Below, in pieces: positions 1 through 53,299 of a stretch of DNA of 53,299 nucleotides. Position 1 is the first letter of the stretch; the number at the start of each line of letters is the position of its first letter. A program made the position numbers and the translations under genes. The notes under the pieces were generated by a model that made no database searches, was not told the DNA's origin, and was given only the letters and a program-made list of their open reading frames with translations. Source of the stretch: Gammaproteobacteria bacterium (GTDB taxonomy: Bacteria > Pseudomonadota > Gammaproteobacteria > Steroidobacterales > GCA-2729495); the NCBI GenBank assembly GCA_014337915.1, contig QUBU01000020.1:1-53299 (forward strand), written 5' to 3'.

Positions 1-1002
1 GGCACGGCGCTCGGAGAGCTTCTGGTTGTAGGCCTCGGCGCCGGAGCTGTCGGTGTGGCCGACGACGGTGCCGGAGACGAACTTCAGGCGGGTGAGGGTT
101 TCGGCGACCTCGTCCAGGGTCTTGCGGCCCTCGTCGGTGAGTTCGGCGGAGTTGAGCGCGAACTGTACCTGGCGGGTGACGTCGCAGGAGCAGCCATGGC
201 TGCCGACGCGGTCGCCCTTGGGTGTATCCGGGCACTGGTCGAGGCTGTCGACGACGCCATCGCCATCGCTGTCAGCCGGCGGCGGGGGCGGAGGCGGCGG
301 GGGCGGGGGCGGTGGTGCTGCCGCAGCGACCGGGGCCGGTGCGGGTGCCGGGCGGCCAAACCGGTAGCCGACCTGCAGCTGGTAGACGATCGGATCGATG
401 TCCATGGTCCCGATGTCGACGCCGTCGATCTCGAGGTCGGAGTCGATGTCCATGTAGCGCACGGCGGCGTTGACGAAGAAGTTCTCCGTGATCCCGACGT
501 CCATGCCGATCTGGCCGGCCAGTCCGAAGGAGTTGTCGGCGCTGACCCGCGTGAGCTCGTCGACGCCTTCCTCGTCGAAGAGCATGGTGTAGTTGATGCC
601 GGCGCCGATATAGGGCCGCCAGGTGCCGTCAGGATTGAAGTGGTACTGCAGGCTCAGCGTCGGCAGTATCTGCCGCAGCTTGCCGGCCGGCTCCTCGCCG
701 CTGCCGTCGTCGAAGTCCAGATGGTGGCTGAAGGGTGTCGTGGCCAGCAGTTCCACGCCCCAGTGGTCACGGAACATGTAGGTTGCCTCGAGCGTGGCAC
801 TGGTTGCCGTGTCCATGCTGAGGTCGCCGGCGATGCCCAGGTTCTGGGCCGGGCTGATGGTCAGGTTGTCGGACTTCGGGTCGACCACGCCGACGCCACC
901 GCGCCACAGCCAGTCGCCCTCCTTGGCCGCTGCCACCAGGGGCTGCGCGCAGCATGCGGTTGCCGCAGCAGCCAGTGCCAGGTACTTCATTCGCTGGTTC
1001 AT
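1..1002 (-). CDS. OmpW-type beta-barrel fused to OmpA C-terminal domain (3' end outside window)
   Basis: The start is the ATG at 1002-1000, with AAGGAG six bases upstream; it is followed by a signal peptide (MNQRMKYLALAAAATA...). The first ~200 residues look like an OmpW barrel (WLWRGGVGVVDPKSDN, YIGAGINYTMLF, ending YQLQVGYRF). A proline/alanine linker with an unbroken run of prolines follows, then a calcium-type repeat (DSDGDGVVDSLDQCPDTPKG), then an OmpA_C peptidoglycan-binding domain (VQFALNSAEL, GHTDSSGAEAYNQKLSERRA). The reading frame is still open at base 1, so the C-terminus is missing. The predicted role is an outer-membrane barrel tethered to the cell wall. OmpW proteins normally end after the barrel, so this architecture is uncommon. 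The domain calls come from motif reading only. Confidence 0.88.
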   Translation of the reverse strand, partial: MNQRMKYLALAAAATACCAQPLVAAAKEGDWLWRGGVGVVDPKSDNLTISPAQNLGIAGDLSMDTATSATLEATYMFRDHWGVELLATTPFSHHLDFDDGSGEEPAGKLRQILPTLSLQYHFNPDGTWRPYIGAGINYTMLFDEEGVDELTRVSADNSFGLAGQIGMDVGITENFFVNAAVRYMDIDSDLEIDGVDIGTMDIDPIVYQLQVGYRFGRPAPAPAPVAAAAPPPPPPPPPPPPPADSDGDGVVDSLDQCPDTPKGDRVGSHGCSCDVTRQVQFALNSAELTDEGRKTLDEVAETLTRLKFVSGTVVGHTDSSGAEAYNQKLSERRA

Positions 1003-1179
1003 GCAGGACTCCTTGGAATTCCTTGCTCGTTTTCCGTCCGTATCCCCGCCCCGCGACCGCGGTGGCGGCCCCCAAGATGGGGCCAATGTAGCGCATTTTC
1101 ACGCTTCGAAGGTGGCTGCCTGATCCCGGCGGCGCTGGTAGGATGGCCGCCTCAGCCGGGGGAGGGGTCCCGACCGAAC

Positions 1180-1971
1180 ATGACGCAGGACGCAGGCAAC
1201 CGGCCGGAGCTGACTCTGGCCATTTTCGTGGACTTCGAGAACCTGGCGCTGGGCGCCGAGGACCTCAAGGGCGGGCGCTTCGCCATCGAGCTGGTGCTCA
1301 AGCGCCTGCTGGAGAAGGGACGCATCGTCGCCAAGCGCGCCTATTGCGACTGGACGCGGTACCGGCAGTTCATGCAGGAATTCCACCTGCATGGCTTCGA
1401 GATGATCGACATCCCGCAGACCAAGGTGAGCGGCAAGAACAGCGCCGACATCCGCATGGTCGTCGACGCGCTGGACCTCTGCTACTCGAAGTCCCACATC
1501 GACGCCTTCGCGCTCCTCACCGGTGACAGTGATTTTTCACCGCTGGTCTCCAAGCTCAAGGAGAACGACAAGCGGGTCATCGGCTGCGGCATCCGTCAGT
1601 CAACATCCAGCCTGCTCGCCGGCAACTGCGACGAGTTCATCTTCTACGATGACCTGGTGAAGGTCTCGCAGCGGCCGCGGCGCCGGGCCCGCAAGGCCAA
1701 GGGCGGCGAGCAGACCGAGCAGCAGACCGAGCAGCAGCTGGCGCTGGAACGTGTCGCCGAGACGGTGGAATCACTGGCCCAGGAATACGATCCGCTGTGG
1801 GGATCGCTGGTGAAGCAGACGGTGCGCCGCGTGTACCCGGGCTTCAACGAAACGGCCTGTGGCTACCGCAGCTTTTCAGAACTTCTGGAGGATGCTGCCC
1901 GCCACGGCCTGCTGGAGCTGGAGTTCGACAAGGAGCGCGGCAACTACATGGTGCGCGCCACCGGCAACTAG
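1180..1971 (+). CDS. NYN domain (LabA/DUF88-like) protein with C-terminal OST-HTH/LOTUS-type domain
   Basis: The 263-residue protein carries a NYN (PIN-like) nuclease fold. Acidic residues sit in FVDFENL (D18), at D90 in NSADIRM, and in LLTGDSDF (D116, D118). A basic stretch (RPRRRARKAKGG, about 165-176) and a Gln/Glu repeat (QTEQQTEQQ) link it to a C-terminal winged-helix-like segment (SLVKQTVRRVYPGFNE ... SFSELLEDAARHGLLEL), which resembles the OST-HTH domain often fused to NYN. The ATG at 1180 is chosen because homology begins there and GGGGGAGGGG lies upstream; the frame stays open far upstream but reads non-coding. A role in RNA processing or degradation is inferred from the family. The gene is divergent from the porin. 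Confidence 0.88.
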   Translation: MTQDAGNRPELTLAIFVDFENLALGAEDLKGGRFAIELVLKRLLEKGRIVAKRAYCDWTRYRQFMQEFHLHGFEMIDIPQTKVSGKNSADIRMVVDALDLCYSKSHIDAFALLTGDSDFSPLVSKLKENDKRVIGCGIRQSTSSLLAGNCDEFIFYDDLVKVSQRPRRRARKAKGGEQTEQQTEQQLALERVAETVESLAQEYDPLWGSLVKQTVRRVYPGFNETACGYRSFSELLEDAARHGLLELEFDKERGNYMVRATGN

Positions 1972-1978
1972 CGGCCGG

Positions 1979-2827
1979 TCACTTCAGCGTTGCCTTCTGG
2001 CCTGCCGCCGCACCCGGCGCGGCCGACATCGCATAGATCGGGCGCGGGCCCTTCTGCTCGTAGTAGGGCATCATCTGCGGCACCAGCGCGGCCAGCGCCT
2101 GCTGGCGGTTCGCCGGGCTCGGGTGGGTGCTCAGGAACTGGGGCGGACCCTTGCCGCCGGCCTTGGCCATCTTCTGCCAGAGCGTCACCGCGGCATGCGG
2201 GTCATAGCCGGCCTTGGCGGCGATCTCGATGCCGACCCGGTCAGCCTCGGCTTCGGAGGCGCGGCTGTTCGGCAGCAGCAGGCCGAGCTGTGCCAGCGCC
2301 GCGGCTCCGACCATGTTGGCGCTGCTTTCGGTGGCGACGCCCGTGGCGATCGCGCCGAGCTGCGCGGCCATCGCCATCGACATGCGCTCTGCCGTGTGGT
2401 TGAGCAGCGCATGGCTGATCTCGTGGCCCATGACCTGGGCCAGCTCATCGTCGGTGGCGTCGAGTTTCTGGATCAGGCCGGTGTAGATCGCCATGCGCCC
2501 GCCCGCCATGCACCAGGCGTTGACGGTCTTCGGGTCATCGATGACCCGCACGCTCCACTCCCATTGCGCCGTTTCCGGCCGGTACTTGATGGCCTGGGCG
2601 ACCAGCCTTCCGGTGATGGTGTTGATGCGGTTGACCAGCTTCGGGTCGGTGACCAGCTTGCCCTCGGAATCGAGCTTGCTCATGGTCTGCACGTAGGCCT
2701 GCTTCGACTGCGCGATGGCGGATTGCTCCGACACCAGCATCAGCTGCTTGCGCCCGGCGATGTTGGTGGCACAGGCGGCCAGGGCCAGCAGGGCGGCAAC
2801 CACGAGGCAAATGCGACCGGACGTCAT
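1979..2827 (-). CDS. M48-family zinc metalloprotease, lipoprotein
   Basis: The 282-residue protein has a lipoprotein signal peptide (LLALAAC, lipid-modified Cys19) and a zinc-protease motif HEISH at 135-139 in QVMGHEISHALLNHTAER. The third zinc ligand is in SEAEADRVG (about E194). The length and layout match periplasmic M48 peptidases of the LoiP/YcaL/YggG type, which act in outer-membrane protein quality control. This one is probably anchored on the periplasmic face of a membrane. It converges with the NYN gene, with seven bases between them, and lies just downstream of a small outer-membrane barrel gene on the same strand. The exact orthologue (LoiP or YcaL) cannot be set by eye. Confidence 0.92.
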   Translation of the reverse strand: MTSGRICLVVAALLALAACATNIAGRKQLMLVSEQSAIAQSKQAYVQTMSKLDSEGKLVTDPKLVNRINTITGRLVAQAIKYRPETAQWEWSVRVIDDPKTVNAWCMAGGRMAIYTGLIQKLDATDDELAQVMGHEISHALLNHTAERMSMAMAAQLGAIATGVATESSANMVGAAALAQLGLLLPNSRASEAEADRVGIEIAAKAGYDPHAAVTLWQKMAKAGGKGPPQFLSTHPSPANRQQALAALVPQMMPYYEQKGPRPIYAMSAAPGAAAGQKATLK

Positions 2828-2851
2828 GGCGATCGGCTTCCGGGATGCGGG

Positions 2852-3508
2852 TTACCTGATGGACCAGCTGGCGCCGATGCCCCAGAAGTCCCAGTCCTGC
2901 TTGTGGCCGGTGTCGCCACCGCCGATATCCGGGTAGCTGGCGTAGCGGACATGCACACCGAGGCTGTCGGTGATGCGCAGGTTCAGGCCACCACCGAGCA
3001 GCAGCTCGCTGCCGGTGTCCCCGCCCTTGAAGTTGCTGCCGCCGTCGCAGGCCACGCAGTTGACGTCCTGGTCCCAGAAGGCGATGCCCACCTGGGCGAA
3101 CAGCGAGAAGCGCCCGAGGAAGGAGCCATCGCCGGCAAAGGTGCTGAAGGGCAGGATGCCGATGGCGGTGATATCCATGGCTGTGGCCGATATCTTGTCG
3201 GTGTAATCGGTCGAGCCGCCGCCCTCTCCGCCATCGACACTGGTGCCCGAGGCCGTGAGCTCACCGAGATCGGTGTAGCCGATGGTGGTGGCCAGGTACG
3301 GGCTCCACTGGTAGCCGAGGAACAGGCTCCAGGCGGTGTCGCTGTCGTCCTGCCGCTGGTTGATGTCGCCGGCCCCGAACTCGTAATCATCGATGCTGCT
3401 GCGGCCCGCGGTGCCACCGAAGAAGACACCCGCCTGGGCGGCGCCCGAGACGAGCCCGAGTCCCGCCAGGGCGGCGCCAACACCCGTCAAACCGCGTGGT
3501 TTCGTCAT
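2852..3508 (-). CDS. Small outer-membrane beta-barrel protein (OmpA-membrane-like)
   Basis: The 218-residue protein has a signal peptide ending near SGAAQA. It then shows alternating beta-strand segments typical of an eight-stranded barrel (GVFFGGTAGRSSIDDYEFGA, WSLFLGYQWSPYLATTIGYT, GLNLRITDSLGVHVRYAS) and ends in aromatic-Ile-Arg (SWSIR). Two cysteines in the loop NCVACDGG may form a disulphide. The start is the ATG at 3508-3506, preceded by AGGGGATTCAC; longer readings upstream lack a plausible signal sequence. It lies 24 bases upstream of the M48 protease gene on the same strand, so the two may be co-transcribed. Its specific function is unknown. Confidence 0.82.
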   Translation of the reverse strand: MTKPRGLTGVGAALAGLGLVSGAAQAGVFFGGTAGRSSIDDYEFGAGDINQRQDDSDTAWSLFLGYQWSPYLATTIGYTDLGELTASGTSVDGGEGGGSTDYTDKISATAMDITAIGILPFSTFAGDGSFLGRFSLFAQVGIAFWDQDVNCVACDGGSNFKGGDTGSELLLGGGLNLRITDSLGVHVRYASYPDIGGGDTGHKQDWDFWGIGASWSIR

Positions 3509-3677
3509 GTGAATCCCCTGTGTGTGGGTTGAGGACCAAGCTGTTGTCCCGGTGCAGCGGCATTTGAGCGCGGCGCTTGCTGCGCTGTCAATGCACGGGC
3601 CGGCCCCGCCAGGGACCGCGCCTTGACCCTGCGGGCGGTCTGCGGCACCTTGCGGTTTTCCCTGCCGACGGCCACTC

Positions 3678-5327
3678 ATGCCCGATGCACGCAACGCCCT
3701 GGCCGCGGCCCGTTCCGGGCCGGGGGGGAGCGTTGCCCGGGCGCTGGTGCTGATCCTGGTCGCGGCCTGCGCCCACGCCGGCGCCACGGACTCCGCGAAA
3801 ACCGCCGCAGCGGCGGATGCCGGCGTTGCCGAGGCCTGCGCGGTGCTGGCCGCGCTGGATTTCGACGCCACGGTGGGTGCCCGGGTGAACCTCAGGGCCA
3901 CCCTGGTCCCTGCCGACGGCGAACTGCCGGCGCGCTGCCGCGCCACGGCCAAGGTAGCGCCCGAGGTCGGCTTCGAGGCCTGGCTGCCGGTGGACGACTG
4001 GAACGGCAAGCTGCTGGTCACCGGCTGCTACGGACTGTGCGGCAGCATCCGCGCCGACCAGATGGAGGATGCCGCCGCGCGCGGATATGCCACGGCCACC
4101 ACCGACGGCGGCCATGACCAGCAGAAATTTCCTGACGGGCGCTGGGCCCATGACAATACGGCGCTGGAGGACGACTTCGGCCAGCGCGCCGTGCATGTCA
4201 CCGCGGTCCTGGCCCAGGCGCTGGCCAAGGCCTACTACGGCAACGAGCCCGCGCATGCTTACTTCCGCGGCTGCTCCACCGGCGGGCGCCAGGCGCTGGT
4301 CGCTGCTACGCGCAACCCCGACGACTTCGACGGCATCATCGCCGGCGCGCCCTTCGACCAGCGTCGCTCGGTGCCCTTCATGATCTGGGCCGACGCGGCC
4401 AACACCGGCGCCGACGGCAGGCCGCTGCTGAAGCGGCCGCAGTTCGAGCTGCTGCACAAGGCGGCGCTCGAGGCCTGCGACGGCGACGATGGCCAGGTGG
4501 ATGGCATCATCGGCAACCCGGCCGCCTGCAGCTTCCAGCCCGAGGTCCTCGCCTGCAGCGGCGCGGCTGACGCCAGCTGCCTTGGCCCGGAGCAGCTGGC
4601 GGCCGCGCGGCGCATCTATGCCGGCCCGGCCGGCAGCAGTGGACGCCGCCCCGCGGCCTTCGGTGCGGCCATCGGCAGCGAAGCTGGCTGGGAGCAGCAG
4701 CTCATCGGCCGTGACGGCAAGCCGTCGGCCTTCCATGCCATCGGCCAGGACTGGCTGCGCTACCACGCCTTCGAGCCGGATCCGCCGGCGGATGCCGGCC
4801 TGCCGGCCTTCGATTTCGATCGCGATCCGCCGCGGCTCGCGGCCAGCAACGCGCGCATCGGCTACACGGCCGACCTCGGGCGCTTCGCCGCGCGCGATGG
4901 CCGGCTCATCGTCTGGCACGGCTGGGCCGATGCGAGCCTGCAGCCATCGCATACGCTCGCCTGGTGGCAAGAGGCGCTGCAGGAGAACGGCGGCGCAGCC
5001 GCGCTGGCGCGCGTTGCGCGCCTGTTCCTGTTGCCCGGGGTGCAGCACTGCGGCGGCGGCCCCGGGGCCGGCGACGTGGATTACCTCAGCGCGCTGGAAC
5101 GCTGGGTCGAAACCGACGAGGCACCGGAGATGCTGGTGGCCACGCGTGCGGCCGACAGCGTCCCGGTCAGCACGCGGCAGCGCCGTTTTCCGGTGACCAC
5201 GGCCGTGCAGCTGCGCCGGCCGCTGTTCCCGTACCCGGATGTGGCGCGCTACCTTGGCAGCGGTGATCCGCTGGATCCGCTGAGCTATGAGCGCGTGAAG
5301 CCGCCGGCCGCGTCGCCGGCGCATTGA
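3678..5327 (+). CDS. Tannase/feruloyl-esterase family alpha/beta hydrolase
   Basis: This 549-residue secreted-type protein has an N-terminal hydrophobic segment (ALVLILVAACAHA). The catalytic serine sits in RGCSTGGRQ (S200), the acid is probably D418 in WHGWADAS, and the histidine is H457 in GVQHCGGG. The cysteines beside the Ser and His (C199, C458) match the CS-D-HC arrangement of the tannase/feruloyl esterase family (PF07519), whose members hydrolyse gallate, ferulate or related esters. It probably acts in the periplasm or outside the cell. The SDR gene follows 21 bases downstream on the same strand, which suggests an operon. The substrate cannot be inferred. Confidence 0.93.
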   Translation: MPDARNALAAARSGPGGSVARALVLILVAACAHAGATDSAKTAAAADAGVAEACAVLAALDFDATVGARVNLRATLVPADGELPARCRATAKVAPEVGFEAWLPVDDWNGKLLVTGCYGLCGSIRADQMEDAAARGYATATTDGGHDQQKFPDGRWAHDNTALEDDFGQRAVHVTAVLAQALAKAYYGNEPAHAYFRGCSTGGRQALVAATRNPDDFDGIIAGAPFDQRRSVPFMIWADAANTGADGRPLLKRPQFELLHKAALEACDGDDGQVDGIIGNPAACSFQPEVLACSGAADASCLGPEQLAAARRIYAGPAGSSGRRPAAFGAAIGSEAGWEQQLIGRDGKPSAFHAIGQDWLRYHAFEPDPPADAGLPAFDFDRDPPRLAASNARIGYTADLGRFAARDGRLIVWHGWADASLQPSHTLAWWQEALQENGGAAALARVARLFLLPGVQHCGGGPGAGDVDYLSALERWVETDEAPEMLVATRAADSVPVSTRQRRFPVTTAVQLRRPLFPYPDVARYLGSGDPLDPLSYERVKPPAASPAH

Positions 5328-5348
5328 CCTGCGAACCAGGAGACGACA

Positions 5349-6086
5349 ATGGATGCGGCCCGTCCGACGATACTCATCACCGGCTCCGGCCGCGGCCTGG
5401 GCGTGGCGCTGGTGCGGGAGTACGCCAGCCATGGCTGGAATGTGCTGGCAACCGCGCGTCAGCCGGCGGAGTCGGCGGCACTGGCGGAGCTGGCGCGGGC
5501 GAACCCGAAGATCGTCATCGAGACGCTGGATGTGACCAGCGTGGCCAGCATGCAGGCGCTGGCGGCGAAACTGCGCGGGCAGCCGATCGACGTGCTGTTC
5601 AACAACGCGGCGCTGCTCGGCGACCGCCATGACGAGGGTAACCGCCGGCAGCAGCTCGGTCAGCTCGACGAGGCGCTGTTCATGCAGGTCATGCGCAGCA
5701 ACGTCTTCGGGCCGCTCAAGCTGTCGGAAACGCTGGTGGACAACGTGCTCGCCGGGCGCCAGCGCAAGATCATCGCCCTGACCAGCGGGCTGGGTTCGCT
5801 GACGCTGATGGGCCAGATGTCGCGCTTCTACTATTACCAGATGAGCAAGGCAGCGCTGAACATGGGCTTCCGCGCACTGCGCCATGACCTGAAATCACGC
5901 GGCATCACCGTGGCGCTGCTGGCACCCGGCATGGTGGCCACCGACATGCTCGCGGAGTCCGGTTACCGGGGCGAGGCACTCACGCCGGCTGCGAGCGCCG
6001 CCGGGCTCTACCGGCTGGTGGATGCGCTGACCGCCGATGACCCGGGCCTGCCGGTCAACGTGGACGGCAAAGTGCTTCCCTGGTGA
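5349..6086 (+). CDS. Short-chain dehydrogenase/reductase
   Basis: The 245-residue classical SDR has the Rossmann glycine motif TGSGRGLG near residue 11, an NNAA-type motif (LFNNAALLG), a catalytic serine region (ALTSGLGS) and the YxxxK pair in YYYQMSKAALN (Y163/K167). The ATG at 5349 follows a good ribosome site (AGGAGACGACA). It sits 21 bases after the tannase-family gene and is probably co-transcribed with it, perhaps acting on a product of that hydrolase; that is inference. The cofactor is probably NADP or NAD, and the substrate is not identifiable. Confidence 0.93.
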   Translation: MDAARPTILITGSGRGLGVALVREYASHGWNVLATARQPAESAALAELARANPKIVIETLDVTSVASMQALAAKLRGQPIDVLFNNAALLGDRHDEGNRRQQLGQLDEALFMQVMRSNVFGPLKLSETLVDNVLAGRQRKIIALTSGLGSLTLMGQMSRFYYYQMSKAALNMGFRALRHDLKSRGITVALLAPGMVATDMLAESGYRGEALTPAASAAGLYRLVDALTADDPGLPVNVDGKVLPW

Positions 6087-6157
6087 TATCTGGATGAAGG
6101 CCCGGTGCTGGCCCACCAGTCACCGGACAATCGCCCCGCGGCTGGTTGTGCCGCTGC

Positions 6158-6736
6158 TCAGTGCTGCGCCTTGCGCCAGCAGTACACCCGCATCGGTGGC
6201 ACGTTAAGCAGTTCGACGTCCACCTCCGGCTCGCCGAGGATCTCGCGCCCCAGCACCGCGACGCGGTCGCGGAACTGGTAGGCGACGAAGCGCCCGCCGA
6301 AGGCCAGCGAGCCACGCACCGCGCGCAGGATCGACTTGCCGATGCGCGCCGGCATGGTGGAGAAGGGGATGCCCGAGACCACCGACTCCGGCGCCGGCAG
6401 CTGGTGGCGCGCCAGCAGCGTGCCGATGTCCGCCGCGCTCGCGCACTCCACCGTCAGGCGCGGGTCCTGGATTTCCTCGCGCAGCATGCTGGCGAAATGC
6501 GGGTCGATCTCGATGGCCAGCAAGCGCGCGGAGGCCGGCAGTGCCCGCAGCAGGGCGCGCGTGGTGCCGCCCGTGCCGGGCCCGAGCTCCACCACGGTAC
6601 TCGCCTGGTGCGCCGCGCTGATGTTGACCAGCCGCCGCTCGAGAAAGCGTGAACTCGGGATAACCGAACCCACCTGCTGCGGCTCGCGCAGGAACCCCTG
6701 GAAGAAAGCGAGGCGCTTGTCAGGCTGCATGGGCAT
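6158..6736 (-). CDS. Class I SAM-dependent methyltransferase, phospholipid N-methyltransferase-like (COG3963 type)
   Basis: The 192-residue protein opens with FLREPQQVGSVIPSSRFL, a stretch typical of PmtA-like and RsmA-related methyltransferases. The SAM-binding motif VVELGPGTGGTTRAL (about 48-62) and an acidic motif II (AIEIDPHF) follow. The later NPPY/NLPY-type position reads SGIPFST. Members of this group methylate phosphatidylethanolamine or are annotated as rRNA dimethyltransferase-like; the substrate here is not established. The start may be the ATG at 6736 or the one at 6730, and neither has a clear ribosome site. A 62-bp palindrome begins four bases upstream of the 6736 start and may have replaced the original leader. 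Confidence 0.85.
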   Translation of the reverse strand: MPMQPDKRLAFFQGFLREPQQVGSVIPSSRFLERRLVNISAAHQASTVVELGPGTGGTTRALLRALPASARLLAIEIDPHFASMLREEIQDPRLTVECASAADIGTLLARHQLPAPESVVSGIPFSTMPARIGKSILRAVRGSLAFGGRFVAYQFRDRVAVLGREILGEPEVDVELLNVPPMRVYCWRKAQH

Positions 6737-6739
6737 GGA

Positions 6740-6801
6740 GGAGATCCGGGGACAGTTTACTCATCTCCCGAGGGAGATGAGTAAACTGTCCCCGGATCTC
6801 C
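6740..6801. repeat. Perfect 30-bp inverted repeat, GGGGACAGTT-core element (copy 1)
   Basis: The left arm is 6740-6769 and the right arm 6772-6801, identical after reverse-complementing, with a two-base loop. The arms contain GGGGACAGTTTACTCA. The same core occurs in two other palindromes in this window (36621-36726 and 52245-52309). A short CGGATCTCC duplicate follows at 6805-6813. The element lies between two minus-strand genes and supplies the stop codon and last 14 codons of the YyaL-like gene. The RNA would fold into a very stable hairpin. REP/BIME-type identity is inferred. Confidence 0.9.
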
Positions 6802-8859
6802 GCCCGGATCTCCGGCCAGCGCCGTCCCGAGCGCCTCCAGCGTGTGGACCGGCGCATCGCAGGCCATGCCGCGGCAGACATAGGCCAGCGGGGCGTCGCC
6901 CGCGCGGCGCAGGGCCAGGGCGCCCGGCAGGCCGCTCGCGTCCGGCGGGATGCCGAACACCAGCCGCGCCGGTGCGTACACCGCCTGGGCCGCCCCCAGC
7001 CACTCCGCCAGCCGCGCACCCGCTGCACGCACCACCACGATCTGCGGCGGCGACAGGAACTCGTCCAGCGCGCCGATCATCGCCGCGTGACCGTGCGGGT
7101 AGGCGGACATCGCCGGCCAGGCCAGGCGCAGCGTCGCCTCCGCCGCGTCCAGGTAGCGTGTCTCGCCGAGCAGGTGGCCGAGGCGGCCGAGCGCCAGTGC
7201 AGCCACGGCATTTCCCGAGGGCAGCGCCTCGTCGGACAGCGGCTTGCCACGGTGGAGCAGGGCCTCGTGGTCGTGGGCGGTGAAGAAGAAGCCGCCCGTC
7301 GCGGCATCCGCGAAGCGCTCGAGCAACTCGTCGGCCAGCCAGCTGGCAAAGCCGAGATGGGCCGTATTCCAGCGTGCCTGCAGCAGCTCCAGCGTCGCGT
7401 CCAGCAGGAAGGCGTGGTCGTCGAGGTAGGCGGGGAAGCGCGCGCGGCCATCCTTCCAGGTGGCCTGCAGGCGGCCATCCACCACCATATGCGAGCGCAG
7501 GAAATCCAGGGCGGCGCTCGCCGCATCCACCAGCTCTGCCCGGCCGAGGATGCGCCCGGCGATGGCAAGCCCGCGGATCATGAGCGCGTTCCAGCTCGCC
7601 AGGATCTTCTCGTCGCGGCCCGGCCAGCTGCGGGCATTGCGCGCGGCGAGCAACCGCGCCCGGCCACTGTCGAGCAGGTGCTGCACCGTCGAGAGCGGCT
7701 GGCCCGTGGCCGCGGCGATGTCCTCCAGCGGCTGCCAGGCGCGCAGATGCCAGCGACCCTCGAAATTCGGCGCCCGGTCCAGGCCGAAGCGGGGGGCGAG
7801 GACCGCGTACTCCGCATCCGGCAGCAGCGCGCGCACCTCATCGGGCGTCCAGGCATAGAAGCGGCCTTCCCCGCCCTCGGAATCGGCATCGAGGCTGGAA
7901 AAGAATGCGCCCGCATCCGCGCGCATGTCGCGCAGCACCCAGTCCGCCGTCTCGTCGGCCACGCGACGGAAAAAGTCATCGGCACTCACCTGGTACAGCC
8001 AGGCGTAGAGCGCCAGCAGCGGGCCGTTGTCATAGAGCATCTTCTCGAAGTGCGGGATGCTCCAGTGGCGATCCACCGAGTAGCGGCAGAAGCCGCCGCC
8101 AAGCTGGTCATAGATACCGCCTTCGGCCATGCGCTTCAGCGTCAGCGCGCACATGTACAGCGCATGCACATCCGGTTCGCTGGCACCCGCCGTGTGCCAC
8201 CAGTGGCGCAGCAGCTGCTCGAGGCTGCTGGGGTGGGGGAACTTCGGCGCGTCGCCAAAGCCGCCGAACTCCGCATCGAACTGCCGGCCGAGCCCCGCGC
8301 GCAGCGCCGCCAGCGGCGCGGCGCCGAGCGGCCCGCGCTCCGGCGCATCCGCGGCCTCGATCGCGGCCAGCGCCTCGCGCAGCGCCGGGCCCTGCGCCTT
8401 CAGTTCCGGTGGCTTGCGCAGGTAGTACTCGGCCACGCGGCCGAGCACCTCGCTGAACGCCGGCATGCCATAACGCGCATCCTTCGGGAAATAGGTGCCG
8501 GCGAAGATCGGCACCAGCTCGCCCGGGGTGAGGAACATCGTCAGCGGCCAGCCGCCGCCCCGGCGCATCATCAGGTGATGCGCGGCCTGGTAGACGCGGT
8601 CGATGTCGGGGCGCTCCTCGCGATCCACCTTCACGTTCACGAACAGCTCGTTCATCAGCTGCGCCGTCGCCGGATCCTCGAAGGACTCGTGCGCCATCAC
8701 ATGGCACCAGTGGCAGGCCGAGTAGCCGATGGACAGCAGGATCGGCTTGTCCTCGGCGCGCGCCTTCGCCAGCGCCTCCTCGCCCCAGGGATACCAGTCC
8801 ACCGGGTTGCCGGCATGCTGCAGGAGGTAGGGGCTGGTTTCACGGGCGAGGTGGTTCAT
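6757..8859 (-). CDS. YyaL/DUF255 thioredoxin-domain protein (COG1331)
   Basis: The protein of about 700 residues begins [20 protein letters not shown], the family hallmark, with a thioredoxin-like CHWC motif at residues 49-52 in [18 protein letters not shown]. An (alpha/alpha)6 glycosidase-like region follows ([29 protein letters not shown]). The family is widespread (human SPATA20); its biochemical function is not settled. The ATG at 8859 is preferred over the in-frame GTG at 8880 because family homology starts there. The last 14 residues ([14 protein letters not shown]) and the stop codon are encoded by the 6740-6801 palindrome, so the native C-terminus was replaced or extended. The start overlaps the stop of the integrase remnant (ATGA). 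Confidence 0.93.
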
Positions 8860-9379
8860 GGCGGGATTGTAGTCCCGCACACCCGGTCAAGCGGACTTTT
8901 CACGCCCTTCGCACCCTTCTGCATCACATGCGTGTAGATCATCGTGGTCTTCACGTCCGAGTGGCCGAGCAGCTCCTGGACCGTGCGGATGTCGTAGCCG
9001 TCCTCGAGGAGATGCGTGGCGAAGCAGTGACGCAGCGTGTGGCAACTGGCCGGCTGGCGCGCGTGACGTTCTCCAGCCAGGGCAAGTCCACCGCGAGAAC
9101 GTGCCGGTAAAGGAAGAGGATCGCCTGGAGGGCTTGGTTCTGGGTGGACGCGCTGACCTTGCGATCCACCGCCAGATGAGTCAAGAATTGCTCGATGTCG
9201 GGTCCACCGAGGTCCCGCGGATGGCGCCGCCTATGGTAAGCAATGAAACGGCGAATCCACTGCAGGTAAGCCTGCTCCGTGCGGTAGGCCATGTGGCGCG
9301 TGCGCATCTTTTCGCGCACTACAACGAAGAGCCTGGCCGGCGTCGCCTCGTTGCCTATCTCCCCGGACATTTCGGCCAC
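8856..9379 (-). pseudogene. intI: Integron integrase (IntI-type tyrosine recombinase), internally deleted and frameshifted
   Basis: The 5' part, from about 9379 to 9050, encodes an integron-integrase N-terminus: REKMRTRHMAYRTEQAYLQW, then [20 protein letters not shown] and [14 protein letters not shown]. At about 9050 the sequence jumps, in a different frame, to the C-terminal end of the same family: [20 protein letters not shown], then [20 protein letters not shown] and GVKSPLD, stopping at 8856. Roughly 170 codons are missing against intact IntI proteins. They include the first catalytic arginine, the catalytic lysine region and the IntI-specific insertion, and the two parts are out of frame. 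The product cannot be a functional recombinase. The orientation, opposite to the cassettes, is the classical integron layout. Confidence 0.92.
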
Positions 9380-9485
9380 CTATCACTCGACGGTGGCAAG
9401 CAGATCAGAGGATTACAGCCAGCTCCAGCGTCATATCCGGCGCAATCGACGTGTTTCAGCTGGCCGTTTAGGCCATCTACATATA

Positions 9486-9492
9486 GTTAGGG
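9486..9492 (+). other. Putative attI core (GTTAGGG)
   Basis: This is the first GTTA-type core found upstream of the first cassette gene, between the integrase remnant and the start codon at 9502. In integrons the attI site lies here, beside intI. The seventh base is G rather than the consensus pyrimidine, and I see no paired partner, as expected for attI rather than attC. A weak promoter-like TACATA or TATAGT lies just upstream (9478-9487), but its -35 box is poor. Confidence 0.45.
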
Positions 9493-9501
9493 GTCTCATC
9501 T

Positions 9502-9750
9502 ATGTCACCGCGCGCTAGGCTCATGACCCTCTGGGTTACCGCATTGGTTGCCCCGCTCGCAACCATCTACGCGCTGCTGTCCGTTGTCTTCTACGCGTGG
9601 CTCAATGCGTCGGGCTCCTGGTCTGCTGAACGTGCTTCACTGTGGTCCGGTGGCGCGTTTGTGGCGTTTTGCGTCCTGGCTGTCGTGTCGGTGGCTGCGG
9701 TCGTCAAGCTCATCCGTCATTACAACAGGCAGCCGCGTTTATCAGACTGA
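9502..9750 (+). CDS. Cassette 1: small two-TM membrane protein
   Basis: The 82-residue protein has two hydrophobic helices: about 8-33 (TLWVTALVAPLATIYALLSV onward) and 48-68 (LWSGGAFVAFCVLAVVSVAA). A short basic tail follows (KLIRHYNRQPR). The start is the ATG at 9502, ten bases after the putative attI core; no strong ribosome site is visible. An attC hairpin begins 39 bases after the stop, so this is the first cassette of the array. I do not recognise a family. A membrane location is supported; the function is unknown. Confidence 0.7.
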   Translation: MSPRARLMTLWVTALVAPLATIYALLSVVFYAWLNASGSWSAERASLWSGGAFVAFCVLAVVSVAAVVKLIRHYNRQPRLSD

Positions 9751-9788
9751 AGTCACGTGACAAACCAAATGACGCATCGGCCGCTGAC

Positions 9789-9884
9789 CCCTAACCACGC
9801 GTTCCAGGGGAGCGCCGGCCAGCGGGGCTGGCCGGTACCCTCCTCGCTACGCTCGTCGGCGCCCCCTGAACACGGACGTTAGAC
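9789..9884 (+). other. attC site 1 (96 bp)
   Basis: The left part reads CCCTAAC then GTTCCAGGGGAGCGCCG. The right part, reverse-complemented, reads GTCTAAC then GTTCAGGGGGCGCCG. The arms pair apart from single unpaired bases in the left arm, the expected extrahelical-base pattern. The site ends in the R' core GTTAGAC at 9878-9884. Confidence 0.85.
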
Positions 9885-9907
9885 GGCGAGAAATACAAGG
9901 GAATGCG

Positions 9908-10465
9908 ATGCGAAGACTGATTTCGTGGAATGTCATCACCCTTGATGGCTACTTCGACGGTGTCAAGCACTGGGACTTGCCCTGGCACGAAAAGGTCTGG
10001 GGCGAGGAACTCGAGCGATTCTCCCTCGACCAGTTGGAGTCGGCGGACATGCTTGTGTTCGGACGCATGACCTATGAGGGCATGGCTGCCTATTGGACGA
10101 CGGCCCATGGGGCGATAGCCGACTACATGAACAGCCTCCCGAAGCTGGTCTGTTCCCGCACTCTTCAGGCGGCCACCTGGAACAATTCGACGTTGGTGAA
10201 GGACAACGTGGCAGAGGAGGTGGCCCGGCTGAAGCAAGAGGGCAGCGGAAACATGTTCGTTTTCGGAAGTGCCAACCTCTCAAGGACGCTGATGAACGAA
10301 AGACTGTTTGATGAGTATCGCATTGGCGTTGCACCGGTCATTCATGGCCGTGGCAGGCTTCTCTTCAGCGACGGACACAATGCACAAGGTCTTCAATTGC
10401 TCGAAGCACGCTCGCTTTCGACCGGCTGCGTCATCCTCCGTTATCTGGCTGAGAGGGTCGCGTGA
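9908..10465 (+). CDS. Cassette 2: dihydrofolate-reductase-fold (RibD C-terminal) family protein
   Basis: The 185-residue protein starts MRRLISWNVITLDGYFDG, the signature of RibD_C/DHFR-like proteins of the YwjB/YyaP kind. Cofactor-fold motifs follow (MLVFGRMTYEGMAAYW, NMFVFGSANLSRTLM, GRGRLLF). The start at 9908 has AAGGGA upstream and is 24 bases after attC 1; attC 2 follows the stop. The family binds NADPH, and its reductase substrates are mostly unknown. It is not a FolA/DfrA-type dihydrofolate reductase by sequence pattern, so trimethoprim resistance should not be assumed. Confidence 0.88.
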   Translation: MRRLISWNVITLDGYFDGVKHWDLPWHEKVWGEELERFSLDQLESADMLVFGRMTYEGMAAYWTTAHGAIADYMNSLPKLVCSRTLQAATWNNSTLVKDNVAEEVARLKQEGSGNMFVFGSANLSRTLMNERLFDEYRIGVAPVIHGRGRLLFSDGHNAQGLQLLEARSLSTGCVILRYLAERVA

Positions 10466-10487
10466 GCCCCATCTCTTCAGGCGCGCC

Positions 10488-10551
10488 GTCCAACAACCGG
10501 TTGCAGCGGACGGTCCGCTGCGCGGCCCGCCGCTGAACCGGGGCGTTAGCC
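10488..10551 (+). other. attC site 2 (64 bp)
   Basis: The R'' box GTCCAAC at 10488-10494 and the R' box GTTAGCC at 10545-10551 flank arms CCGGTTGCAGCGG and (reverse-complemented) CCGGTTCAGCGG, leaving one unpaired G. Apart from its outer boxes it is almost identical to attC 5. Confidence 0.88.
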
Positions 10552-10558
10552 GGCGCCC

Positions 10559-11071
10559 ATGCCATCTCGCATCGGCGACCCCATTCCCCGCAAACTCTTT
10601 CTTTCGCTGTACTTCTACGTGGCGGCCGGAGTCAGCGCTTTTAGTGCCATCACGGCGTGGCGAGGTGCACATGGGTGGGGGCTACCTCTCACCGCGGGCG
10701 GCATTGCGCTAGTTCTCTTGCTAGTGCCGAATGTGGGGCCACGCCAGCACGAGTTCGTGCAGGTCGATGATGAAGGTGTCGCCGTCAAGACCAAGGGTGG
10801 CGTAGAGCGAGTCAACTGGACGGATATTCAGAGAGTGCGCATCGTCACTACGAATGAAGGGCCATGGGTTGAGGACGTTTACTTTCTTTTCGAGGCTCAA
10901 GGCGGTCACGGGTGCGTGGTACCCCATGGAGCAGCAGTTCGCATCAAGCTACTAGAGGAGTTGCAGTCCCGGTTGCCTGGAGTTCAGGATGACAGAGTGA
11001 TAGAAGCTATGGGATGCACGGACAATGACAGCTTCACAATTTGGGAGAAGCCGGGTGAAAGCGCCGTCTAA
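10559..11071 (+). CDS. Cassette 3: two-TM protein with a soluble C-terminal domain, unknown function
   Basis: The 170-residue protein has two N-terminal membrane helices (LFLSLYFYVAAGVSAFSAIT, then LTAGGIALVLLLVPNV). A beta-rich soluble domain follows (HEFVQVDDEGVAVKTKGG, VNWTDIQRVRIVTTNEGPW), then a helix and tail (LLEELQSRLPG, VIEAMGCTDNDSFTIWEK). The domain resembles small PH-like membrane-associated modules seen in other cassette and contact-dependent-toxin neighbourhoods, but I cannot assign a family. The ATG at 10559 lies seven bases after the attC 2 core. The stop codon TAA is part of the next attC R'' box. Confidence 0.75.
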   Translation: MPSRIGDPIPRKLFLSLYFYVAAGVSAFSAITAWRGAHGWGLPLTAGGIALVLLLVPNVGPRQHEFVQVDDEGVAVKTKGGVERVNWTDIQRVRIVTTNEGPWVEDVYFLFEAQGGHGCVVPHGAAVRIKLLEELQSRLPGVQDDRVIEAMGCTDNDSFTIWEKPGESAV

Positions 11072-11153
11072 CAAATCGCGCGAGCGCGGCCGTGAGGGAT
11101 AAAGTGCCAGAAGGAGAGCCGAGCGCGCGGCGCGCTCAGCTCAAGCGTTAGAC
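11066..11153 (+). other. attC site 3 (88 bp)
   Basis: R'' is GTCTAAC (11066-11072) and R' is GTTAGAC (11147-11153), exact complements. The inner arms share GAGCGCG-type pairing but are less regular than in the other sites. The stop codon of the preceding cassette gene lies inside R''. Confidence 0.78.
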
Positions 11154-11170
11154 GCGAAGGACACAAGAGC

Positions 11171-11221
11171 ATGAGAACGGCCGAGCACACCACGTCGGGG
11201 GCGTCATGGCTGTTTGGCTAA
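11171..11221 (+). other. 16-codon leader ORF overlapping the mrr-like start
   Basis: A short frame (ATG at 11171, stop TAA at 11219-11221) begins eight bases after AAGGAC and reads across the ATG of the restriction gene at 11206 in another frame. Its position right after the attC core recalls the short leader ORFs that help translate integron cassettes lacking their own ribosome site. A coupling role is inferred. Confidence 0.35.
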
Positions 11222-12249
11222 TCCGCGCCGGCTCGCACGGCGAGTACGAGCTGAAGTTCATCCAGGAGAACCGGGTCTATGTGACATGGGATGACCTCGA
11301 CGTGAATCTCGGAAAGCTCGCTGAACGGAGCGACCTGACGAAAGCGATGACGCAGCGGTACGCCGATACAAAGCCGAAGGCGATCGCTAACTGGGTGAGC
11401 CAGGTCTGGCCATTCGCCCACGAGATCGCGAAGTCGGACTTAGTGGTTCTACCGCTCAAGTCCCAGCGCGCCATTCAGATCGGCGAGGTCACAGGGGACT
11501 ATCACTTTGAGCCCGACGGCCCGAACCCCTTCTTTCACTGGCGGCCAGTGAAGTGGATCGCGGAAGCCGTGCCGCGCGCACACTTCGGTAAGGACCTCCT
11601 CAACACGTTCGGGGCATTCATGACGATCTGTCGCGTTCAGCGGAACAACGCTGAAGCTCGGCTTGCGGCCATGCGCGCGACCGGCTGGAAGCCCGAGTCT
11701 TTAGCGGCAGTCACGAAGCCTCCTGTCGTCAGCCCTGACGAATCAGCCTCGGAGACGGATGACACCGACCTTGAAGAGGCCGCGCGAGACCAGATCGCAC
11801 AACTGATCATCGCTCGATTCAAAGGGCACGGTCTTACTCGCTTGGTGGAGGGGATTCTCAAGGCCCAGGGTTACATCACGTATCGCAGCGCCGAAGGGGC
11901 CGATGGTGGGGCGGATATCCTTGCTGGTGCGGGGCCACTGGGATTTGGTGTTCCTCGCCTGTGCGTGGAGGTGAAATCGGAGAGTTCTCCGATCGACCGG
12001 CCGACCGTGGACAAGCTGCTTGGTGCTGTGACCAAGTTCGGTGCGCAAGAGGGCCTGTTCGTTTCCTGGAGCGGTTTCAAGACGAACGTTCAAAAGGAAC
12101 TCGCCGCGAGTTTCTTCCGCGTCCGGCTCTGGACGCAGAAGGAATTGCTTGAGGCACTCTTCGCGCATTACGACAAGCTAGACGAGGACTTGAAGGCTGA
12201 GCTGCCGCTCAAGCGCATCTGGACGGTGGCCGCCCAGGAAGAAGAATGA
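11206..12249 (+). CDS. Cassette 4: Mrr-type restriction endonuclease with N-terminal recognition domain
   Basis: The 347-residue protein has an N-terminal module of about 150 residues (WLIRAGSHGEYE, IANWVSQVWPFAHEI, SDLVVLPLKSQRAIQIGEV). It resembles the EVE/PUA-like front domains of restriction proteins. An acidic linker (about 175-192) leads to an Mrr-type PD-(D/E)xK catalytic domain with D237 in GADGGADILAG and E255-V-K257 in CVEVKSES. Such proteins cut foreign, often modified, DNA as single-gene type IV-like defence. It stands alone between two attC sites and no methyltransferase is nearby, which fits a modification-dependent nuclease. The catalytic residues are intact, so it is probably functional. 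Confidence 0.88.
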   Translation: MAVWLIRAGSHGEYELKFIQENRVYVTWDDLDVNLGKLAERSDLTKAMTQRYADTKPKAIANWVSQVWPFAHEIAKSDLVVLPLKSQRAIQIGEVTGDYHFEPDGPNPFFHWRPVKWIAEAVPRAHFGKDLLNTFGAFMTICRVQRNNAEARLAAMRATGWKPESLAAVTKPPVVSPDESASETDDTDLEEAARDQIAQLIIARFKGHGLTRLVEGILKAQGYITYRSAEGADGGADILAGAGPLGFGVPRLCVEVKSESSPIDRPTVDKLLGAVTKFGAQEGLFVSWSGFKTNVQKELAASFFRVRLWTQKELLEALFAHYDKLDEDLKAELPLKRIWTVAAQEEE

Positions 12250-12271
12250 TCGCACGCCTGCGGGGCCTCGC

Positions 12272-12331
12272 GTCTAAAAAAAGCATGCAGCCGACGGCGC
12301 TGCGCGCCGCCGCTGATGCTTAGCGTTAGCT
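12272..12331 (+). other. attC site 4 (60 bp)
   Basis: The left arm is AAGCATGCAGCCGACGGCGC; the reverse-complemented right arm is AAGCATCAGCGGCGGCGC, leaving an unpaired G and C/A positions. R' is GTTAGCT (12325-12331). R'' reads GTCTAAA instead of the usual AAC ending, a possible decay mutation. Confidence 0.82.
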
Positions 12332-12372
12332 GACCACCCACTTACCCAACCAGACCAAAGGAAATCCTGCTC

Positions 12373-13797
12373 ATGAAGACAACACTACTAAAGGCCCTTG
12401 GGTGCGCGATGGCGGTGCTCGCGTCGTTCCCATTGGCGTCTGCCCGCGCTGCGGACGTCACGCTCGCCGAAGCCAACGCCATCGCCGAGGAAGGCTTCGT
12501 TTACGGCCTGCCGATCGTGATGATCTATCAGATCATGTACGACTACGCGGTGGACCGGAATTCCGGCCAGTTCAAGGCGCCGTTTAACCAGATCAAGAAC
12601 GAGTCGCAGGTGTTCACTTGGAAGGATACGGCGATCGTCACGCCCAATAGCGATACGCCGTACTCGTGGCTGTGGATGGACCTGCGCACCGAGCCGCTGG
12701 TGCTTTCGGTGCCGGCGGTGGCCAGGGATCGTTACTACTCGGTCCAACTCACCGACCTCAACTCGTTCAACTTTGGGTACATCGGCAGCCGTGCCACCGG
12801 CCGCGACGTCGGCAACTACTTGGTCGTCAGCCCGGACTGGAAGGGCGAAACGCCGGCAGGCATCAAGGCAGTGTTCCGCGCCTCCACCCAGTTCGCACTG
12901 GGGGTCTATCGCACCCAGCTCTTCAACCCAGACGACATGCCGAACGTGCTCAAGGTGCAGGCGGGCTACAAGGTCCGGCCGCTGTCTGCGTACCTCAAGC
13001 AGACGGCCCCGCCCGCTGCCGTGGCAATCGACTTCCCGAAGATCGACAAGGATCTGGCGAAGACCAACTTCTTCGAGTACCTGGGCTTCGCGCTGCAGTT
13101 CGCGCCGCCAGGTCCGGAGGAGGAAGCGATTCGCACCAGGCTCGCCAGTGTCGGCATCGGGCCCGGCAAACATTCCGACTTCAAGGGTCTCACCACCGAG
13201 CAGAAGGCCGCGATCGTGGCCGGAATGCAGGATGGCGAGGCGAAGATCAAGCAATACCTTCTGTCCGGGGTCAAGCGGGTCAATGGCTGGGGCGTTTTGT
13301 CCCCGTTCGGAGACCGCGCCTTCTACAACGGCGATTGGCTCAAGCGTGCCGCGGGTGCCGCTGCCGGCGTCCTGGGCAACGATGCAGTCGAGGCCATGTA
13401 CCCATTCACCAGAGACCTGGCGAACGGCGAAGCGCTTGACGGTAGCAAGCACGGCTACACGCTGACCTTTGCCAAGGGCGATCTGCCGCCTGTGAACGCG
13501 TTCTGGTCGATCACCATGTATGAAGGCAAGACCCAACTGTTGGTCGAGAACCCGATCAACCGCTACCTGGTCAACTCGCCGATGCTGCCGGGGATGAAAA
13601 AGAACGCGGACGGATCACTCACCCTCTACATCCAGAAGGATTCCCCGGGCAAGGACAAGGAGTCGAACTGGCTGCCCGCGCCCGATGGTCCGATCTACAT
13701 GGTGATGCGCCTGTATTGGCCAAAGACTGAGGCGCCGTCGATCCTGCCGGCTGGCAATGGCACGTGGCAGCCGCCGGCAGTTGTGAAGGTCAAGTGA
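12373..13797 (+). CDS. Cassette 5: exported DUF1254/DUF1214 protein
   Basis: The 474-residue protein has a clear signal peptide (MKTTLLKALGCAMAVLASFP, cleavage probably after SARA). The DUF1254 region follows (EEGFVYGLPIVMIYQIMYDY, VTPNSDTPYSWLWMDLRTEP, RDRYYSVQLTDLNSFNFGYI). The C-terminal DUF1214 region contains NAFWSITMYEG and NRYLVNSPM. The family is periplasmic, widespread and of unknown biochemical role. A good ribosome site (AAAGGAAA) precedes the ATG. At about 1.5 kb the cassette is long for an integron. A second member of the same family is cassette-borne at 17346-18962. Confidence 0.92.
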   Translation: MKTTLLKALGCAMAVLASFPLASARAADVTLAEANAIAEEGFVYGLPIVMIYQIMYDYAVDRNSGQFKAPFNQIKNESQVFTWKDTAIVTPNSDTPYSWLWMDLRTEPLVLSVPAVARDRYYSVQLTDLNSFNFGYIGSRATGRDVGNYLVVSPDWKGETPAGIKAVFRASTQFALGVYRTQLFNPDDMPNVLKVQAGYKVRPLSAYLKQTAPPAAVAIDFPKIDKDLAKTNFFEYLGFALQFAPPGPEEEAIRTRLASVGIGPGKHSDFKGLTTEQKAAIVAGMQDGEAKIKQYLLSGVKRVNGWGVLSPFGDRAFYNGDWLKRAAGAAAGVLGNDAVEAMYPFTRDLANGEALDGSKHGYTLTFAKGDLPPVNAFWSITMYEGKTQLLVENPINRYLVNSPMLPGMKKNADGSLTLYIQKDSPGKDKESNWLPAPDGPIYMVMRLYWPKTEAPSILPAGNGTWQPPAVVKVK

Positions 13798-13799
13798 CA

Positions 13800-13863
13800 A
13801 GCTAACAACCGGTTACAGCGGACGGTCCGCTGCGCGGCCCGCCGCTGAACCGGAGCGTTAGAA
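13800..13863 (+). other. attC site 5 (64 bp)
   Basis: The arms are CCGGTTACAGCGG and (reverse-complemented) CCGGTTCAGCGG, with one unpaired base. R' is GTTAGAA (13857-13863). Between the outer boxes it differs from attC 2 at only two positions, so the two cassettes probably share a source. Confidence 0.87.
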
Positions 13864-13870
13864 GTCCGGG

Positions 13871-13898
13871 TTGACCAGCCGCCGCGCGTAGGTACACT
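13871..13898 (+). promoter_or_regulatory. Promoter of the brnTA cassette (TTGACC-16-TACACT)
   Basis: A near-consensus sigma70 -35 box TTGACC (13871-13876) and -10 box TACACT (13893-13898) are separated by 16 bases, all inside the cassette just after the attC core. The expected start of transcription, about seven bases downstream, coincides with the toxin ATG at 13905 (another ATG is at 13901), so the mRNA would be leaderless. Confidence 0.7.
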
Positions 13899-13904
13899 GT
13901 ATGT

Positions 13905-14198
13905 ATGGCGGACCTGCGCTTCGAGTGGGTTCCACGAAAAGACCGTGCTAATCAGAAGAAGCACGGCATTTCCTTTACTGAAGCCAAGACCGTCTTCTTG
14001 GACGAGTTCGCCCGAATCATTGACGACCCGGAGAGCGATGAGGGCGAGGAGCGCTTTCTGATGCTCGGTATGAGCATTGGTCTCAGGGTTTTGGTCGTCT
14101 GTCATTGCGTTCGCGGGTCGGGTCAGGTGATTCGCATCATCTCGGCACGACGTGCGGATGCATCGGAGAGAAAGGAATACGCAGGGTATCTACCATGA
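13905..14198 (+). CDS. brnT: Cassette 6: BrnT-family toxin (type II TA)
   Basis: The 97-residue protein matches BrnT ribonuclease toxins: an N-terminal FEWVPRKDRANQKKHGISF block, the EER segment (DEGEERFLMLGMS) and the C-terminal RIISARRADASERKEY block that carries active-site residues. BrnT is a RelE-fold RNase that blocks translation. Its stop overlaps the antitoxin start (ATGA), so the pair is translationally coupled, in the usual brnT-brnA order. It has its own promoter within the cassette. No ribosome site is visible, which fits a leaderless message. All expected family motifs are present, so it is probably active. Confidence 0.92.
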   Translation: MADLRFEWVPRKDRANQKKHGISFTEAKTVFLDEFARIIDDPESDEGEERFLMLGMSIGLRVLVVCHCVRGSGQVIRIISARRADASERKEYAGYLP

Positions 14199-14407
14199 AG
14201 AAACGCTACGATTTTTCAAAGTCCCGACCGAATCCATATCTTCGCAAGGCGAAGAAGTCAGTAACGATTCGCCTAGACGTGGACACGGTCCAGTACTTCA
14301 AGGACCTTGCAGGAGGTACCGGTATTCCGTACCAGAATCTGATCAATCTCTATCTGCGTGATTGCGCGGCTGAGAAGAAGCGGCTCAAGATGGAGTGGGC
14401 GGCCTGA
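14195..14407 (+). CDS. brnA: Cassette 6: BrnA-family antitoxin
   Basis: The 70-residue ribbon-helix-helix protein contains KKSVTIRLDVDTVQYFKDLA followed by GIPYQNLINLYLRDCA, the DNA-binding and dimerisation core of BrnA/CopG-like antitoxins. It neutralises BrnT and normally represses the operon. The start ATG at 14195 overlaps the toxin stop by four bases. The only promoter found lies in front of brnT, where the complex is expected to bind. An attC left half follows two bases after the stop. Confidence 0.9.
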   Translation: MKKRYDFSKSRPNPYLRKAKKSVTIRLDVDTVQYFKDLAGGTGIPYQNLINLYLRDCAAEKKRLKMEWAA

Positions 14408-14408
14408 C

Positions 14409-14433
14409 TTCTAACTATGCGTTCGAGCACGCC
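14409..14433 (+). other. Half attC scar A (left half only)
   Basis: TTCTAAC followed by GCGTTCGAGCACGCC has the R'' box and the left arm with extra unpaired bases, as in complete sites here. No matching right arm or GTTA core follows before the next gene. The right half seems deleted, joining the BrnTA cassette to the next one. Confidence 0.55.
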
Positions 14434-14451
14434 GATTTTTCGTAGTGTCCG

Positions 14452-14877
14452 GTGCGGCGGCCGCTGCCTGCGGCATTTCTCGCGCCCGGCGCACCTCCAA
14501 GTGTCGCGGTCGCTTTTGGCGGCTATTTCCTCATCAGCGCTGGGTGCGGCAATGAAGTGCTCACTCAGATCGTTTCGCCGAACGGTTCGTATAAGGCTGT
14601 CGTGTTCCAGCGAGACTGCGGCGCCACCACCGGCTTCAGTACCCAAGTCTCAATCGTCAACAAGCACTCCGAACTTGGCAACTCCACAGGCAATGTCTTC
14701 GTTGCTGATACCGGCCACGGTTCTGCTCCGTCTGGGCCGGGTGGTGGTCCAGTCGTTGCGGTGCAATGGCGCACCCCTGACCATTTGGTCATCTCACATC
14801 ACGGGGCCGCACGGGTCTTCAAAGCCAGGTCGCACACCCATGGTATCGAGGTCCGCTATGAGTCGTTCGCCCAATAG
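14452..14877 (+). CDS. Cassette 7: probable small lipoprotein, unknown function
   Basis: This is a 141-residue frame from a GTG at 14452. The N-terminus is low quality, but a hydrophobic run ends in a lipobox-like ISAGC (Cys about 32). The downstream part is well formed: LTQIVSPNGSYKAVVFQRDC, TTGFSTQVSIVNKH, HLVISHHGAARVFK. The SPNGSYKAV-and-cysteine pattern recalls small exported proteins often found as integron cassettes, but I cannot name a family. Because the attC upstream lacks its right half, the true 5' end may have been lost and the start may be artificial. A complete attC follows the stop. Confidence 0.6.
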   Translation: MRRPLPAAFLAPGAPPSVAVAFGGYFLISAGCGNEVLTQIVSPNGSYKAVVFQRDCGATTGFSTQVSIVNKHSELGNSTGNVFVADTGHGSAPSGPGGGPVVAVQWRTPDHLVISHHGAARVFKARSHTHGIEVRYESFAQ

Positions 14878-14883
14878 GCCGGC

Positions 14884-14962
14884 GCCTAACCCTTCATTGC
14901 ACCCGACCTGCTACAGCGGGCGAAGCCCGCTGTAGCAGGTCGGGTGAACGCAATCGTTAAGT
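14884..14962 (+). other. attC site 7 (79 bp) with perfect 22-bp hairpin
   Basis: R'' is GCCTAAC (14884-14890) and R' is GTTAAGT (14956-14962). The inner part is a perfect inverted repeat, 14900-14921 with 14925-14946, around a GAA loop. It has fewer mismatches than the other sites, so it could also fold as an RNA hairpin and stop transcription. Confidence 0.83.
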
Positions 14963-14967
14963 GCTGT

Positions 14968-15909
14968 ATGGGCTCTGGTAACAAGCAAGCACTTTCAGAG
15001 TACGAAGCTCGAATGCACCGAGTGCTCGCACACATTGATGAGCACTTGGATCAGTCACTTGACCTGGACACATTGGCTAGTGTTGCTTGCTTTTCGTCGT
15101 TCCACTTTCATCGGCTGTTCTCTGCTTGGATGGGAGAACGGCTTGGTGAGTACATACGCAGACGTCGTGTCGAGCTCGGAGCCATGCGGCTCGCCGCACA
15201 ACCTCAAGTCAAAGTTCTGAACATTGCCTTGTCTGTAGGCTTTGGATCCGGCGAAGCGTTCACCCGCGCATTCAGGAATCGCTTCGGTTGTTCTCCATCA
15301 GATTGGCGTGCGGAGCAGGCGTCGCTCCGCAGTGCGAATAGCAATTCAGGTCAGGTGAATAGCAACCGTAGTCAGGCGCGACAAATGGCGTTCGGCGAGC
15401 ATGGTGACTCCCTGAAACGAAACAAGGATGCCAACATGCAAGTCACGTTAATTGATCGGAAACCGGCCTGCATAGCCTACCTTCGCCACCTTGGCCCCTA
15501 TGGTGAGCCTATCGCCAGATTCTGGCTGGAAACCTATGTACCGTGGGCAATCATGAACCGGCTTGGCGAAGATCACGCGAGGTACGGCATCAGCCACGAC
15601 GACCCAAGCATTACTGCGCCAGAGAAGTGCAGGTACGACGCTTGTGCAGAAGTCGATGTGGATTTTGTCGCAACAGGTGGCGCGAACAAGACTACAGTCC
15701 CTGGCGGCAAGTACGCGGTGCTTAAGTTCAAGGGCACGGCTGAACAAGTGGGCGAAGCTTGGTCGGCGCTACTGCGCGACTGGCTGCCGGCCAGTGGTTT
15801 CCAACTCGATGATCGCCCGTGTTTCGAATACTATCCGAAGGGCGCTGACTGTAATGGCAAGCCCGGAGAATTCGAGTGCGAGATATGTATACCCGTTGCT
15901 CCACTCTGA
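14968..15909 (+). CDS. Cassette 8: AraC-family regulator with GyrI-like ligand domain
   Basis: From the ATG at 14968, five bases after the attC core, the protein has 313 residues; an in-frame GTG at 14944 lies inside the attC and is less likely. An N-terminal AraC double helix-turn-helix (about 10-115) contains LDLDTLASVACFSSFHFHRL and ALSVGFGSGEAFTRAFRNRF. A linker leads to a C-terminal GyrI/SOUL-type small-molecule-binding domain (MQVTLIDRKPACIAYLRHLG ... VPGGKYAVLKFKGTAEQVGE). This order matches Rob/SoxS-like and BmrR-style regulators that sense organic compounds. No target gene is evident. Codon use is visibly less GC-rich than in the flanking chromosome. Confidence 0.92.
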   Translation: MGSGNKQALSEYEARMHRVLAHIDEHLDQSLDLDTLASVACFSSFHFHRLFSAWMGERLGEYIRRRRVELGAMRLAAQPQVKVLNIALSVGFGSGEAFTRAFRNRFGCSPSDWRAEQASLRSANSNSGQVNSNRSQARQMAFGEHGDSLKRNKDANMQVTLIDRKPACIAYLRHLGPYGEPIARFWLETYVPWAIMNRLGEDHARYGISHDDPSITAPEKCRYDACAEVDVDFVATGGANKTTVPGGKYAVLKFKGTAEQVGEAWSALLRDWLPASGFQLDDRPCFEYYPKGADCNGKPGEFECEICIPVAPL

Positions 15910-15927
15910 AGCAGTCGCAATCGGTTC

Positions 15928-16167
15928 TTGCACCTGCCAATTCACTCCAGCGGACGCCAGAACCGCTTCGTCGAGGCGCAGCGACTGTGGAAAGACCCCG
16001 ACCTGCTGGAAATTCCCGCGCGAACAGAAGACGAGCCGCGTTGGCTGGTCATCGGTCGGATCGACGCCAAACACTGGTCGGCGGTTGTCACCTCCCGGGG
16101 CGGCGCCATTCGAATCATTTCTGTCCGAAGATCTCGTGACGACGAGGTAGCTTGGTATGAAGGCTAA
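15928..16167 (+). pseudogene. BrnT-family toxin, N-terminally truncated
   Basis: The recognisable toxin sequence begins at about 15964 with RFVEAQRLW and continues DPDLLEIPARTEDEPRWLVI, GKHWSAV-type DAKHWSAVVT, and RIISVRRSRDDEVAWYEG up to the stop at 16167. The N-terminal block of about 25 residues with the conserved Trp-Asp...Asn...Lys-His-Gly pattern is absent; attC-like sequence takes its place. A TTG at 15928 could start an in-frame product, but its first dozen residues are not toxin-like. The downstream antitoxin gene overlaps by 11 bases and is intact. I infer a disabled toxin. Confidence 0.75.
15935..15958 (+). other. Half attC scar B (left half only)
   Basis: TGCCAAT then CACTCCAGCGGACGCC resembles the left arm of the other sites, with its unpaired C and A. 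No right arm or core follows; the sequence runs straight into the middle of a brnT reading frame. A deletion apparently removed the right half and the toxin's 5' end. Confidence 0.45.
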
Positions 16168-16426
16168 GAAGTTTGACCGTGACTTTGACGCTGGCAAGAG
16201 CGTGGCCGGTTCACTCGATCTTGCTGCCGCGCGCCGCCCCTTGCAGGAACAAAGACGGGTAAACGTCGACTTTCCCACCTGGATGATCGAGGGACTTGAC
16301 CGGGAAGCCGGCCGGCTGGGTGTGACACGGCAGTCGATCATCAAGGTCTGGCTTGCGGAGCGACTCCGGCACTCGGCTTCTAACCAGTCGATCCAGTCGG
16401 ACGCCCAGCAGGGTGGGCGCCGCTGA
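16157..16426 (+). CDS. Cassette 9: BrnA-type (ribbon-helix-helix) antitoxin
   Basis: The 89-residue protein opens MKAKKFDRDFDAGKSV and contains RRPLQEQRRVNVDFPTWMIE plus REAGRLGVTRQSIIKVWLAE, the ribbon-helix-helix core of BrnA/CopG-like antitoxins. It overlaps the truncated BrnT frame by 11 bases. The last ~17 residues (after LRHSAS) are encoded by the attC that follows and are probably adventitious. With its toxin decapitated it may persist as an orphan repressor, or protect against related toxins such as the intact BrnT at 13905; that is speculative. Confidence 0.85.
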   Translation: MKAKKFDRDFDAGKSVAGSLDLAAARRPLQEQRRVNVDFPTWMIEGLDREAGRLGVTRQSIIKVWLAERLRHSASNQSIQSDAQQGGRR

Positions 16427-16441
16427 TCTCAGTCGTTATGC
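16378..16441 (+). other. attC site 9 (64 bp)
   Basis: R'' is TTCTAAC (16378-16384) and R' is GTTATGC (16435-16441). The arms GATCCAGTCGGACGCCCA and (reverse-complemented) GATCAGCGGCGCCCA pair except for three unpaired left-arm bases. It overlaps the 3' end of the antitoxin frame. Confidence 0.87.
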
Positions 16442-16464
16442 CGCTTAAGTCCGGCCGCAGTGGC

Positions 16465-16493
16465 TTGACTGGTCGTATCCGAGCGGATACATT
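16465..16493 (+). promoter_or_regulatory. Promoter of the relE-like toxin-antitoxin cassette (TTGACT-17-TACATT)
   Basis: The -35 box TTGACT (16465-16470) and -10 box TACATT (16488-16493) are separated by the optimal 17 bases. Transcription would begin at about 16500, which is the first base of the toxin ATG, so a leaderless mRNA is predicted. The promoter lies wholly inside the cassette, 24 bases after the attC core. Confidence 0.72.
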
Positions 16494-16499
16494 TGCCGC

Positions 16500-16799
16500 A
16501 TGTTTCAGATCCGCCAGACAGAGGTCTTTTCCCGCTGGCTGGCAGAGTTGAAGGACCGAAAAGCAAAGGCGCGAATCCTGGTGCGCCTTGAGTCGGTCCG
16601 GCTCGGAAACTTGGGCGACTTCGCCAGCGTGGGCGGAGGGGTTCATGAGTTCCGGGTGCACATCGGGCCCGGCTATCGCATCTACTTCGCGCAGCAGCGC
16701 AAGGTTGTCGTCATTCTGCTTTGTGCTGGTGACAAATCGACGCAATCTCGCGACATCGTCCGGGCCAAGCGCCTGCTGCACGAAATTGAAGTGGAGTAA
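16500..16799 (+). CDS. Cassette 10: RelE/ParE-superfamily (HigB-like) toxin
   Basis: The 99-residue protein has the pattern of small Gp49/HigB-like addiction toxins: FSRWLAELKDRKAKARILVR, then VGGGVHEFRVHIGPGYRIYF and VVVILLCAGDKSTQSRDIVR. The family cleaves mRNA on the ribosome. The toxin precedes the antitoxin, as in higBA loci, and is followed by it after five bases. No ribosome site lies upstream, and the promoter would give a transcript starting at the ATG. The full family length is kept, so it is probably functional. Confidence 0.9.
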   Translation: MFQIRQTEVFSRWLAELKDRKAKARILVRLESVRLGNLGDFASVGGGVHEFRVHIGPGYRIYFAQQRKVVVILLCAGDKSTQSRDIVRAKRLLHEIEVE

Positions 16800-16804
16800 C
16801 TTAA

Positions 16805-17086
16805 GTGGTACGCGTTACAGAGTTTGATGCCAGCGCCTTTCTCGACGACGATGAGGTCGTTGCGGAATACCTGACGGCGGCGCTCGAGGACGAAGATCCT
16901 GACGTGTTCCTTGCGGCGGTCGGTAACGTTGCGAAAGCTCGTGGTATGAGCGCTATTGCCGAGCGGGCTGGTCTCGGGCGTGAGAGCCTGTACAAGGCGC
17001 TGACGCCGGGGGCCAAACCGCGATACGACACTGTGCTGAAGGTATTGCAGAGTCTCGGCGTCAAGCTAAGTGTTTCCGCGGCATAA
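16805..17086 (+). CDS. Cassette 10: HigA-like antidote (XRE-type antitoxin)
   Basis: The 93-residue protein starts at a GTG (16805). Its N-terminal segment (FDASAFLDDDEVVAEYLTAA) and a helix-turn-helix (GMSAIAERAGLGRESLYKAL) match the addiction-module antidote proteins that pair with HigB/Gp49-like toxins. It should neutralise the toxin at 16500 and repress the cassette promoter. The stop codon TAA forms part of the next attC R'' box, so the gene fills the cassette to its last base. Confidence 0.9.
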   Translation: MVRVTEFDASAFLDDDEVVAEYLTAALEDEDPDVFLAAVGNVAKARGMSAIAERAGLGRESLYKALTPGAKPRYDTVLKVLQSLGVKLSVSAA

Positions 17087-17183
17087 CCAGTCGCTCCACC
17101 GGTCGCATGACGCGTCTGTCACGCGGCTTGCCTACGCAAGCCGCACGCCAGCGGCAATGCGCCGGTGAGCTCAATCGTTATGC
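17081..17183 (+). other. attC site 10 (103 bp)
   Basis: R'' is GCATAAC (17081-17087) and R' is GTTATGC (17177-17183), exact complements. The arms GCTCCACCGGTCGCAT and (reverse-complemented) GCTCACCGGCGCAT pair except for single unpaired C and T. The central loop holds a second small hairpin (GCGGCTTG ... CAAGCCGC). Confidence 0.88.
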
Positions 17184-17345
17184 CGCGATACCCGCACCCG
17201 ATCATTTCTACCAGAGCGCACGTACTTCGTGATGGAACTTGGCCTCAATTTCGCCAGACAGATGGCGGTGGCCGACAAGCGAAATCTGACATTTCACAGT
17301 GCTTCAGCGTCAAACCGATCTACTGAAGAACAGGGAGAAGACTCG

Positions 17346-18962
17346 ATGAAGCAACCGGTCACACCTTTGGCAGTCGTACTGGCCAGCGCCTTGCTGGCAG
17401 TGGCTAGCCTGGCGGAGGCGCAGACAGCTGCGGCGATCTCACCCTCGATCAGTACGGCCGCTCAGGTCGATAGTCGCATCGGCACGCTCGAGTTCAGGGA
17501 CGGCGCGCCGAGCCAGGCCACGCTGGACAAGGTCTACGACAACCTCGACTACACGCACGCCTTCGAGGCATTCGTGAACACGATGCAGGGCGTGAACGCG
17601 GCCGCCATCCGCAAGGGCTTTCTCGACATTGGCGTGAAGGACAACGAGATCCTCGTGTTCTCCCGCCTGATGGATGCGAAGTCGCTGTTCCTGACGGCGA
17701 ATGCGGACACGGTGTACTTCATCGGCATCCTCGACCTGACGAAGGGGCCGATGGTGCTCGAAACGCCGCCCAACGCACTCGGCACGCTGGACGACATGTG
17801 GTGGCGCTGGGTGATCGATTTCGGCGCGCCTGGCCCGGACCGGGGCGCGGGGGGCAAGTACCTGATCCTGCCGCCCGGCTACGATGGTCCGGTACCCGAG
17901 GGCGGGTTCTACGTCGCCCGGTCGAGGACGACCCGCGTCCTGATCCTGGGGCGCATGTTCATGGAGAACGACAACCCGGCGCCGACGGTGGAGGCGATCC
18001 GGAAGTTCACCAGGATCTACCCATACGAGGTCGGCGGCTTGGGCACCAGCATCGCCGGGTTCCTCAGCGGCAAGGCACGGCTCGGCCGGATCACGCCGCC
18101 GCCGGCGACGGTGTTCCACGAAGGCAGTGGCAAGGTGATGAACACCATCCCGCCCAACGATTTCAGCTACTACGAGATGTTGAACGAGGTGGTGCAGCAG
18201 GAGCCGGCCACCGCGATCGACCCTGAGCTGATGGGCCCGATCGCCGCGATCGGCATCGTCAAGGGCAAGCCGTTCGCGCCCGACGCGCGCATGCGCAAGA
18301 TCCTCACCGACGCGCTCGCTACGGGCAATGCGACCTCGCGCAGCCTGCTCATGGCCCCGCGCGCGGCCGACTGGTACTACTACCCCGGCTCGGCGTGGTC
18401 GAACTTCCTGTTCGTCAGCGGTCACGAGTTCGAGACGCCAATCCCGATGATCACGCAGGAGGGCGTCAAGCCGTTCCCGTCCACCGGGTACCGCACGCTC
18501 GACGCGCGCACGGCGTTCTTCTACGGCATCACCGGCATCACGCCCGCCATGGCGATGCGGCTGCCGGGGATCGGCTCCCAGTACCTGCTGGCGTTCCAGG
18601 ACGCGAACAAACAGTTCTTCGACGGCTCGAAGACCTACAAGGTAACGCTGCCCAAAGGCATTCCCGAGGCGAAGTTCTGGTCCCTGACGCTCTACGACAA
18701 CCAGACGCGTTCGATGCTGGACACACCGCAGCGCTATCCGCGCGCCGGCAGTCAGAAGTACCCGTCGCCCGCCGCCGAGGCGGACGCGTCAGGCGTCACG
18801 ACGGTGTACTTCGGCCCGAAGCAGCCCGACGGCGTCAAGCGCGGCAACTGGATCCAGACGGTGCCCGGCAAGGGCTGGTTCGTGATTCTGCGGCTCTACA
18901 GCCCGCTCGAGCCGTTCTTCGACAAGAGCTGGCGGCCGGGCGAGATCGAGCTGGTTCGTTGA
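17346..18962 (+). CDS. Cassette 11: second exported DUF1254/DUF1214 protein
   Basis: The 538-residue protein begins at the ATG at 17346, nine bases after AGGGAG, with a signal peptide (MKQPVTPLAVVLASALLAVA, cleavage near SLAEAQ); the frame is open upstream to 17229, but that part lacks a signal. DUF1254-type motifs include LFLTANADTVYFIGILDLTK and GGKYLILPPGYDGPVPEGGF. The DUF1214-type C-terminus has KFWSLTLYDNQTRSMLDTPQ and GKGWFVILRLYSPLEPF. It is clearly a different branch from the cassette 5 protein. The function is unknown. Codon use is GC-rich, like the chromosome. Only a half attC-like box follows. Confidence 0.9.
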   Translation: MKQPVTPLAVVLASALLAVASLAEAQTAAAISPSISTAAQVDSRIGTLEFRDGAPSQATLDKVYDNLDYTHAFEAFVNTMQGVNAAAIRKGFLDIGVKDNEILVFSRLMDAKSLFLTANADTVYFIGILDLTKGPMVLETPPNALGTLDDMWWRWVIDFGAPGPDRGAGGKYLILPPGYDGPVPEGGFYVARSRTTRVLILGRMFMENDNPAPTVEAIRKFTRIYPYEVGGLGTSIAGFLSGKARLGRITPPPATVFHEGSGKVMNTIPPNDFSYYEMLNEVVQQEPATAIDPELMGPIAAIGIVKGKPFAPDARMRKILTDALATGNATSRSLLMAPRAADWYYYPGSAWSNFLFVSGHEFETPIPMITQEGVKPFPSTGYRTLDARTAFFYGITGITPAMAMRLPGIGSQYLLAFQDANKQFFDGSKTYKVTLPKGIPEAKFWSLTLYDNQTRSMLDTPQRYPRAGSQKYPSPAAEADASGVTTVYFGPKQPDGVKRGNWIQTVPGKGWFVILRLYSPLEPFFDKSWRPGEIELVR

Positions 18963-18969
18963 GCCGGCC

Positions 18970-18990
18970 AGCTAACGAGCGATTTGGGTT
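18970..18990 (+). other. Possible half attC scar C and gene-free stretch to 19254
   Basis: AGCTAAC followed by GAGCG resembles an R'' box and arm eight bases after the stop of the DUF1254 gene, but no right arm or GTTA core is found. The 280 bases to the next gene hold no reading frame, RNA gene or repeat that I can support. A minus-strand frame there (18991-19212) shows no family signature. Confidence 0.35.
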
Positions 18991-19254
18991 CTACCCGGTT
19001 TCCGCGGACTGGCGAAACACCTGCACCGGCTCGAAGTCACGGGCGCGCTCGCCAATCCGTACCTGATACGGCGACGCTGGCTGGCGGCGTAGGATACGTG
19101 TCGGTGAAATCCGGGAAATGCGGCGTTTTGCATCGAAACGGGAGGCGCAGAGCCGGAACTCATGCGCCATTCCCGGCTTCCGTTTGCCCGCCTTGCTCAA
19201 GGCCGCTGTCATGACCGGTTTTTCAGAGTTTCCTTAGGGGTGCATTGAGAGATC

Positions 19255-19638
19255 ATGAGCAACTCGAACAAGAAGGATCTCATTGACCGCTACTTGGCTG
19301 CCTACAATGCCTTTGATATTGATGGCATGCTCTCTGTTCTTTCCAAAGATGTTCGCTTCGAGAACTATTCCAGCGGTCAGCTCACGGCAGCAACCAGCGG
19401 CATTGGCGAGTTCAGGCAACTCGCAGAGCAATCAAAGTCGTTGTTCTCTGAGCGCGAACAGCGCATTACGAGCTTGGCGTTCGGCCATGACTCCGCCGTC
19501 GCAACTATCGCCTATCGGGGAAAGCTGGCGGCAGACATACCTGACGGCCTTTCTGCCGGCACGGTCCTTGACCTTCAAGGTCAATCGGAGTTTTCGTTCA
19601 GTAATGGGCAAATCACAAAGATCGTGGACCGCAGTTGA
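19255..19638 (+). CDS. Cassette 12: SnoaL-like / NTF2-fold protein
   Basis: The 127-residue protein has the NTF2/SnoaL-like pattern: an N-terminal helix pair (LIDRYLAAYNAFDIDGMLSV), then LSKDVRFENYSSGQLTAATS, a curved beta sheet (ITSLAFGHDSAVATIAYRGK) and a final strand ending FSFSNGQITKIVDRS. Such proteins are small enzymes or binding proteins with varied substrates. The ATG at 19255 follows GAGAG. The sequence is clearly more AT-rich than the chromosomal genes around it. An attC left half follows the stop, so I treat it as a cassette of the array. Confidence 0.85.
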   Translation: MSNSNKKDLIDRYLAAYNAFDIDGMLSVLSKDVRFENYSSGQLTAATSGIGEFRQLAEQSKSLFSEREQRITSLAFGHDSAVATIAYRGKLAADIPDGLSAGTVLDLQGQSEFSFSNGQITKIVDRS

Positions 19639-19645
19639 GTGCACA

Positions 19646-19665
19646 CCTGACAATTCGTTCAAGCC
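19646..19665 (+). other. Half attC scar D (left half only)
   Basis: CCTGACA followed by TTCGTTCAAGCCG matches the left half of attC sites common in environmental cassettes, and GCTTCGCGGC at 19672-19681 resembles their loop. The right arm and core are missing. This is the last attC-like signal in the window and marks the apparent end of the array. Confidence 0.5.
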
Positions 19666-19726
19666 GAAATAGCTTCGCGGCTGCGGCCATGCAGTACCCG
19701 CCAATTCCATGCCGCCAGGGAGGACC

Positions 19727-20023
19727 ATGCTGGGCACCTTGCTGCTGATCGGCCTGGCTCTCGCCGTCGCTTACCGTTATGGCGTGTTCGGTCACCGCCC
19801 GACGCTCGACTTTGCGGCACAACTGCGGGTGGCGCTCTGGGCTGTCGGACTCGGCGGGCTGGGATTCGTGCTGGGGTTCTTCGGGCCGCTGTGGCTGACC
19901 CCGGAATCTAACCAGGGCCCGCTGCTGGGGATTTTCATCACCGGCCCGCTGGGCCTGTTCGCCGGGCTCGGCTGGGGGCTATGGCGTGAGTCGCGGCGGA
20001 GTTCACTGCGGAATGAAGACTAG
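19727..20023 (+). CDS. Small membrane protein, unknown function
   Basis: The 98-residue protein has two or three hydrophobic helices (MLGTLLLIGLALAVAYRYGV, ALWAVGLGGLGFVLGFFGPL, LLGIFITGPLGLFAGLGWGL) and a charged tail (RESRRSSLRNED). The ATG at 19727 is chosen over the one at 19709 because GGGAGG sits just upstream. It lies right after the last half attC and could be the body of a cassette whose core was lost. No family is recognised. Confidence 0.65.
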   Translation: MLGTLLLIGLALAVAYRYGVFGHRPTLDFAAQLRVALWAVGLGGLGFVLGFFGPLWLTPESNQGPLLGIFITGPLGLFAGLGWGLWRESRRSSLRNED

Positions 20024-20172
20024 CCAGCAGCGGCAAACGGAGCGGCATGCCAGGTGCAATCGAGAACGCATCGCCTTGCGGGTCACTCGGTGTGGCCATC
20101 GCGGCCTGGCGCCTGTCAGGGCTTACAATGTAGCCGGGCCTCGAGCCCGTCCTTGCAGAGCACCGGGTCCTC

Positions 20173-20613
20173 ATGAATTTCGAACTTGTACCCTGCGATC
20201 AGGATGGCAATCCTGTCCGGGCCATTGCCGCCATGCCGGACTCCCTGAAGGAGAACTTGCGGGCTACCGCAGACCTCTATCGTCGCGTCGGCTTCGTGCC
20301 CCCATGGATCGGCTATGTAGCCGTTGCTGACGGTCGTGCAGTCGGTGGTGGTGCATTTGTGGGACCACCCCGGGATGGCGTCGTGGAGATCGCGTACTTC
20401 ACCCTCGAGGGCGAGCAGGGCCAGGGATTTGCGTCCAGGACCGCCGCTGCTCTTGTAGAGGCCGCTCGCAGTCACGTGCCTGACGTAGCGCTCAAAGCGT
20501 TTACGCTCAAGGAAGAGAACCCTTCAACAAAGATTCTTCGTCGCCTGGGATTTTCCGTCGTCGGTCTGGCCCAGGATGCGGATGCGGGAGAGGTGTGGGA
20601 GTGGCGGGCCTGA
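20173..20613 (+). CDS. GNAT-family N-acetyltransferase
   Basis: The 146-residue protein has the GNAT order: a substrate-side strand (WIGYVAVADGRAVGGGAFVG), then VVEIAYFTLEGEQGQGFASR containing the acetyl-CoA pyrophosphate loop (EGQGQGF-like EQGQGFAS), and the C-terminal FTLKEENPSTKILRRLGFSV typical of RimJ/RimL-like members. It transfers an acetyl group from acetyl-CoA to an amine or protein N-terminus; the substrate is not deducible. It stands alone, with about 150 bases on its 5' side and a methyltransferase gene 73 bases downstream. Confidence 0.9.
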   Translation: MNFELVPCDQDGNPVRAIAAMPDSLKENLRATADLYRRVGFVPPWIGYVAVADGRAVGGGAFVGPPRDGVVEIAYFTLEGEQGQGFASRTAAALVEAARSHVPDVALKAFTLKEENPSTKILRRLGFSVVGLAQDADAGEVWEWRA

Positions 20614-20686
20614 CAGGTCAATCAAGGGGACGGCTTGCCGCTCGATCGCCGGCTGTTTCCAGGGCCAACCGGCTGCGGGGCTAAAT

Positions 20687-21427
20687 ATGACGGATTCAGC
20701 GAGTAAATTCGATCCGGCCAGGGCGAGTGAATATGCGCAGCAAAGCCGTATTGCCCTTGCCGGTTACGAGGCCTGTCACGATCTCGCCGCCTGCCTGCTG
20801 TCTGCGGTGCTTGGGCCATCCAGCCAGGCCCGGATTCTCGTGGTCGGCGCGGGCGGCACGGCCCAGGAAATCGTGGCTGCGTCCAGACTGGCACCCGGCT
20901 GGAGTTTCTCGGCGGTTGATCCCTCCGAGCCGATGCTGGAAATGTCGAGGGATTCGCTGGCTCGGAATGGGCTGGCATCCCGTGTCGAGCTACATCCTGG
21001 CTATGTCAGTGATCTGCCGGAGGAAGGAAAGTTCGACGCCGCAACATTGATTGGTGTCATTCACCATTTGCATGGTGTGGATGAGAAGAGAGAACTCCTC
21101 ACTGATGTCGCGCGGAGACTGAAGCCAGGTGCGCCGCTTATCCTGGCTGGAAACCGGTTTCCTTACGCCAGCAAGCCGCTTTTCCTTTCCGCATGGGCAG
21201 AGAGATGGAGGATGAGCGGTGCCACAAATGAAGAAGCCGAAGCAAAGCGAGCAAAAATACTGCAGGGCGCGGATCCTCCGGCGTCAGATGAGGCGGTCCT
21301 TGCCTTGCTTGAGCATGCAGGATTCACTGGTGCCGAGCAGTTCTTTTCGAGCCTGTTCTGGGCGGCATGGATAGCACGATACAGTCCCGGAAAATGCCAG
21401 TTGAACCAAAAAGTCGATGTACTCTAG
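20687..21427 (+). CDS. Class I SAM-dependent methyltransferase
   Basis: The 246-residue protein has a Rossmann methyltransferase core: ARILVVGAGGTAQEIVAA (motif I), FSAVDPSEPMLEMSRDSLAR (acidic loop), DAATLIGVIHHLHGVDEKRE (motif IV) and LKPGAPLILAGN. It resembles the small-molecule O- or N-methyltransferases of the Tam/UbiE group. The start chosen is the ATG at 20687 (MTDSASKFDPARASEYA); the frame extends upstream into the GNAT gene, but family homology does not. The substrate is unknown. An SDR gene follows 28 bases downstream, perhaps in the same transcript. Confidence 0.9.
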   Translation: MTDSASKFDPARASEYAQQSRIALAGYEACHDLAACLLSAVLGPSSQARILVVGAGGTAQEIVAASRLAPGWSFSAVDPSEPMLEMSRDSLARNGLASRVELHPGYVSDLPEEGKFDAATLIGVIHHLHGVDEKRELLTDVARRLKPGAPLILAGNRFPYASKPLFLSAWAERWRMSGATNEEAEAKRAKILQGADPPASDEAVLALLEHAGFTGAEQFFSSLFWAAWIARYSPGKCQLNQKVDVL

Positions 21428-21455
21428 ATTGCTCCGGATCGGACGGGGGTTGGCC

Positions 21456-22211
21456 ATGACTACTCACTCGCTTCAGGACAAAGTCGTTATCGTCGGCGGC
21501 GGCGCGAAGAATCTCGGCGGACTCATCAGCCGCGAGTTCGCCAGAGGTGGCGCCAGGGTGGTCGTTCACTACAACAGCGACAGCACCCGGCGGGATGCCG
21601 AAGCAACGGTCAAGGCGGTCAAGGACATCGGCGGCGAGGCCTACGCGACGCAGGGTGACCTGACCCGGCCCGCGAACGTTGCCGCCCTGTTCCGCCAGGC
21701 GAAGGAACGGTTCGGCGGCGTTGATATCGCTGTCAACACTGTCGGCAAGGTGTTGCGCAAGCCGATTGTCGAAACCACTGAGGACGAGTACGACTCGATG
21801 TTCGACATCAACGCCAAGGCGGCCTACTTCTTCATCAAGGAAGCCGGCAGGCAGTTGAACGACAACGGCAGGATCATTACCGTGGTGACGTCGCTGCTTG
21901 CGGCATTCACCGACGGCTATGCCACCTACGCGGGCGGCAAGGCGCCGGTCGAGCATTTCACGCGGGCGGCGGCCAAGGAGTTCGGCCCGCGCGGCATCTC
22001 GGTCACCGCGGTCGGCCCCGGGCCGATGGACACACCGTTCTTCTACGGCCAGGAAACGCCGGAGCGCGTGGCCTTCCACAAATCGCAGGCCATGAACGGC
22101 AACCTCACCAGGATCGAGGATATCGTGCCGATCATAAGGTTCCTGGCCACGGATGGCTGGTGGATCACCGGACAGACGATATTCGCCAACGGCGGGTATA
22201 CGACTCGATGA
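21456..22211 (+). CDS. SDR-family oxidoreductase
   Basis: The 251-residue SDR has an N-terminal nucleotide motif (VVIVGGGAKNLGGLI), a variant of TGxxxGxG. It also has DIAVNTVGKVLR where NNAG is usual, a serine segment (VVTSLLAAF), YxxxK in YATYAGGKAPVEHF and a C-terminal GQTIFANGGYTTR. The start is placed at the ATG 21456 (MTTHSLQDKV). The altered glycine and NNAG motifs suggest a divergent member. The substrate is unknown. It follows the methyltransferase gene closely. Confidence 0.91.
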   Translation: MTTHSLQDKVVIVGGGAKNLGGLISREFARGGARVVVHYNSDSTRRDAEATVKAVKDIGGEAYATQGDLTRPANVAALFRQAKERFGGVDIAVNTVGKVLRKPIVETTEDEYDSMFDINAKAAYFFIKEAGRQLNDNGRIITVVTSLLAAFTDGYATYAGGKAPVEHFTRAAAKEFGPRGISVTAVGPGPMDTPFFYGQETPERVAFHKSQAMNGNLTRIEDIVPIIRFLATDGWWITGQTIFANGGYTTR

Positions 22212-22310
22212 GTCTTGCGGGGCCTGACGGCTCCCGAAGGCCGGCGCCATCTGGCGGCGTAGCCGGATCCAGCTGCACTGGCGCCAGATACCCGTAGCGA
22301 GGTAACAGCC

Positions 22311-22754
22311 GTGAAGGAAAGAACCGGGCGATGCCTGTGTGGTGCGGTGAGCTTCAGGCTGGTTTCAGAGCCCCTGGCGACGAGGGTTTGCTGGTGCCGG
22401 GACTGCCAGCACCTGGCTGCCAATGGAACGGTGAATATGCTGGTTCCAGCCGATGGCCTGATCGTGACCGGGGAATTGGCCGAGCATACAAGGAAGGCGA
22501 ACAGCGGCAATGACGTGACACGCCAGTTCTGCCCGAACTGCGGGTCGCATTTGTTTGCCAGGTCTTCCGCTCGACCACAGTTACGGGTTGTCCGGGTGGG
22601 CAACCTGGATGATCCATCTTCGCTCAGGCCAACCATGAATATCTGGGCAGCCAGCGCGCCGGCGTGGGCATGCCTCGATCCCGGACTCGAGCGGGTCGAC
22701 CATCAGCCGATGGCGCCGGGAGCTCAGCAGGCAGGCAGGAACGGGCCAGCGTGA
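22311..22754 (+). CDS. GFA/CENP-V-family zinc protein
   Basis: The 147-residue protein (GTG start at 22311, GAGG upstream) has the glutathione-dependent formaldehyde-activating (GFA) zinc ligands: CLC at 8-10, CWCRDC at 27-32 and CPNC at 74-77 within QFCPNCGSHLFARS. It then has LRVVRVGNLDDPSSLRPTMN and the usual NIWAASAPAWACLD segment. The final ~20 residues look less conserved. Family members are often annotated as S-(hydroxymethyl)glutathione synthases, but the catalytic role is disputed, so only the fold is certain. Confidence 0.92.
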   Translation: MKERTGRCLCGAVSFRLVSEPLATRVCWCRDCQHLAANGTVNMLVPADGLIVTGELAEHTRKANSGNDVTRQFCPNCGSHLFARSSARPQLRVVRVGNLDDPSSLRPTMNIWAASAPAWACLDPGLERVDHQPMAPGAQQAGRNGPA

Positions 22755-22914
22755 GCAAGAGCCGGGGCTGCCTGTGGTCTGGGCGTGAAGCCGAGCCTGC
22801 TGTGCCCGGTGGCCAGGTTTACCCGGCGTCCGGCCACAGCTCCGGACGCTTTACCCTGTAACCCGCCACGGGTATCGTCACCGTCGTTCTACCTGGCCTG
22901 GGGGCGGTGGGTGC

Positions 22915-23340
22915 ATGGCAAGCTACATCGAAGGCGCGCTCATCAAGGACGAGAGGGTGATGTACATCGGGCACATCAGCCTGTGGTCCTTGAGTCACCT
23001 GCTGTTTCTGGGATTGTTGACCCTGCCGCTGTTCGGGCTCGGCCTGGTCCTCTGGCTGATGGCCTACATCCAGTACAAGACGACCGAGCTGGCCATTACC
23101 AACAAGCGGGTCATCGCCAAGTTCGGCTTCATCAGCCGCAAGACGATCGAGCTGAATATCGCCAGGGTTGAAAGCATCCAGGTCAACCAGGGCGTCGCCG
23201 GGCGGATCTTCAACTTCGGAACGCTGGTCATTTCCGGCGCGGGCAATCCGCAGGCGCCGATCCCCGGCATCTCCGACCCGATGTCTTTCCGCCGCGCTTT
23301 CATGGAAGCCCAGGACAGTGCGGCCGACGCCAAAGCCTGA
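22915..23340 (+). CDS. Membrane protein with bacterial PH (bPH2/YdbS-like) domain
   Basis: The 141-residue protein begins MASYIEGALIKDERVMYIGH. A hydrophobic hairpin follows (about 23-52, LSHLLFLGLLTLPLFGLGLV), then a bPH2 domain with the family signature TTELAITNKRVIAKFGFISR, RVESIQVNQGVAGRIFNFGT and LVISGAGNPQ. Members are usually membrane-anchored and of unknown role. It may be monocistronic; the preceding gap of 160 bases holds nothing recognisable. Confidence 0.9.
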   Translation: MASYIEGALIKDERVMYIGHISLWSLSHLLFLGLLTLPLFGLGLVLWLMAYIQYKTTELAITNKRVIAKFGFISRKTIELNIARVESIQVNQGVAGRIFNFGTLVISGAGNPQAPIPGISDPMSFRRAFMEAQDSAADAKA

Positions 23341-23418
23341 CAGCCAGCCGGCCCGCTTTGCCGGCAGCCCGCCCGCGTGGGAGTGGGCCAGGACCACCGG
23401 GGCGTTTCATCGATTCCA

Positions 23419-24333
23419 ATGGATAAGAAAATGAACGCAGCTACCTGGCTACTTGAATTCCAGCGCGATGAGTATTCGCAGGCCGGCGAGGACGGCATCA
23501 TCGAGAAGATCCTCGAAGTCCTGCCGTCCAACGACAGGTGGTGCGTCGAATTCGGGGCCTGGGACGGGGTTTACCTGACCAACACCCGGCATCTGATCCT
23601 CGCAAAGAACTATTCTGCGGTGCTGATCGAAGCCGACCGGCAGCGATTCCTCGAATTGCAGGGCAACTACGCCCAGCAGGGGAGCAGGGTCATTCCGATC
23701 AATTGCTTCGTTGGGTTCGGCGATGACGACAACTTGGACCGCATTCTCGCCGGTACGCCCATACCCAGGGATTTCGACCTGTTATCCATAGACATCGATG
23801 GCAACGATTATCACGTATGGAAGCAGGTTGTGCATTACCAGCCCAAGGTTGTCGTAGTCGAGTTCAACCCGACGATTCCGACCGGCATCGAGTTCGTCCA
23901 GAAGGCGGATCCCGCGGTCAACCAGGGGTCGAGCCTTACCTCGCTGGTGGAACTGGGCCGGGAAAAGGGCTATGAACTGGTCTGCGTGCTGCCCTTCAAT
24001 GCCTTCTTTGTCCGAAGACAGGATTTCCACCTGTTTCAGCTGGAGTCCAACGATCCCCGGGACCTGCGCACGGACTCAAGTGCCATCACCTACCTGTTCA
24101 CGGGATTCGACGGTACCGCATTCCTGCGCGGAGCCTGCAACCTGCCCTGGCACGGCATCGGGTTCAGTGAATCGGATGTGCAGCCGTTGCCGTCCTTGCT
24201 CCGCAAGTTTCCCTCGAACTACACGCGCCTGCAGAAGATCGCGTTTGCAGTGTTCCGGTTTTTCAGGGATCCAGCACGTTTCCCCGGCAGGCTGCGTCGC
24301 CGGTTTGGCCACCTTGCCGGGCGCTCCGGCTGA
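23419..24333 (+). CDS. FkbM-like SAM-dependent methyltransferase family protein
   Basis: The protein of about 304 residues (ATG at 23419, or the nearby ATG at 23431) contains YSQAGEDGIIEKILEVLP, a motif I-like CVEFGAWDGVYLTNTRHLIL, YSAVLIEADRQRFLELQGNY and DFDLLSIDIDGNDYHVWKQV. These match the FkbM/NoeI methyltransferase fold used on glycans and natural products. The basic C-terminus (RFFRDPARFPGRLRRRF) may bind membrane or nucleic acid. No glycan cluster surrounds it, so the substrate is unclear. Confidence 0.83.
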   Translation: MDKKMNAATWLLEFQRDEYSQAGEDGIIEKILEVLPSNDRWCVEFGAWDGVYLTNTRHLILAKNYSAVLIEADRQRFLELQGNYAQQGSRVIPINCFVGFGDDDNLDRILAGTPIPRDFDLLSIDIDGNDYHVWKQVVHYQPKVVVVEFNPTIPTGIEFVQKADPAVNQGSSLTSLVELGREKGYELVCVLPFNAFFVRRQDFHLFQLESNDPRDLRTDSSAITYLFTGFDGTAFLRGACNLPWHGIGFSESDVQPLPSLLRKFPSNYTRLQKIAFAVFRFFRDPARFPGRLRRRFGHLAGRSG

Positions 24334-24475
24334 TTGATGCCACAGCCGGGGGCCGGGAAGTGGCGATGGGCGAGGAGCGGCCTCTGGCCGTGGATGGCGC
24401 TCATCTGGCTGGCACCCGACCGCCGGATTGAGCGGACGTTGCAGAGCAGTTAACGGCAACACTGGAGAGCACCGC

Positions 24476-24868
24476 ATGTTCAGTCACATCATGGTTGGCT
24501 CCAACGACATCAATCGCTCGAAGCGATTCTACGACGCCATCTTCGGCGTGCTTGGAGCGGGCGAGGCCATGCAGAACCAGAACAGCACCGGCCAGAACCG
24601 CCTGTTCTACATGCACAACCGCGGAACGTTCTGCATCAGCGAGCCGATCAATGGCGAGCCGGCCACGGCTGCGAATGGCGCCACGATCGGCTTCAAGTGT
24701 GGTTCCGAACTGCAGGTGCGGCAGTTCCACGATGCGGCGCTGGCAAATGGCGGAACATCGATCGAAGATCCGCCCGGGCTGCGCCATGGCCGGTTTGGTG
24801 ACGTATACCTGGCCTACGTCCGCGACCCGGACGGCAACAAGCTCTGCGCGCTGTACCGGCCCAAGTAG
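24476..24868 (+). CDS. VOC-superfamily (glyoxalase-like) protein
   Basis: The 130-residue protein has one vicinal-oxygen-chelate module: FSHIMVGSNDINRSKRFYDA, FYMHNRGTFCISEPINGEPA, and YLAYVRDPDGNKLCALYRPK with the terminal metal-ligand region. The ATG at 24476 follows TGGAGAGC. Members include glyoxalase I, dioxygenases and antibiotic-binding proteins. The substrate cannot be inferred. The gene stands alone, with a strong promoter for the next gene 47 bases after its stop. Confidence 0.9.
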   Translation: MFSHIMVGSNDINRSKRFYDAIFGVLGAGEAMQNQNSTGQNRLFYMHNRGTFCISEPINGEPATAANGATIGFKCGSELQVRQFHDAALANGGTSIEDPPGLRHGRFGDVYLAYVRDPDGNKLCALYRPK

Positions 24869-24914
24869 CGCATGCCGAAGAACTCGTCGGCAAATGCATA
24901 GCGGCCTGCGTCCC

Positions 24915-24942
24915 TTGACAGACCCCGGCACGCGGCTATGAT
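24915..24942 (+). promoter_or_regulatory. Strong sigma70 promoter (TTGACA-16-TATGAT)
   Basis: A perfect -35 box TTGACA (24915-24920) and a near-perfect -10 TATGAT (24937-24942), with 16 bases between, lie upstream of the cupin gene. Transcription from about 24949 would give a leader of about 100 bases before the ATG at 25049. It may also feed tal and pgi downstream. Confidence 0.75.
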
Positions 24943-25048
24943 TCGGTTGAACATTCCCGGCGCGGAACAGAGGCCTGGCCCGCGCCCAACCCCGGAAAAC
25001 CCAGGCGCCTGAGCGGCGCCAACAACCCTCGGGCAGAACCCCTAGATC

Positions 25049-25378
25049 ATGGCATTACCGCACGCAAGTCCAGGCCAGGCGATCGACATCCAGCCACTGG
25101 GTGCGCGCCTGGCGCAGGAGAGATCGGTTGCGCTCTTCAAGTCCGTGGACCTGGAGGTCATGCGCGTGGTGCTGATGGCGGGCAAGGCCTGGCCGCCGCA
25201 CAAGGTCGCTGGTGAAATCACCGTCCAGTGCATCGAGGGTTCCATCGAGGTCAAGGCCGACAACGTGCCGCATGTGCTGCGGGCGGGACAGCTGCTGTAC
25301 CTCACCGGCGGCGTTACGCACGGCATCACTGCGCTGCAGGACTCCTCGGCCATCGTCACGGTTTCGCTGCGCAAGTAG
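25049..25378 (+). CDS. Cupin-domain protein
   Basis: The 109-residue single-domain cupin has VLMAGKAWPPHKVAGEITVQ, where His and Glu sit in the metal-binding positions of motif 1, then CIEGSIEVKADNVPHVLRAG and the motif 2 region LLYLTGGVTHGITAL. Cupins of this size are sensors or small enzymes acting on sugars or other small molecules. The strong promoter upstream and transaldolase 139 bases downstream suggest a link to carbon metabolism; that is inference. No clear ribosome site precedes the ATG. Confidence 0.88.
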   Translation: MALPHASPGQAIDIQPLGARLAQERSVALFKSVDLEVMRVVLMAGKAWPPHKVAGEITVQCIEGSIEVKADNVPHVLRAGQLLYLTGGVTHGITALQDSSAIVTVSLRK

Positions 25379-25517
25379 CATTCCCCACGATCGCCCGGGT
25401 GCCGCTCCCGGCACCCGCTCTCCAGCGTCCACGCCGGTGCCCGGCGGCGCAGGGTATTCCGGCCGGACGGGCCCGCTGCATCGGGCCACTCGAAACAGCC
25501 AGCCGCAAGGTGACGCA

Positions 25518-26603
25518 ATGAACCCGAACAGGAAACTCCACGACCTCGGCCAGAGCCTCTGGCTCGACAACATCACCCGCGAACTCCTCGACAGCGGGAC
25601 GCTGCAGCGCTACATCGACGACTTCGCGGTGACCGGGCTGACCTCGAACCCCACCATCTTCGACCAGGCGATCAAGAACAGCCGCGTGTACGATGCGGAT
25701 ATTGCGCGCCAGGCGGCGGCCGCCAGACCGGCGGAGGAGATCTTCTTCGGACTGGCCCTGGCGGACCTGACCCGCGCCGCCGACCTGTTCGCGCCGATCC
25801 ATGCCCGCAGCGACGGCGTGGACGGCTACGTCTCGCTCGAGGTATCACCGCTGCTGGCCCGCGATACCGCCAGCACGCTGGACGAGGCGCGCCGGCTGCA
25901 TGCACGTGCCGCCAGGCCCAACCTCTTCATCAAGATCCCGGGCACCCGCGAAGGGCTGCCGGCGATCGAGGAGGCCACCTTCGCCGGTGTGCCGATCAAC
26001 GTCACGCTGCTGTTCTCCTGCGAGCAATATCTTGCGGCGGCGGATGCCTACCTGCGCGGTGTCGAGCGGCGGATCGCTGCCGGCCTGAATCCGGCCGTGC
26101 CTTCGGTCGCCTCGCTGTTCATCAGCCGCTGGGACGTGGCGGTGGCCGGCAAGGTTCCGGCGGAGCTGGTGAACCGGCTCGGCATCGCGATCGGCCAGCA
26201 GACCTACCGCGCGTACCGGCAGCTGCTCGCTTCCGCACGCTTCCAGCGCATCGCCAACGCCGGTGGCCGCGCACAGCGGCTGCTCTGGGCCAGCACCGGC
26301 ACCAAGGACCCGAAGGCGTCGGACATCCTCTACGTCAGGGCCTTCGCCGCGCCGTTCACCATCAACACCATCCCGGAGAAGACCCTGCAGGCGTTCGCCG
26401 ATCATGGGGTGCTGGATGGAACGCTGGCAGCCGACGGCGGGGACTGCGATGCCGTACTCGCGGCATTCGCCCGCGCCGGCATCGATACCGCGGCACTGGC
26501 GACACGCTTGCAGGACGAGGGTGCGGCTGCATTCGTCAGGTCCTGGAACGAGCTGATGGCGCATATCGGTACCAGGGGCGCCGCCATCGGCAAAGCAGGC
26601 TGA
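25518..26603 (+). CDS. tal: Transaldolase
   Basis: The 361-residue protein matches the longer transaldolase subfamily (about 360 residues). It begins LHDLGQSLWLDNITRELLDS, then VTGLTSNPTIFDQAI. The Schiff-base lysine K139 lies in PNLFIKIPGTREGLPAIEEA, followed by GVPINVTLLFSCEQYL and LWASTGTKDPKASDILYV. It moves a dihydroxyacetone unit between sugar phosphates in the non-oxidative pentose phosphate pathway. The pgi gene follows 33 bases downstream on the same strand, a natural pairing at fructose-6-phosphate. The start is the ATG at 25518. Confidence 0.96.
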   Translation: MNPNRKLHDLGQSLWLDNITRELLDSGTLQRYIDDFAVTGLTSNPTIFDQAIKNSRVYDADIARQAAAARPAEEIFFGLALADLTRAADLFAPIHARSDGVDGYVSLEVSPLLARDTASTLDEARRLHARAARPNLFIKIPGTREGLPAIEEATFAGVPINVTLLFSCEQYLAAADAYLRGVERRIAAGLNPAVPSVASLFISRWDVAVAGKVPAELVNRLGIAIGQQTYRAYRQLLASARFQRIANAGGRAQRLLWASTGTKDPKASDILYVRAFAAPFTINTIPEKTLQAFADHGVLDGTLAADGGDCDAVLAAFARAGIDTAALATRLQDEGAAAFVRSWNELMAHIGTRGAAIGKAG

Positions 26604-26636
26604 GGCGCGTCGCCAGGATCCGGAGGGCAGGCAATC

Positions 26637-28265
26637 ATGAGCATACCGGCCTTGCAGGCACGGCCAGCCTGGCTGGCACTTAAGCAGCACCACCGCCAGC
26701 TGCGGCGCGTCCACCTGCGGCAGCTCTTCGCCAGGGATCCGCAGCGTGGCACGCGGCTTGCGGTCGAGGCCGCGGGCATCTACCTCGACTACTCCAAGAA
26801 CCGGATCACCGATGAGACACTGCAGCTGCTGCTGCAGCTCGCGCAGGAGTCGGGCCTGCGCGGGCAGATCGATGCCATGTTCCGGGGCGACCGCATCAAC
26901 AGCTCGGAGCAGCGATCCGTGCTGCATGTCGCACTACGCGCGCCGCGTACCGCGCGCATCCTCCACGACGGCCGTGACGTGGTGCCGGAGGTGCATGCGG
27001 TCCTCGAGCGGATGGCGGCCTTCGCCCGCCGGGTACGCAGCGGCGAATGGCAGGGCCATACCGGCAGGCGCATCCGCAATGTCGTCAACATCGGCATCGG
27101 CGGCTCGGACCTCGGGCCGGTCATGGCCAGCGAGGCGCTGAAGCACTACAGCGAGCGCAGCATGCGCTTCCGCTTCGTCTCCAACGTCGATGGCACGGAT
27201 TTCACCGAGGCGGTGCGTGACCTCGATGCGGAGGAGACGCTGTTCATCGTCTCCTCCAAGACTTTCACCACGCTGGAAACCATGACCAACGCCGCCAGCG
27301 CGCGCGACTGGCTGCTGGCCGGCATGCGGGGCGAGGCGGCCGCGGTTGCCCGGCATTTCGTGGCGGTGTCGACCAATGCACCGGAGGTGGCGAAGTTCGG
27401 AATCGACACGGCCAACATGTTCGGCTTCTGGGACTGGGTCGGCGGGCGCTACTCGATGGATTCCGCCATTGGCCTGTCGACCATGATCGCCATCGGCCCG
27501 GAGCATTTCCAGGCGATGCTGGCCGGCTTCCATGAGATGGACGAACACTTCCGCAGCGCGCCCTTCGACCGCAACATCCCGGTGCTGATGGGCCTGCTGG
27601 CTATCTGGTACAACAATTTCTTCGGTGCGCAGACCGTGGCCGTGCTGCCCTACGAGCAGTACCTGAAGCGATTCCCGGCCTACCTCCAGCAGCTCACCAT
27701 GGAGAGCAACGGCAAGCAGGTGACGCGTGATGGCCAGCCGGTCGGCAGCGACACCGGACCGATCTACTGGGGCGAGCCCGGCACCAATGGCCAGCACTCC
27801 TTCTACCAGCTGATCCACCAGGGCACGCGGCTCATTCCCTGCGATTTCATCGCATTCGCGCGCAGCGCCAATCCGCTTGGCCGCCACCAGGACCTGCTGC
27901 TGGCGAACGTCTTTGCACAGTCCGAGGCGCTGGCCTTCGGCAAGACCGCGCGCCAGGTGAAAGCGGAGGGCACGCCGGACTGGCTGGTGCCACACCGGGT
28001 GTTTCCCGGCAACCGGCCGTCGAACACGCTGTTGCTGGAGGCGCTGACGCCGGCGGCGCTGGGCCGGCTGGTGGCGCTCTACGAGCACAACGTGTTCGTG
28101 CAGGGCGCGATCTGGCAGATCAACTCCTTCGACCAGTGGGGCGTGGAACTCGGCAAGGCGCTGGCGCAGCGCATCGTCCCCGAGCTGGAAGGTGCGGCGG
28201 AGCCCGAACTCGCGCACGACAGCTCGACCAATGCGCTGATCCGGCGCTACCGCAGCCTGAAGTGA
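26637..28265 (+). CDS. pgi: Glucose-6-phosphate isomerase
   Basis: The full-length 542-residue protein carries the PGI signatures: [20 protein letters not shown], the sugar-phosphate-binding [30 protein letters not shown], the catalytic-region [11 protein letters not shown], and [18 protein letters not shown]. It interconverts glucose-6-phosphate and fructose-6-phosphate in the cytosol. GGAGGG precedes the ATG at 26637. It forms a likely operon with tal. A GC-rich hairpin without a T-run follows the stop (28304-28330). Confidence 0.98.
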
Positions 28266-28303
28266 CGACCACGGGCATTGCTGATCCCGGGCACGGCTGG
28301 CAT

Positions 28304-28330
28304 GCGCCGGGGCGCTATTGAGCCCCGCGC
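28304..28330 (+). terminator. GC-rich hairpin after pgi
   Basis: GCGCCGGGGC (28304-28313) pairs with GCCCCGCGC (28322-28330) with one bulged base and an eight-base loop. No T-run follows, so it may be only a pause or attenuator before the SMR gene. Confidence 0.3.
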
Positions 28331-28352
28331 GGCTGGGCCGTAGAGTGCGGCC

Positions 28353-28679
28353 ATGGCATGGTTCTATCTGCTGCTGGCCGGCATCATGGAAATCGGCTGG
28401 CCGCTGGGCTTCAAGCTCTCGCAACTGCCCGGCTGGCGCTGGCAGGGCATCACGATCGCCCTGGCCTGCCTCGGCCTGAGCACCGTGCTGCTCTGGCTTG
28501 CGCTGCGCGGCATTCCCCTCGGCACGGCCTACGCCGTGTGGACCGGCATCGGTGCGGTGGGCGTGTTCATCACCGGCATCCTCCTTTTCGACGAGCCGGG
28601 CAACGGCCTGCGGGTGGCCTCGGCGGCCTGCATCTTCATCGGCATCGTCGGCCTGAAGCTCGCGGACGGTGGCGCGTGA
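28353..28679 (+). CDS. SMR-family small multidrug/guanidinium exporter (SugE/Gdx-like)
   Basis: The 108-residue protein has four membrane helices with the essential glutamate E13 in the first (MAWFYLLLAGIMEIGWPLGF), followed by LALRGIPLGTAYAVWTGIGA and GVFITGILLFDEPGNGLRVA. The Trp-Pro spacing and GTAYAVWTGIG fit the Gdx/SugE branch that exports guanidinium with proton exchange, rather than the EmrE branch. SMR proteins work as antiparallel dimers in the inner membrane. No guanidine riboswitch is apparent in the 87 bases upstream. The stop overlaps the start of the nucleotidase gene (GTGA). Confidence 0.93.
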   Translation: MAWFYLLLAGIMEIGWPLGFKLSQLPGWRWQGITIALACLGLSTVLLWLALRGIPLGTAYAVWTGIGAVGVFITGILLFDEPGNGLRVASAACIFIGIVGLKLADGGA

Positions 28680-29305
28680 GCCAGGCCGGGGGCCGACAGT
28701 TCGTCCTCGGTGTCGACCTCGACGGCGTGGTCGCGGATTTCGCCCGTGGCCTGAAGCCCATCGCTGCTGAGTGGCTCGGTGTCGCCGAATCCAGCCTCAC
28801 GGACCAGATCAGCTACGGCTTCCGGGAATGGGGCCTGGAACGGGCCGGTGGCTACGATGCCCTGCACCGCTTCGCCGTCAAGGACCGCGAGCTGTTCGCG
28901 CGCCTGCCGCCGATTCCCGGCGCACCGGCGGCCCTGCGGCGCATGAGCGCGGCCGGCGACATCCGCATCCGCATCATCACCCACCGGCTGTACATCCACT
29001 GGTTCCACAAGGAAGCCATCCGCCAGACCACCGAGTGGCTGGAGCACCACGGTATCCCGTACTGGGACATCTGCTTCATGCGCGACAAGGCCGCGGTGGG
29101 TGCCGACCTGTACCTCGAGGACAGCCCGGAGAACATCCAGGCGCTGCGCGCAGCCGGCCACGAGACCATCGTCGTGGTGAATTCAACCAACGACCACCTG
29201 CCGGGGCCGCGTGCCGGGTCCTGGGAGGACATCGAAGCCATGGTGCGCGAGCGCGTCGATCGCTGGAAGGCAGAGCGCCGGCCGCATTCCGGGCCGGCAC
29301 CATGA
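28676..29305 (+). CDS. 5'(3')-deoxyribonucleotidase-like HAD phosphatase (NT5C family)
   Basis: The 209-residue protein begins at a GTG that overlaps the SMR stop. HAD motif I is [13 protein letters not shown] (D14, D16), motif II lies in RIIITHR-like [20 protein letters not shown], and [20 protein letters not shown] carries the acidic motif. The pattern matches the NT5C family (PF06941), which removes phosphate from nucleoside monophosphates. It probably acts in the cytosol on pyrimidine deoxynucleotides, and the nearby thyA makes a nucleotide-pool role plausible. Translational coupling with the SMR gene is likely. Confidence 0.85.
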
Positions 29306-29312
29306 AGGTCGC

Positions 29313-30119
29313 ATGATCGAGTTCGCCCATTTCGATCCGGTGGCCATCCGCCTCGGCCCGCTGGCGGTGCGCTGGTACGGCCTCATGTACCTGGTGGGAT
29401 TCGCCGCCGCCTGGTGGCTGGGCCGGCGCCGCGCGCAGCGGCCCTGGTCGCCGGTGCGACCGGAACAGATTGATGACCTGATCTTCTACGGCGCCCTGGG
29501 CGTGATCCTCGGCGGGCGCATCGGCTACATGCTCTTCTACGGGCGCGACCAGCTGCTGGAGGATCCGCTGTCCCTGTTCCGCATCTGGGAGGGCGGCATG
29601 TCCTTCCATGGCGGGCTGCTCGGCGTGCTCGCGGCGATGCTGCTCTACGGCCGCTCGATCGGCGCCGGTTTTTTTGCGCTGACCGACTTCATCGCGCCGC
29701 TGGTGCCCATCGGCCTCGGCGCGGGGCGGCTCGGCAATTTCATCAACGGGGAGCTCTGGGGCAAGCCGACGCAGCTGCCCTGGGCGGTGATCGTCGATGG
29801 CGTGCCGCGCCACCCCTCGCAGCTCTACGAGGCGCTGCTGGAGGGGCTGCTGCTGTTCACGGTGCTGTGGCTGTTCTCGCGCCGGCAGCGCCCGCCCATG
29901 GCAGTCTCCGGGCTGTTCCTGCTGGTGTATGGCAGCGCGCGCTTCAGCGTCGAATTCCTGCGGCTGCCGGACGTGCAGATCGGCTACCTCGCCTGGGGCT
30001 GGTTCACCATGGGCCAGCTGCTCTCGCTGCCGATGATCGCCGGCGGCCTGCTGCTGCTGGCGCTGGCCTGGCGCCGGCCCTCGGCTGCACAGGCTGCCGG
30101 ATCCGGCCCCAGCCGCTAA
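29313..30119 (+). CDS. lgt: Phosphatidylglycerol-prolipoprotein diacylglyceryl transferase
   Basis: The 268-residue polytopic inner-membrane enzyme has the Lgt signature blocks: [46 protein letters not shown] with the essential His, [17 protein letters not shown] and [14 protein letters not shown]. It attaches diacylglycerol to the lipobox cysteine, the first step of lipoprotein maturation. Its lipid-anchored clients in this window include the M48 protease, RND adaptor and RlpA. The start at 29313 is eight bases after the preceding stop. The thyA gene follows after 36 bases, the usual lgt-thyA order in gammaproteobacteria. Confidence 0.97.
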
Positions 30120-30155
30120 ACTGGCCGCCCCCAGGCAGCCATCGTCCGAGACCCC

Positions 30156-30950
30156 ATGCGCCAGTACCTCGACCTGATGCAGCACATCCTCGACCACGGC
30201 GTGCGCAAGGCCGACCGCACGGGAACCGGCACGCTCAGCGTCTTCGGCCACCAGATGCGCTTCGACCTCGCCGCGGGCTTTCCGCTGGTCACCACCAAGA
30301 AGGTGCACCTGCGCTCCATCATCCACGAGCTGCTGTGGTTCCTGCGCGGCGACACCAACATCGCCTACCTGCATGAGCACCAGGTCAGCATCTGGGACGA
30401 ATGGGCGGATGCCAACGGCGACCTCGGTCCCGTCTATGGCGCGCAGTGGCGCTCCTGGCCGGCAGCGGACGGCACCGGCATCGACCAGGTGCAGCAGGTG
30501 ATCGATACCCTGAGGCGTGACCCGGACTCGCGCCGGCTGGTCGTCAGCGCCTGGAACGTGGCGGAGATCCCGCGCATGCGCCTCGCGCCCTGCCACTTGC
30601 TGTTCCAGTTCCACGTCGCCGGCGGCCGGCTGTCCTGCCAGCTCTACCAGCGCAGCGCCGATGTGTTCCTCGGCGTGCCGTTCAACATCGCATCCTATGC
30701 GCTGCTGACCCACATGGTGGCCCAGCAGACGGGCCTCGTGCCGGGAGAGTTCATCTGGACCGGTGGCGACTGCCACCTCTACCTCAACCACCTGGAGCAG
30801 GCGCGGGAACAGCTGCGCCGGGAGCCGCTGGCGCTGCCGCGGCTGGTGCTGCAACGCCGGCCGTCGTCGATCTCGGACTATGTCTTCGAGGATTTCCTGG
30901 TCGAGGACTACCGCAGCCATGCCGCCATCCGCGCGCCGGTGGCGGTCTAG
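30156..30950 (+). CDS. thyA: Thymidylate synthase
   Basis: The 264-residue protein has all the ThyA landmarks: [19 protein letters not shown], the folate-binding [30 protein letters not shown], and the nucleophile C146 in [11 protein letters not shown], at the same number as in E. coli. [20 protein letters not shown] and the dUMP-binding HLYLNHLEQ follow. It methylates dUMP to dTMP using methylene-tetrahydrofolate. It is co-directional with lgt and ends seven bases before the end of the convergent RND permease gene. Confidence 0.98.
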
Positions 30951-30956
30951 GCGCCA

Positions 30957-33900
30957 TCAGTCGGACTCGGGATCGACCTCGTCGGCAGCCGGCGGCTGCG
31001 TGGCCGGCGGCCAGCGCCGTGCCAGCCAGCCGCGGATCACCACGAAGAACACGGGCGTCAGGTACAGCCCGATGATGGTCACGCCGAGCATGCCGCCGAA
31101 GACCACGGTGCCGAGCACGCGGCGCATCTCGGCGGCGGCGCCATTGGCGAAGGCGAGCGGCAGCACGCCGAGGATGAAGGCGAGGGAGGTCATCAGGATC
31201 GGCCGCAGGCGCAGCTCCGCGGCCTCGACCGCGGCGGCCAGCGGATCCATGCCGGCATCCTGCTTCTGGCGGGCGAACTCGACGATCAGGATGGCGTTCT
31301 TGCTCGCCAGGCCGACCAGCACCACGAAGCCGATCTGGGCGAGGATGTTGACGTCCATGCTGCGCGCCATCAGCGCCATCAGTGCGAACAGCAGGCACAG
31401 CGGCACGATCAGCACGATGGCGAAGGGCAGTGACCAGCTCTCGTACTGCGCGGTCAGCACCAGGAACACGAACAGCACACTCAGCGGGAAGATGAACAGG
31501 CCGATGCCGGTGCTCTGGCGTTGCTGGAATGCCAGTTCCGTCCAGTCGTAGCCAAAGCCCTGGGGCAACGCCTGGCGGGCGAGGTTCTCCATCGTGGCGA
31601 GGACGTCGCCGCTGCTCGCGCCCGGTGGCGTGCCGACCTGCAGTTCGGCCGCCGGGTAGCTGTTGTGGCGCACCACGCGGTCCGGGCCGGAGGAGGCGCG
31701 GACCGTAGTCACCGAGCCGAGCGGCACCATGCCGCCGCTGCGATTGCGGGTCTCCAGCCGCGCGATGTCTTCCGGCGTGAGGCGAAACGGCGCATCCGCC
31801 TGAGCGGTGACGCGGTAGTTGCGGCCGAAGAGCGTGAAGTCGTTGACGTAGGCCGACCCAAGGTACACCTGCAGCGTCTCGAACACGTTCTCCACCGGCA
31901 CGTCGAGCATCTCGGCGCGCGTGCGGTCGATGTCGATGAAGTACTCCGGCGAGCCGGTGCTGAAGGTCGTGAAGGCGCGGGCGACCTTGCCGGACTGCGT
32001 TGCCGCGCCGGCGAGCTGCCAGGTGGCGGCCTCGAGCGCTGCCAGGCCGTGGCCGCCACGGTCTTCCACCATCATCTTGAAGTCGGCGCCGGTGCCGATG
32101 CCGCGCACCGGGGGTGGGGCGATGACGAAGATCTGGGCATCCTGGACCTGCATCAATGCCTGGTTGAGGCGGCCGGCAATCGCCGCGGCGCTCATGTCCG
32201 GTCCACGCTCGGCATGCGGCTTGAGGCCGAGGAAGATCGTGCCGGACTGCGCCTGGCTCGAACCCGTCGCCACCGAGAATCCCGAGAACGCCACTGCATG
32301 TTCCACGCCGGGAGTCTCCCGGATGATCTTCGTCGCCCGCTCCACGACAGCGTTGGTGCGCTGCAGTGCCGAACCCTTGGGCAACTCGACGAGCGCGATG
32401 AGATACCCCTGATCCTGGGTCGGGATGAAACCGGTTGCCGCGAACTGGAACATGCCGGCCGTGGCCAGCAGCAGTGCCAGGAATGCGCCCATGGACAGCC
32501 GCGGGTGGGTCACTACCTGACGGGCGGAACGCGCATAGGCACGGCGCACGGCATCGAAACCGGCATTGAAGGCGTGGAATACCGGGCCGGCCAGGCGGCT
32601 GAGCCAGCGGTCGACGGCATCCGGTGGCGCGCTCGCCGGGCGCAGCAGGATGGCTCCCAGCGCCGGGCTGAGGGTCAGCGAGACCAGCAGGGAAATGGCG
32701 GTGGCGGCGGCGATGGTGACGCCGAACTGGCGGAAGAAGGCGCCGGTGATGCCGCCGACGAAGATGGCCGGCAGGAACACCGCGGTCAGGACCAGGGCGA
32801 TGGAGACCAGGGCCGCGCCGACCTCGGTCATGGTGTGCCGGGCGGCTTCGCGGGGGGAGAGGCCGCGATCGAGGTCGCGCTCGATGTTCTCCACCACCAC
32901 GATGGCATCGTCGACCACGATGCCGATGGCGAGCACCAGGCCGAACAGCGTGAGGGTGTTCAGCGAGAAGCCCACGGCGCCGAGCACGCCGAAGGTGCCG
33001 ATCAGCGACACCGGTATGGCAACGATGGCGATAGTGGCCGCCCGCCAGTTCTGCAGGAACAGCAGGATCACCAGCACCACCAGGGCGGCCGCTTCCAGGA
33101 TGGTCTCGTAGACCGCCTCGATGGACTGCGCGATGTAGGCCGATGGGTTGTAGACGATCCGGTACTCGAGTCCCTTCGGGAAATCCGCCGAGAGTTCCTG
33201 CATCGCGTCCATCACGGCCTGCGCGGTCTGCAGGGCATTGCTGCCCGGCCGCTGGAACATGGCCAGGGCGACGGCCGGCTGCCCATCGAGGAAGCTCCTG
33301 GTGCGGTAGTCCTTGGCACCCAGCTCGACCCGCGCGATGTCACGAACCCGTATCAGCCGACCATCATTGCCAGTGCCGACGATGACCGCGCCGAATTCCT
33401 CCGCCGTCACCAGCCGCCCCTGGCCGGTGATGGTGACCTGGAAGGCGTTGTCGCCGACGACCGGTGGCACGCCGAGTGCGCCACCGGCCAGCTGGGTATT
33501 TTGGTTGCGCAGCGCGGCCACGACCTCGCTGGCGGTGATGTCGCGCGCCGCCATGCGCTCGGGGTCGAGCCAGATGCGCATGCTGTATTCGCTGGCGCCG
33601 AACACAAAGATCTGGCCCACGCCGTTGATGCGCGCCAGCACGTCGCGGATACGCAGCAGCGCGTAGTTGGAGATGTACAGCTGGTCGAGGCTGTTATCGG
33701 GCGACACCAGGTGCACGGCGATCATCAGGTCGGGCGAGCTCTTCTGGGTGACGATGCCGAGCCGGCGCACGTCTTCCGGCAGTCTGGTTTCCGCTATCGC
33801 AACGCGGTTCTGCACCTGCACCTGGGCGATGTCGAGGTTGGTGCCGAGTTCGAAGGTGATGGTCAGGCTCATGGCACCGTCGTTGGTGGAGGAGGAGGTC

Positions 33901-34139
33901 ATGTACAGCATGTGCTCCACGCCGTTGATCTCCTGCTCCAGGGGCGCCGCCACGGTCTCGGCGATGACCTGGGGGCTGGCCCCGGGATAGGTCGCCTGCA
34001 CGACGATGGTCGGCGGCGCGACCTCCGGGTACTGCGCCACCGGCAGCCCCAGGTAGGCGAGCGACCCCACCAGCATGACGATGATGGCAACCACGGCCGC
34101 GAAGCGCGGCCGGTCGATGAAGAAGTGGCTGAACCTCAT
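30957..34139 (-). CDS. RND-family (HAE-1) efflux permease
   Basis: The 1060-residue AcrB-like pump has twelve predicted helices and two large periplasmic loops. It opens MRFSHFFIDRPRFAAVVAII. Proton-relay aspartates sit in GIVVDDAIVVVENIERD and the partner lysine in GLASKNAILIVEFARQKQDA. VAIPVSLIGTFGVLGAVGF and GYDWTELAFQQRQ are typical of drug-exporting members. Its ATG overlaps the adaptor stop, so the two are translationally coupled. No outer-membrane factor or local regulator gene is in the window, so it probably uses a TolC-type channel encoded elsewhere. The substrate range is not deducible. Confidence 0.95.
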   Translation of the reverse strand: MRFSHFFIDRPRFAAVVAIIVMLVGSLAYLGLPVAQYPEVAPPTIVVQATYPGASPQVIAETVAAPLEQEINGVEHMLYMTSSSTNDGAMSLTITFELGTNLDIAQVQVQNRVAIAETRLPEDVRRLGIVTQKSSPDLMIAVHLVSPDNSLDQLYISNYALLRIRDVLARINGVGQIFVFGASEYSMRIWLDPERMAARDITASEVVAALRNQNTQLAGGALGVPPVVGDNAFQVTITGQGRLVTAEEFGAVIVGTGNDGRLIRVRDIARVELGAKDYRTRSFLDGQPAVALAMFQRPGSNALQTAQAVMDAMQELSADFPKGLEYRIVYNPSAYIAQSIEAVYETILEAAALVVLVILLFLQNWRAATIAIVAIPVSLIGTFGVLGAVGFSLNTLTLFGLVLAIGIVVDDAIVVVENIERDLDRGLSPREAARHTMTEVGAALVSIALVLTAVFLPAIFVGGITGAFFRQFGVTIAAATAISLLVSLTLSPALGAILLRPASAPPDAVDRWLSRLAGPVFHAFNAGFDAVRRAYARSARQVVTHPRLSMGAFLALLLATAGMFQFAATGFIPTQDQGYLIALVELPKGSALQRTNAVVERATKIIRETPGVEHAVAFSGFSVATGSSQAQSGTIFLGLKPHAERGPDMSAAAIAGRLNQALMQVQDAQIFVIAPPPVRGIGTGADFKMMVEDRGGHGLAALEAATWQLAGAATQSGKVARAFTTFSTGSPEYFIDIDRTRAEMLDVPVENVFETLQVYLGSAYVNDFTLFGRNYRVTAQADAPFRLTPEDIARLETRNRSGGMVPLGSVTTVRASSGPDRVVRHNSYPAAELQVGTPPGASSGDVLATMENLARQALPQGFGYDWTELAFQQRQSTGIGLFIFPLSVLFVFLVLTAQYESWSLPFAIVLIVPLCLLFALMALMARSMDVNILAQIGFVVLVGLASKNAILIVEFARQKQDAGMDPLAAAVEAAELRLRPILMTSLAFILGVLPLAFANGAAAEMRRVLGTVVFGGMLGVTIIGLYLTPVFFVVIRGWLARRWPPATQPPAADEVDPESD

Positions 34140-35293
34140 TCCTCGATGACGCCGTCGACGGGTTCGACCGTCTGGCCCGGGCGTGCGCGCTGCAGGCCGT
34201 TGATGATGATGCGGTCATTGGCGTCGACACCGCTGCGCAGCACGCGCAGCTTGCCGTGCTGGCGGCCGGGCTCGACCACCCGCTGCTGCACGACATTGTC
34301 GGCGCCGACCACGAAGACGATGCGCCGGGCCTGGTCGGTGGCGATGGCGGCATCCGGGACCAGCAGTGCCGGGTAGGGGCCTTCACCGACGACCTGCACA
34401 CGGGCGAACATGCCCGGGGTCAGCACGCCGTCGGGATTGGGGAACACCGCCCGGCCCTGCACCGTGCCCGTGGACGGATCCACCTGGTTGTCGACGAAGT
34501 CCATGTGGCCCTGATGCGGGAAACCCTGCTCGTCGGCCAGCGCCAGCCGTACCAGCGTGGGCGTATTGCGTGAGCTCGGCCGGCCACCGGCCTGGGCGAG
34601 CCGCTGGTAGCGGAGGTAGGCGCTCTCGTCGGCATTCACGTAGACGTGGATGGGGTCGATCGAGACGACGGTGGTGAGCAGGGTGGCGTCCTTGGTGCCG
34701 CCGGCGACGTAATTGCCGGTGGTGACCAGCCGCCGCCCGACGCGGCCGGCGATCGGCGAGCGCACCTCGCAGAAGCCGAGGTCGAGTTCGGCGGAACGCA
34801 GTGCGGCTTCGGCGGCGGCCAGTGCCGCGGCGGCGGCCTTGCGTTCCTCGCTGGCGGCATCGAAGTCGCGCTGCGCGATCATGCGCGCCGCCAGCAACTG
34901 CGTCGCGCGGCTGGCATTGAGCTCGGCCAGCTCGACGCGTGCCTGCGCGCCGCTCAGGGCCGCACGAGCGGCTGCCACGACCGCCTGGTAGGGACGGCGG
35001 TCGATGACGGCGAGCAGCTCGCCCTTGCCCACCATGGCGCCCTCGTCGAACGGGACCTCGCTGAGGTAGCCGCTGACCCGGGCACGGATGTCCACCGATT
35101 CCGGTGCGGCGAGGCGGCCGGTGTATTCGTCCCAGTCGGTGACCTCGCGCGCCAGTGGCCGGGCGACGGTGACCTGCGGTGGCTTGGCCCCGGGTGCCGG
35201 TCCGCCAGGCTTGCAACCGGGCAGCGCCAGGACGAGCAGGCCGGTGAGCCCGGCCAATCCGAGGCTGCGCAACCCTGTATTGCCGTAACCCAT
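34136..35293 (-). CDS. RND efflux periplasmic adaptor, lipoprotein
   Basis: The protein starts at the ATG 35293 (MGYGNTGLRSLGLAGLTGLL) with a lipobox LPGC. It contains the biotinyl/lipoyl-like halves (ESVDIRARVSGYLSEVPFDE; VRSPIAGRVGRRLVTTGNYV), a helical hairpin (LAAAEAALRSAELDLG region), and membrane-proximal beta segments (GTVQGRAVFPNPDGVLTPGM). It joins the permease to an outer-membrane channel. The frame extends 57 bases further upstream, but the signal peptide fits the shorter form. It lies 73 bases downstream of apaH on the same strand, so it may have its own promoter or read through. Confidence 0.93.
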   Translation of the reverse strand: MGYGNTGLRSLGLAGLTGLLVLALPGCKPGGPAPGAKPPQVTVARPLAREVTDWDEYTGRLAAPESVDIRARVSGYLSEVPFDEGAMVGKGELLAVIDRRPYQAVVAAARAALSGAQARVELAELNASRATQLLAARMIAQRDFDAASEERKAAAAALAAAEAALRSAELDLGFCEVRSPIAGRVGRRLVTTGNYVAGGTKDATLLTTVVSIDPIHVYVNADESAYLRYQRLAQAGGRPSSRNTPTLVRLALADEQGFPHQGHMDFVDNQVDPSTGTVQGRAVFPNPDGVLTPGMFARVQVVGEGPYPALLVPDAAIATDQARRIVFVVGADNVVQQRVVEPGRQHGKLRVLRSGVDANDRIIINGLQRARPGQTVEPVDGVIEE

Positions 35294-35366
35294 GTCACTC
35301 ACCCGTCGCCTTCTTCGGGCGGCAAGGATACACGCCCCCCGGGGGGCCATGATTGATTAAAGCGTT

Positions 35367-36194
35367 TCAGCCGGCCGGGGCAGTGCGGGTGCAGGCAACC
35401 GTGGTGACCCTTGCGGGTCCGTCCAGGCGCACCGCCGTCAGGCCACGGCCCCAGACACAGCCGGTGTCGATGCCGAGGAGGTTGGCCCGCTGCAGGAAAC
35501 CGAGCGCGGACCAGTGGCCGAAGACCACGCGTACCGCCTGGGTGGCGCGGCTGGGTACCTCGAACCAGGGCACGAGTCCGGCTGGCTGGCTGCCTGGCGG
35601 GCCGTTCTGCACGAAGTCCAGCCGGCCGTCGGCATCGCAGTAGCGGATGCGGGTCAGGCAGTTGACGATGAAGCGCAGGCGCGCCGTGCCCTGCAGGCCG
35701 GTCGACCAGCGCGCCGGCTCGTCGCCGTACATCCCGGCGAGGAAGGCCGCGCAGCCGTCACCGCGCAGGATGCGCTCCACTTCGCGGGCCAGCTTGACGG
35801 TCTGCAGCGGGTCCCAGCCCGGGGCCACCCCGGCGTGCACCATCAGGGTGTTGAGGTCGGGCCGGTAATGCGCCAGCGGCCGCGCGCGCAGCCAGTCGAG
35901 CAGCTCGCTGCGGTCCGGGGCGTCGAGGACCTCCCGCAGGTCCTGGTCGGCCGCGCGGGCCTGGCCGGTCAGGCCGAAGGCGAGCAGGTGCAGGTCGTGG
36001 TTGCCGAGGACCACCGTGGCGGCCCGGCCGAGGGACTTCACCAGCCGCAACACCTCCAGCGAGCGGGGGCCGCGGTTGACCAGGTCGCCGACGAACCAGA
36101 TCTCGTCGCTGGCCGGGTCGACCTTCAGCGCATCGAGCAGCCGGGCGAGCGGCTCGTAGCATCCCTGGACGTCGCCGATGGCGTGGATGGCCAT
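35367..36194 (-). CDS. apaH: Symmetrical bis(5'-nucleosyl)-tetraphosphatase
   Basis: The 275-residue metallophosphatase has the calcineurin-type motifs GDVQGCYE, GDLVNRGP (Asn where Asp is commonest) and GNHDLHLLAFGL, then LMVHAGVAPGWDP and FGHWSALGF. It splits diadenosine tetraphosphate into two ADP and helps control alarmone levels and RNA capping. The start is the ATG at 36194-36192. It follows apaG by 15 bases in the classical surA-pdxA-rsmA-apaG-apaH operon. The GNHD and histidine motifs are intact, so activity is expected despite the variant motif. Confidence 0.96.
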   Translation of the reverse strand: MAIHAIGDVQGCYEPLARLLDALKVDPASDEIWFVGDLVNRGPRSLEVLRLVKSLGRAATVVLGNHDLHLLAFGLTGQARAADQDLREVLDAPDRSELLDWLRARPLAHYRPDLNTLMVHAGVAPGWDPLQTVKLAREVERILRGDGCAAFLAGMYGDEPARWSTGLQGTARLRFIVNCLTRIRYCDADGRLDFVQNGPPGSQPAGLVPWFEVPSRATQAVRVVFGHWSALGFLQRANLLGIDTGCVWGRGLTAVRLDGPARVTTVACTRTAPAG

Positions 36195-36209
36195 CCGGTC
36201 GTCGCTCCC

Positions 36210-36596
36210 TCAGTGCAGGATGCCGGGTACCGCCAGGCGGAACGCGGGGATGGAGGCGGGGAAGCGCAGGCCGTCGTCGGTCACCATGCCGTAGCTGCCT
36301 TCCATCACGCCGACCGGCGTCTCGATGATGGCGCCGCTGGAATAGCGGTGGGCCTCGCCCGGCGCGATGCAGGGCTGCTCGCCGACCACGCCCTCGCCGG
36401 CCACCTCGCGCACCTTGCCGTTGGCGTCGGTGATGACCCAGCGGCGGGTGAGCAGCGTGGCCGGTACCGCGCCGCGGTTGCGGATGGTGATGGTATAGGC
36501 GAATACGTAGCGCGGGACGGCGGGATCGGACTGCTCCGGCAGGTAGGCCGTTTCGACCTCGATCTCGATGGTGACGCGATGCGTGGACCTGGACAT
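36210..36596 (-). CDS. apaG: ApaG (Co2+/Mg2+ efflux-associated) protein
   Basis: The 128-residue single-domain protein has the ApaG fibronectin-like fold: VTIEIEVETAYLPEQSDPAV, YVFAYTITIRNRGAVPATLL, RRWVITDANGKVREVAGEGV, and GVMEGSYGMVTDDGLRFPAS. Its role is poorly defined (linked to cation resistance and pyrophosphate binding). It lies between rsmA and apaH as usual, but a 106-bp palindrome separates its start from rsmA, which may weaken co-transcription. Confidence 0.96.
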   Translation of the reverse strand: MSRSTHRVTIEIEVETAYLPEQSDPAVPRYVFAYTITIRNRGAVPATLLTRRWVITDANGKVREVAGEGVVGEQPCIAPGEAHRYSSGAIIETPVGVMEGSYGMVTDDGLRFPASIPAFRLAVPGILH

Positions 36597-36620
36597 GGGC
36601 GCATTCTAGCGCCCGCGTGA

Positions 36621-36726
36621 ATTAAGGTGAATTAAGGGGACAGTTTACTCAACTCTGGAAAGTAGCCGCCTGAGAACTCGGTCAATCGTCAGAGTTGAGT
36701 AAACTGTCCCCTTAATTCACCTTAAT
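36621..36726. repeat. Perfect 37-bp inverted repeat, GGGGACAGTT-core element (copy 2)
   Basis: The left arm 36621-36657 and right arm 36690-36726 are perfect reverse complements around a 32-base loop. The arms contain GGGGACAGTTTACTCAACTC. The sequence GTGAATTAAG occurs twice in tandem at the left edge (36617-36626, 36628-36637). The element lies between rsmA and apaG, and the rsmA stop codon falls inside its outer end. Confidence 0.9.
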
Positions 36727-37498
36727 ACCCGTAACGGTTCGCCAGTGCGATCCAGGCGTCGGGTGGCACGTCGCCCGGCCGGCAGCCGGGGTCGATGCCG
36801 CAGGCGCTGATGTCGGCGGTGGCGAGCAGGCCCTTAAGTGCGTTGGCCAGGCGCTTCCGACGCATGGAAAAGGCACGTGTCAGCAGCCGGTCGAACGCGG
36901 GCGGATCGGTGATGCGCGCAGCCAGTGACGTATCGGGCACCAGGCGGGCCACGGCGGAGTCCACCTGCGGCGGCGGCGTGAATGCGCCGGGCCGGACGAT
37001 AAACAGCTTCTCCACGCGACAGCGCGCCGCCAGCGCCACGGTCAGGCGGCCGTACTCGGCGCTGCCCGGCGCCGCCGTCATGCGTTCCACCACCTCGCGC
37101 TGCAGCATCACGTGCAGGTCACGGAAGCTGTCCTGCTGGTCGAGCAGGTGGAAGAGCAGCGGCGTGGAGATGTTGTAGGGCAGATTGGCGGCCAGCCGCA
37201 GCGAGCGCGGTGCGGCGCCGAGCTGGCGATAGTCGAATTTCAGGGCATCGGCGTGGTGAACGCGCAGTCCTCGGCCTGCGAGGTCCCGAGCCAGCGCGTC
37301 GGCCAGCTCGCGGTCCAGTTCCACGACATCGAGCTCGACCGGCACCTCGAGCAGCGGCCGCGTCAGCGCGCCGCGGCCGGGACCGATCTCGACGAAGCGT
37401 TCACCGGGCTGCGGATCGACGGCCGCGAGGATGCGGCCGATGACCTGGCGGTCATGGAGGAAGTGCTGGCCGAGGGACTTGCGCGGGCGGTGCTTCAC
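36722..37498 (-). CDS. rsmA: 16S rRNA dimethyladenosine transferase (KsgA)
   Basis: The 258-residue protein starts at the GTG 37498-37496 (VKHRPRKSLGQHFLHDRQVI), which overlaps the pdxA stop (GTGA). Signatures are RFVEIGPGRGALTRPLLEVP (SAM motif I), LDVVELDRELADALARDL, and the catalytic LRLAANLPYNISTPLL. It dimethylates two adjacent adenines near the 3' end of 16S rRNA as a late small-subunit maturation check. The stop codon lies inside the copy 2 palindrome, so the insertion is flush with, or formed, the gene end. The C-terminus ends RYGY, a plausible native length. Confidence 0.96.
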   Translation of the reverse strand: MKHRPRKSLGQHFLHDRQVIGRILAAVDPQPGERFVEIGPGRGALTRPLLEVPVELDVVELDRELADALARDLAGRGLRVHHADALKFDYRQLGAAPRSLRLAANLPYNISTPLLFHLLDQQDSFRDLHVMLQREVVERMTAAPGSAEYGRLTVALAARCRVEKLFIVRPGAFTPPPQVDSAVARLVPDTSLAARITDPPAFDRLLTRAFSMRRKRLANALKGLLATADISACGIDPGCRPGDVPPDAWIALANRYGY

Positions 37499-38481
37499 GC
37501 GCGCCGGCGCCGCGCGATGTCGATCGCCAGGGCCAGGGCCGCACGCAGGCTGCCAGCATCGGCCCGGCCGGTACCGGCCAGTTCCAGCGCCGTGCCGTGG
37601 TCCACCGAAGTGCGCAGGATAGGCAGACCGAGGGTCAGGTTGACGGCATGCCCGAAGCCGGCGTGCTTGAGTACCGGCAGGCCCTGGTCGTGGTACATGG
37701 CGAGCACGGCGTCGCACTGCGCCAGCGCGGCGGGCGTGAAGGCGCTGTCGGCCGGCAGCGGTCCTTCGACGGCCAGCCCCGCGCTGCGCAGCCGCGCCAG
37801 CGCCGGCCCGATCACCGACTGTTCCTCGTTGCCGAGGTGCCCGGACTCGCCGGCGTGGGGATTGAGGCCGAGCACGGCAATGCGCGGGCGGTCGATGCCG
37901 AAGGCCGTCACCAGCCCGTCATGCAGCACCCGGGCCACGGCCTCGATGCGCGTGCCGGTGATGGCATCGGGCACCGCGCGCAGCGCCAGGTGGGTGGTCA
38001 GCAGGGCGACCCGCAGCGTGCCAGCCACCAGCAGCATGACCGGCTGCGCGGCGCCCGTCAGGCCGGCGAGGTACTCCGTGTGGCCGGAGAAGGCGATGCC
38101 GGCATCGTTGATCACGCCCTTGTGCACCGGTGCGGTGACCATGGCGGCGAACTCGCCCGCGAGGCAGCCGGTGGCGGCGCGGTTCAGGGTGTCGAGGACG
38201 TAGCCGGCATTGGCGGCGTCCGGGCGCCCGGCCTGCGCCGGTACCCGCAGCGGCCGGGCATCCACCAGCAGGCGCCCCGGGGCGCTGGGTTTCGCAGCCA
38301 TGCCGCGCTGGTAGGGCAGCAGCTCCAGCTGGATGCCCAGCTGGCGGGCACGCGCGGCGATGAGTTGCGGATCGGCGATGGCGACCAGCTCAGCGGCGGC
38401 GCCATCGGCCGCCAGCCGGGCGACGAGGTCCGGCCCGATGCCGGCCGGTTCGCCGGGGGTCAGGGCTATGCGCGGGATCAT
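37495..38481 (-). CDS. pdxA: 4-hydroxythreonine-4-phosphate dehydrogenase
   Basis: The 328-residue protein shows PdxA motifs: IALTPGEPAGIGPDLVARLA, AAMVTAPVHKGVINDAGIAF, FSGHTEYLAGL (zinc-binding His), GLNPHAGESGHLGNEE and DAVLAMYHDQGLPVLKHAGF. It oxidises 4-phosphohydroxy-L-threonine in pyridoxal-phosphate synthesis. It lies between surA and rsmA, with its stop overlapping the rsmA start, in the standard gammaproteobacterial order. Confidence 0.97.
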   Translation of the reverse strand: MIPRIALTPGEPAGIGPDLVARLAADGAAAELVAIADPQLIAARARQLGIQLELLPYQRGMAAKPSAPGRLLVDARPLRVPAQAGRPDAANAGYVLDTLNRAATGCLAGEFAAMVTAPVHKGVINDAGIAFSGHTEYLAGLTGAAQPVMLLVAGTLRVALLTTHLALRAVPDAITGTRIEAVARVLHDGLVTAFGIDRPRIAVLGLNPHAGESGHLGNEEQSVIGPALARLRSAGLAVEGPLPADSAFTPAALAQCDAVLAMYHDQGLPVLKHAGFGHAVNLTLGLPILRTSVDHGTALELAGTGRADAGSLRAALALAIDIARRRRA

Positions 38482-38507
38482 GTGGGCCAGCCTGGTGCGG
38501 GCGGCGC

Positions 38508-39806
38508 TCAGATGCGCGTTTCGACGAACGCCTGGTCGCGCAGCCGGTGCATCCAGATCTCGGTTTCCTCGCCGAGCTTGCTGTTGCGGATGGCGAGCGC
38601 CGCCTGCTGGCGCTTCACCTCTTCGGTGGTGTCCTGGGTGCGACGGCCGAGGACTTCGAGGATGTGCCAGCCAAAGCGGGTGCGGAACGGCTCGCTGAGG
38701 GTGTTGGGCGCGATGCCGTCCACCACCGTCTGGAACTCCGGGGCGAAGGTGCCCGGGCCGGTCCAGCCGAGGTCGCCACCCTCGTTCTTCGAGCCAGGAT
38801 CATCGGAGACGGCACGGGCGACGGTGGCGAAGTCATCGCCGGCGACGATGCGCTGGCGGATGCCCTGGATCTTCTCGCGCGCCGCGTCGCTGTCCAGCAC
38901 CTCGTTCGGTGCGATGAGGATGTGGCGCACGTGCACCTGCTGCTCGATGATCGGGTCGCCGCCGCGACGATCGTTGAGCCTGACCAGATGGAAGCCACTG
39001 GCGCTGCGAATCGGCTCGGCGACCTGGCCCTTCTGCATGCCGGGCACCAGGTCGGCGAACAGGGTGGGCAGTTCGTCGCCCTTCTTCCAGCCGAGGCTGC
39101 CGCCCTCCAGCGCCTGCTGGCCGTCGGAATTGGTCACCGCCAGCTGGGCGAAGTCCTCCCCTGCCTTGAGCCGCTGGTAGAGGTCATTGGCCTTCTTCTC
39201 GGCAGCGGCGATGACATCTGGCGTTGCCGTGGTCGATACCGCGACCAGGATCTGCGAGATGTTGTACTCCATGTTGAAGGAGGCGCGGCCGGCCTGGCGC
39301 GTCAGGTACTCGTCGATCTCCCGGGGGGTCACGCTGATGCGCGCCAGCACGTCGCGCTGGCGCAGCTGCTCGATGGCGATCTGGTCACGCATCTCGCGGC
39401 GGTACTGCTGGTAATCGATACCCTCGGCGGCCAGCATCTGCGGCAGCTGCGCGATGGTCACGTTGTTGTGCTGGGCGATATTGGCCAGGGCATTGTTGAG
39501 CGTTTCGTCGGAAACCTGGATCCCGACCCGCTCGCAGCGCTGCAGCTGGATGCGGTTGATGATCAGTCGCTCGAGGACCTGCGGCACCAGTGAGCGCTGC
39601 GGTGGAACCTGGGTGCCCTGCGCCTGCAGGCGGCGCACGATGCGCTGGGTCTCCTCGGCGAGTTCGCTCTTCAGCACCACGCCGTCATTGACCACGGCCG
39701 CGATGCCGTCGACGAGCTCGCCACGCGAGGACAGCTCCCGGTCCTGGGCGTGGGCTATGGCGCCCGGCAGCAATGCCAGGGCGAGGAGCGTGATGCGGGG
39801 AAGCAT
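38508..39806 (-). CDS. surA: Periplasmic peptidyl-prolyl isomerase SurA
   Basis: The 432-residue protein starts at the ATG 39806 (MLPRITLLALALLPGAIAHA, a good signal peptide); a TTG at 39818 would add four residues and overlap the lptD stop. The N-terminal chaperone domain contains DGIAAVVNDGVVLKSELAEE and LERLIINRIQLQRCERVGI. Two parvulin domains follow (ISQILVAVS ... GGSLGWKKGDELPTLFADLV; HVRHILIAPN ... GGDLGWTGPGTFAPEFQTVV). SurA escorts outer-membrane proteins, including LptD encoded immediately upstream, to the BAM complex. Confidence 0.97.
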   Translation of the reverse strand: MLPRITLLALALLPGAIAHAQDRELSSRGELVDGIAAVVNDGVVLKSELAEETQRIVRRLQAQGTQVPPQRSLVPQVLERLIINRIQLQRCERVGIQVSDETLNNALANIAQHNNVTIAQLPQMLAAEGIDYQQYRREMRDQIAIEQLRQRDVLARISVTPREIDEYLTRQAGRASFNMEYNISQILVAVSTTATPDVIAAAEKKANDLYQRLKAGEDFAQLAVTNSDGQQALEGGSLGWKKGDELPTLFADLVPGMQKGQVAEPIRSASGFHLVRLNDRRGGDPIIEQQVHVRHILIAPNEVLDSDAAREKIQGIRQRIVAGDDFATVARAVSDDPGSKNEGGDLGWTGPGTFAPEFQTVVDGIAPNTLSEPFRTRFGWHILEVLGRRTQDTTEEVKRQQAALAIRNSKLGEETEIWMHRLRDQAFVETRI

Positions 39807-39814
39807 GGTGTGGA

Positions 39815-42004
39815 TCAATCAGCCTCGTAGCCAAGAATACCACGTTCGAGCTGACGGCCCGCCGGATCGCCGACGTTGGTCAGGCCCTTGAGTATCAGCT
39901 GCACCGCAATCGCCGTGTCCGAATCGCCGCTGCGGCTGGCGATGTAGTCGCGGTACACGACGCGGAAACCCCAGCAGCAGTTCTGGTACTCGAGGCCGAC
40001 GAAGCGTTCCAGCACCTCGTTGTCGCGCAGCGAGTAGTCATAGCGGCCAACGGCGCTCCAGCGCGAGCTGATCGGCCAGGCGGCGGAAACGTCGACCTCG
40101 TCGAGGCTGTCGCGCCGGTAGCGGTAGGCCGCATTCACCACCCGCTGGCCGTCGCGCCGGTACTGCAGGGCCAGCTGTGCGCGCTGCGTCTTACCGCTGT
40201 CGGCGCCCCACTGGTAGCCGGCATTCATCTTCCAGTAGCGGTTGAAGGTGACGCCCAGCTCGGCCAGCCAGTCCGAGGCGTTGTTGTCGACCGGATTGCC
40301 ACCCGGCAGGGTCACGTCCTGCTCGCTGAAGAACCGGGTCTGGCCGATGGTGGCCGTCAGGTACTCGCCGCCGCTGGCGGCGTCGAGGACGCGGCTGGTC
40401 AGGCCCAGGTTCAGCTGGTCGGTGTCGCCGACCCGGTCGTAGCCGAGGAAGCGGTTTTTGCGGAACAGCTGCACCAGGTTGAAGTCCGGCTGGATGGTGT
40501 CGAACACCGGCAGGTCGGCCTGGTCGCGGTAGGGAATGTGCACGAACTGGGCGCGCGGCTCCAGGGTCTGCAGCCAGCCATTGCCGCGCACGCCGCGCTC
40601 GAAGGCCGCCCCCATGTCGATGCTGATGATCGGCGTGGTGCGCGACGGCCCGTCGTGCTGGCCGGGGGCCGGGTTGTGGATGCTGTAGGCGGTGTACTCG
40701 ACGGCAACGGCCGGCTTCAGCCACAGGCCGCGGTAGTCCAGCGGCAGCGCGATGCCCGGCGACAGGTGCAGCCGGGAACCCCTGGTCCCCTCGCTGCGGT
40801 CGAACATCACCAGTTCGCCGTCGAAGCTCCAGTCGAGGCCGAGCGCACCGCGGGGCAGGTAGCCGCTGGCCGCCAGCTGCGGCACGCGGCGATAGGGCTT
40901 CTCGGTGGCCGTGAGGCTCTCGTCCAGGGTCTGGTAGTTCTGCACGCGCCCGAGCAGCGACCAGATATTGTCGAAGTACTCGACGGAGAGTTCGCGAAGC
41001 AGGTGGGTCTGGCTGGTGGCGGCGGTGCTGCCGTAGAGATCCTCGAAGTAGTTGGAGTCCGAGACCGTCCGCGCATCGACGGTGGCGCGCCAGCCGCGGC
41101 CGAGCAGCGACTGGTGGTCGATTCCCAGCAGGTAGCGGTTGTCGCCGTTGACCTTGTCGCTCGGCAGGTACTCCGCCTCCGCTTCCCCCTTGTGGCCTGG
41201 CCAGAGGTAGCGGAACTCGCCCAGCAGCTCCAGGCCGCGGCGGTCCATGTAGCGTGGCGTCAGCGTGGCGTCGTAGTTGGGTGCGAGGTTGAGGTAGTAG
41301 GGAATCTGGAACTCCACGCCGCGGGTTTCCGAGCGTCCGATGGCCGGCAGCAGGAAGCCGGACATGCGTTCGTTGGTGACCGGGTAGGTGATCCATGGCG
41401 TATACAGGATCGGCACGCCCTTGAACTCCAGGCGGGCATTGCGCGCCGTGGCCATGCCGCTCTCGCGGTCGATCCTGATCTGGCTGGCGCGCAGCAGCCA
41501 GTCCTCGTGGCCACGGGCGCAGGTGGTGTAGGTGACATCCTCCAGTTTCAGGACCTCGCCCTGGTCGACGGCGATGGCGCCGGCACTGCCGCGGGAGGGC
41601 ACCGTGAAGAGGTCGAAACTGGCATCCTCGATTTCCAGGCTGTTGCTGCGGGTGTCGAAGGTGGCGCGGCTGCCGGACACGGCGCTCTGCGGGTTGCGGT
41701 ACTGCAGGCCGTTCTCCAGCAGGAACTGGCCGGACTGCCGGTCGAATCGGCCGTTCGGAGCCGTGAGCACGCCGTCGCCACGCCGGATGCGGATTTCGTC
41801 TTCGAAGACCGCGCCCTGTTGCAGGTCCATCTCGGCGTGGCCGGTAAAGACGTCGATGCGCGGGTCGCCGGCGTCGACCGGCCCGAGGTCCGGCATCTCC
41901 GGCATCGGACCGACCGGGCAACCCTGCAGGGCTGCCGGGCGCGGTCCATCGGCAGCCCAGGCGATGGAGCAACAGCAGGCGAGGACTGGCAGCATTCGAC
42001 GCAA
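39815..42004 (-). CDS. lptD: LPS-assembly protein LptD
   Basis: The 729-residue protein has a short signal peptide (from TTG 42004, MRRMLPVLACCCSIAWA; an ATG at 41995 is the alternative). An N-terminal OstA/jellyroll domain follows (IDVFTGHAEMDLQQGAVFED, VLTAPNGRFDRQSGQFLLEN), then a large C-terminal barrel (PYYLNLAPNYDATLTPRYMD; LLGEFRYLWPGHKGEAEAEY) with the diagnostic paired cysteines in LEYQNCCWGFRVVYRDY. It is the outer-membrane half of the LPS export bridge. It heads the surA-pdxA-rsmA-apaGH operon and is divergent from murU. Confidence 0.96.
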   Translation of the reverse strand: MRRMLPVLACCCSIAWAADGPRPAALQGCPVGPMPEMPDLGPVDAGDPRIDVFTGHAEMDLQQGAVFEDEIRIRRGDGVLTAPNGRFDRQSGQFLLENGLQYRNPQSAVSGSRATFDTRSNSLEIEDASFDLFTVPSRGSAGAIAVDQGEVLKLEDVTYTTCARGHEDWLLRASQIRIDRESGMATARNARLEFKGVPILYTPWITYPVTNERMSGFLLPAIGRSETRGVEFQIPYYLNLAPNYDATLTPRYMDRRGLELLGEFRYLWPGHKGEAEAEYLPSDKVNGDNRYLLGIDHQSLLGRGWRATVDARTVSDSNYFEDLYGSTAATSQTHLLRELSVEYFDNIWSLLGRVQNYQTLDESLTATEKPYRRVPQLAASGYLPRGALGLDWSFDGELVMFDRSEGTRGSRLHLSPGIALPLDYRGLWLKPAVAVEYTAYSIHNPAPGQHDGPSRTTPIISIDMGAAFERGVRGNGWLQTLEPRAQFVHIPYRDQADLPVFDTIQPDFNLVQLFRKNRFLGYDRVGDTDQLNLGLTSRVLDAASGGEYLTATIGQTRFFSEQDVTLPGGNPVDNNASDWLAELGVTFNRYWKMNAGYQWGADSGKTQRAQLALQYRRDGQRVVNAAYRYRRDSLDEVDVSAAWPISSRWSAVGRYDYSLRDNEVLERFVGLEYQNCCWGFRVVYRDYIASRSGDSDTAIAVQLILKGLTNVGDPAGRQLERGILGYEAD

Positions 42005-42040
42005 GGCAGGTCCCCGCGGGGCAAGGCTGGGCGATGCGGG

Positions 42041-42046
42041 ATTATA
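42041..42046 (-). promoter_or_regulatory. Candidate -10 box of lptD promoter (TATAAT)
   Basis: A perfect minus-strand TATAAT lies 37 bases before the lptD TTG start in the lptD/murU divergent region. No good -35 box is found at the right spacing, so the promoter may be activated or extended by another factor. Confidence 0.4.
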
Positions 42047-42072
42047 TGCGGTGTCGGCGCGCCGACGGGTGA

Positions 42073-42786
<714 letters not shown>

Positions 42787-42795
42787 ACGCTCCGG

Positions 42796-43404
42796 TCAGC
42801 CGCCCAGGATGCGCAGCAGCTGTGCCTCGAGGTCGCGGGTCACGAGGTCGATGTCGCCGGGGCCGCCGAGGCGGGCGAGGTCGGTCATGGCAATGCCGGG
42901 ATGGCCGCAGGGATTGATGCGGCTGAACGGGGCGAGGTCCATGTCAACGTTGAGTGCCAGGCCGTGGTAGCTGCAGTTGCGGCGCACCCGCAGGCCGAGG
43001 CTCGCGATCTTGGCGCCGGCCACGTAGACGCCGGGGGCCCTGGGGTCGGCGGCGGCGTTGATGCCGTAGCCGGCGAGCGTGGCGATGACGGCGTTTTCCA
43101 GTGCCGTCACCAGCGCGCGCACGCCGAGGCGGCGGCGCTGCAGGTCGAGCAGCGTGTAGGCGACGAGCTGGCCCGGGCCGTGGTAGGTCACCTGGCCGCC
43201 GCGGTCGACATGGACCACCGGGATCGGGCCGGCGTCGAGCACGTGGCGGGCGTCGGCATTGAGGCCGAGCGTGAACACCGGTTCGTGCTCGAGCAGCCAG
43301 ATTTCGTCGGGGGTCGGCGCGCTGCGCGCTTCGGTGAAGCGCACCATGGCCTCCAGGGTTGGCTGGTAGTCCACGCGGCCCAGCCGTCGGACAACAATGC
43401 TCAC
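42796..43404 (-). CDS. lipB: Lipoyl(octanoyl) transferase
   Basis: The 202-residue enzyme has [20 protein letters not shown] (His in the active-site lid), K132 in [20 protein letters not shown], and the acyl-accepting cysteine C166 in [16 protein letters not shown]. It moves octanoyl groups from acyl carrier protein to lipoyl domains. The start is a GTG (43404-43402) that overlaps the stop of the preceding DUF493 gene, the standard ybeD-lipB coupling. It ends ten bases after the convergent murU stop. Confidence 0.97.
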
Positions 43405-43682
43405 AGCACGAACAGCACCTGCTCGCAGGCGGTGAGGCTGCGGTAGACCGCGTCGAGCTGGGCCCGGCTCTGTGCGTCGATCGTGACCGTCACCGAGAGG
43501 AAGCGGCCGCTGCTGCTCTGGCGCGAGCGCACGCGGCCTTCCGGCAGCGCGCCGGTGTGGACGCTGATCATCGCCACCACCAGTGCCTCGAAATCCCCCT
43601 CGTGCCGCCCCATCACCTTGATGGGGAAGCTGCAGGGGAATACCAGCGGCGAGCCGGCGTCAGGGTCGTTTGCGGCGTTCAT
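43401..43682 (-). CDS. ybeD: DUF493 family protein (YbeD)
   Basis: The 93-residue protein starts at the ATG 43682 ([20 protein letters not shown]). It carries the DUF493 pattern [20 protein letters not shown] and a ferredoxin-like sheet with [20 protein letters not shown], then [19 protein letters not shown]. YbeD is thought to modulate lipoate metabolism. It overlaps the aminotransferase gene by 23 bases at its 5' end and lipB at its 3' end, so all three are translationally linked. Confidence 0.94.
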
Positions 43683-44520
43683 AGGCCTCCGCCACCACGC
43701 GCCACATGGGCCCGGGGACACCGGCGGCAATGGGCCGGCCGTCCACATGGGTCACGGCCGCCAGCCCGCGCAGCGCCGCGGTCAGCCACACTTCGTCGGC
43801 GCTGCGCAGCCGGGCCTCGCTGACGGCTTCCTCGCGCCAGCCGAGGCCGGCCGCCACAGCCAGTTCCCGCACCAGCGCAATGGTGGTACCCGGGAGGATA
43901 TCGGGGCCGTTGGGCCGGCTGACAAGGCAGCGGCCCTCGAGGACCAGCACCGAACTGCCGGAACCCTCGGTGACGAAGCCGTCGCGCAGCATGATGCATT
44001 CGCCGGCGCCGGCATCGGCGGCGGCCTGGCGCAGCAGCACGTTGGCCAGCAGCGCGGTGGACTTGATGTCGCAGCGTCCCCAGCGGTTGTCCGGGGCGGT
44101 GATGGCGCGCAGGCCCGGCGCATCGAGCCGGGTGGGTGCGAGCGCGCTGGCCATGGCGAATACCGTCGGGCATACACCCTGCGGGAAGCAGTGGTCGCGC
44201 CCGGCATCGGCGCCACGGCTGACCTGCAGGTAGAGGCCCAGGTCCGGATGGGCCCGGCCGCCGCCGTTGCGCTCGATGAGGCCGGCGATAATGCGGCGCC
44301 AGCCGGCGTCGTCGCAGGGTGCGGCGATGCGCAGCTCGGCGAGGCTGCGTGCCAGGCGTGCCAGGTGTGCCTCGAGCAGCAGCGGCACTCCGTCGTAGGC
44401 ACCGATGACCTCATAGACGGCGTCGCCGAAGAGGAAGCCGCGATCCAGCGGTGAGATCCGCGCCGCGGCCAGGGGCAGGAACTCCCCGTCGAGGAAGGCG
44501 ATGGGCAGTGCCTGTGCCAT
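43660..44520 (-). CDS. dat: Class IV aminotransferase, D-amino-acid-transaminase-like
   Basis: The 286-residue fold-type IV PLP enzyme starts MAQALPIAFLDGEFLPLAAA, then ISPLDRGFLFGDAVYEVIGA. The PLP lysine is K153 in GRCDIKSTALLANVLLRQ, and VTEGSGSSVLVLEG and LPGTTIALVREL complete the cofactor pocket. In gammaproteobacteria this gene lies between dacA and ybeD, as here, and is annotated as D-amino acid aminotransferase. A role in D-alanine/D-glutamate balance suits the peptidoglycan operon. Branched-chain or aminodeoxychorismate specificity cannot be excluded by sequence alone. Confidence 0.9.
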   Translation of the reverse strand: MAQALPIAFLDGEFLPLAAARISPLDRGFLFGDAVYEVIGAYDGVPLLLEAHLARLARSLAELRIAAPCDDAGWRRIIAGLIERNGGGRAHPDLGLYLQVSRGADAGRDHCFPQGVCPTVFAMASALAPTRLDAPGLRAITAPDNRWGRCDIKSTALLANVLLRQAAADAGAGECIMLRDGFVTEGSGSSVLVLEGRCLVSRPNGPDILPGTTIALVRELAVAAGLGWREEAVSEARLRSADEVWLTAALRGLAAVTHVDGRPIAAGVPGPMWRVVAEAYERRKRP

Positions 44521-44546
44521 GGTGGTTGCGCCTCAGATCGCGGGCA

Positions 44547-45704
44547 TCACTCGAACCAGAGCAGCGCGGTATCGACGGCGCGGCGCCAGAGCGAACCCTC
44601 GGCCACCGCGGCCAGCGGCACCAGCGGTGACTCCAGCAGTGGCTCGCCACCCAGGGTGACCTTCAGCTTGCCGACCGGCGTGCGCGGGTCGAGTGGGGCG
44701 ATCAGGTCGCGTGGAGCCTCGGGCGTGGCCTTGACCTGCTCGAGGCTGCCGCGCGGAACGGTCACCCAGATGTCGGTCGGCACGCCGAGGCCGACGCTCT
44801 CGGCCACGCCCTTCCAGACGCGTGCCTGGACCAGGGCCTTGCCCTGCTGGTACAGGCGCCGGGTCTCGTAATAGCGGAAGCCGTAATTGAGCAGTTCGCT
44901 CGATGCCCTGGCCCGGACATCCGGGCCGCTGGTGCCCATGACGACGGCGATCATGCGCATGTCGCCGCGCTTGCCGGAGGCTGCCAGGCAGTAGCCGGCG
45001 GACTGCGTGTGGCCGGTCTTGATGCCGTCCATTCCGGGGTCGCCGTAAAGCAGCAGGTTGCGGTTGCCCTGCCTGATGCCATTGAAGACGAACTCCTTCT
45101 GCGAGAACCAGGCGTAGTACTCGGGGAACTCGCGGATCAGGGCGCGGCTCAGGATCGCGACGTCGATCGCCGAGGTGTAGTGCTCCGGATCGGGGAGGCC
45201 GGGGCTGTTGACGTAGTGGGTATCCGTCATGCCGAGTTCTTTGGCATGGCGGTTCATGACGTCGCTGAAGGCTTCCTCGGAGCCGCTGAGGTGCTCAGCC
45301 AGAGCGATGCTGGCATCGTTGCCCGACTGGATGATCATGCCCTTGAGCATGTCCTCCAGCGTGGCACTGCTGTGGATGGGCAGGAACATGGTGGAGCCGC
45401 CGGAGCCGGCGCCACCCTCGCGCCAGGCGCGCTCGCTCACCACCACGCTGTCGGACAGCTTGACCTGGCCCGCCTTAAGGGCGCGGAAGATCGTGTAGGC
45501 AGTCATGATCTTGGTCAGGCTGGCGGGTTCGGCGCGCTGGTGCTCGTTCTCGGCGGCGAGCAGCTTGCCGGTGGTGAAGTCCATGAGCACGTATGACTTG
45601 GCGCTCACCCTGGGCGGCGGCGGCACCGTGGGTGCTGCCGCGGGCAGCAGGGCGGGGAAAAGGGCGAGGACCAGAAGCCCGATGGCTCCCAAGCGTGTGC
45701 TCAT
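44547..45704 (-). CDS. dacA: D-alanyl-D-alanine carboxypeptidase (PBP5/6 family)
   Basis: The 385-residue protein starts at the ATG 45704 with a signal peptide (MSTRLGAIGLLVLALFPALL). The penicillin-binding motifs are S62-x-x-K65 in PASLTKIM, SGN at 127-129 and KTG at 229-231 in MDGIKTGHTQSAG. A PBP5_C beta domain (PRGSLEQVKATPEAPRDLIA) and a C-terminal amphipathic anchor (LWRRAVDTALLWFE) finish it. It trims the terminal D-Ala of peptidoglycan stem peptides on the periplasmic face. It belongs to the mreB-to-lipB cell-wall operon. Confidence 0.97.
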   Translation of the reverse strand: MSTRLGAIGLLVLALFPALLPAAAPTVPPPPRVSAKSYVLMDFTTGKLLAAENEHQRAEPASLTKIMTAYTIFRALKAGQVKLSDSVVVSERAWREGGAGSGGSTMFLPIHSSATLEDMLKGMIIQSGNDASIALAEHLSGSEEAFSDVMNRHAKELGMTDTHYVNSPGLPDPEHYTSAIDVAILSRALIREFPEYYAWFSQKEFVFNGIRQGNRNLLLYGDPGMDGIKTGHTQSAGYCLAASGKRGDMRMIAVVMGTSGPDVRARASSELLNYGFRYYETRRLYQQGKALVQARVWKGVAESVGLGVPTDIWVTVPRGSLEQVKATPEAPRDLIAPLDPRTPVGKLKVTLGGEPLLESPLVPLAAVAEGSLWRRAVDTALLWFE

Positions 45705-45756
45705 GCTCGATGCTCCAGATTGCTGCGGGTTGCGCGCCAGTTGCGCGGGCAGTGGC

Positions 45757-46605
45757 TCAGCCGCCGGGATGGCTGTCGCGCGCCTCGACCACGAGCCGTG
45801 GCTCCCCGAGACGCAGCCGACCCACCGCGGTGACCACGGCGTCGAAAGCCGCGGCATCCGCCACCGGGCCGACGCGCACCCGGTAGAGCGCCGGCACGGC
45901 ACCGGCATCATAACGGATGACGACGTTGCCGATGCCCTGCTTTTCCAGCTGGCGCTTCAGGTCCTCGGCGTTCTGCCGCTGGCCGAAGGCGCCGACCTGT
46001 GCATACATGGTTCGCGTGGGCGGCGGCGCGGCGCCGGCGGCCGCGGTGGCATCGGCCAGTGCCTGCACCTCCACCATGGCGGTGCCCGCCGTGACGAAGC
46101 CGAGTTCGCGGGCCGCGCCGTATGACAGGTCGATGATGCGGCCCTTCTTGAAGGGTCCGCGGTCGTTGATGCGCACCACGATGCTCTTGCCCGTGGCCAG
46201 GTTGGTGACCCGTGCCGTGGTCGGCAGCGGCAGGGTCTTGTGCGCCGCCGTCATCGCGTACATGTCGTAGGGCTCGCCGTTGGATGTGCGCCGGCCATGG
46301 AATTCGCGGCCGTACCAGGATGCCACGCCCTGCTCGACGTAGCCCGCGCTGTCGTCGAGGACGTGATAGCGCTCGCCCATGACCTCGTAGAACGGCGCGT
46401 TGCCCGGTCCGCCCGGGTTCGCGGTGCTGCGGGGCAGGGTCGGTGGTGTGCCTGGCGGGATGTTGGCCGGCTGGTGGGCGGGGTCGGGCAGGCTCGGGGC
46501 CGGCCGCTGCGCAGGTCCGACGGCGCAGCCGGCGACGGCGAACACCAGGATTGCCGCCAGCGCGTGCTGTCTACATGGCCGGAACTGGCGGTGTTTGGTG
46601 TCCAG
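45757..46605 (-). CDS. rlpA: RlpA-family septal ring lytic transglycosylase, lipoprotein
   Basis: The product has a double-psi beta-barrel domain (YVEQGVASWYGREFHGRRTS, NGEPYDMYAMTAAHKTLPL, VRINDRGPFKKGRIIDLS) and a C-terminal SPOR domain (RTMYAQVGAFGQRQNAEDLK) that binds denuded septal glycan. RlpA cleaves such glycans. The start is unusual: the only in-frame ATG/GTG/TTG upstream of the domains is a GTG at 46545 that would leave just MFAVAGC, too short for export. A CTG at 46605, nine bases after AGGAGGGG, gives a proper lipoprotein signal (LDTKHRQFRPCRQHALAAIL, lipobox VAGC). I chose the CTG. Confidence 0.88.
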   Translation of the reverse strand: MDTKHRQFRPCRQHALAAILVFAVAGCAVGPAQRPAPSLPDPAHQPANIPPGTPPTLPRSTANPGGPGNAPFYEVMGERYHVLDDSAGYVEQGVASWYGREFHGRRTSNGEPYDMYAMTAAHKTLPLPTTARVTNLATGKSIVVRINDRGPFKKGRIIDLSYGAARELGFVTAGTAMVEVQALADATAAAGAAPPPTRTMYAQVGAFGQRQNAEDLKRQLEKQGIGNVVIRYDAGAVPALYRVRVGPVADAAAFDAVVTAVGRLRLGEPRLVVEARDSHPGG

Positions 46606-46622
46606 GCGTCAGCCCCTCCTGG

Positions 46623-47657
46623 TCAGGGCGCATCCGCGGTGCGCAGCGGTCCATCGGGCGTGAGGCGCACGCCCTCGCCGATGGCCTGGCCGAGCTGGTA
46701 GGCCACCAGGCCATACATCGAGCTGCGATTGTAGCGGGTGATGACGAAGAAATTGCGAAAGCCGGCCCAGTACTCCAGGCCCTCGTCGCCATCGAAGACC
46801 AGCAGGCCCGCCGGGGCAGCATCGCCCTGGTCGGTGCTGAAGCGCAGGCCGAGCCTGCGCAGGCCGGCCACGGTGTCGCCCGCGCTGAGCTTGTTGTCCG
46901 CCGGCTTCTGCGCCAGCTTGCGCGCCGCGGTGCCACGGGCCACCACCGGTTCGCCGCTCTTCCAGTCGTGGGCGACGAAGTAGTTGGCGATGCTGGCGAG
47001 CACGTCCGGCCAGCTGTTGAACAGGTCGCGGCGGCCATCGCCGTCGCCGTCGACCGCAAAATTGCGGTAGCTGCTCGGCATGAACTGCGGCGCGCCCATG
47101 GCGCCGGCATAGGAGCCGAGCGCGGTTTCCACGTCCAGGCCATCATCGCGGGCCAGCAGGAAGAATTGCGTGAGCTCATTGCTGAAGAAGCGGCTGCGCG
47201 GCGGGTAGTCGAAGGCGAGCGTGGCGAGGCTGTCGAGGACGCGGAACTTGCCGGTGCGGCGGCCGAAGTAGGTCTCCACGCCGAGGATGCCGACCAGCAT
47301 CTCCGGTGGCACGCCGGTCTTCGCGGCGACACGCTCCAGCTCCGCCGCATGTGCCTGCCAGAACTCCACGCCGGCCTTGATGCGCTCCGGGGTCATGAAG
47401 ATGGCGCGGTACTCGGCCCAGGTCTTGCTGCGCTCGGCGGGCTTCGCCATCGCCTCGAGGATCGCCGGCTGCGACTTTGCATTCTCCAGCATCGCCAGCA
47501 GGTAGTCGGCATCGAGGCCCTGCTCGCGGACCAGGCCGTTGACGTAGGCCTGCACGTCGCCGCGGTTGCTGTCGATGGCATGGCTGGTGCCGGCCGCCAG
47601 CAGCAGCATGAGGGTGGCGGTGGGTGCAGGACGCAGCATGCGGGTATTCTGCCTCAT
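46623..47657 (-). CDS. mltB: Membrane-bound lytic murein transglycosylase B
   Basis: The 344-residue protein (ATG 47657; internal ATG 47639 possible) has a signal peptide ending near SHA. The SLT_2 domain has catalytic E128 in GILGVETYFGRRTGKFRVLD, then GSYAGAMGAPQFMPSSYRNF and DGDGDGRRDLFNSWPDVLAS. The end (VITRYNRSSMYGLVAYQLGQ) is family-typical. It cleaves glycan strands to anhydromuropeptides. No lipobox is present, so it is probably soluble in the periplasm. Its start shares one base with the rodA stop. Confidence 0.96.
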   Translation of the reverse strand: MRQNTRMLRPAPTATLMLLLAAGTSHAIDSNRGDVQAYVNGLVREQGLDADYLLAMLENAKSQPAILEAMAKPAERSKTWAEYRAIFMTPERIKAGVEFWQAHAAELERVAAKTGVPPEMLVGILGVETYFGRRTGKFRVLDSLATLAFDYPPRSRFFSNELTQFFLLARDDGLDVETALGSYAGAMGAPQFMPSSYRNFAVDGDGDGRRDLFNSWPDVLASIANYFVAHDWKSGEPVVARGTAARKLAQKPADNKLSAGDTVAGLRRLGLRFSTDQGDAAPAGLLVFDGDEGLEYWAGFRNFFVITRYNRSSMYGLVAYQLGQAIGEGVRLTPDGPLRTADAP

Positions 47658-48793
47658 CAGCGGCGCACTGCGTCGCCGAGTTTGCGGTGGGTCTGGATCG
47701 ACATGAGGATGCCGAAGCCCGCCATGAGCGTCACCATCGAGGTGCCGCCGGCACTGACCAGCGGCAGCGGCACGCCCACCACCGGCAGCAGGCCGGTGAC
47801 CATCGCGGAGTTGACGAACACATAGAAGAAGAACGTGACCGACAGGCTGCCGGCGAGGATGCGCGTGAAGGTGTCCGGCGCGGTGGCGGCGATGTACAGG
47901 CCGCGGCCGACGACGAACAGATAGACCGCCATCAGGGCCAGTGCGCCCATCAGGCCCCACTCCTCGCCGATGACCGCGAAGATGAAGTCGGTGGAGCGCT
48001 CCGGGAGGAACTCGAGCTGGCCCTGGCTGCCATTGAGCCAGCCCTTGCCGAAGAAGCCGCCGGAGCCGATGGCGATCTTGGACTGGATGATGTGGTATCC
48101 GGCGCCGAGCGGATCGCTGTCCGGGTCGAGCAGCGTCAGCACGCGGTTGCGCTGGTAGTCGTGCATCACGTACCAGAGGGCGGGCAGCGAGGCCGCTGCC
48201 AGGACCAGCGCGCCGATGATGTAGCGCCAGCCGATGCCGGCCAGGAAGATGGCAGTGGCGCCGGTGAGCACGATCAGCACGGCGGTGCCGAGGTCCGGCT
48301 GCACGGCGATCAGCAGCGTGGGCAGCAGCACGACCGCCAGGCAACCGGCGATCAGCAGCATCGACGGTGGCAGGGGCCGCTCATGGAACAGCCGTGCCAG
48401 GGTCAGCGGCACGGCGAGCTTCATCACCTCGGAGGGCTGGAAGCGCAGCCCGAAATCCAGCCAGCGTTGCCCGCCTTTGGCGATGTCGCCGGTGGCGAGC
48501 ACCAGCACCAGCAGCCCGAGGCCGGCAAGATACAGCCAGGGCGCGCCCCGGCGCAGCCACACGGGATCGACGCGCGCGGCGACCATCAGGGCCGCCATGG
48601 CCACCGCCACCTTGCCAGCGTGGGCCTGCATCATGCCCCAGCTCTGCCCGGAGGCGCTGTAGAGCACGAAACTGGCGAACAGCAGGATGGCGACGATGCC
48701 GGCGAGCAGCGGCGGATCCATGTGTGCCCAGCGCAGCAGCCGGCCGAAGGCGCCGAGGCGCGAGTCGCGCTCGCTGTCGCGCGTGCGGCTCAT
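47657..48793 (-). CDS. rodA: Rod-shape peptidoglycan polymerase RodA
   Basis: The 378-residue SEDS protein has about ten helices. The signature segments are LRFQPSEVMKLAVPLTLARL, LIAVQPDLGTAVLIVLTGAT, GWLNGSQGQLEFLPERSTDF, FIFAVIGEEWGLMGALALMA and VGVPLPLVSAGGTSMVTLMA. It polymerises lipid II for side-wall growth together with PBP2. The ATG at 48793 overlaps the mrdA stop (ATGA), which keeps the two partners coupled. Confidence 0.98.
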   Translation of the reverse strand: MSRTRDSERDSRLGAFGRLLRWAHMDPPLLAGIVAILLFASFVLYSASGQSWGMMQAHAGKVAVAMAALMVAARVDPVWLRRGAPWLYLAGLGLLVLVLATGDIAKGGQRWLDFGLRFQPSEVMKLAVPLTLARLFHERPLPPSMLLIAGCLAVVLLPTLLIAVQPDLGTAVLIVLTGATAIFLAGIGWRYIIGALVLAAASLPALWYVMHDYQRNRVLTLLDPDSDPLGAGYHIIQSKIAIGSGGFFGKGWLNGSQGQLEFLPERSTDFIFAVIGEEWGLMGALALMAVYLFVVGRGLYIAATAPDTFTRILAGSLSVTFFFYVFVNSAMVTGLLPVVGVPLPLVSAGGTSMVTLMAGFGILMSIQTHRKLGDAVRR

Positions 48794-50658
48794 GCCCCCG
48801 GGGCCCCGGTGCGCAGGTAGGCCTCCATCACCTTCAGGGCGATGGGTGCGGCAACCTTGCTGCCGCTTTCGCCGTTCTCCACCACGACCGCGACGGCGAT
48901 CCGCGGGTCCTCCAGCGGACCGAAGGCGACGAACAGGGCGTGGTCGCGCATGCGCTCGGCGACGTCCATGGCCTTGTACTTCTGTGACTGCGCGACCGTG
49001 AACACCTGCGCGGTGCCGCTCTTGCCCGCCACCTGGAACGGTACCTTCATGCCCACGGCCCGGGCCGTGCCGCGCGCGCCCTGCAGCACGCCGTGCATGC
49101 CGGCGATGATGGCGTCCCAGTCCCCCGGCTTCACCGCATCCACCGCGGGCAGGGACTCCGGCGTGGCGGGCTGCGTGCGGCCGCTGAGGGGGTCGCGGGT
49201 GGCCAGCAGCATGCTGGGGCGGAAGCGCTGGCCGCGGGCGGCAATGGTCGCCGTGGCATGGGCCAGCTGCACCGGCGTCACCAGCGTGTAGCCCTGGCCG
49301 ATGCCGGTGATCAGCGTCTCGCCGGGGAACCAGACCTGGTAGGCCGCGCGCTTGAAGGCGCTGCGCTTCCACGCGGGCGAGGGTACGAGGCCGGCCTTTT
49401 CGCCGGGCATGTCGAGGCCGGTGGCGGCGCCGAGGCCGAAATCCTTCATGAAGCTGCTCAGCCGTTCGATGCCGAGTTCGCGCGCCACCTGGTAGAAGTA
49501 CACGTCGCAGGATTCCTCGATGCCGGCCTGCAGGTCCACGGTGCCATGGCCCTCGGGTTTCCAGTCGCGGTAGCGGTGGCTGCTGCCGGGCAATGAGTAG
49601 GCGCCGCCGCAGTAGACGTGGTCGGTCGGCTTGAGCGTGCCGTTGTGCAGTGCCGCCAGCGCGACGATCGGCTTCACCGTCGAGCCGGGCGGATAGGTAC
49701 CGCGCAGCGCACGGTTGAACAGCGGCTTGTCGATGTCCTCCTGCAGGGCGTTGTAGGCCTTGCGCGACAGCCCGGCGCTGATCAGGTTCGGGTCGAAGGC
49801 CGGCGTGCTGACGAAGGCGATGACCTCGCCGTTCTTCGGGTCGATGGCCACCACCGCGCCGCGCCGCCCGGTGAGGCCCTCGTAGGCGGCGAGCTGGGCA
49901 TCGAGGTCCAGCGCCAGGACCACGTCGTCCCCGGGCCGGGCGCCCGTGCGCTCCAGTGTCTGCAGGCTACGCCCGCGGGCGTTGACCAGCACCTGCTCCT
50001 GCCCCGGCGCACCGTGCAGCGCGGCCTCGAAGGCACGTTCCACCGACACCTTGCCGATCTGCGTGGTGCCGGCATAGGCCACGGGATCGACTTCCTTCAG
50101 GTCCGCGGCGTTGAGGCCGCCGACGTAACCGAGCGCGTGGGCCAGCGCGCCACCATAGGGGTAGCTGCGTGACAGCCTGCCGCGTATCTCCACGCCCTGC
50201 AGGTAGGGGCGGTTGAGGGCATAGCGCGCCACTTCCAGGTCGCTGAGGTGGTCGCGGATGCTCACCGCCTCGAAGCGGCGATGGGCGGCGATTTCCTCGC
50301 GGATGTCATCCAGGTCCTCCGCGGCGACCAGGCCGGTGGCGACCAGGTGCTGCAGCGTCTGTTTCAGGTCCGGCACCTGCTCGGGCGTGAGTACCAGGTC
50401 GAAGCTCGCCTGGTTGTCGGCCAGCACCTTGCCGTTGCGGTCGAGGATCAGCCCGCGGGTCGGCGGCACGGGCTGGATGCGGATGCGGTTGCCCTGCGAC
50501 TGTGCGGAGAAGTAGTCGTACTGCACCACCTGCAGCTGCACCAGCCGCGTCACCACGATCACCGCCAGCGCGATGATGAACACCAGCGCGAACACCAGCC
50601 GCGCCAGGAACAGGCGCTGCTCGGCCCAGTGGTCCTTGATGCGCGCGCCCTGTGCCAC
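48790..50658 (-). CDS. mrdA: Penicillin-binding protein 2
   Basis: The 622-residue protein starts at the GTG 50658 (VAQGARIKDHWAEQRLFLAR), just upstream of its single membrane anchor (LVFALVFIIALAVIVVTRLV). A pedestal domain (PPTRGLILDRNGKVLADN) and a transpeptidase follow, with S326-x-x-K329 in TYPPGSTVKPIVAL, the SxN-type motif SCD in IEESCDVYFYQVARELGI, and KSGTA in VAGKSGTAQVFTVAQ. It cross-links side-wall peptidoglycan with RodA and is the target of mecillinam. It lies between mreD and rodA. Confidence 0.97.
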   Translation of the reverse strand: MAQGARIKDHWAEQRLFLARLVFALVFIIALAVIVVTRLVQLQVVQYDYFSAQSQGNRIRIQPVPPTRGLILDRNGKVLADNQASFDLVLTPEQVPDLKQTLQHLVATGLVAAEDLDDIREEIAAHRRFEAVSIRDHLSDLEVARYALNRPYLQGVEIRGRLSRSYPYGGALAHALGYVGGLNAADLKEVDPVAYAGTTQIGKVSVERAFEAALHGAPGQEQVLVNARGRSLQTLERTGARPGDDVVLALDLDAQLAAYEGLTGRRGAVVAIDPKNGEVIAFVSTPAFDPNLISAGLSRKAYNALQEDIDKPLFNRALRGTYPPGSTVKPIVALAALHNGTLKPTDHVYCGGAYSLPGSSHRYRDWKPEGHGTVDLQAGIEESCDVYFYQVARELGIERLSSFMKDFGLGAATGLDMPGEKAGLVPSPAWKRSAFKRAAYQVWFPGETLITGIGQGYTLVTPVQLAHATATIAARGQRFRPSMLLATRDPLSGRTQPATPESLPAVDAVKPGDWDAIIAGMHGVLQGARGTARAVGMKVPFQVAGKSGTAQVFTVAQSQKYKAMDVAERMRDHALFVAFGPLEDPRIAVAVVVENGESGSKVAAPIALKVMEAYLRTGAPGA

Positions 50659-50674
50659 GCTGGCCTGGCCCGCC

Positions 50675-51175
50675 TCAGCTGAAGCGCTTGCTGCGGTTCT
50701 CCGACCGCAGCCGCAGGTTGTCGAGCAGCGCCATGGCCGGCGCCCAGGCCACCGCGCCCGCCAGGACCGTGGCCCAGCGCGCCAGGCCACCGGTCGGGTC
50801 GCCGGCAATGCCGTCGGACCAGAACACGAAGAAGGTGTCGATCGCCATCAGCAGGGTGGCCGCGGCAGTCAGCTGCCACAGCGGGAAGTTGCGGATCTGC
50901 AGGTGGAAGCGCAGCGTCAGGAACGACACCACCACCAGCGCCAGGGCGTGCTGGCCGAGCAGGTTGCCGTGGAGCACGTCGAGCAGCAGGCCGGCGATGA
51001 AGGCGGTGAGCAGCCCGCAGAGCCGTGGCCACATCATGGTCCAGTAGATGACCGCCATGGTCAGGAACGGCGGTCGGAACGGTTCGGCGGCCGTGGGCAG
51101 CGGCACGATCGCCAGCGCCAGCGCCCCGAGCAGCGTGACCCAGAGCATCAGCGGGCTGGCGCGGTTGCGGCTCAT
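50675..51175 (-). CDS. mreD: Rod shape-determining protein MreD
   Basis: The 166-residue membrane protein has five to six helices (LMLWVTLLGALALAIVPLPT, MAVIYWTMMWPRLCGLLTAF, GLLLDVLHGNLLGQHALALV, with the conserved GLLLDVLHG). It starts four bases inside the end of mreC and precedes mrdA by 16 bases. It is a scaffold component of the elongasome that links MreC to the synthases. Confidence 0.95.
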   Translation of the reverse strand: MSRNRASPLMLWVTLLGALALAIVPLPTAAEPFRPPFLTMAVIYWTMMWPRLCGLLTAFIAGLLLDVLHGNLLGQHALALVVVSFLTLRFHLQIRNFPLWQLTAAATLLMAIDTFFVFWSDGIAGDPTGGLARWATVLAGAVAWAPAMALLDNLRLRSENRSKRFS

Positions 51176-52212
51176 TCCTCGGGTCCGGCAGCGGGTGGCG
51201 TGGCGGGCGCTGCGGCTGGCGCAGCCGCTGGCGCGGCGGCGGGCCTGCTGGTCGCCGGGGCAGGTGCGGTGGTCGCGGCCGGGGGACTGGGGGCTGCCGG
51301 CTGGCCGCTGCGGCTCGCGGCGGGCGGTGGCGGCGGCAGCGGGCTGTCATCTGGCGGCGCCGCCACCTCGGCCGGCGGCGGCTGCACCAGCAGCACCTCG
51401 CGGATGCGGTCCAGCGCTGCAGTCGGCCGCGCGGTCACCACCAGGAAGGGCTCGCCACTGTCACCGCGCACGTCCTGCACGGTGGCGACCGGATAGCCGG
51501 CGGGAAAACTGCCGCCGAGGCCCGAGCTGACCAGCAGGTCACCGGCCTTGACGTCGGAATTGCGCGCCAGGAAAGGCAGCGAGAGGCGCTCGAGGTCGCC
51601 GGTGCCAAGCGCGATGCTACGCAGGCCGTTGCGCACGATTTCCACCGGAACGGCGTGGTCGGGATCGGTGATGAGCAGGGCTTCGCTGCTGTTGCCGCGG
51701 TCACGGGTGACCTGGCCGACGACACCCCGGGCGTCGATGATCGCCTGGCCGACGAATACGCCGTCGCGGCCGCCGCGGTTGAGCACCACCCGATGGCGCA
51801 GCCGATCCATGTCCACGGAGAGGATTTCGGCGATCAGCGCCTTGTCGCCGACCTTGGCGGTGGAGTCGAGCAGCGCGCGCATGCGCGCGTTCTCCGCTTC
51901 CAGTGCCGCCATGCGCTGCAGCTGGCCGCGCTCGAGGAGCAGCTCGCGCTTCAGCCCGGCGTTCTCCTCGATCAGGCGGTCGCGCGCCGTGAGCTTCTCC
52001 GTCAGCCAACGGCCGGCGGTGGACGGTGCGTCTACGGCTTCCTGCAGCGGGTACAGTGCAGCGGCGAGGTAGCTGCGGATGCGCGCCAGGTGCTGGTCGC
52101 GGTGGTCGAACACCATGAGCACGATGGCGAGCGCCACGAGCACGACGAGGCGCAGTCCGGGAGCAGGCCCGGAAAACAGTCGCGGCTCGCTGTCGGGTGT
52201 CGAAAGCGCCAT
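51172..52212 (-). CDS. mreC: Rod shape-determining protein MreC
   Basis: The 346-residue protein has one N-terminal membrane helix (LRLVVLVALAIVLMVFD), a coiled coil (ENAGLKRELLLERGQLQRMA ... ALEAENARMRALLDS) and the MreC beta domains (LSVDMDRLRHRVVLNRGGRD, LITDPDHAVPVEIVRNGLRS, LVSSGLGGSFPAGYPVATVQ). The last ~75 residues form a long Pro/Ala-rich tail unlike the short E. coli terminus, perhaps a flexible periplasmic extension. A 65-bp palindrome lies between its start and mreB. Confidence 0.96.
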   Translation of the reverse strand: MALSTPDSEPRLFSGPAPGLRLVVLVALAIVLMVFDHRDQHLARIRSYLAAALYPLQEAVDAPSTAGRWLTEKLTARDRLIEENAGLKRELLLERGQLQRMAALEAENARMRALLDSTAKVGDKALIAEILSVDMDRLRHRVVLNRGGRDGVFVGQAIIDARGVVGQVTRDRGNSSEALLITDPDHAVPVEIVRNGLRSIALGTGDLERLSLPFLARNSDVKAGDLLVSSGLGGSFPAGYPVATVQDVRGDSGEPFLVVTARPTAALDRIREVLLVQPPPAEVAAPPDDSPLPPPPPAASRSGQPAAPSPPAATTAPAPATSRPAAAPAAAPAAAPATPPAAGPEE

Positions 52213-52244
52213 GCTTCAGGGGACCGCAGGTGCGGTAATTCGGG

Positions 52245-52309
52245 AAATTCGGGGACAGTTCACTTAATTTATTCCAGACAGAACAATTAAGTGAACTGTC
52301 CCCGAATTT
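52245..52309. repeat. Perfect 25-bp inverted repeat, GGGGACAGTT-core element (copy 3)
   Basis: The left arm 52245-52269 and right arm 52285-52309 are exact reverse complements around a 15-base loop and contain GGGGACAGTTCACTTAATT. A further partial copy, CTGTCCCCGAATT, follows at 52315-52327, and AATTCGGG precedes it at 52238-52245. It sits between mreB and mreC inside the operon. Confidence 0.9.
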
Positions 52310-52333
52310 TCCCCTGTCCCCGAATTGCGCTGG

Positions 52334-53299
<966 letters not shown>

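Follow-up and report, generated by a model that had tools for sequence, protein, structure and literature searches.

The window analysed here, which comprises the whole of contig G000:C18 (53,299 bp) from a draft genome of 2.72 Mb in 35 contigs with 96.4% completeness, very probably carries a chromosomal integron in which a single recent deletion has disabled the integrase gene in situ. We propose that a 493-bp segment encoding box I of the catalytic centre and the middle part specific to IntI was lost through joining with almost no homology, and that the resulting frame shift would leave at most a 142-residue N-terminal fragment without a catalytic site. Having no integrase, the array would be frozen in cis; its cassettes would persist as ordinary chromosomal genes, would decay through ordinary mutation (as two fused junctions may illustrate) and could move again only if an integrase were supplied externally. 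The location of the integron is marked by a minus-strand open reading frame at 6757-8862, which, following the earlier note on this DNA, we assume to be yyaL-like. Its ATG start at 8862 is common to the relatives G024 and G027, and the gene is detected in all ten genomes of the genus. Among the 80 loci retained from a wider search with the yyaL-like protein, from which records very close to the window's genome may be missing, none exceeds 60% identity in its best segment. Inverted paired copies of GGGGACAGTTTACT lie at 6748-6793 and 36636-36711; exact copies number 34 forward and 42 reverse genome-wide (0 and 0 for control patterns), the pairs are mostly opposed, and the repeats presumably resemble the REP-type family. 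Neither Rfam at gathering thresholds nor ARAGORN, searched for tRNA, returned a match in the window.

What is left of intI lies on the minus strand in two parts. The N-terminal part (9056-9379) opens with a GTG start and encodes the core-binding domain (TIGR02249, 3.1e-33; PF13495, 4.7e-31), residues 20-114 of its open reading frame, which runs from 9379 to 8951, corresponding to TIGR02249 positions 4-98. The C-terminal part (8883-9056) is read in another frame, holds box II and the tyrosine region, and corresponds to positions 257-315 of the same profile (2.3e-33), with a further match to PF00589. Profile search of the genome itself delimits the parts as 9322-9038 (positions 4-98) and 9065-8880 (positions 254-315). 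The two readings share base 9056, their meeting point, close to the position of about 9050 at which the earlier note had placed the joint. That note had described the parts as N- and C-terminal fragments of one IntI in different frames, and it is borne out by the ordered profile matches and by the same single gene being matched in relatives; a chance joining of unrelated recombinases is ruled out, since both parts fit that one gene in the correct order. Amino acid identity to G024 and G027 is 98-100% in the C-terminal part and 85-88% in the N-terminal part. TIGR02249 positions of about 99-253 are absent, such that the window lacks the full-length IntI of a complete integron. Applying general knowledge of the family to the alignment, we take the missing stretch to comprise catalytic box I together with the segment peculiar to IntI.

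Comparison with intact genes at the same locus allows the loss to be mapped. An uninterrupted intI adjoins the same yyaL-like gene in five of the nine other species of the genus (G021, G022, G024, G025 and G027), about 0.7 kb separating the two genes in G022, which supplies the neighbouring intact copies that the earlier note had suggested looking for. When the fragments are aligned to these intact genes, the deletion junction falls at 9056-9057, with 493 bp absent relative to the two closest, G024 and G027. In blastn, alignment of the window to the G027 locus runs up to base 285 and resumes from 781, and to the G024 locus up to 553 and again from 1049. Between the same end points, G024 and G027 have 87, 164 and 58 codons (927 bp) and the window has 434 bp, and because the 493-bp difference is not divisible by three, the frame shifts. 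Loss of the catalytic centre together with a frameshift, as first read from the letters, thus finds its measure in these 493 bp and in the absent profile positions; the sequence of the window's species before the deletion is inferred here from the genes of other species.

How the break arose can be judged from the flanks. The earlier note had attributed it to a deletion between short CCGGCCA-like repeats, and such letters do occur at the joint. Intact relatives carry the same stretch, however, in the right flank of the uninterrupted gene (exactly in G027, as one-base variants in G021, G024 and G025, and as a two-base variant in G022), where the sequence reads CAGCCGGCCAG in G027 and departs from this at one or two bases in the four other aligned genes. 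The stretch is therefore normal flank and not a repeat. The left flank of the relatives runs on at the break into unrelated bases with no copy of CCGGCCA, and left and right flanks have at most one or two bases in common at the junction. Although the parent sequence can be judged only through other species, which leaves some room for a repeat-mediated event, we consider this route very unlikely; as the flanks share so few bases, the simplest account is a joining that needed little or no homology. The same junction bears on whether the deletion could be an assembly or consensus error, real cells retaining a complete intI. This is a draft sequence in 35 contigs, judged here from its assembled form, but the junction is internal to a contig of 53 kb, alignment to relatives is smooth on either side, the break offers no repeat to mislead an assembler, and a search of the other contigs did not recover the missing piece. 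We accordingly hold an artefact to be highly improbable, and favour a genuine deletion.

The pattern of substitution suggests that the deletion is young. Against G027, the C-terminal part shows 15 synonymous and 0 non-synonymous differences, and the N-terminal part 23.5 and 9.5, respectively, pairs of intact genes being alike in both. A three-point estimate places omega at 0.11 on the window's own branch, compared with 0.12 on the G024 branch and 0.02 on the G027 branch, and neutral evolution after the break would fill no more than about 12-13% of the branch leading to the window, a rough 95% bound from uncorrected counts. As constraint on each relic part equals that on intact copies, the break appears to be recent relative to the window's branch, provided that evolution since then has been neutral. 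Low omega on this branch (about 0.11), together with an intact start and N-terminal domain, might alternatively be taken to mean that the 142-residue fragment is kept as a DNA-binding protein, for instance one that sits on att sites and blocks recombination, so that the integron would itself have locked a completed cassette array. We find this scarcely credible: omega is equally low in the C-terminal part, to which no role as a translated product falls here, such that the constraint dates from before the deletion; the fragment ends in a frame-shifted tail; and among 40 family genomes no relative was found to share it.

On the other side of the integrase gene, the interval between intI and attI (9380-9492, plus strand) ends in a predicted attI core, GTTAGGG, at 9486-9492. 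The window from 9491 to 9060 is 83% identical to G024, and similarity stops at this core, as expected at the point of cassette insertion. No LexA-like box of the form CTG-N10-CAG occurs in 9301-9520. To the right of attI lie about ten cassette-like units with eight attC sites, two unit junctions being without a complete attC. A strict scan of 9380-17300 finds four sites, whereas 100 dinucleotide-shuffled sequences give 0.02 on average and never more than one; its settings were fixed once that region had already been scanned with others, some of which gave fewer sites. A loose scan finds seven of the eight sites, its nine matches in the window including one duplicate and one likely chance match (23626), and is not significant alone, given that 20 block shuffles of the 17.2-kb stretch produced 1-6 matches each. 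Folding of the bottom strand gives z-scores from -1.5 to -10.1, with seven of the eight sites at -2.1 or lower.

All units and sites of the array are on the plus strand. The first cassette gene (9502-9750; 82 residues, no Pfam match) is followed by attC 1 (9789-9884; strict scan, z -3.1), and the second, encoding a RibD_C protein (9908-10465; PF01872, 3.6e-18), by attC 2 (10488-10551; loose scan, z -4.4), which is 97% identical over 58 nt to attC 5. Cassette 3 (10559-11071) has a weak bPH_6 match under the family cut-off and precedes attC 3 (11066-11153), a site of the strict scan with a z of -1.5, for which 18 of 200 shuffles fold equally well. A gene with an Mrr-type endonuclease domain (cassette 4, 11206-12249; PF04471, 6.2e-22) leads to attC 4 (12272-12331; loose scan only, z -2.8), and a gene with a Pfam match to DUF1254/DUF1214 (cassette 5, 12373-13797) to attC 5 (13800-13863; loose scan, z -7.0). 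After the BrnT/BrnA pair of cassette 6 (13905-14407; PF04365, 6.9e-27; PF14384, 2.3e-9), only half an attC can be read by eye, to about 14430, and the junction near 14408-14450 is fused. Cassette-like unit 7 (14452-14877), with a weak DUF5412 match under the cut-off, is followed by attC 6 (14884-14962; strict scan, z -10.1), and unit 8 (14944-15909) encodes an AraC/GyrI-like regulator with a Cass2 match (PF06445, 5e-33; PF14526, 6e-19). Between units 8 and 9 (15910-15967) no attC is seen, this junction also being fused. Unit 9 (15967-16426) combines a BrnT match (PF04365, 1.8e-16), which starts only at position 17 of the 77 in the profile, with a second small open reading frame lacking a Pfam match; attC 7 (16378-16441; z -2.1) was recognised by eye, both scans having missed it. 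Cassette 10 (16500-17086) holds a Gp49-like and HI1420-type antidote pair (PF05973, 7.8e-6; PF21716, 3e-38), and attC 8 (17081-17183; strict scan, z -6.0) is the last clear site. The array thus contains two BrnT-type toxin matches, at 13905-14407 and 15967-16426. DUF1254/DUF1214 genes also occur twice, one being the clear cassette at 12373-13797 and the other lying just beyond the last clear attC, at 17229-18962. With four strict sites against 0.02 in shuffles, and eight sites overall, the window retains the cassette array with attC sites of a complete integron. The initial description of cassettes and attC sites as mostly intact holds, with the qualification that the junctions near 14408-14450 and 15910-15967 are fused.

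Whether another enzyme might serve this array was addressed within the same assembly. The profile search lists the two relic parts together with four stretches of two further recombinase genes, which are taken for XerC and XerD; it reveals no second IntI in this 96.4% complete assembly. The missing 164 residues, with G027 as query, find their best match in the assembly at an E-value of 0.08, inside one XerC/XerD-type gene. No gene recovered from the assembly could stand in for the integrase, and completeness of 96.4% means that an integrase acting in trans could be missing from it. That the array can no longer be shuffled in cis would follow, no integrase remaining in cis and no other IntI having been found in the assembly. 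It is possible that the attC sites are open to an integrase supplied in trans.

Other broken copies were found in the family, which was searched at the TIGR02249 cut-off in 40 genomes, the window's own (G000) counted in. A match above the cut-off is present in 20 of the 40, and in seven of the nine other genomes of the genus. The window's genome and G014 have separate N- and C-terminal IntI parts only, with no whole match, and in the other 18 genomes the best E-values among the matches listed, 1.0e-21 to 3.7e-24, are at an XerC/XerD-like level. Although above the cut-off, the G030 gene is split by a one-base frame change near box II, the strict scan finding four attC sites in the 19.9 kb examined there, and the IntI match of G010 begins only after the first 13 profile positions, with a stop lying upstream. 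G014, of another genus of the family, shows an independent, in-frame loss within intI (G014:C27:50942-51490; parts 2-143 and 272-313), and the strict scan finds no attC in the adjoining 19.9 kb. As G014 and G030 are draft genomes, sequencing error is possible in both. In all, intI is broken in at least three of the 22 family genomes with IntI sequence, each break being different. Beside uninterrupted intI, the same strict scan finds 2 sites in G021 and 10 in G020.

The relic and its surroundings seem to differ in their nearest relatives. We used gyrB as the species marker, because rpoB was not found in the window's own assembly and in four of ten genomes recA is either incomplete or missing. 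The window pairs with G021 in the gyrB tree (100/99), and by path its yyaL-like gene falls nearest to G021 and G025, though not with good support. By contrast, the intI relic together with the attI side (8883-9491) looks nearest G027 and G024, the N-terminal part of intI grouping with these at 87/87 when G021 is left out (11 rows) and at 59/37 when it is included (8 rows). As an AU test does not reject the alternative placement (p 0.115), these sequences give only a hint that the platform may have been exchanged in place between species.

Broken integrase genes with surviving arrays are already well described, and this is an ordinary case. According to a 2008 survey, nearly one third of intI genes are pseudogenes through stops, frameshifts or major indels (PMC2426708). 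A frameshift, a stop or a size change of at least 20% defines such pseudogenes in that survey, and the window gene has lost 493 bp and shifted frame. The pseudo-integrons described there likewise concern a resident intI, the sole integrase of its genome, inactivated by frameshift and major deletion, and the present case shows no substantial difference, beyond the mapping of the break on sister genes from the same position and an age that is bounded. In a 2025 study, Xanthomonas intI was repeatedly inactivated and arrays were more stable afterwards (PMC12444791). Those integrons at the ilvD locus share with ours a fixed chromosomal position, repeated truncation or deletion of intI and arrays that stay, but here the host lineage is different and the neighbour is yyaL-like instead of ilvD. 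The same source describes the CALIN, an attC cluster without an integron-integrase (PMC12444791), and the window resembles these in having several attC sites, more than the two required, and no working integrase, but differs in that an intI relic and the attI side are still present. Experimental evolution found a working class 1 integrase to be costly and to be lost by frameshift (PMC3510236). Against this background, the window contributes a well-resolved example of intI loss with cassettes retained, in which sister species have the gene uninterrupted at this position and the age of the break is bounded; it adds to the evidence that such losses are frequent and recent, and leaves the known picture unchanged.
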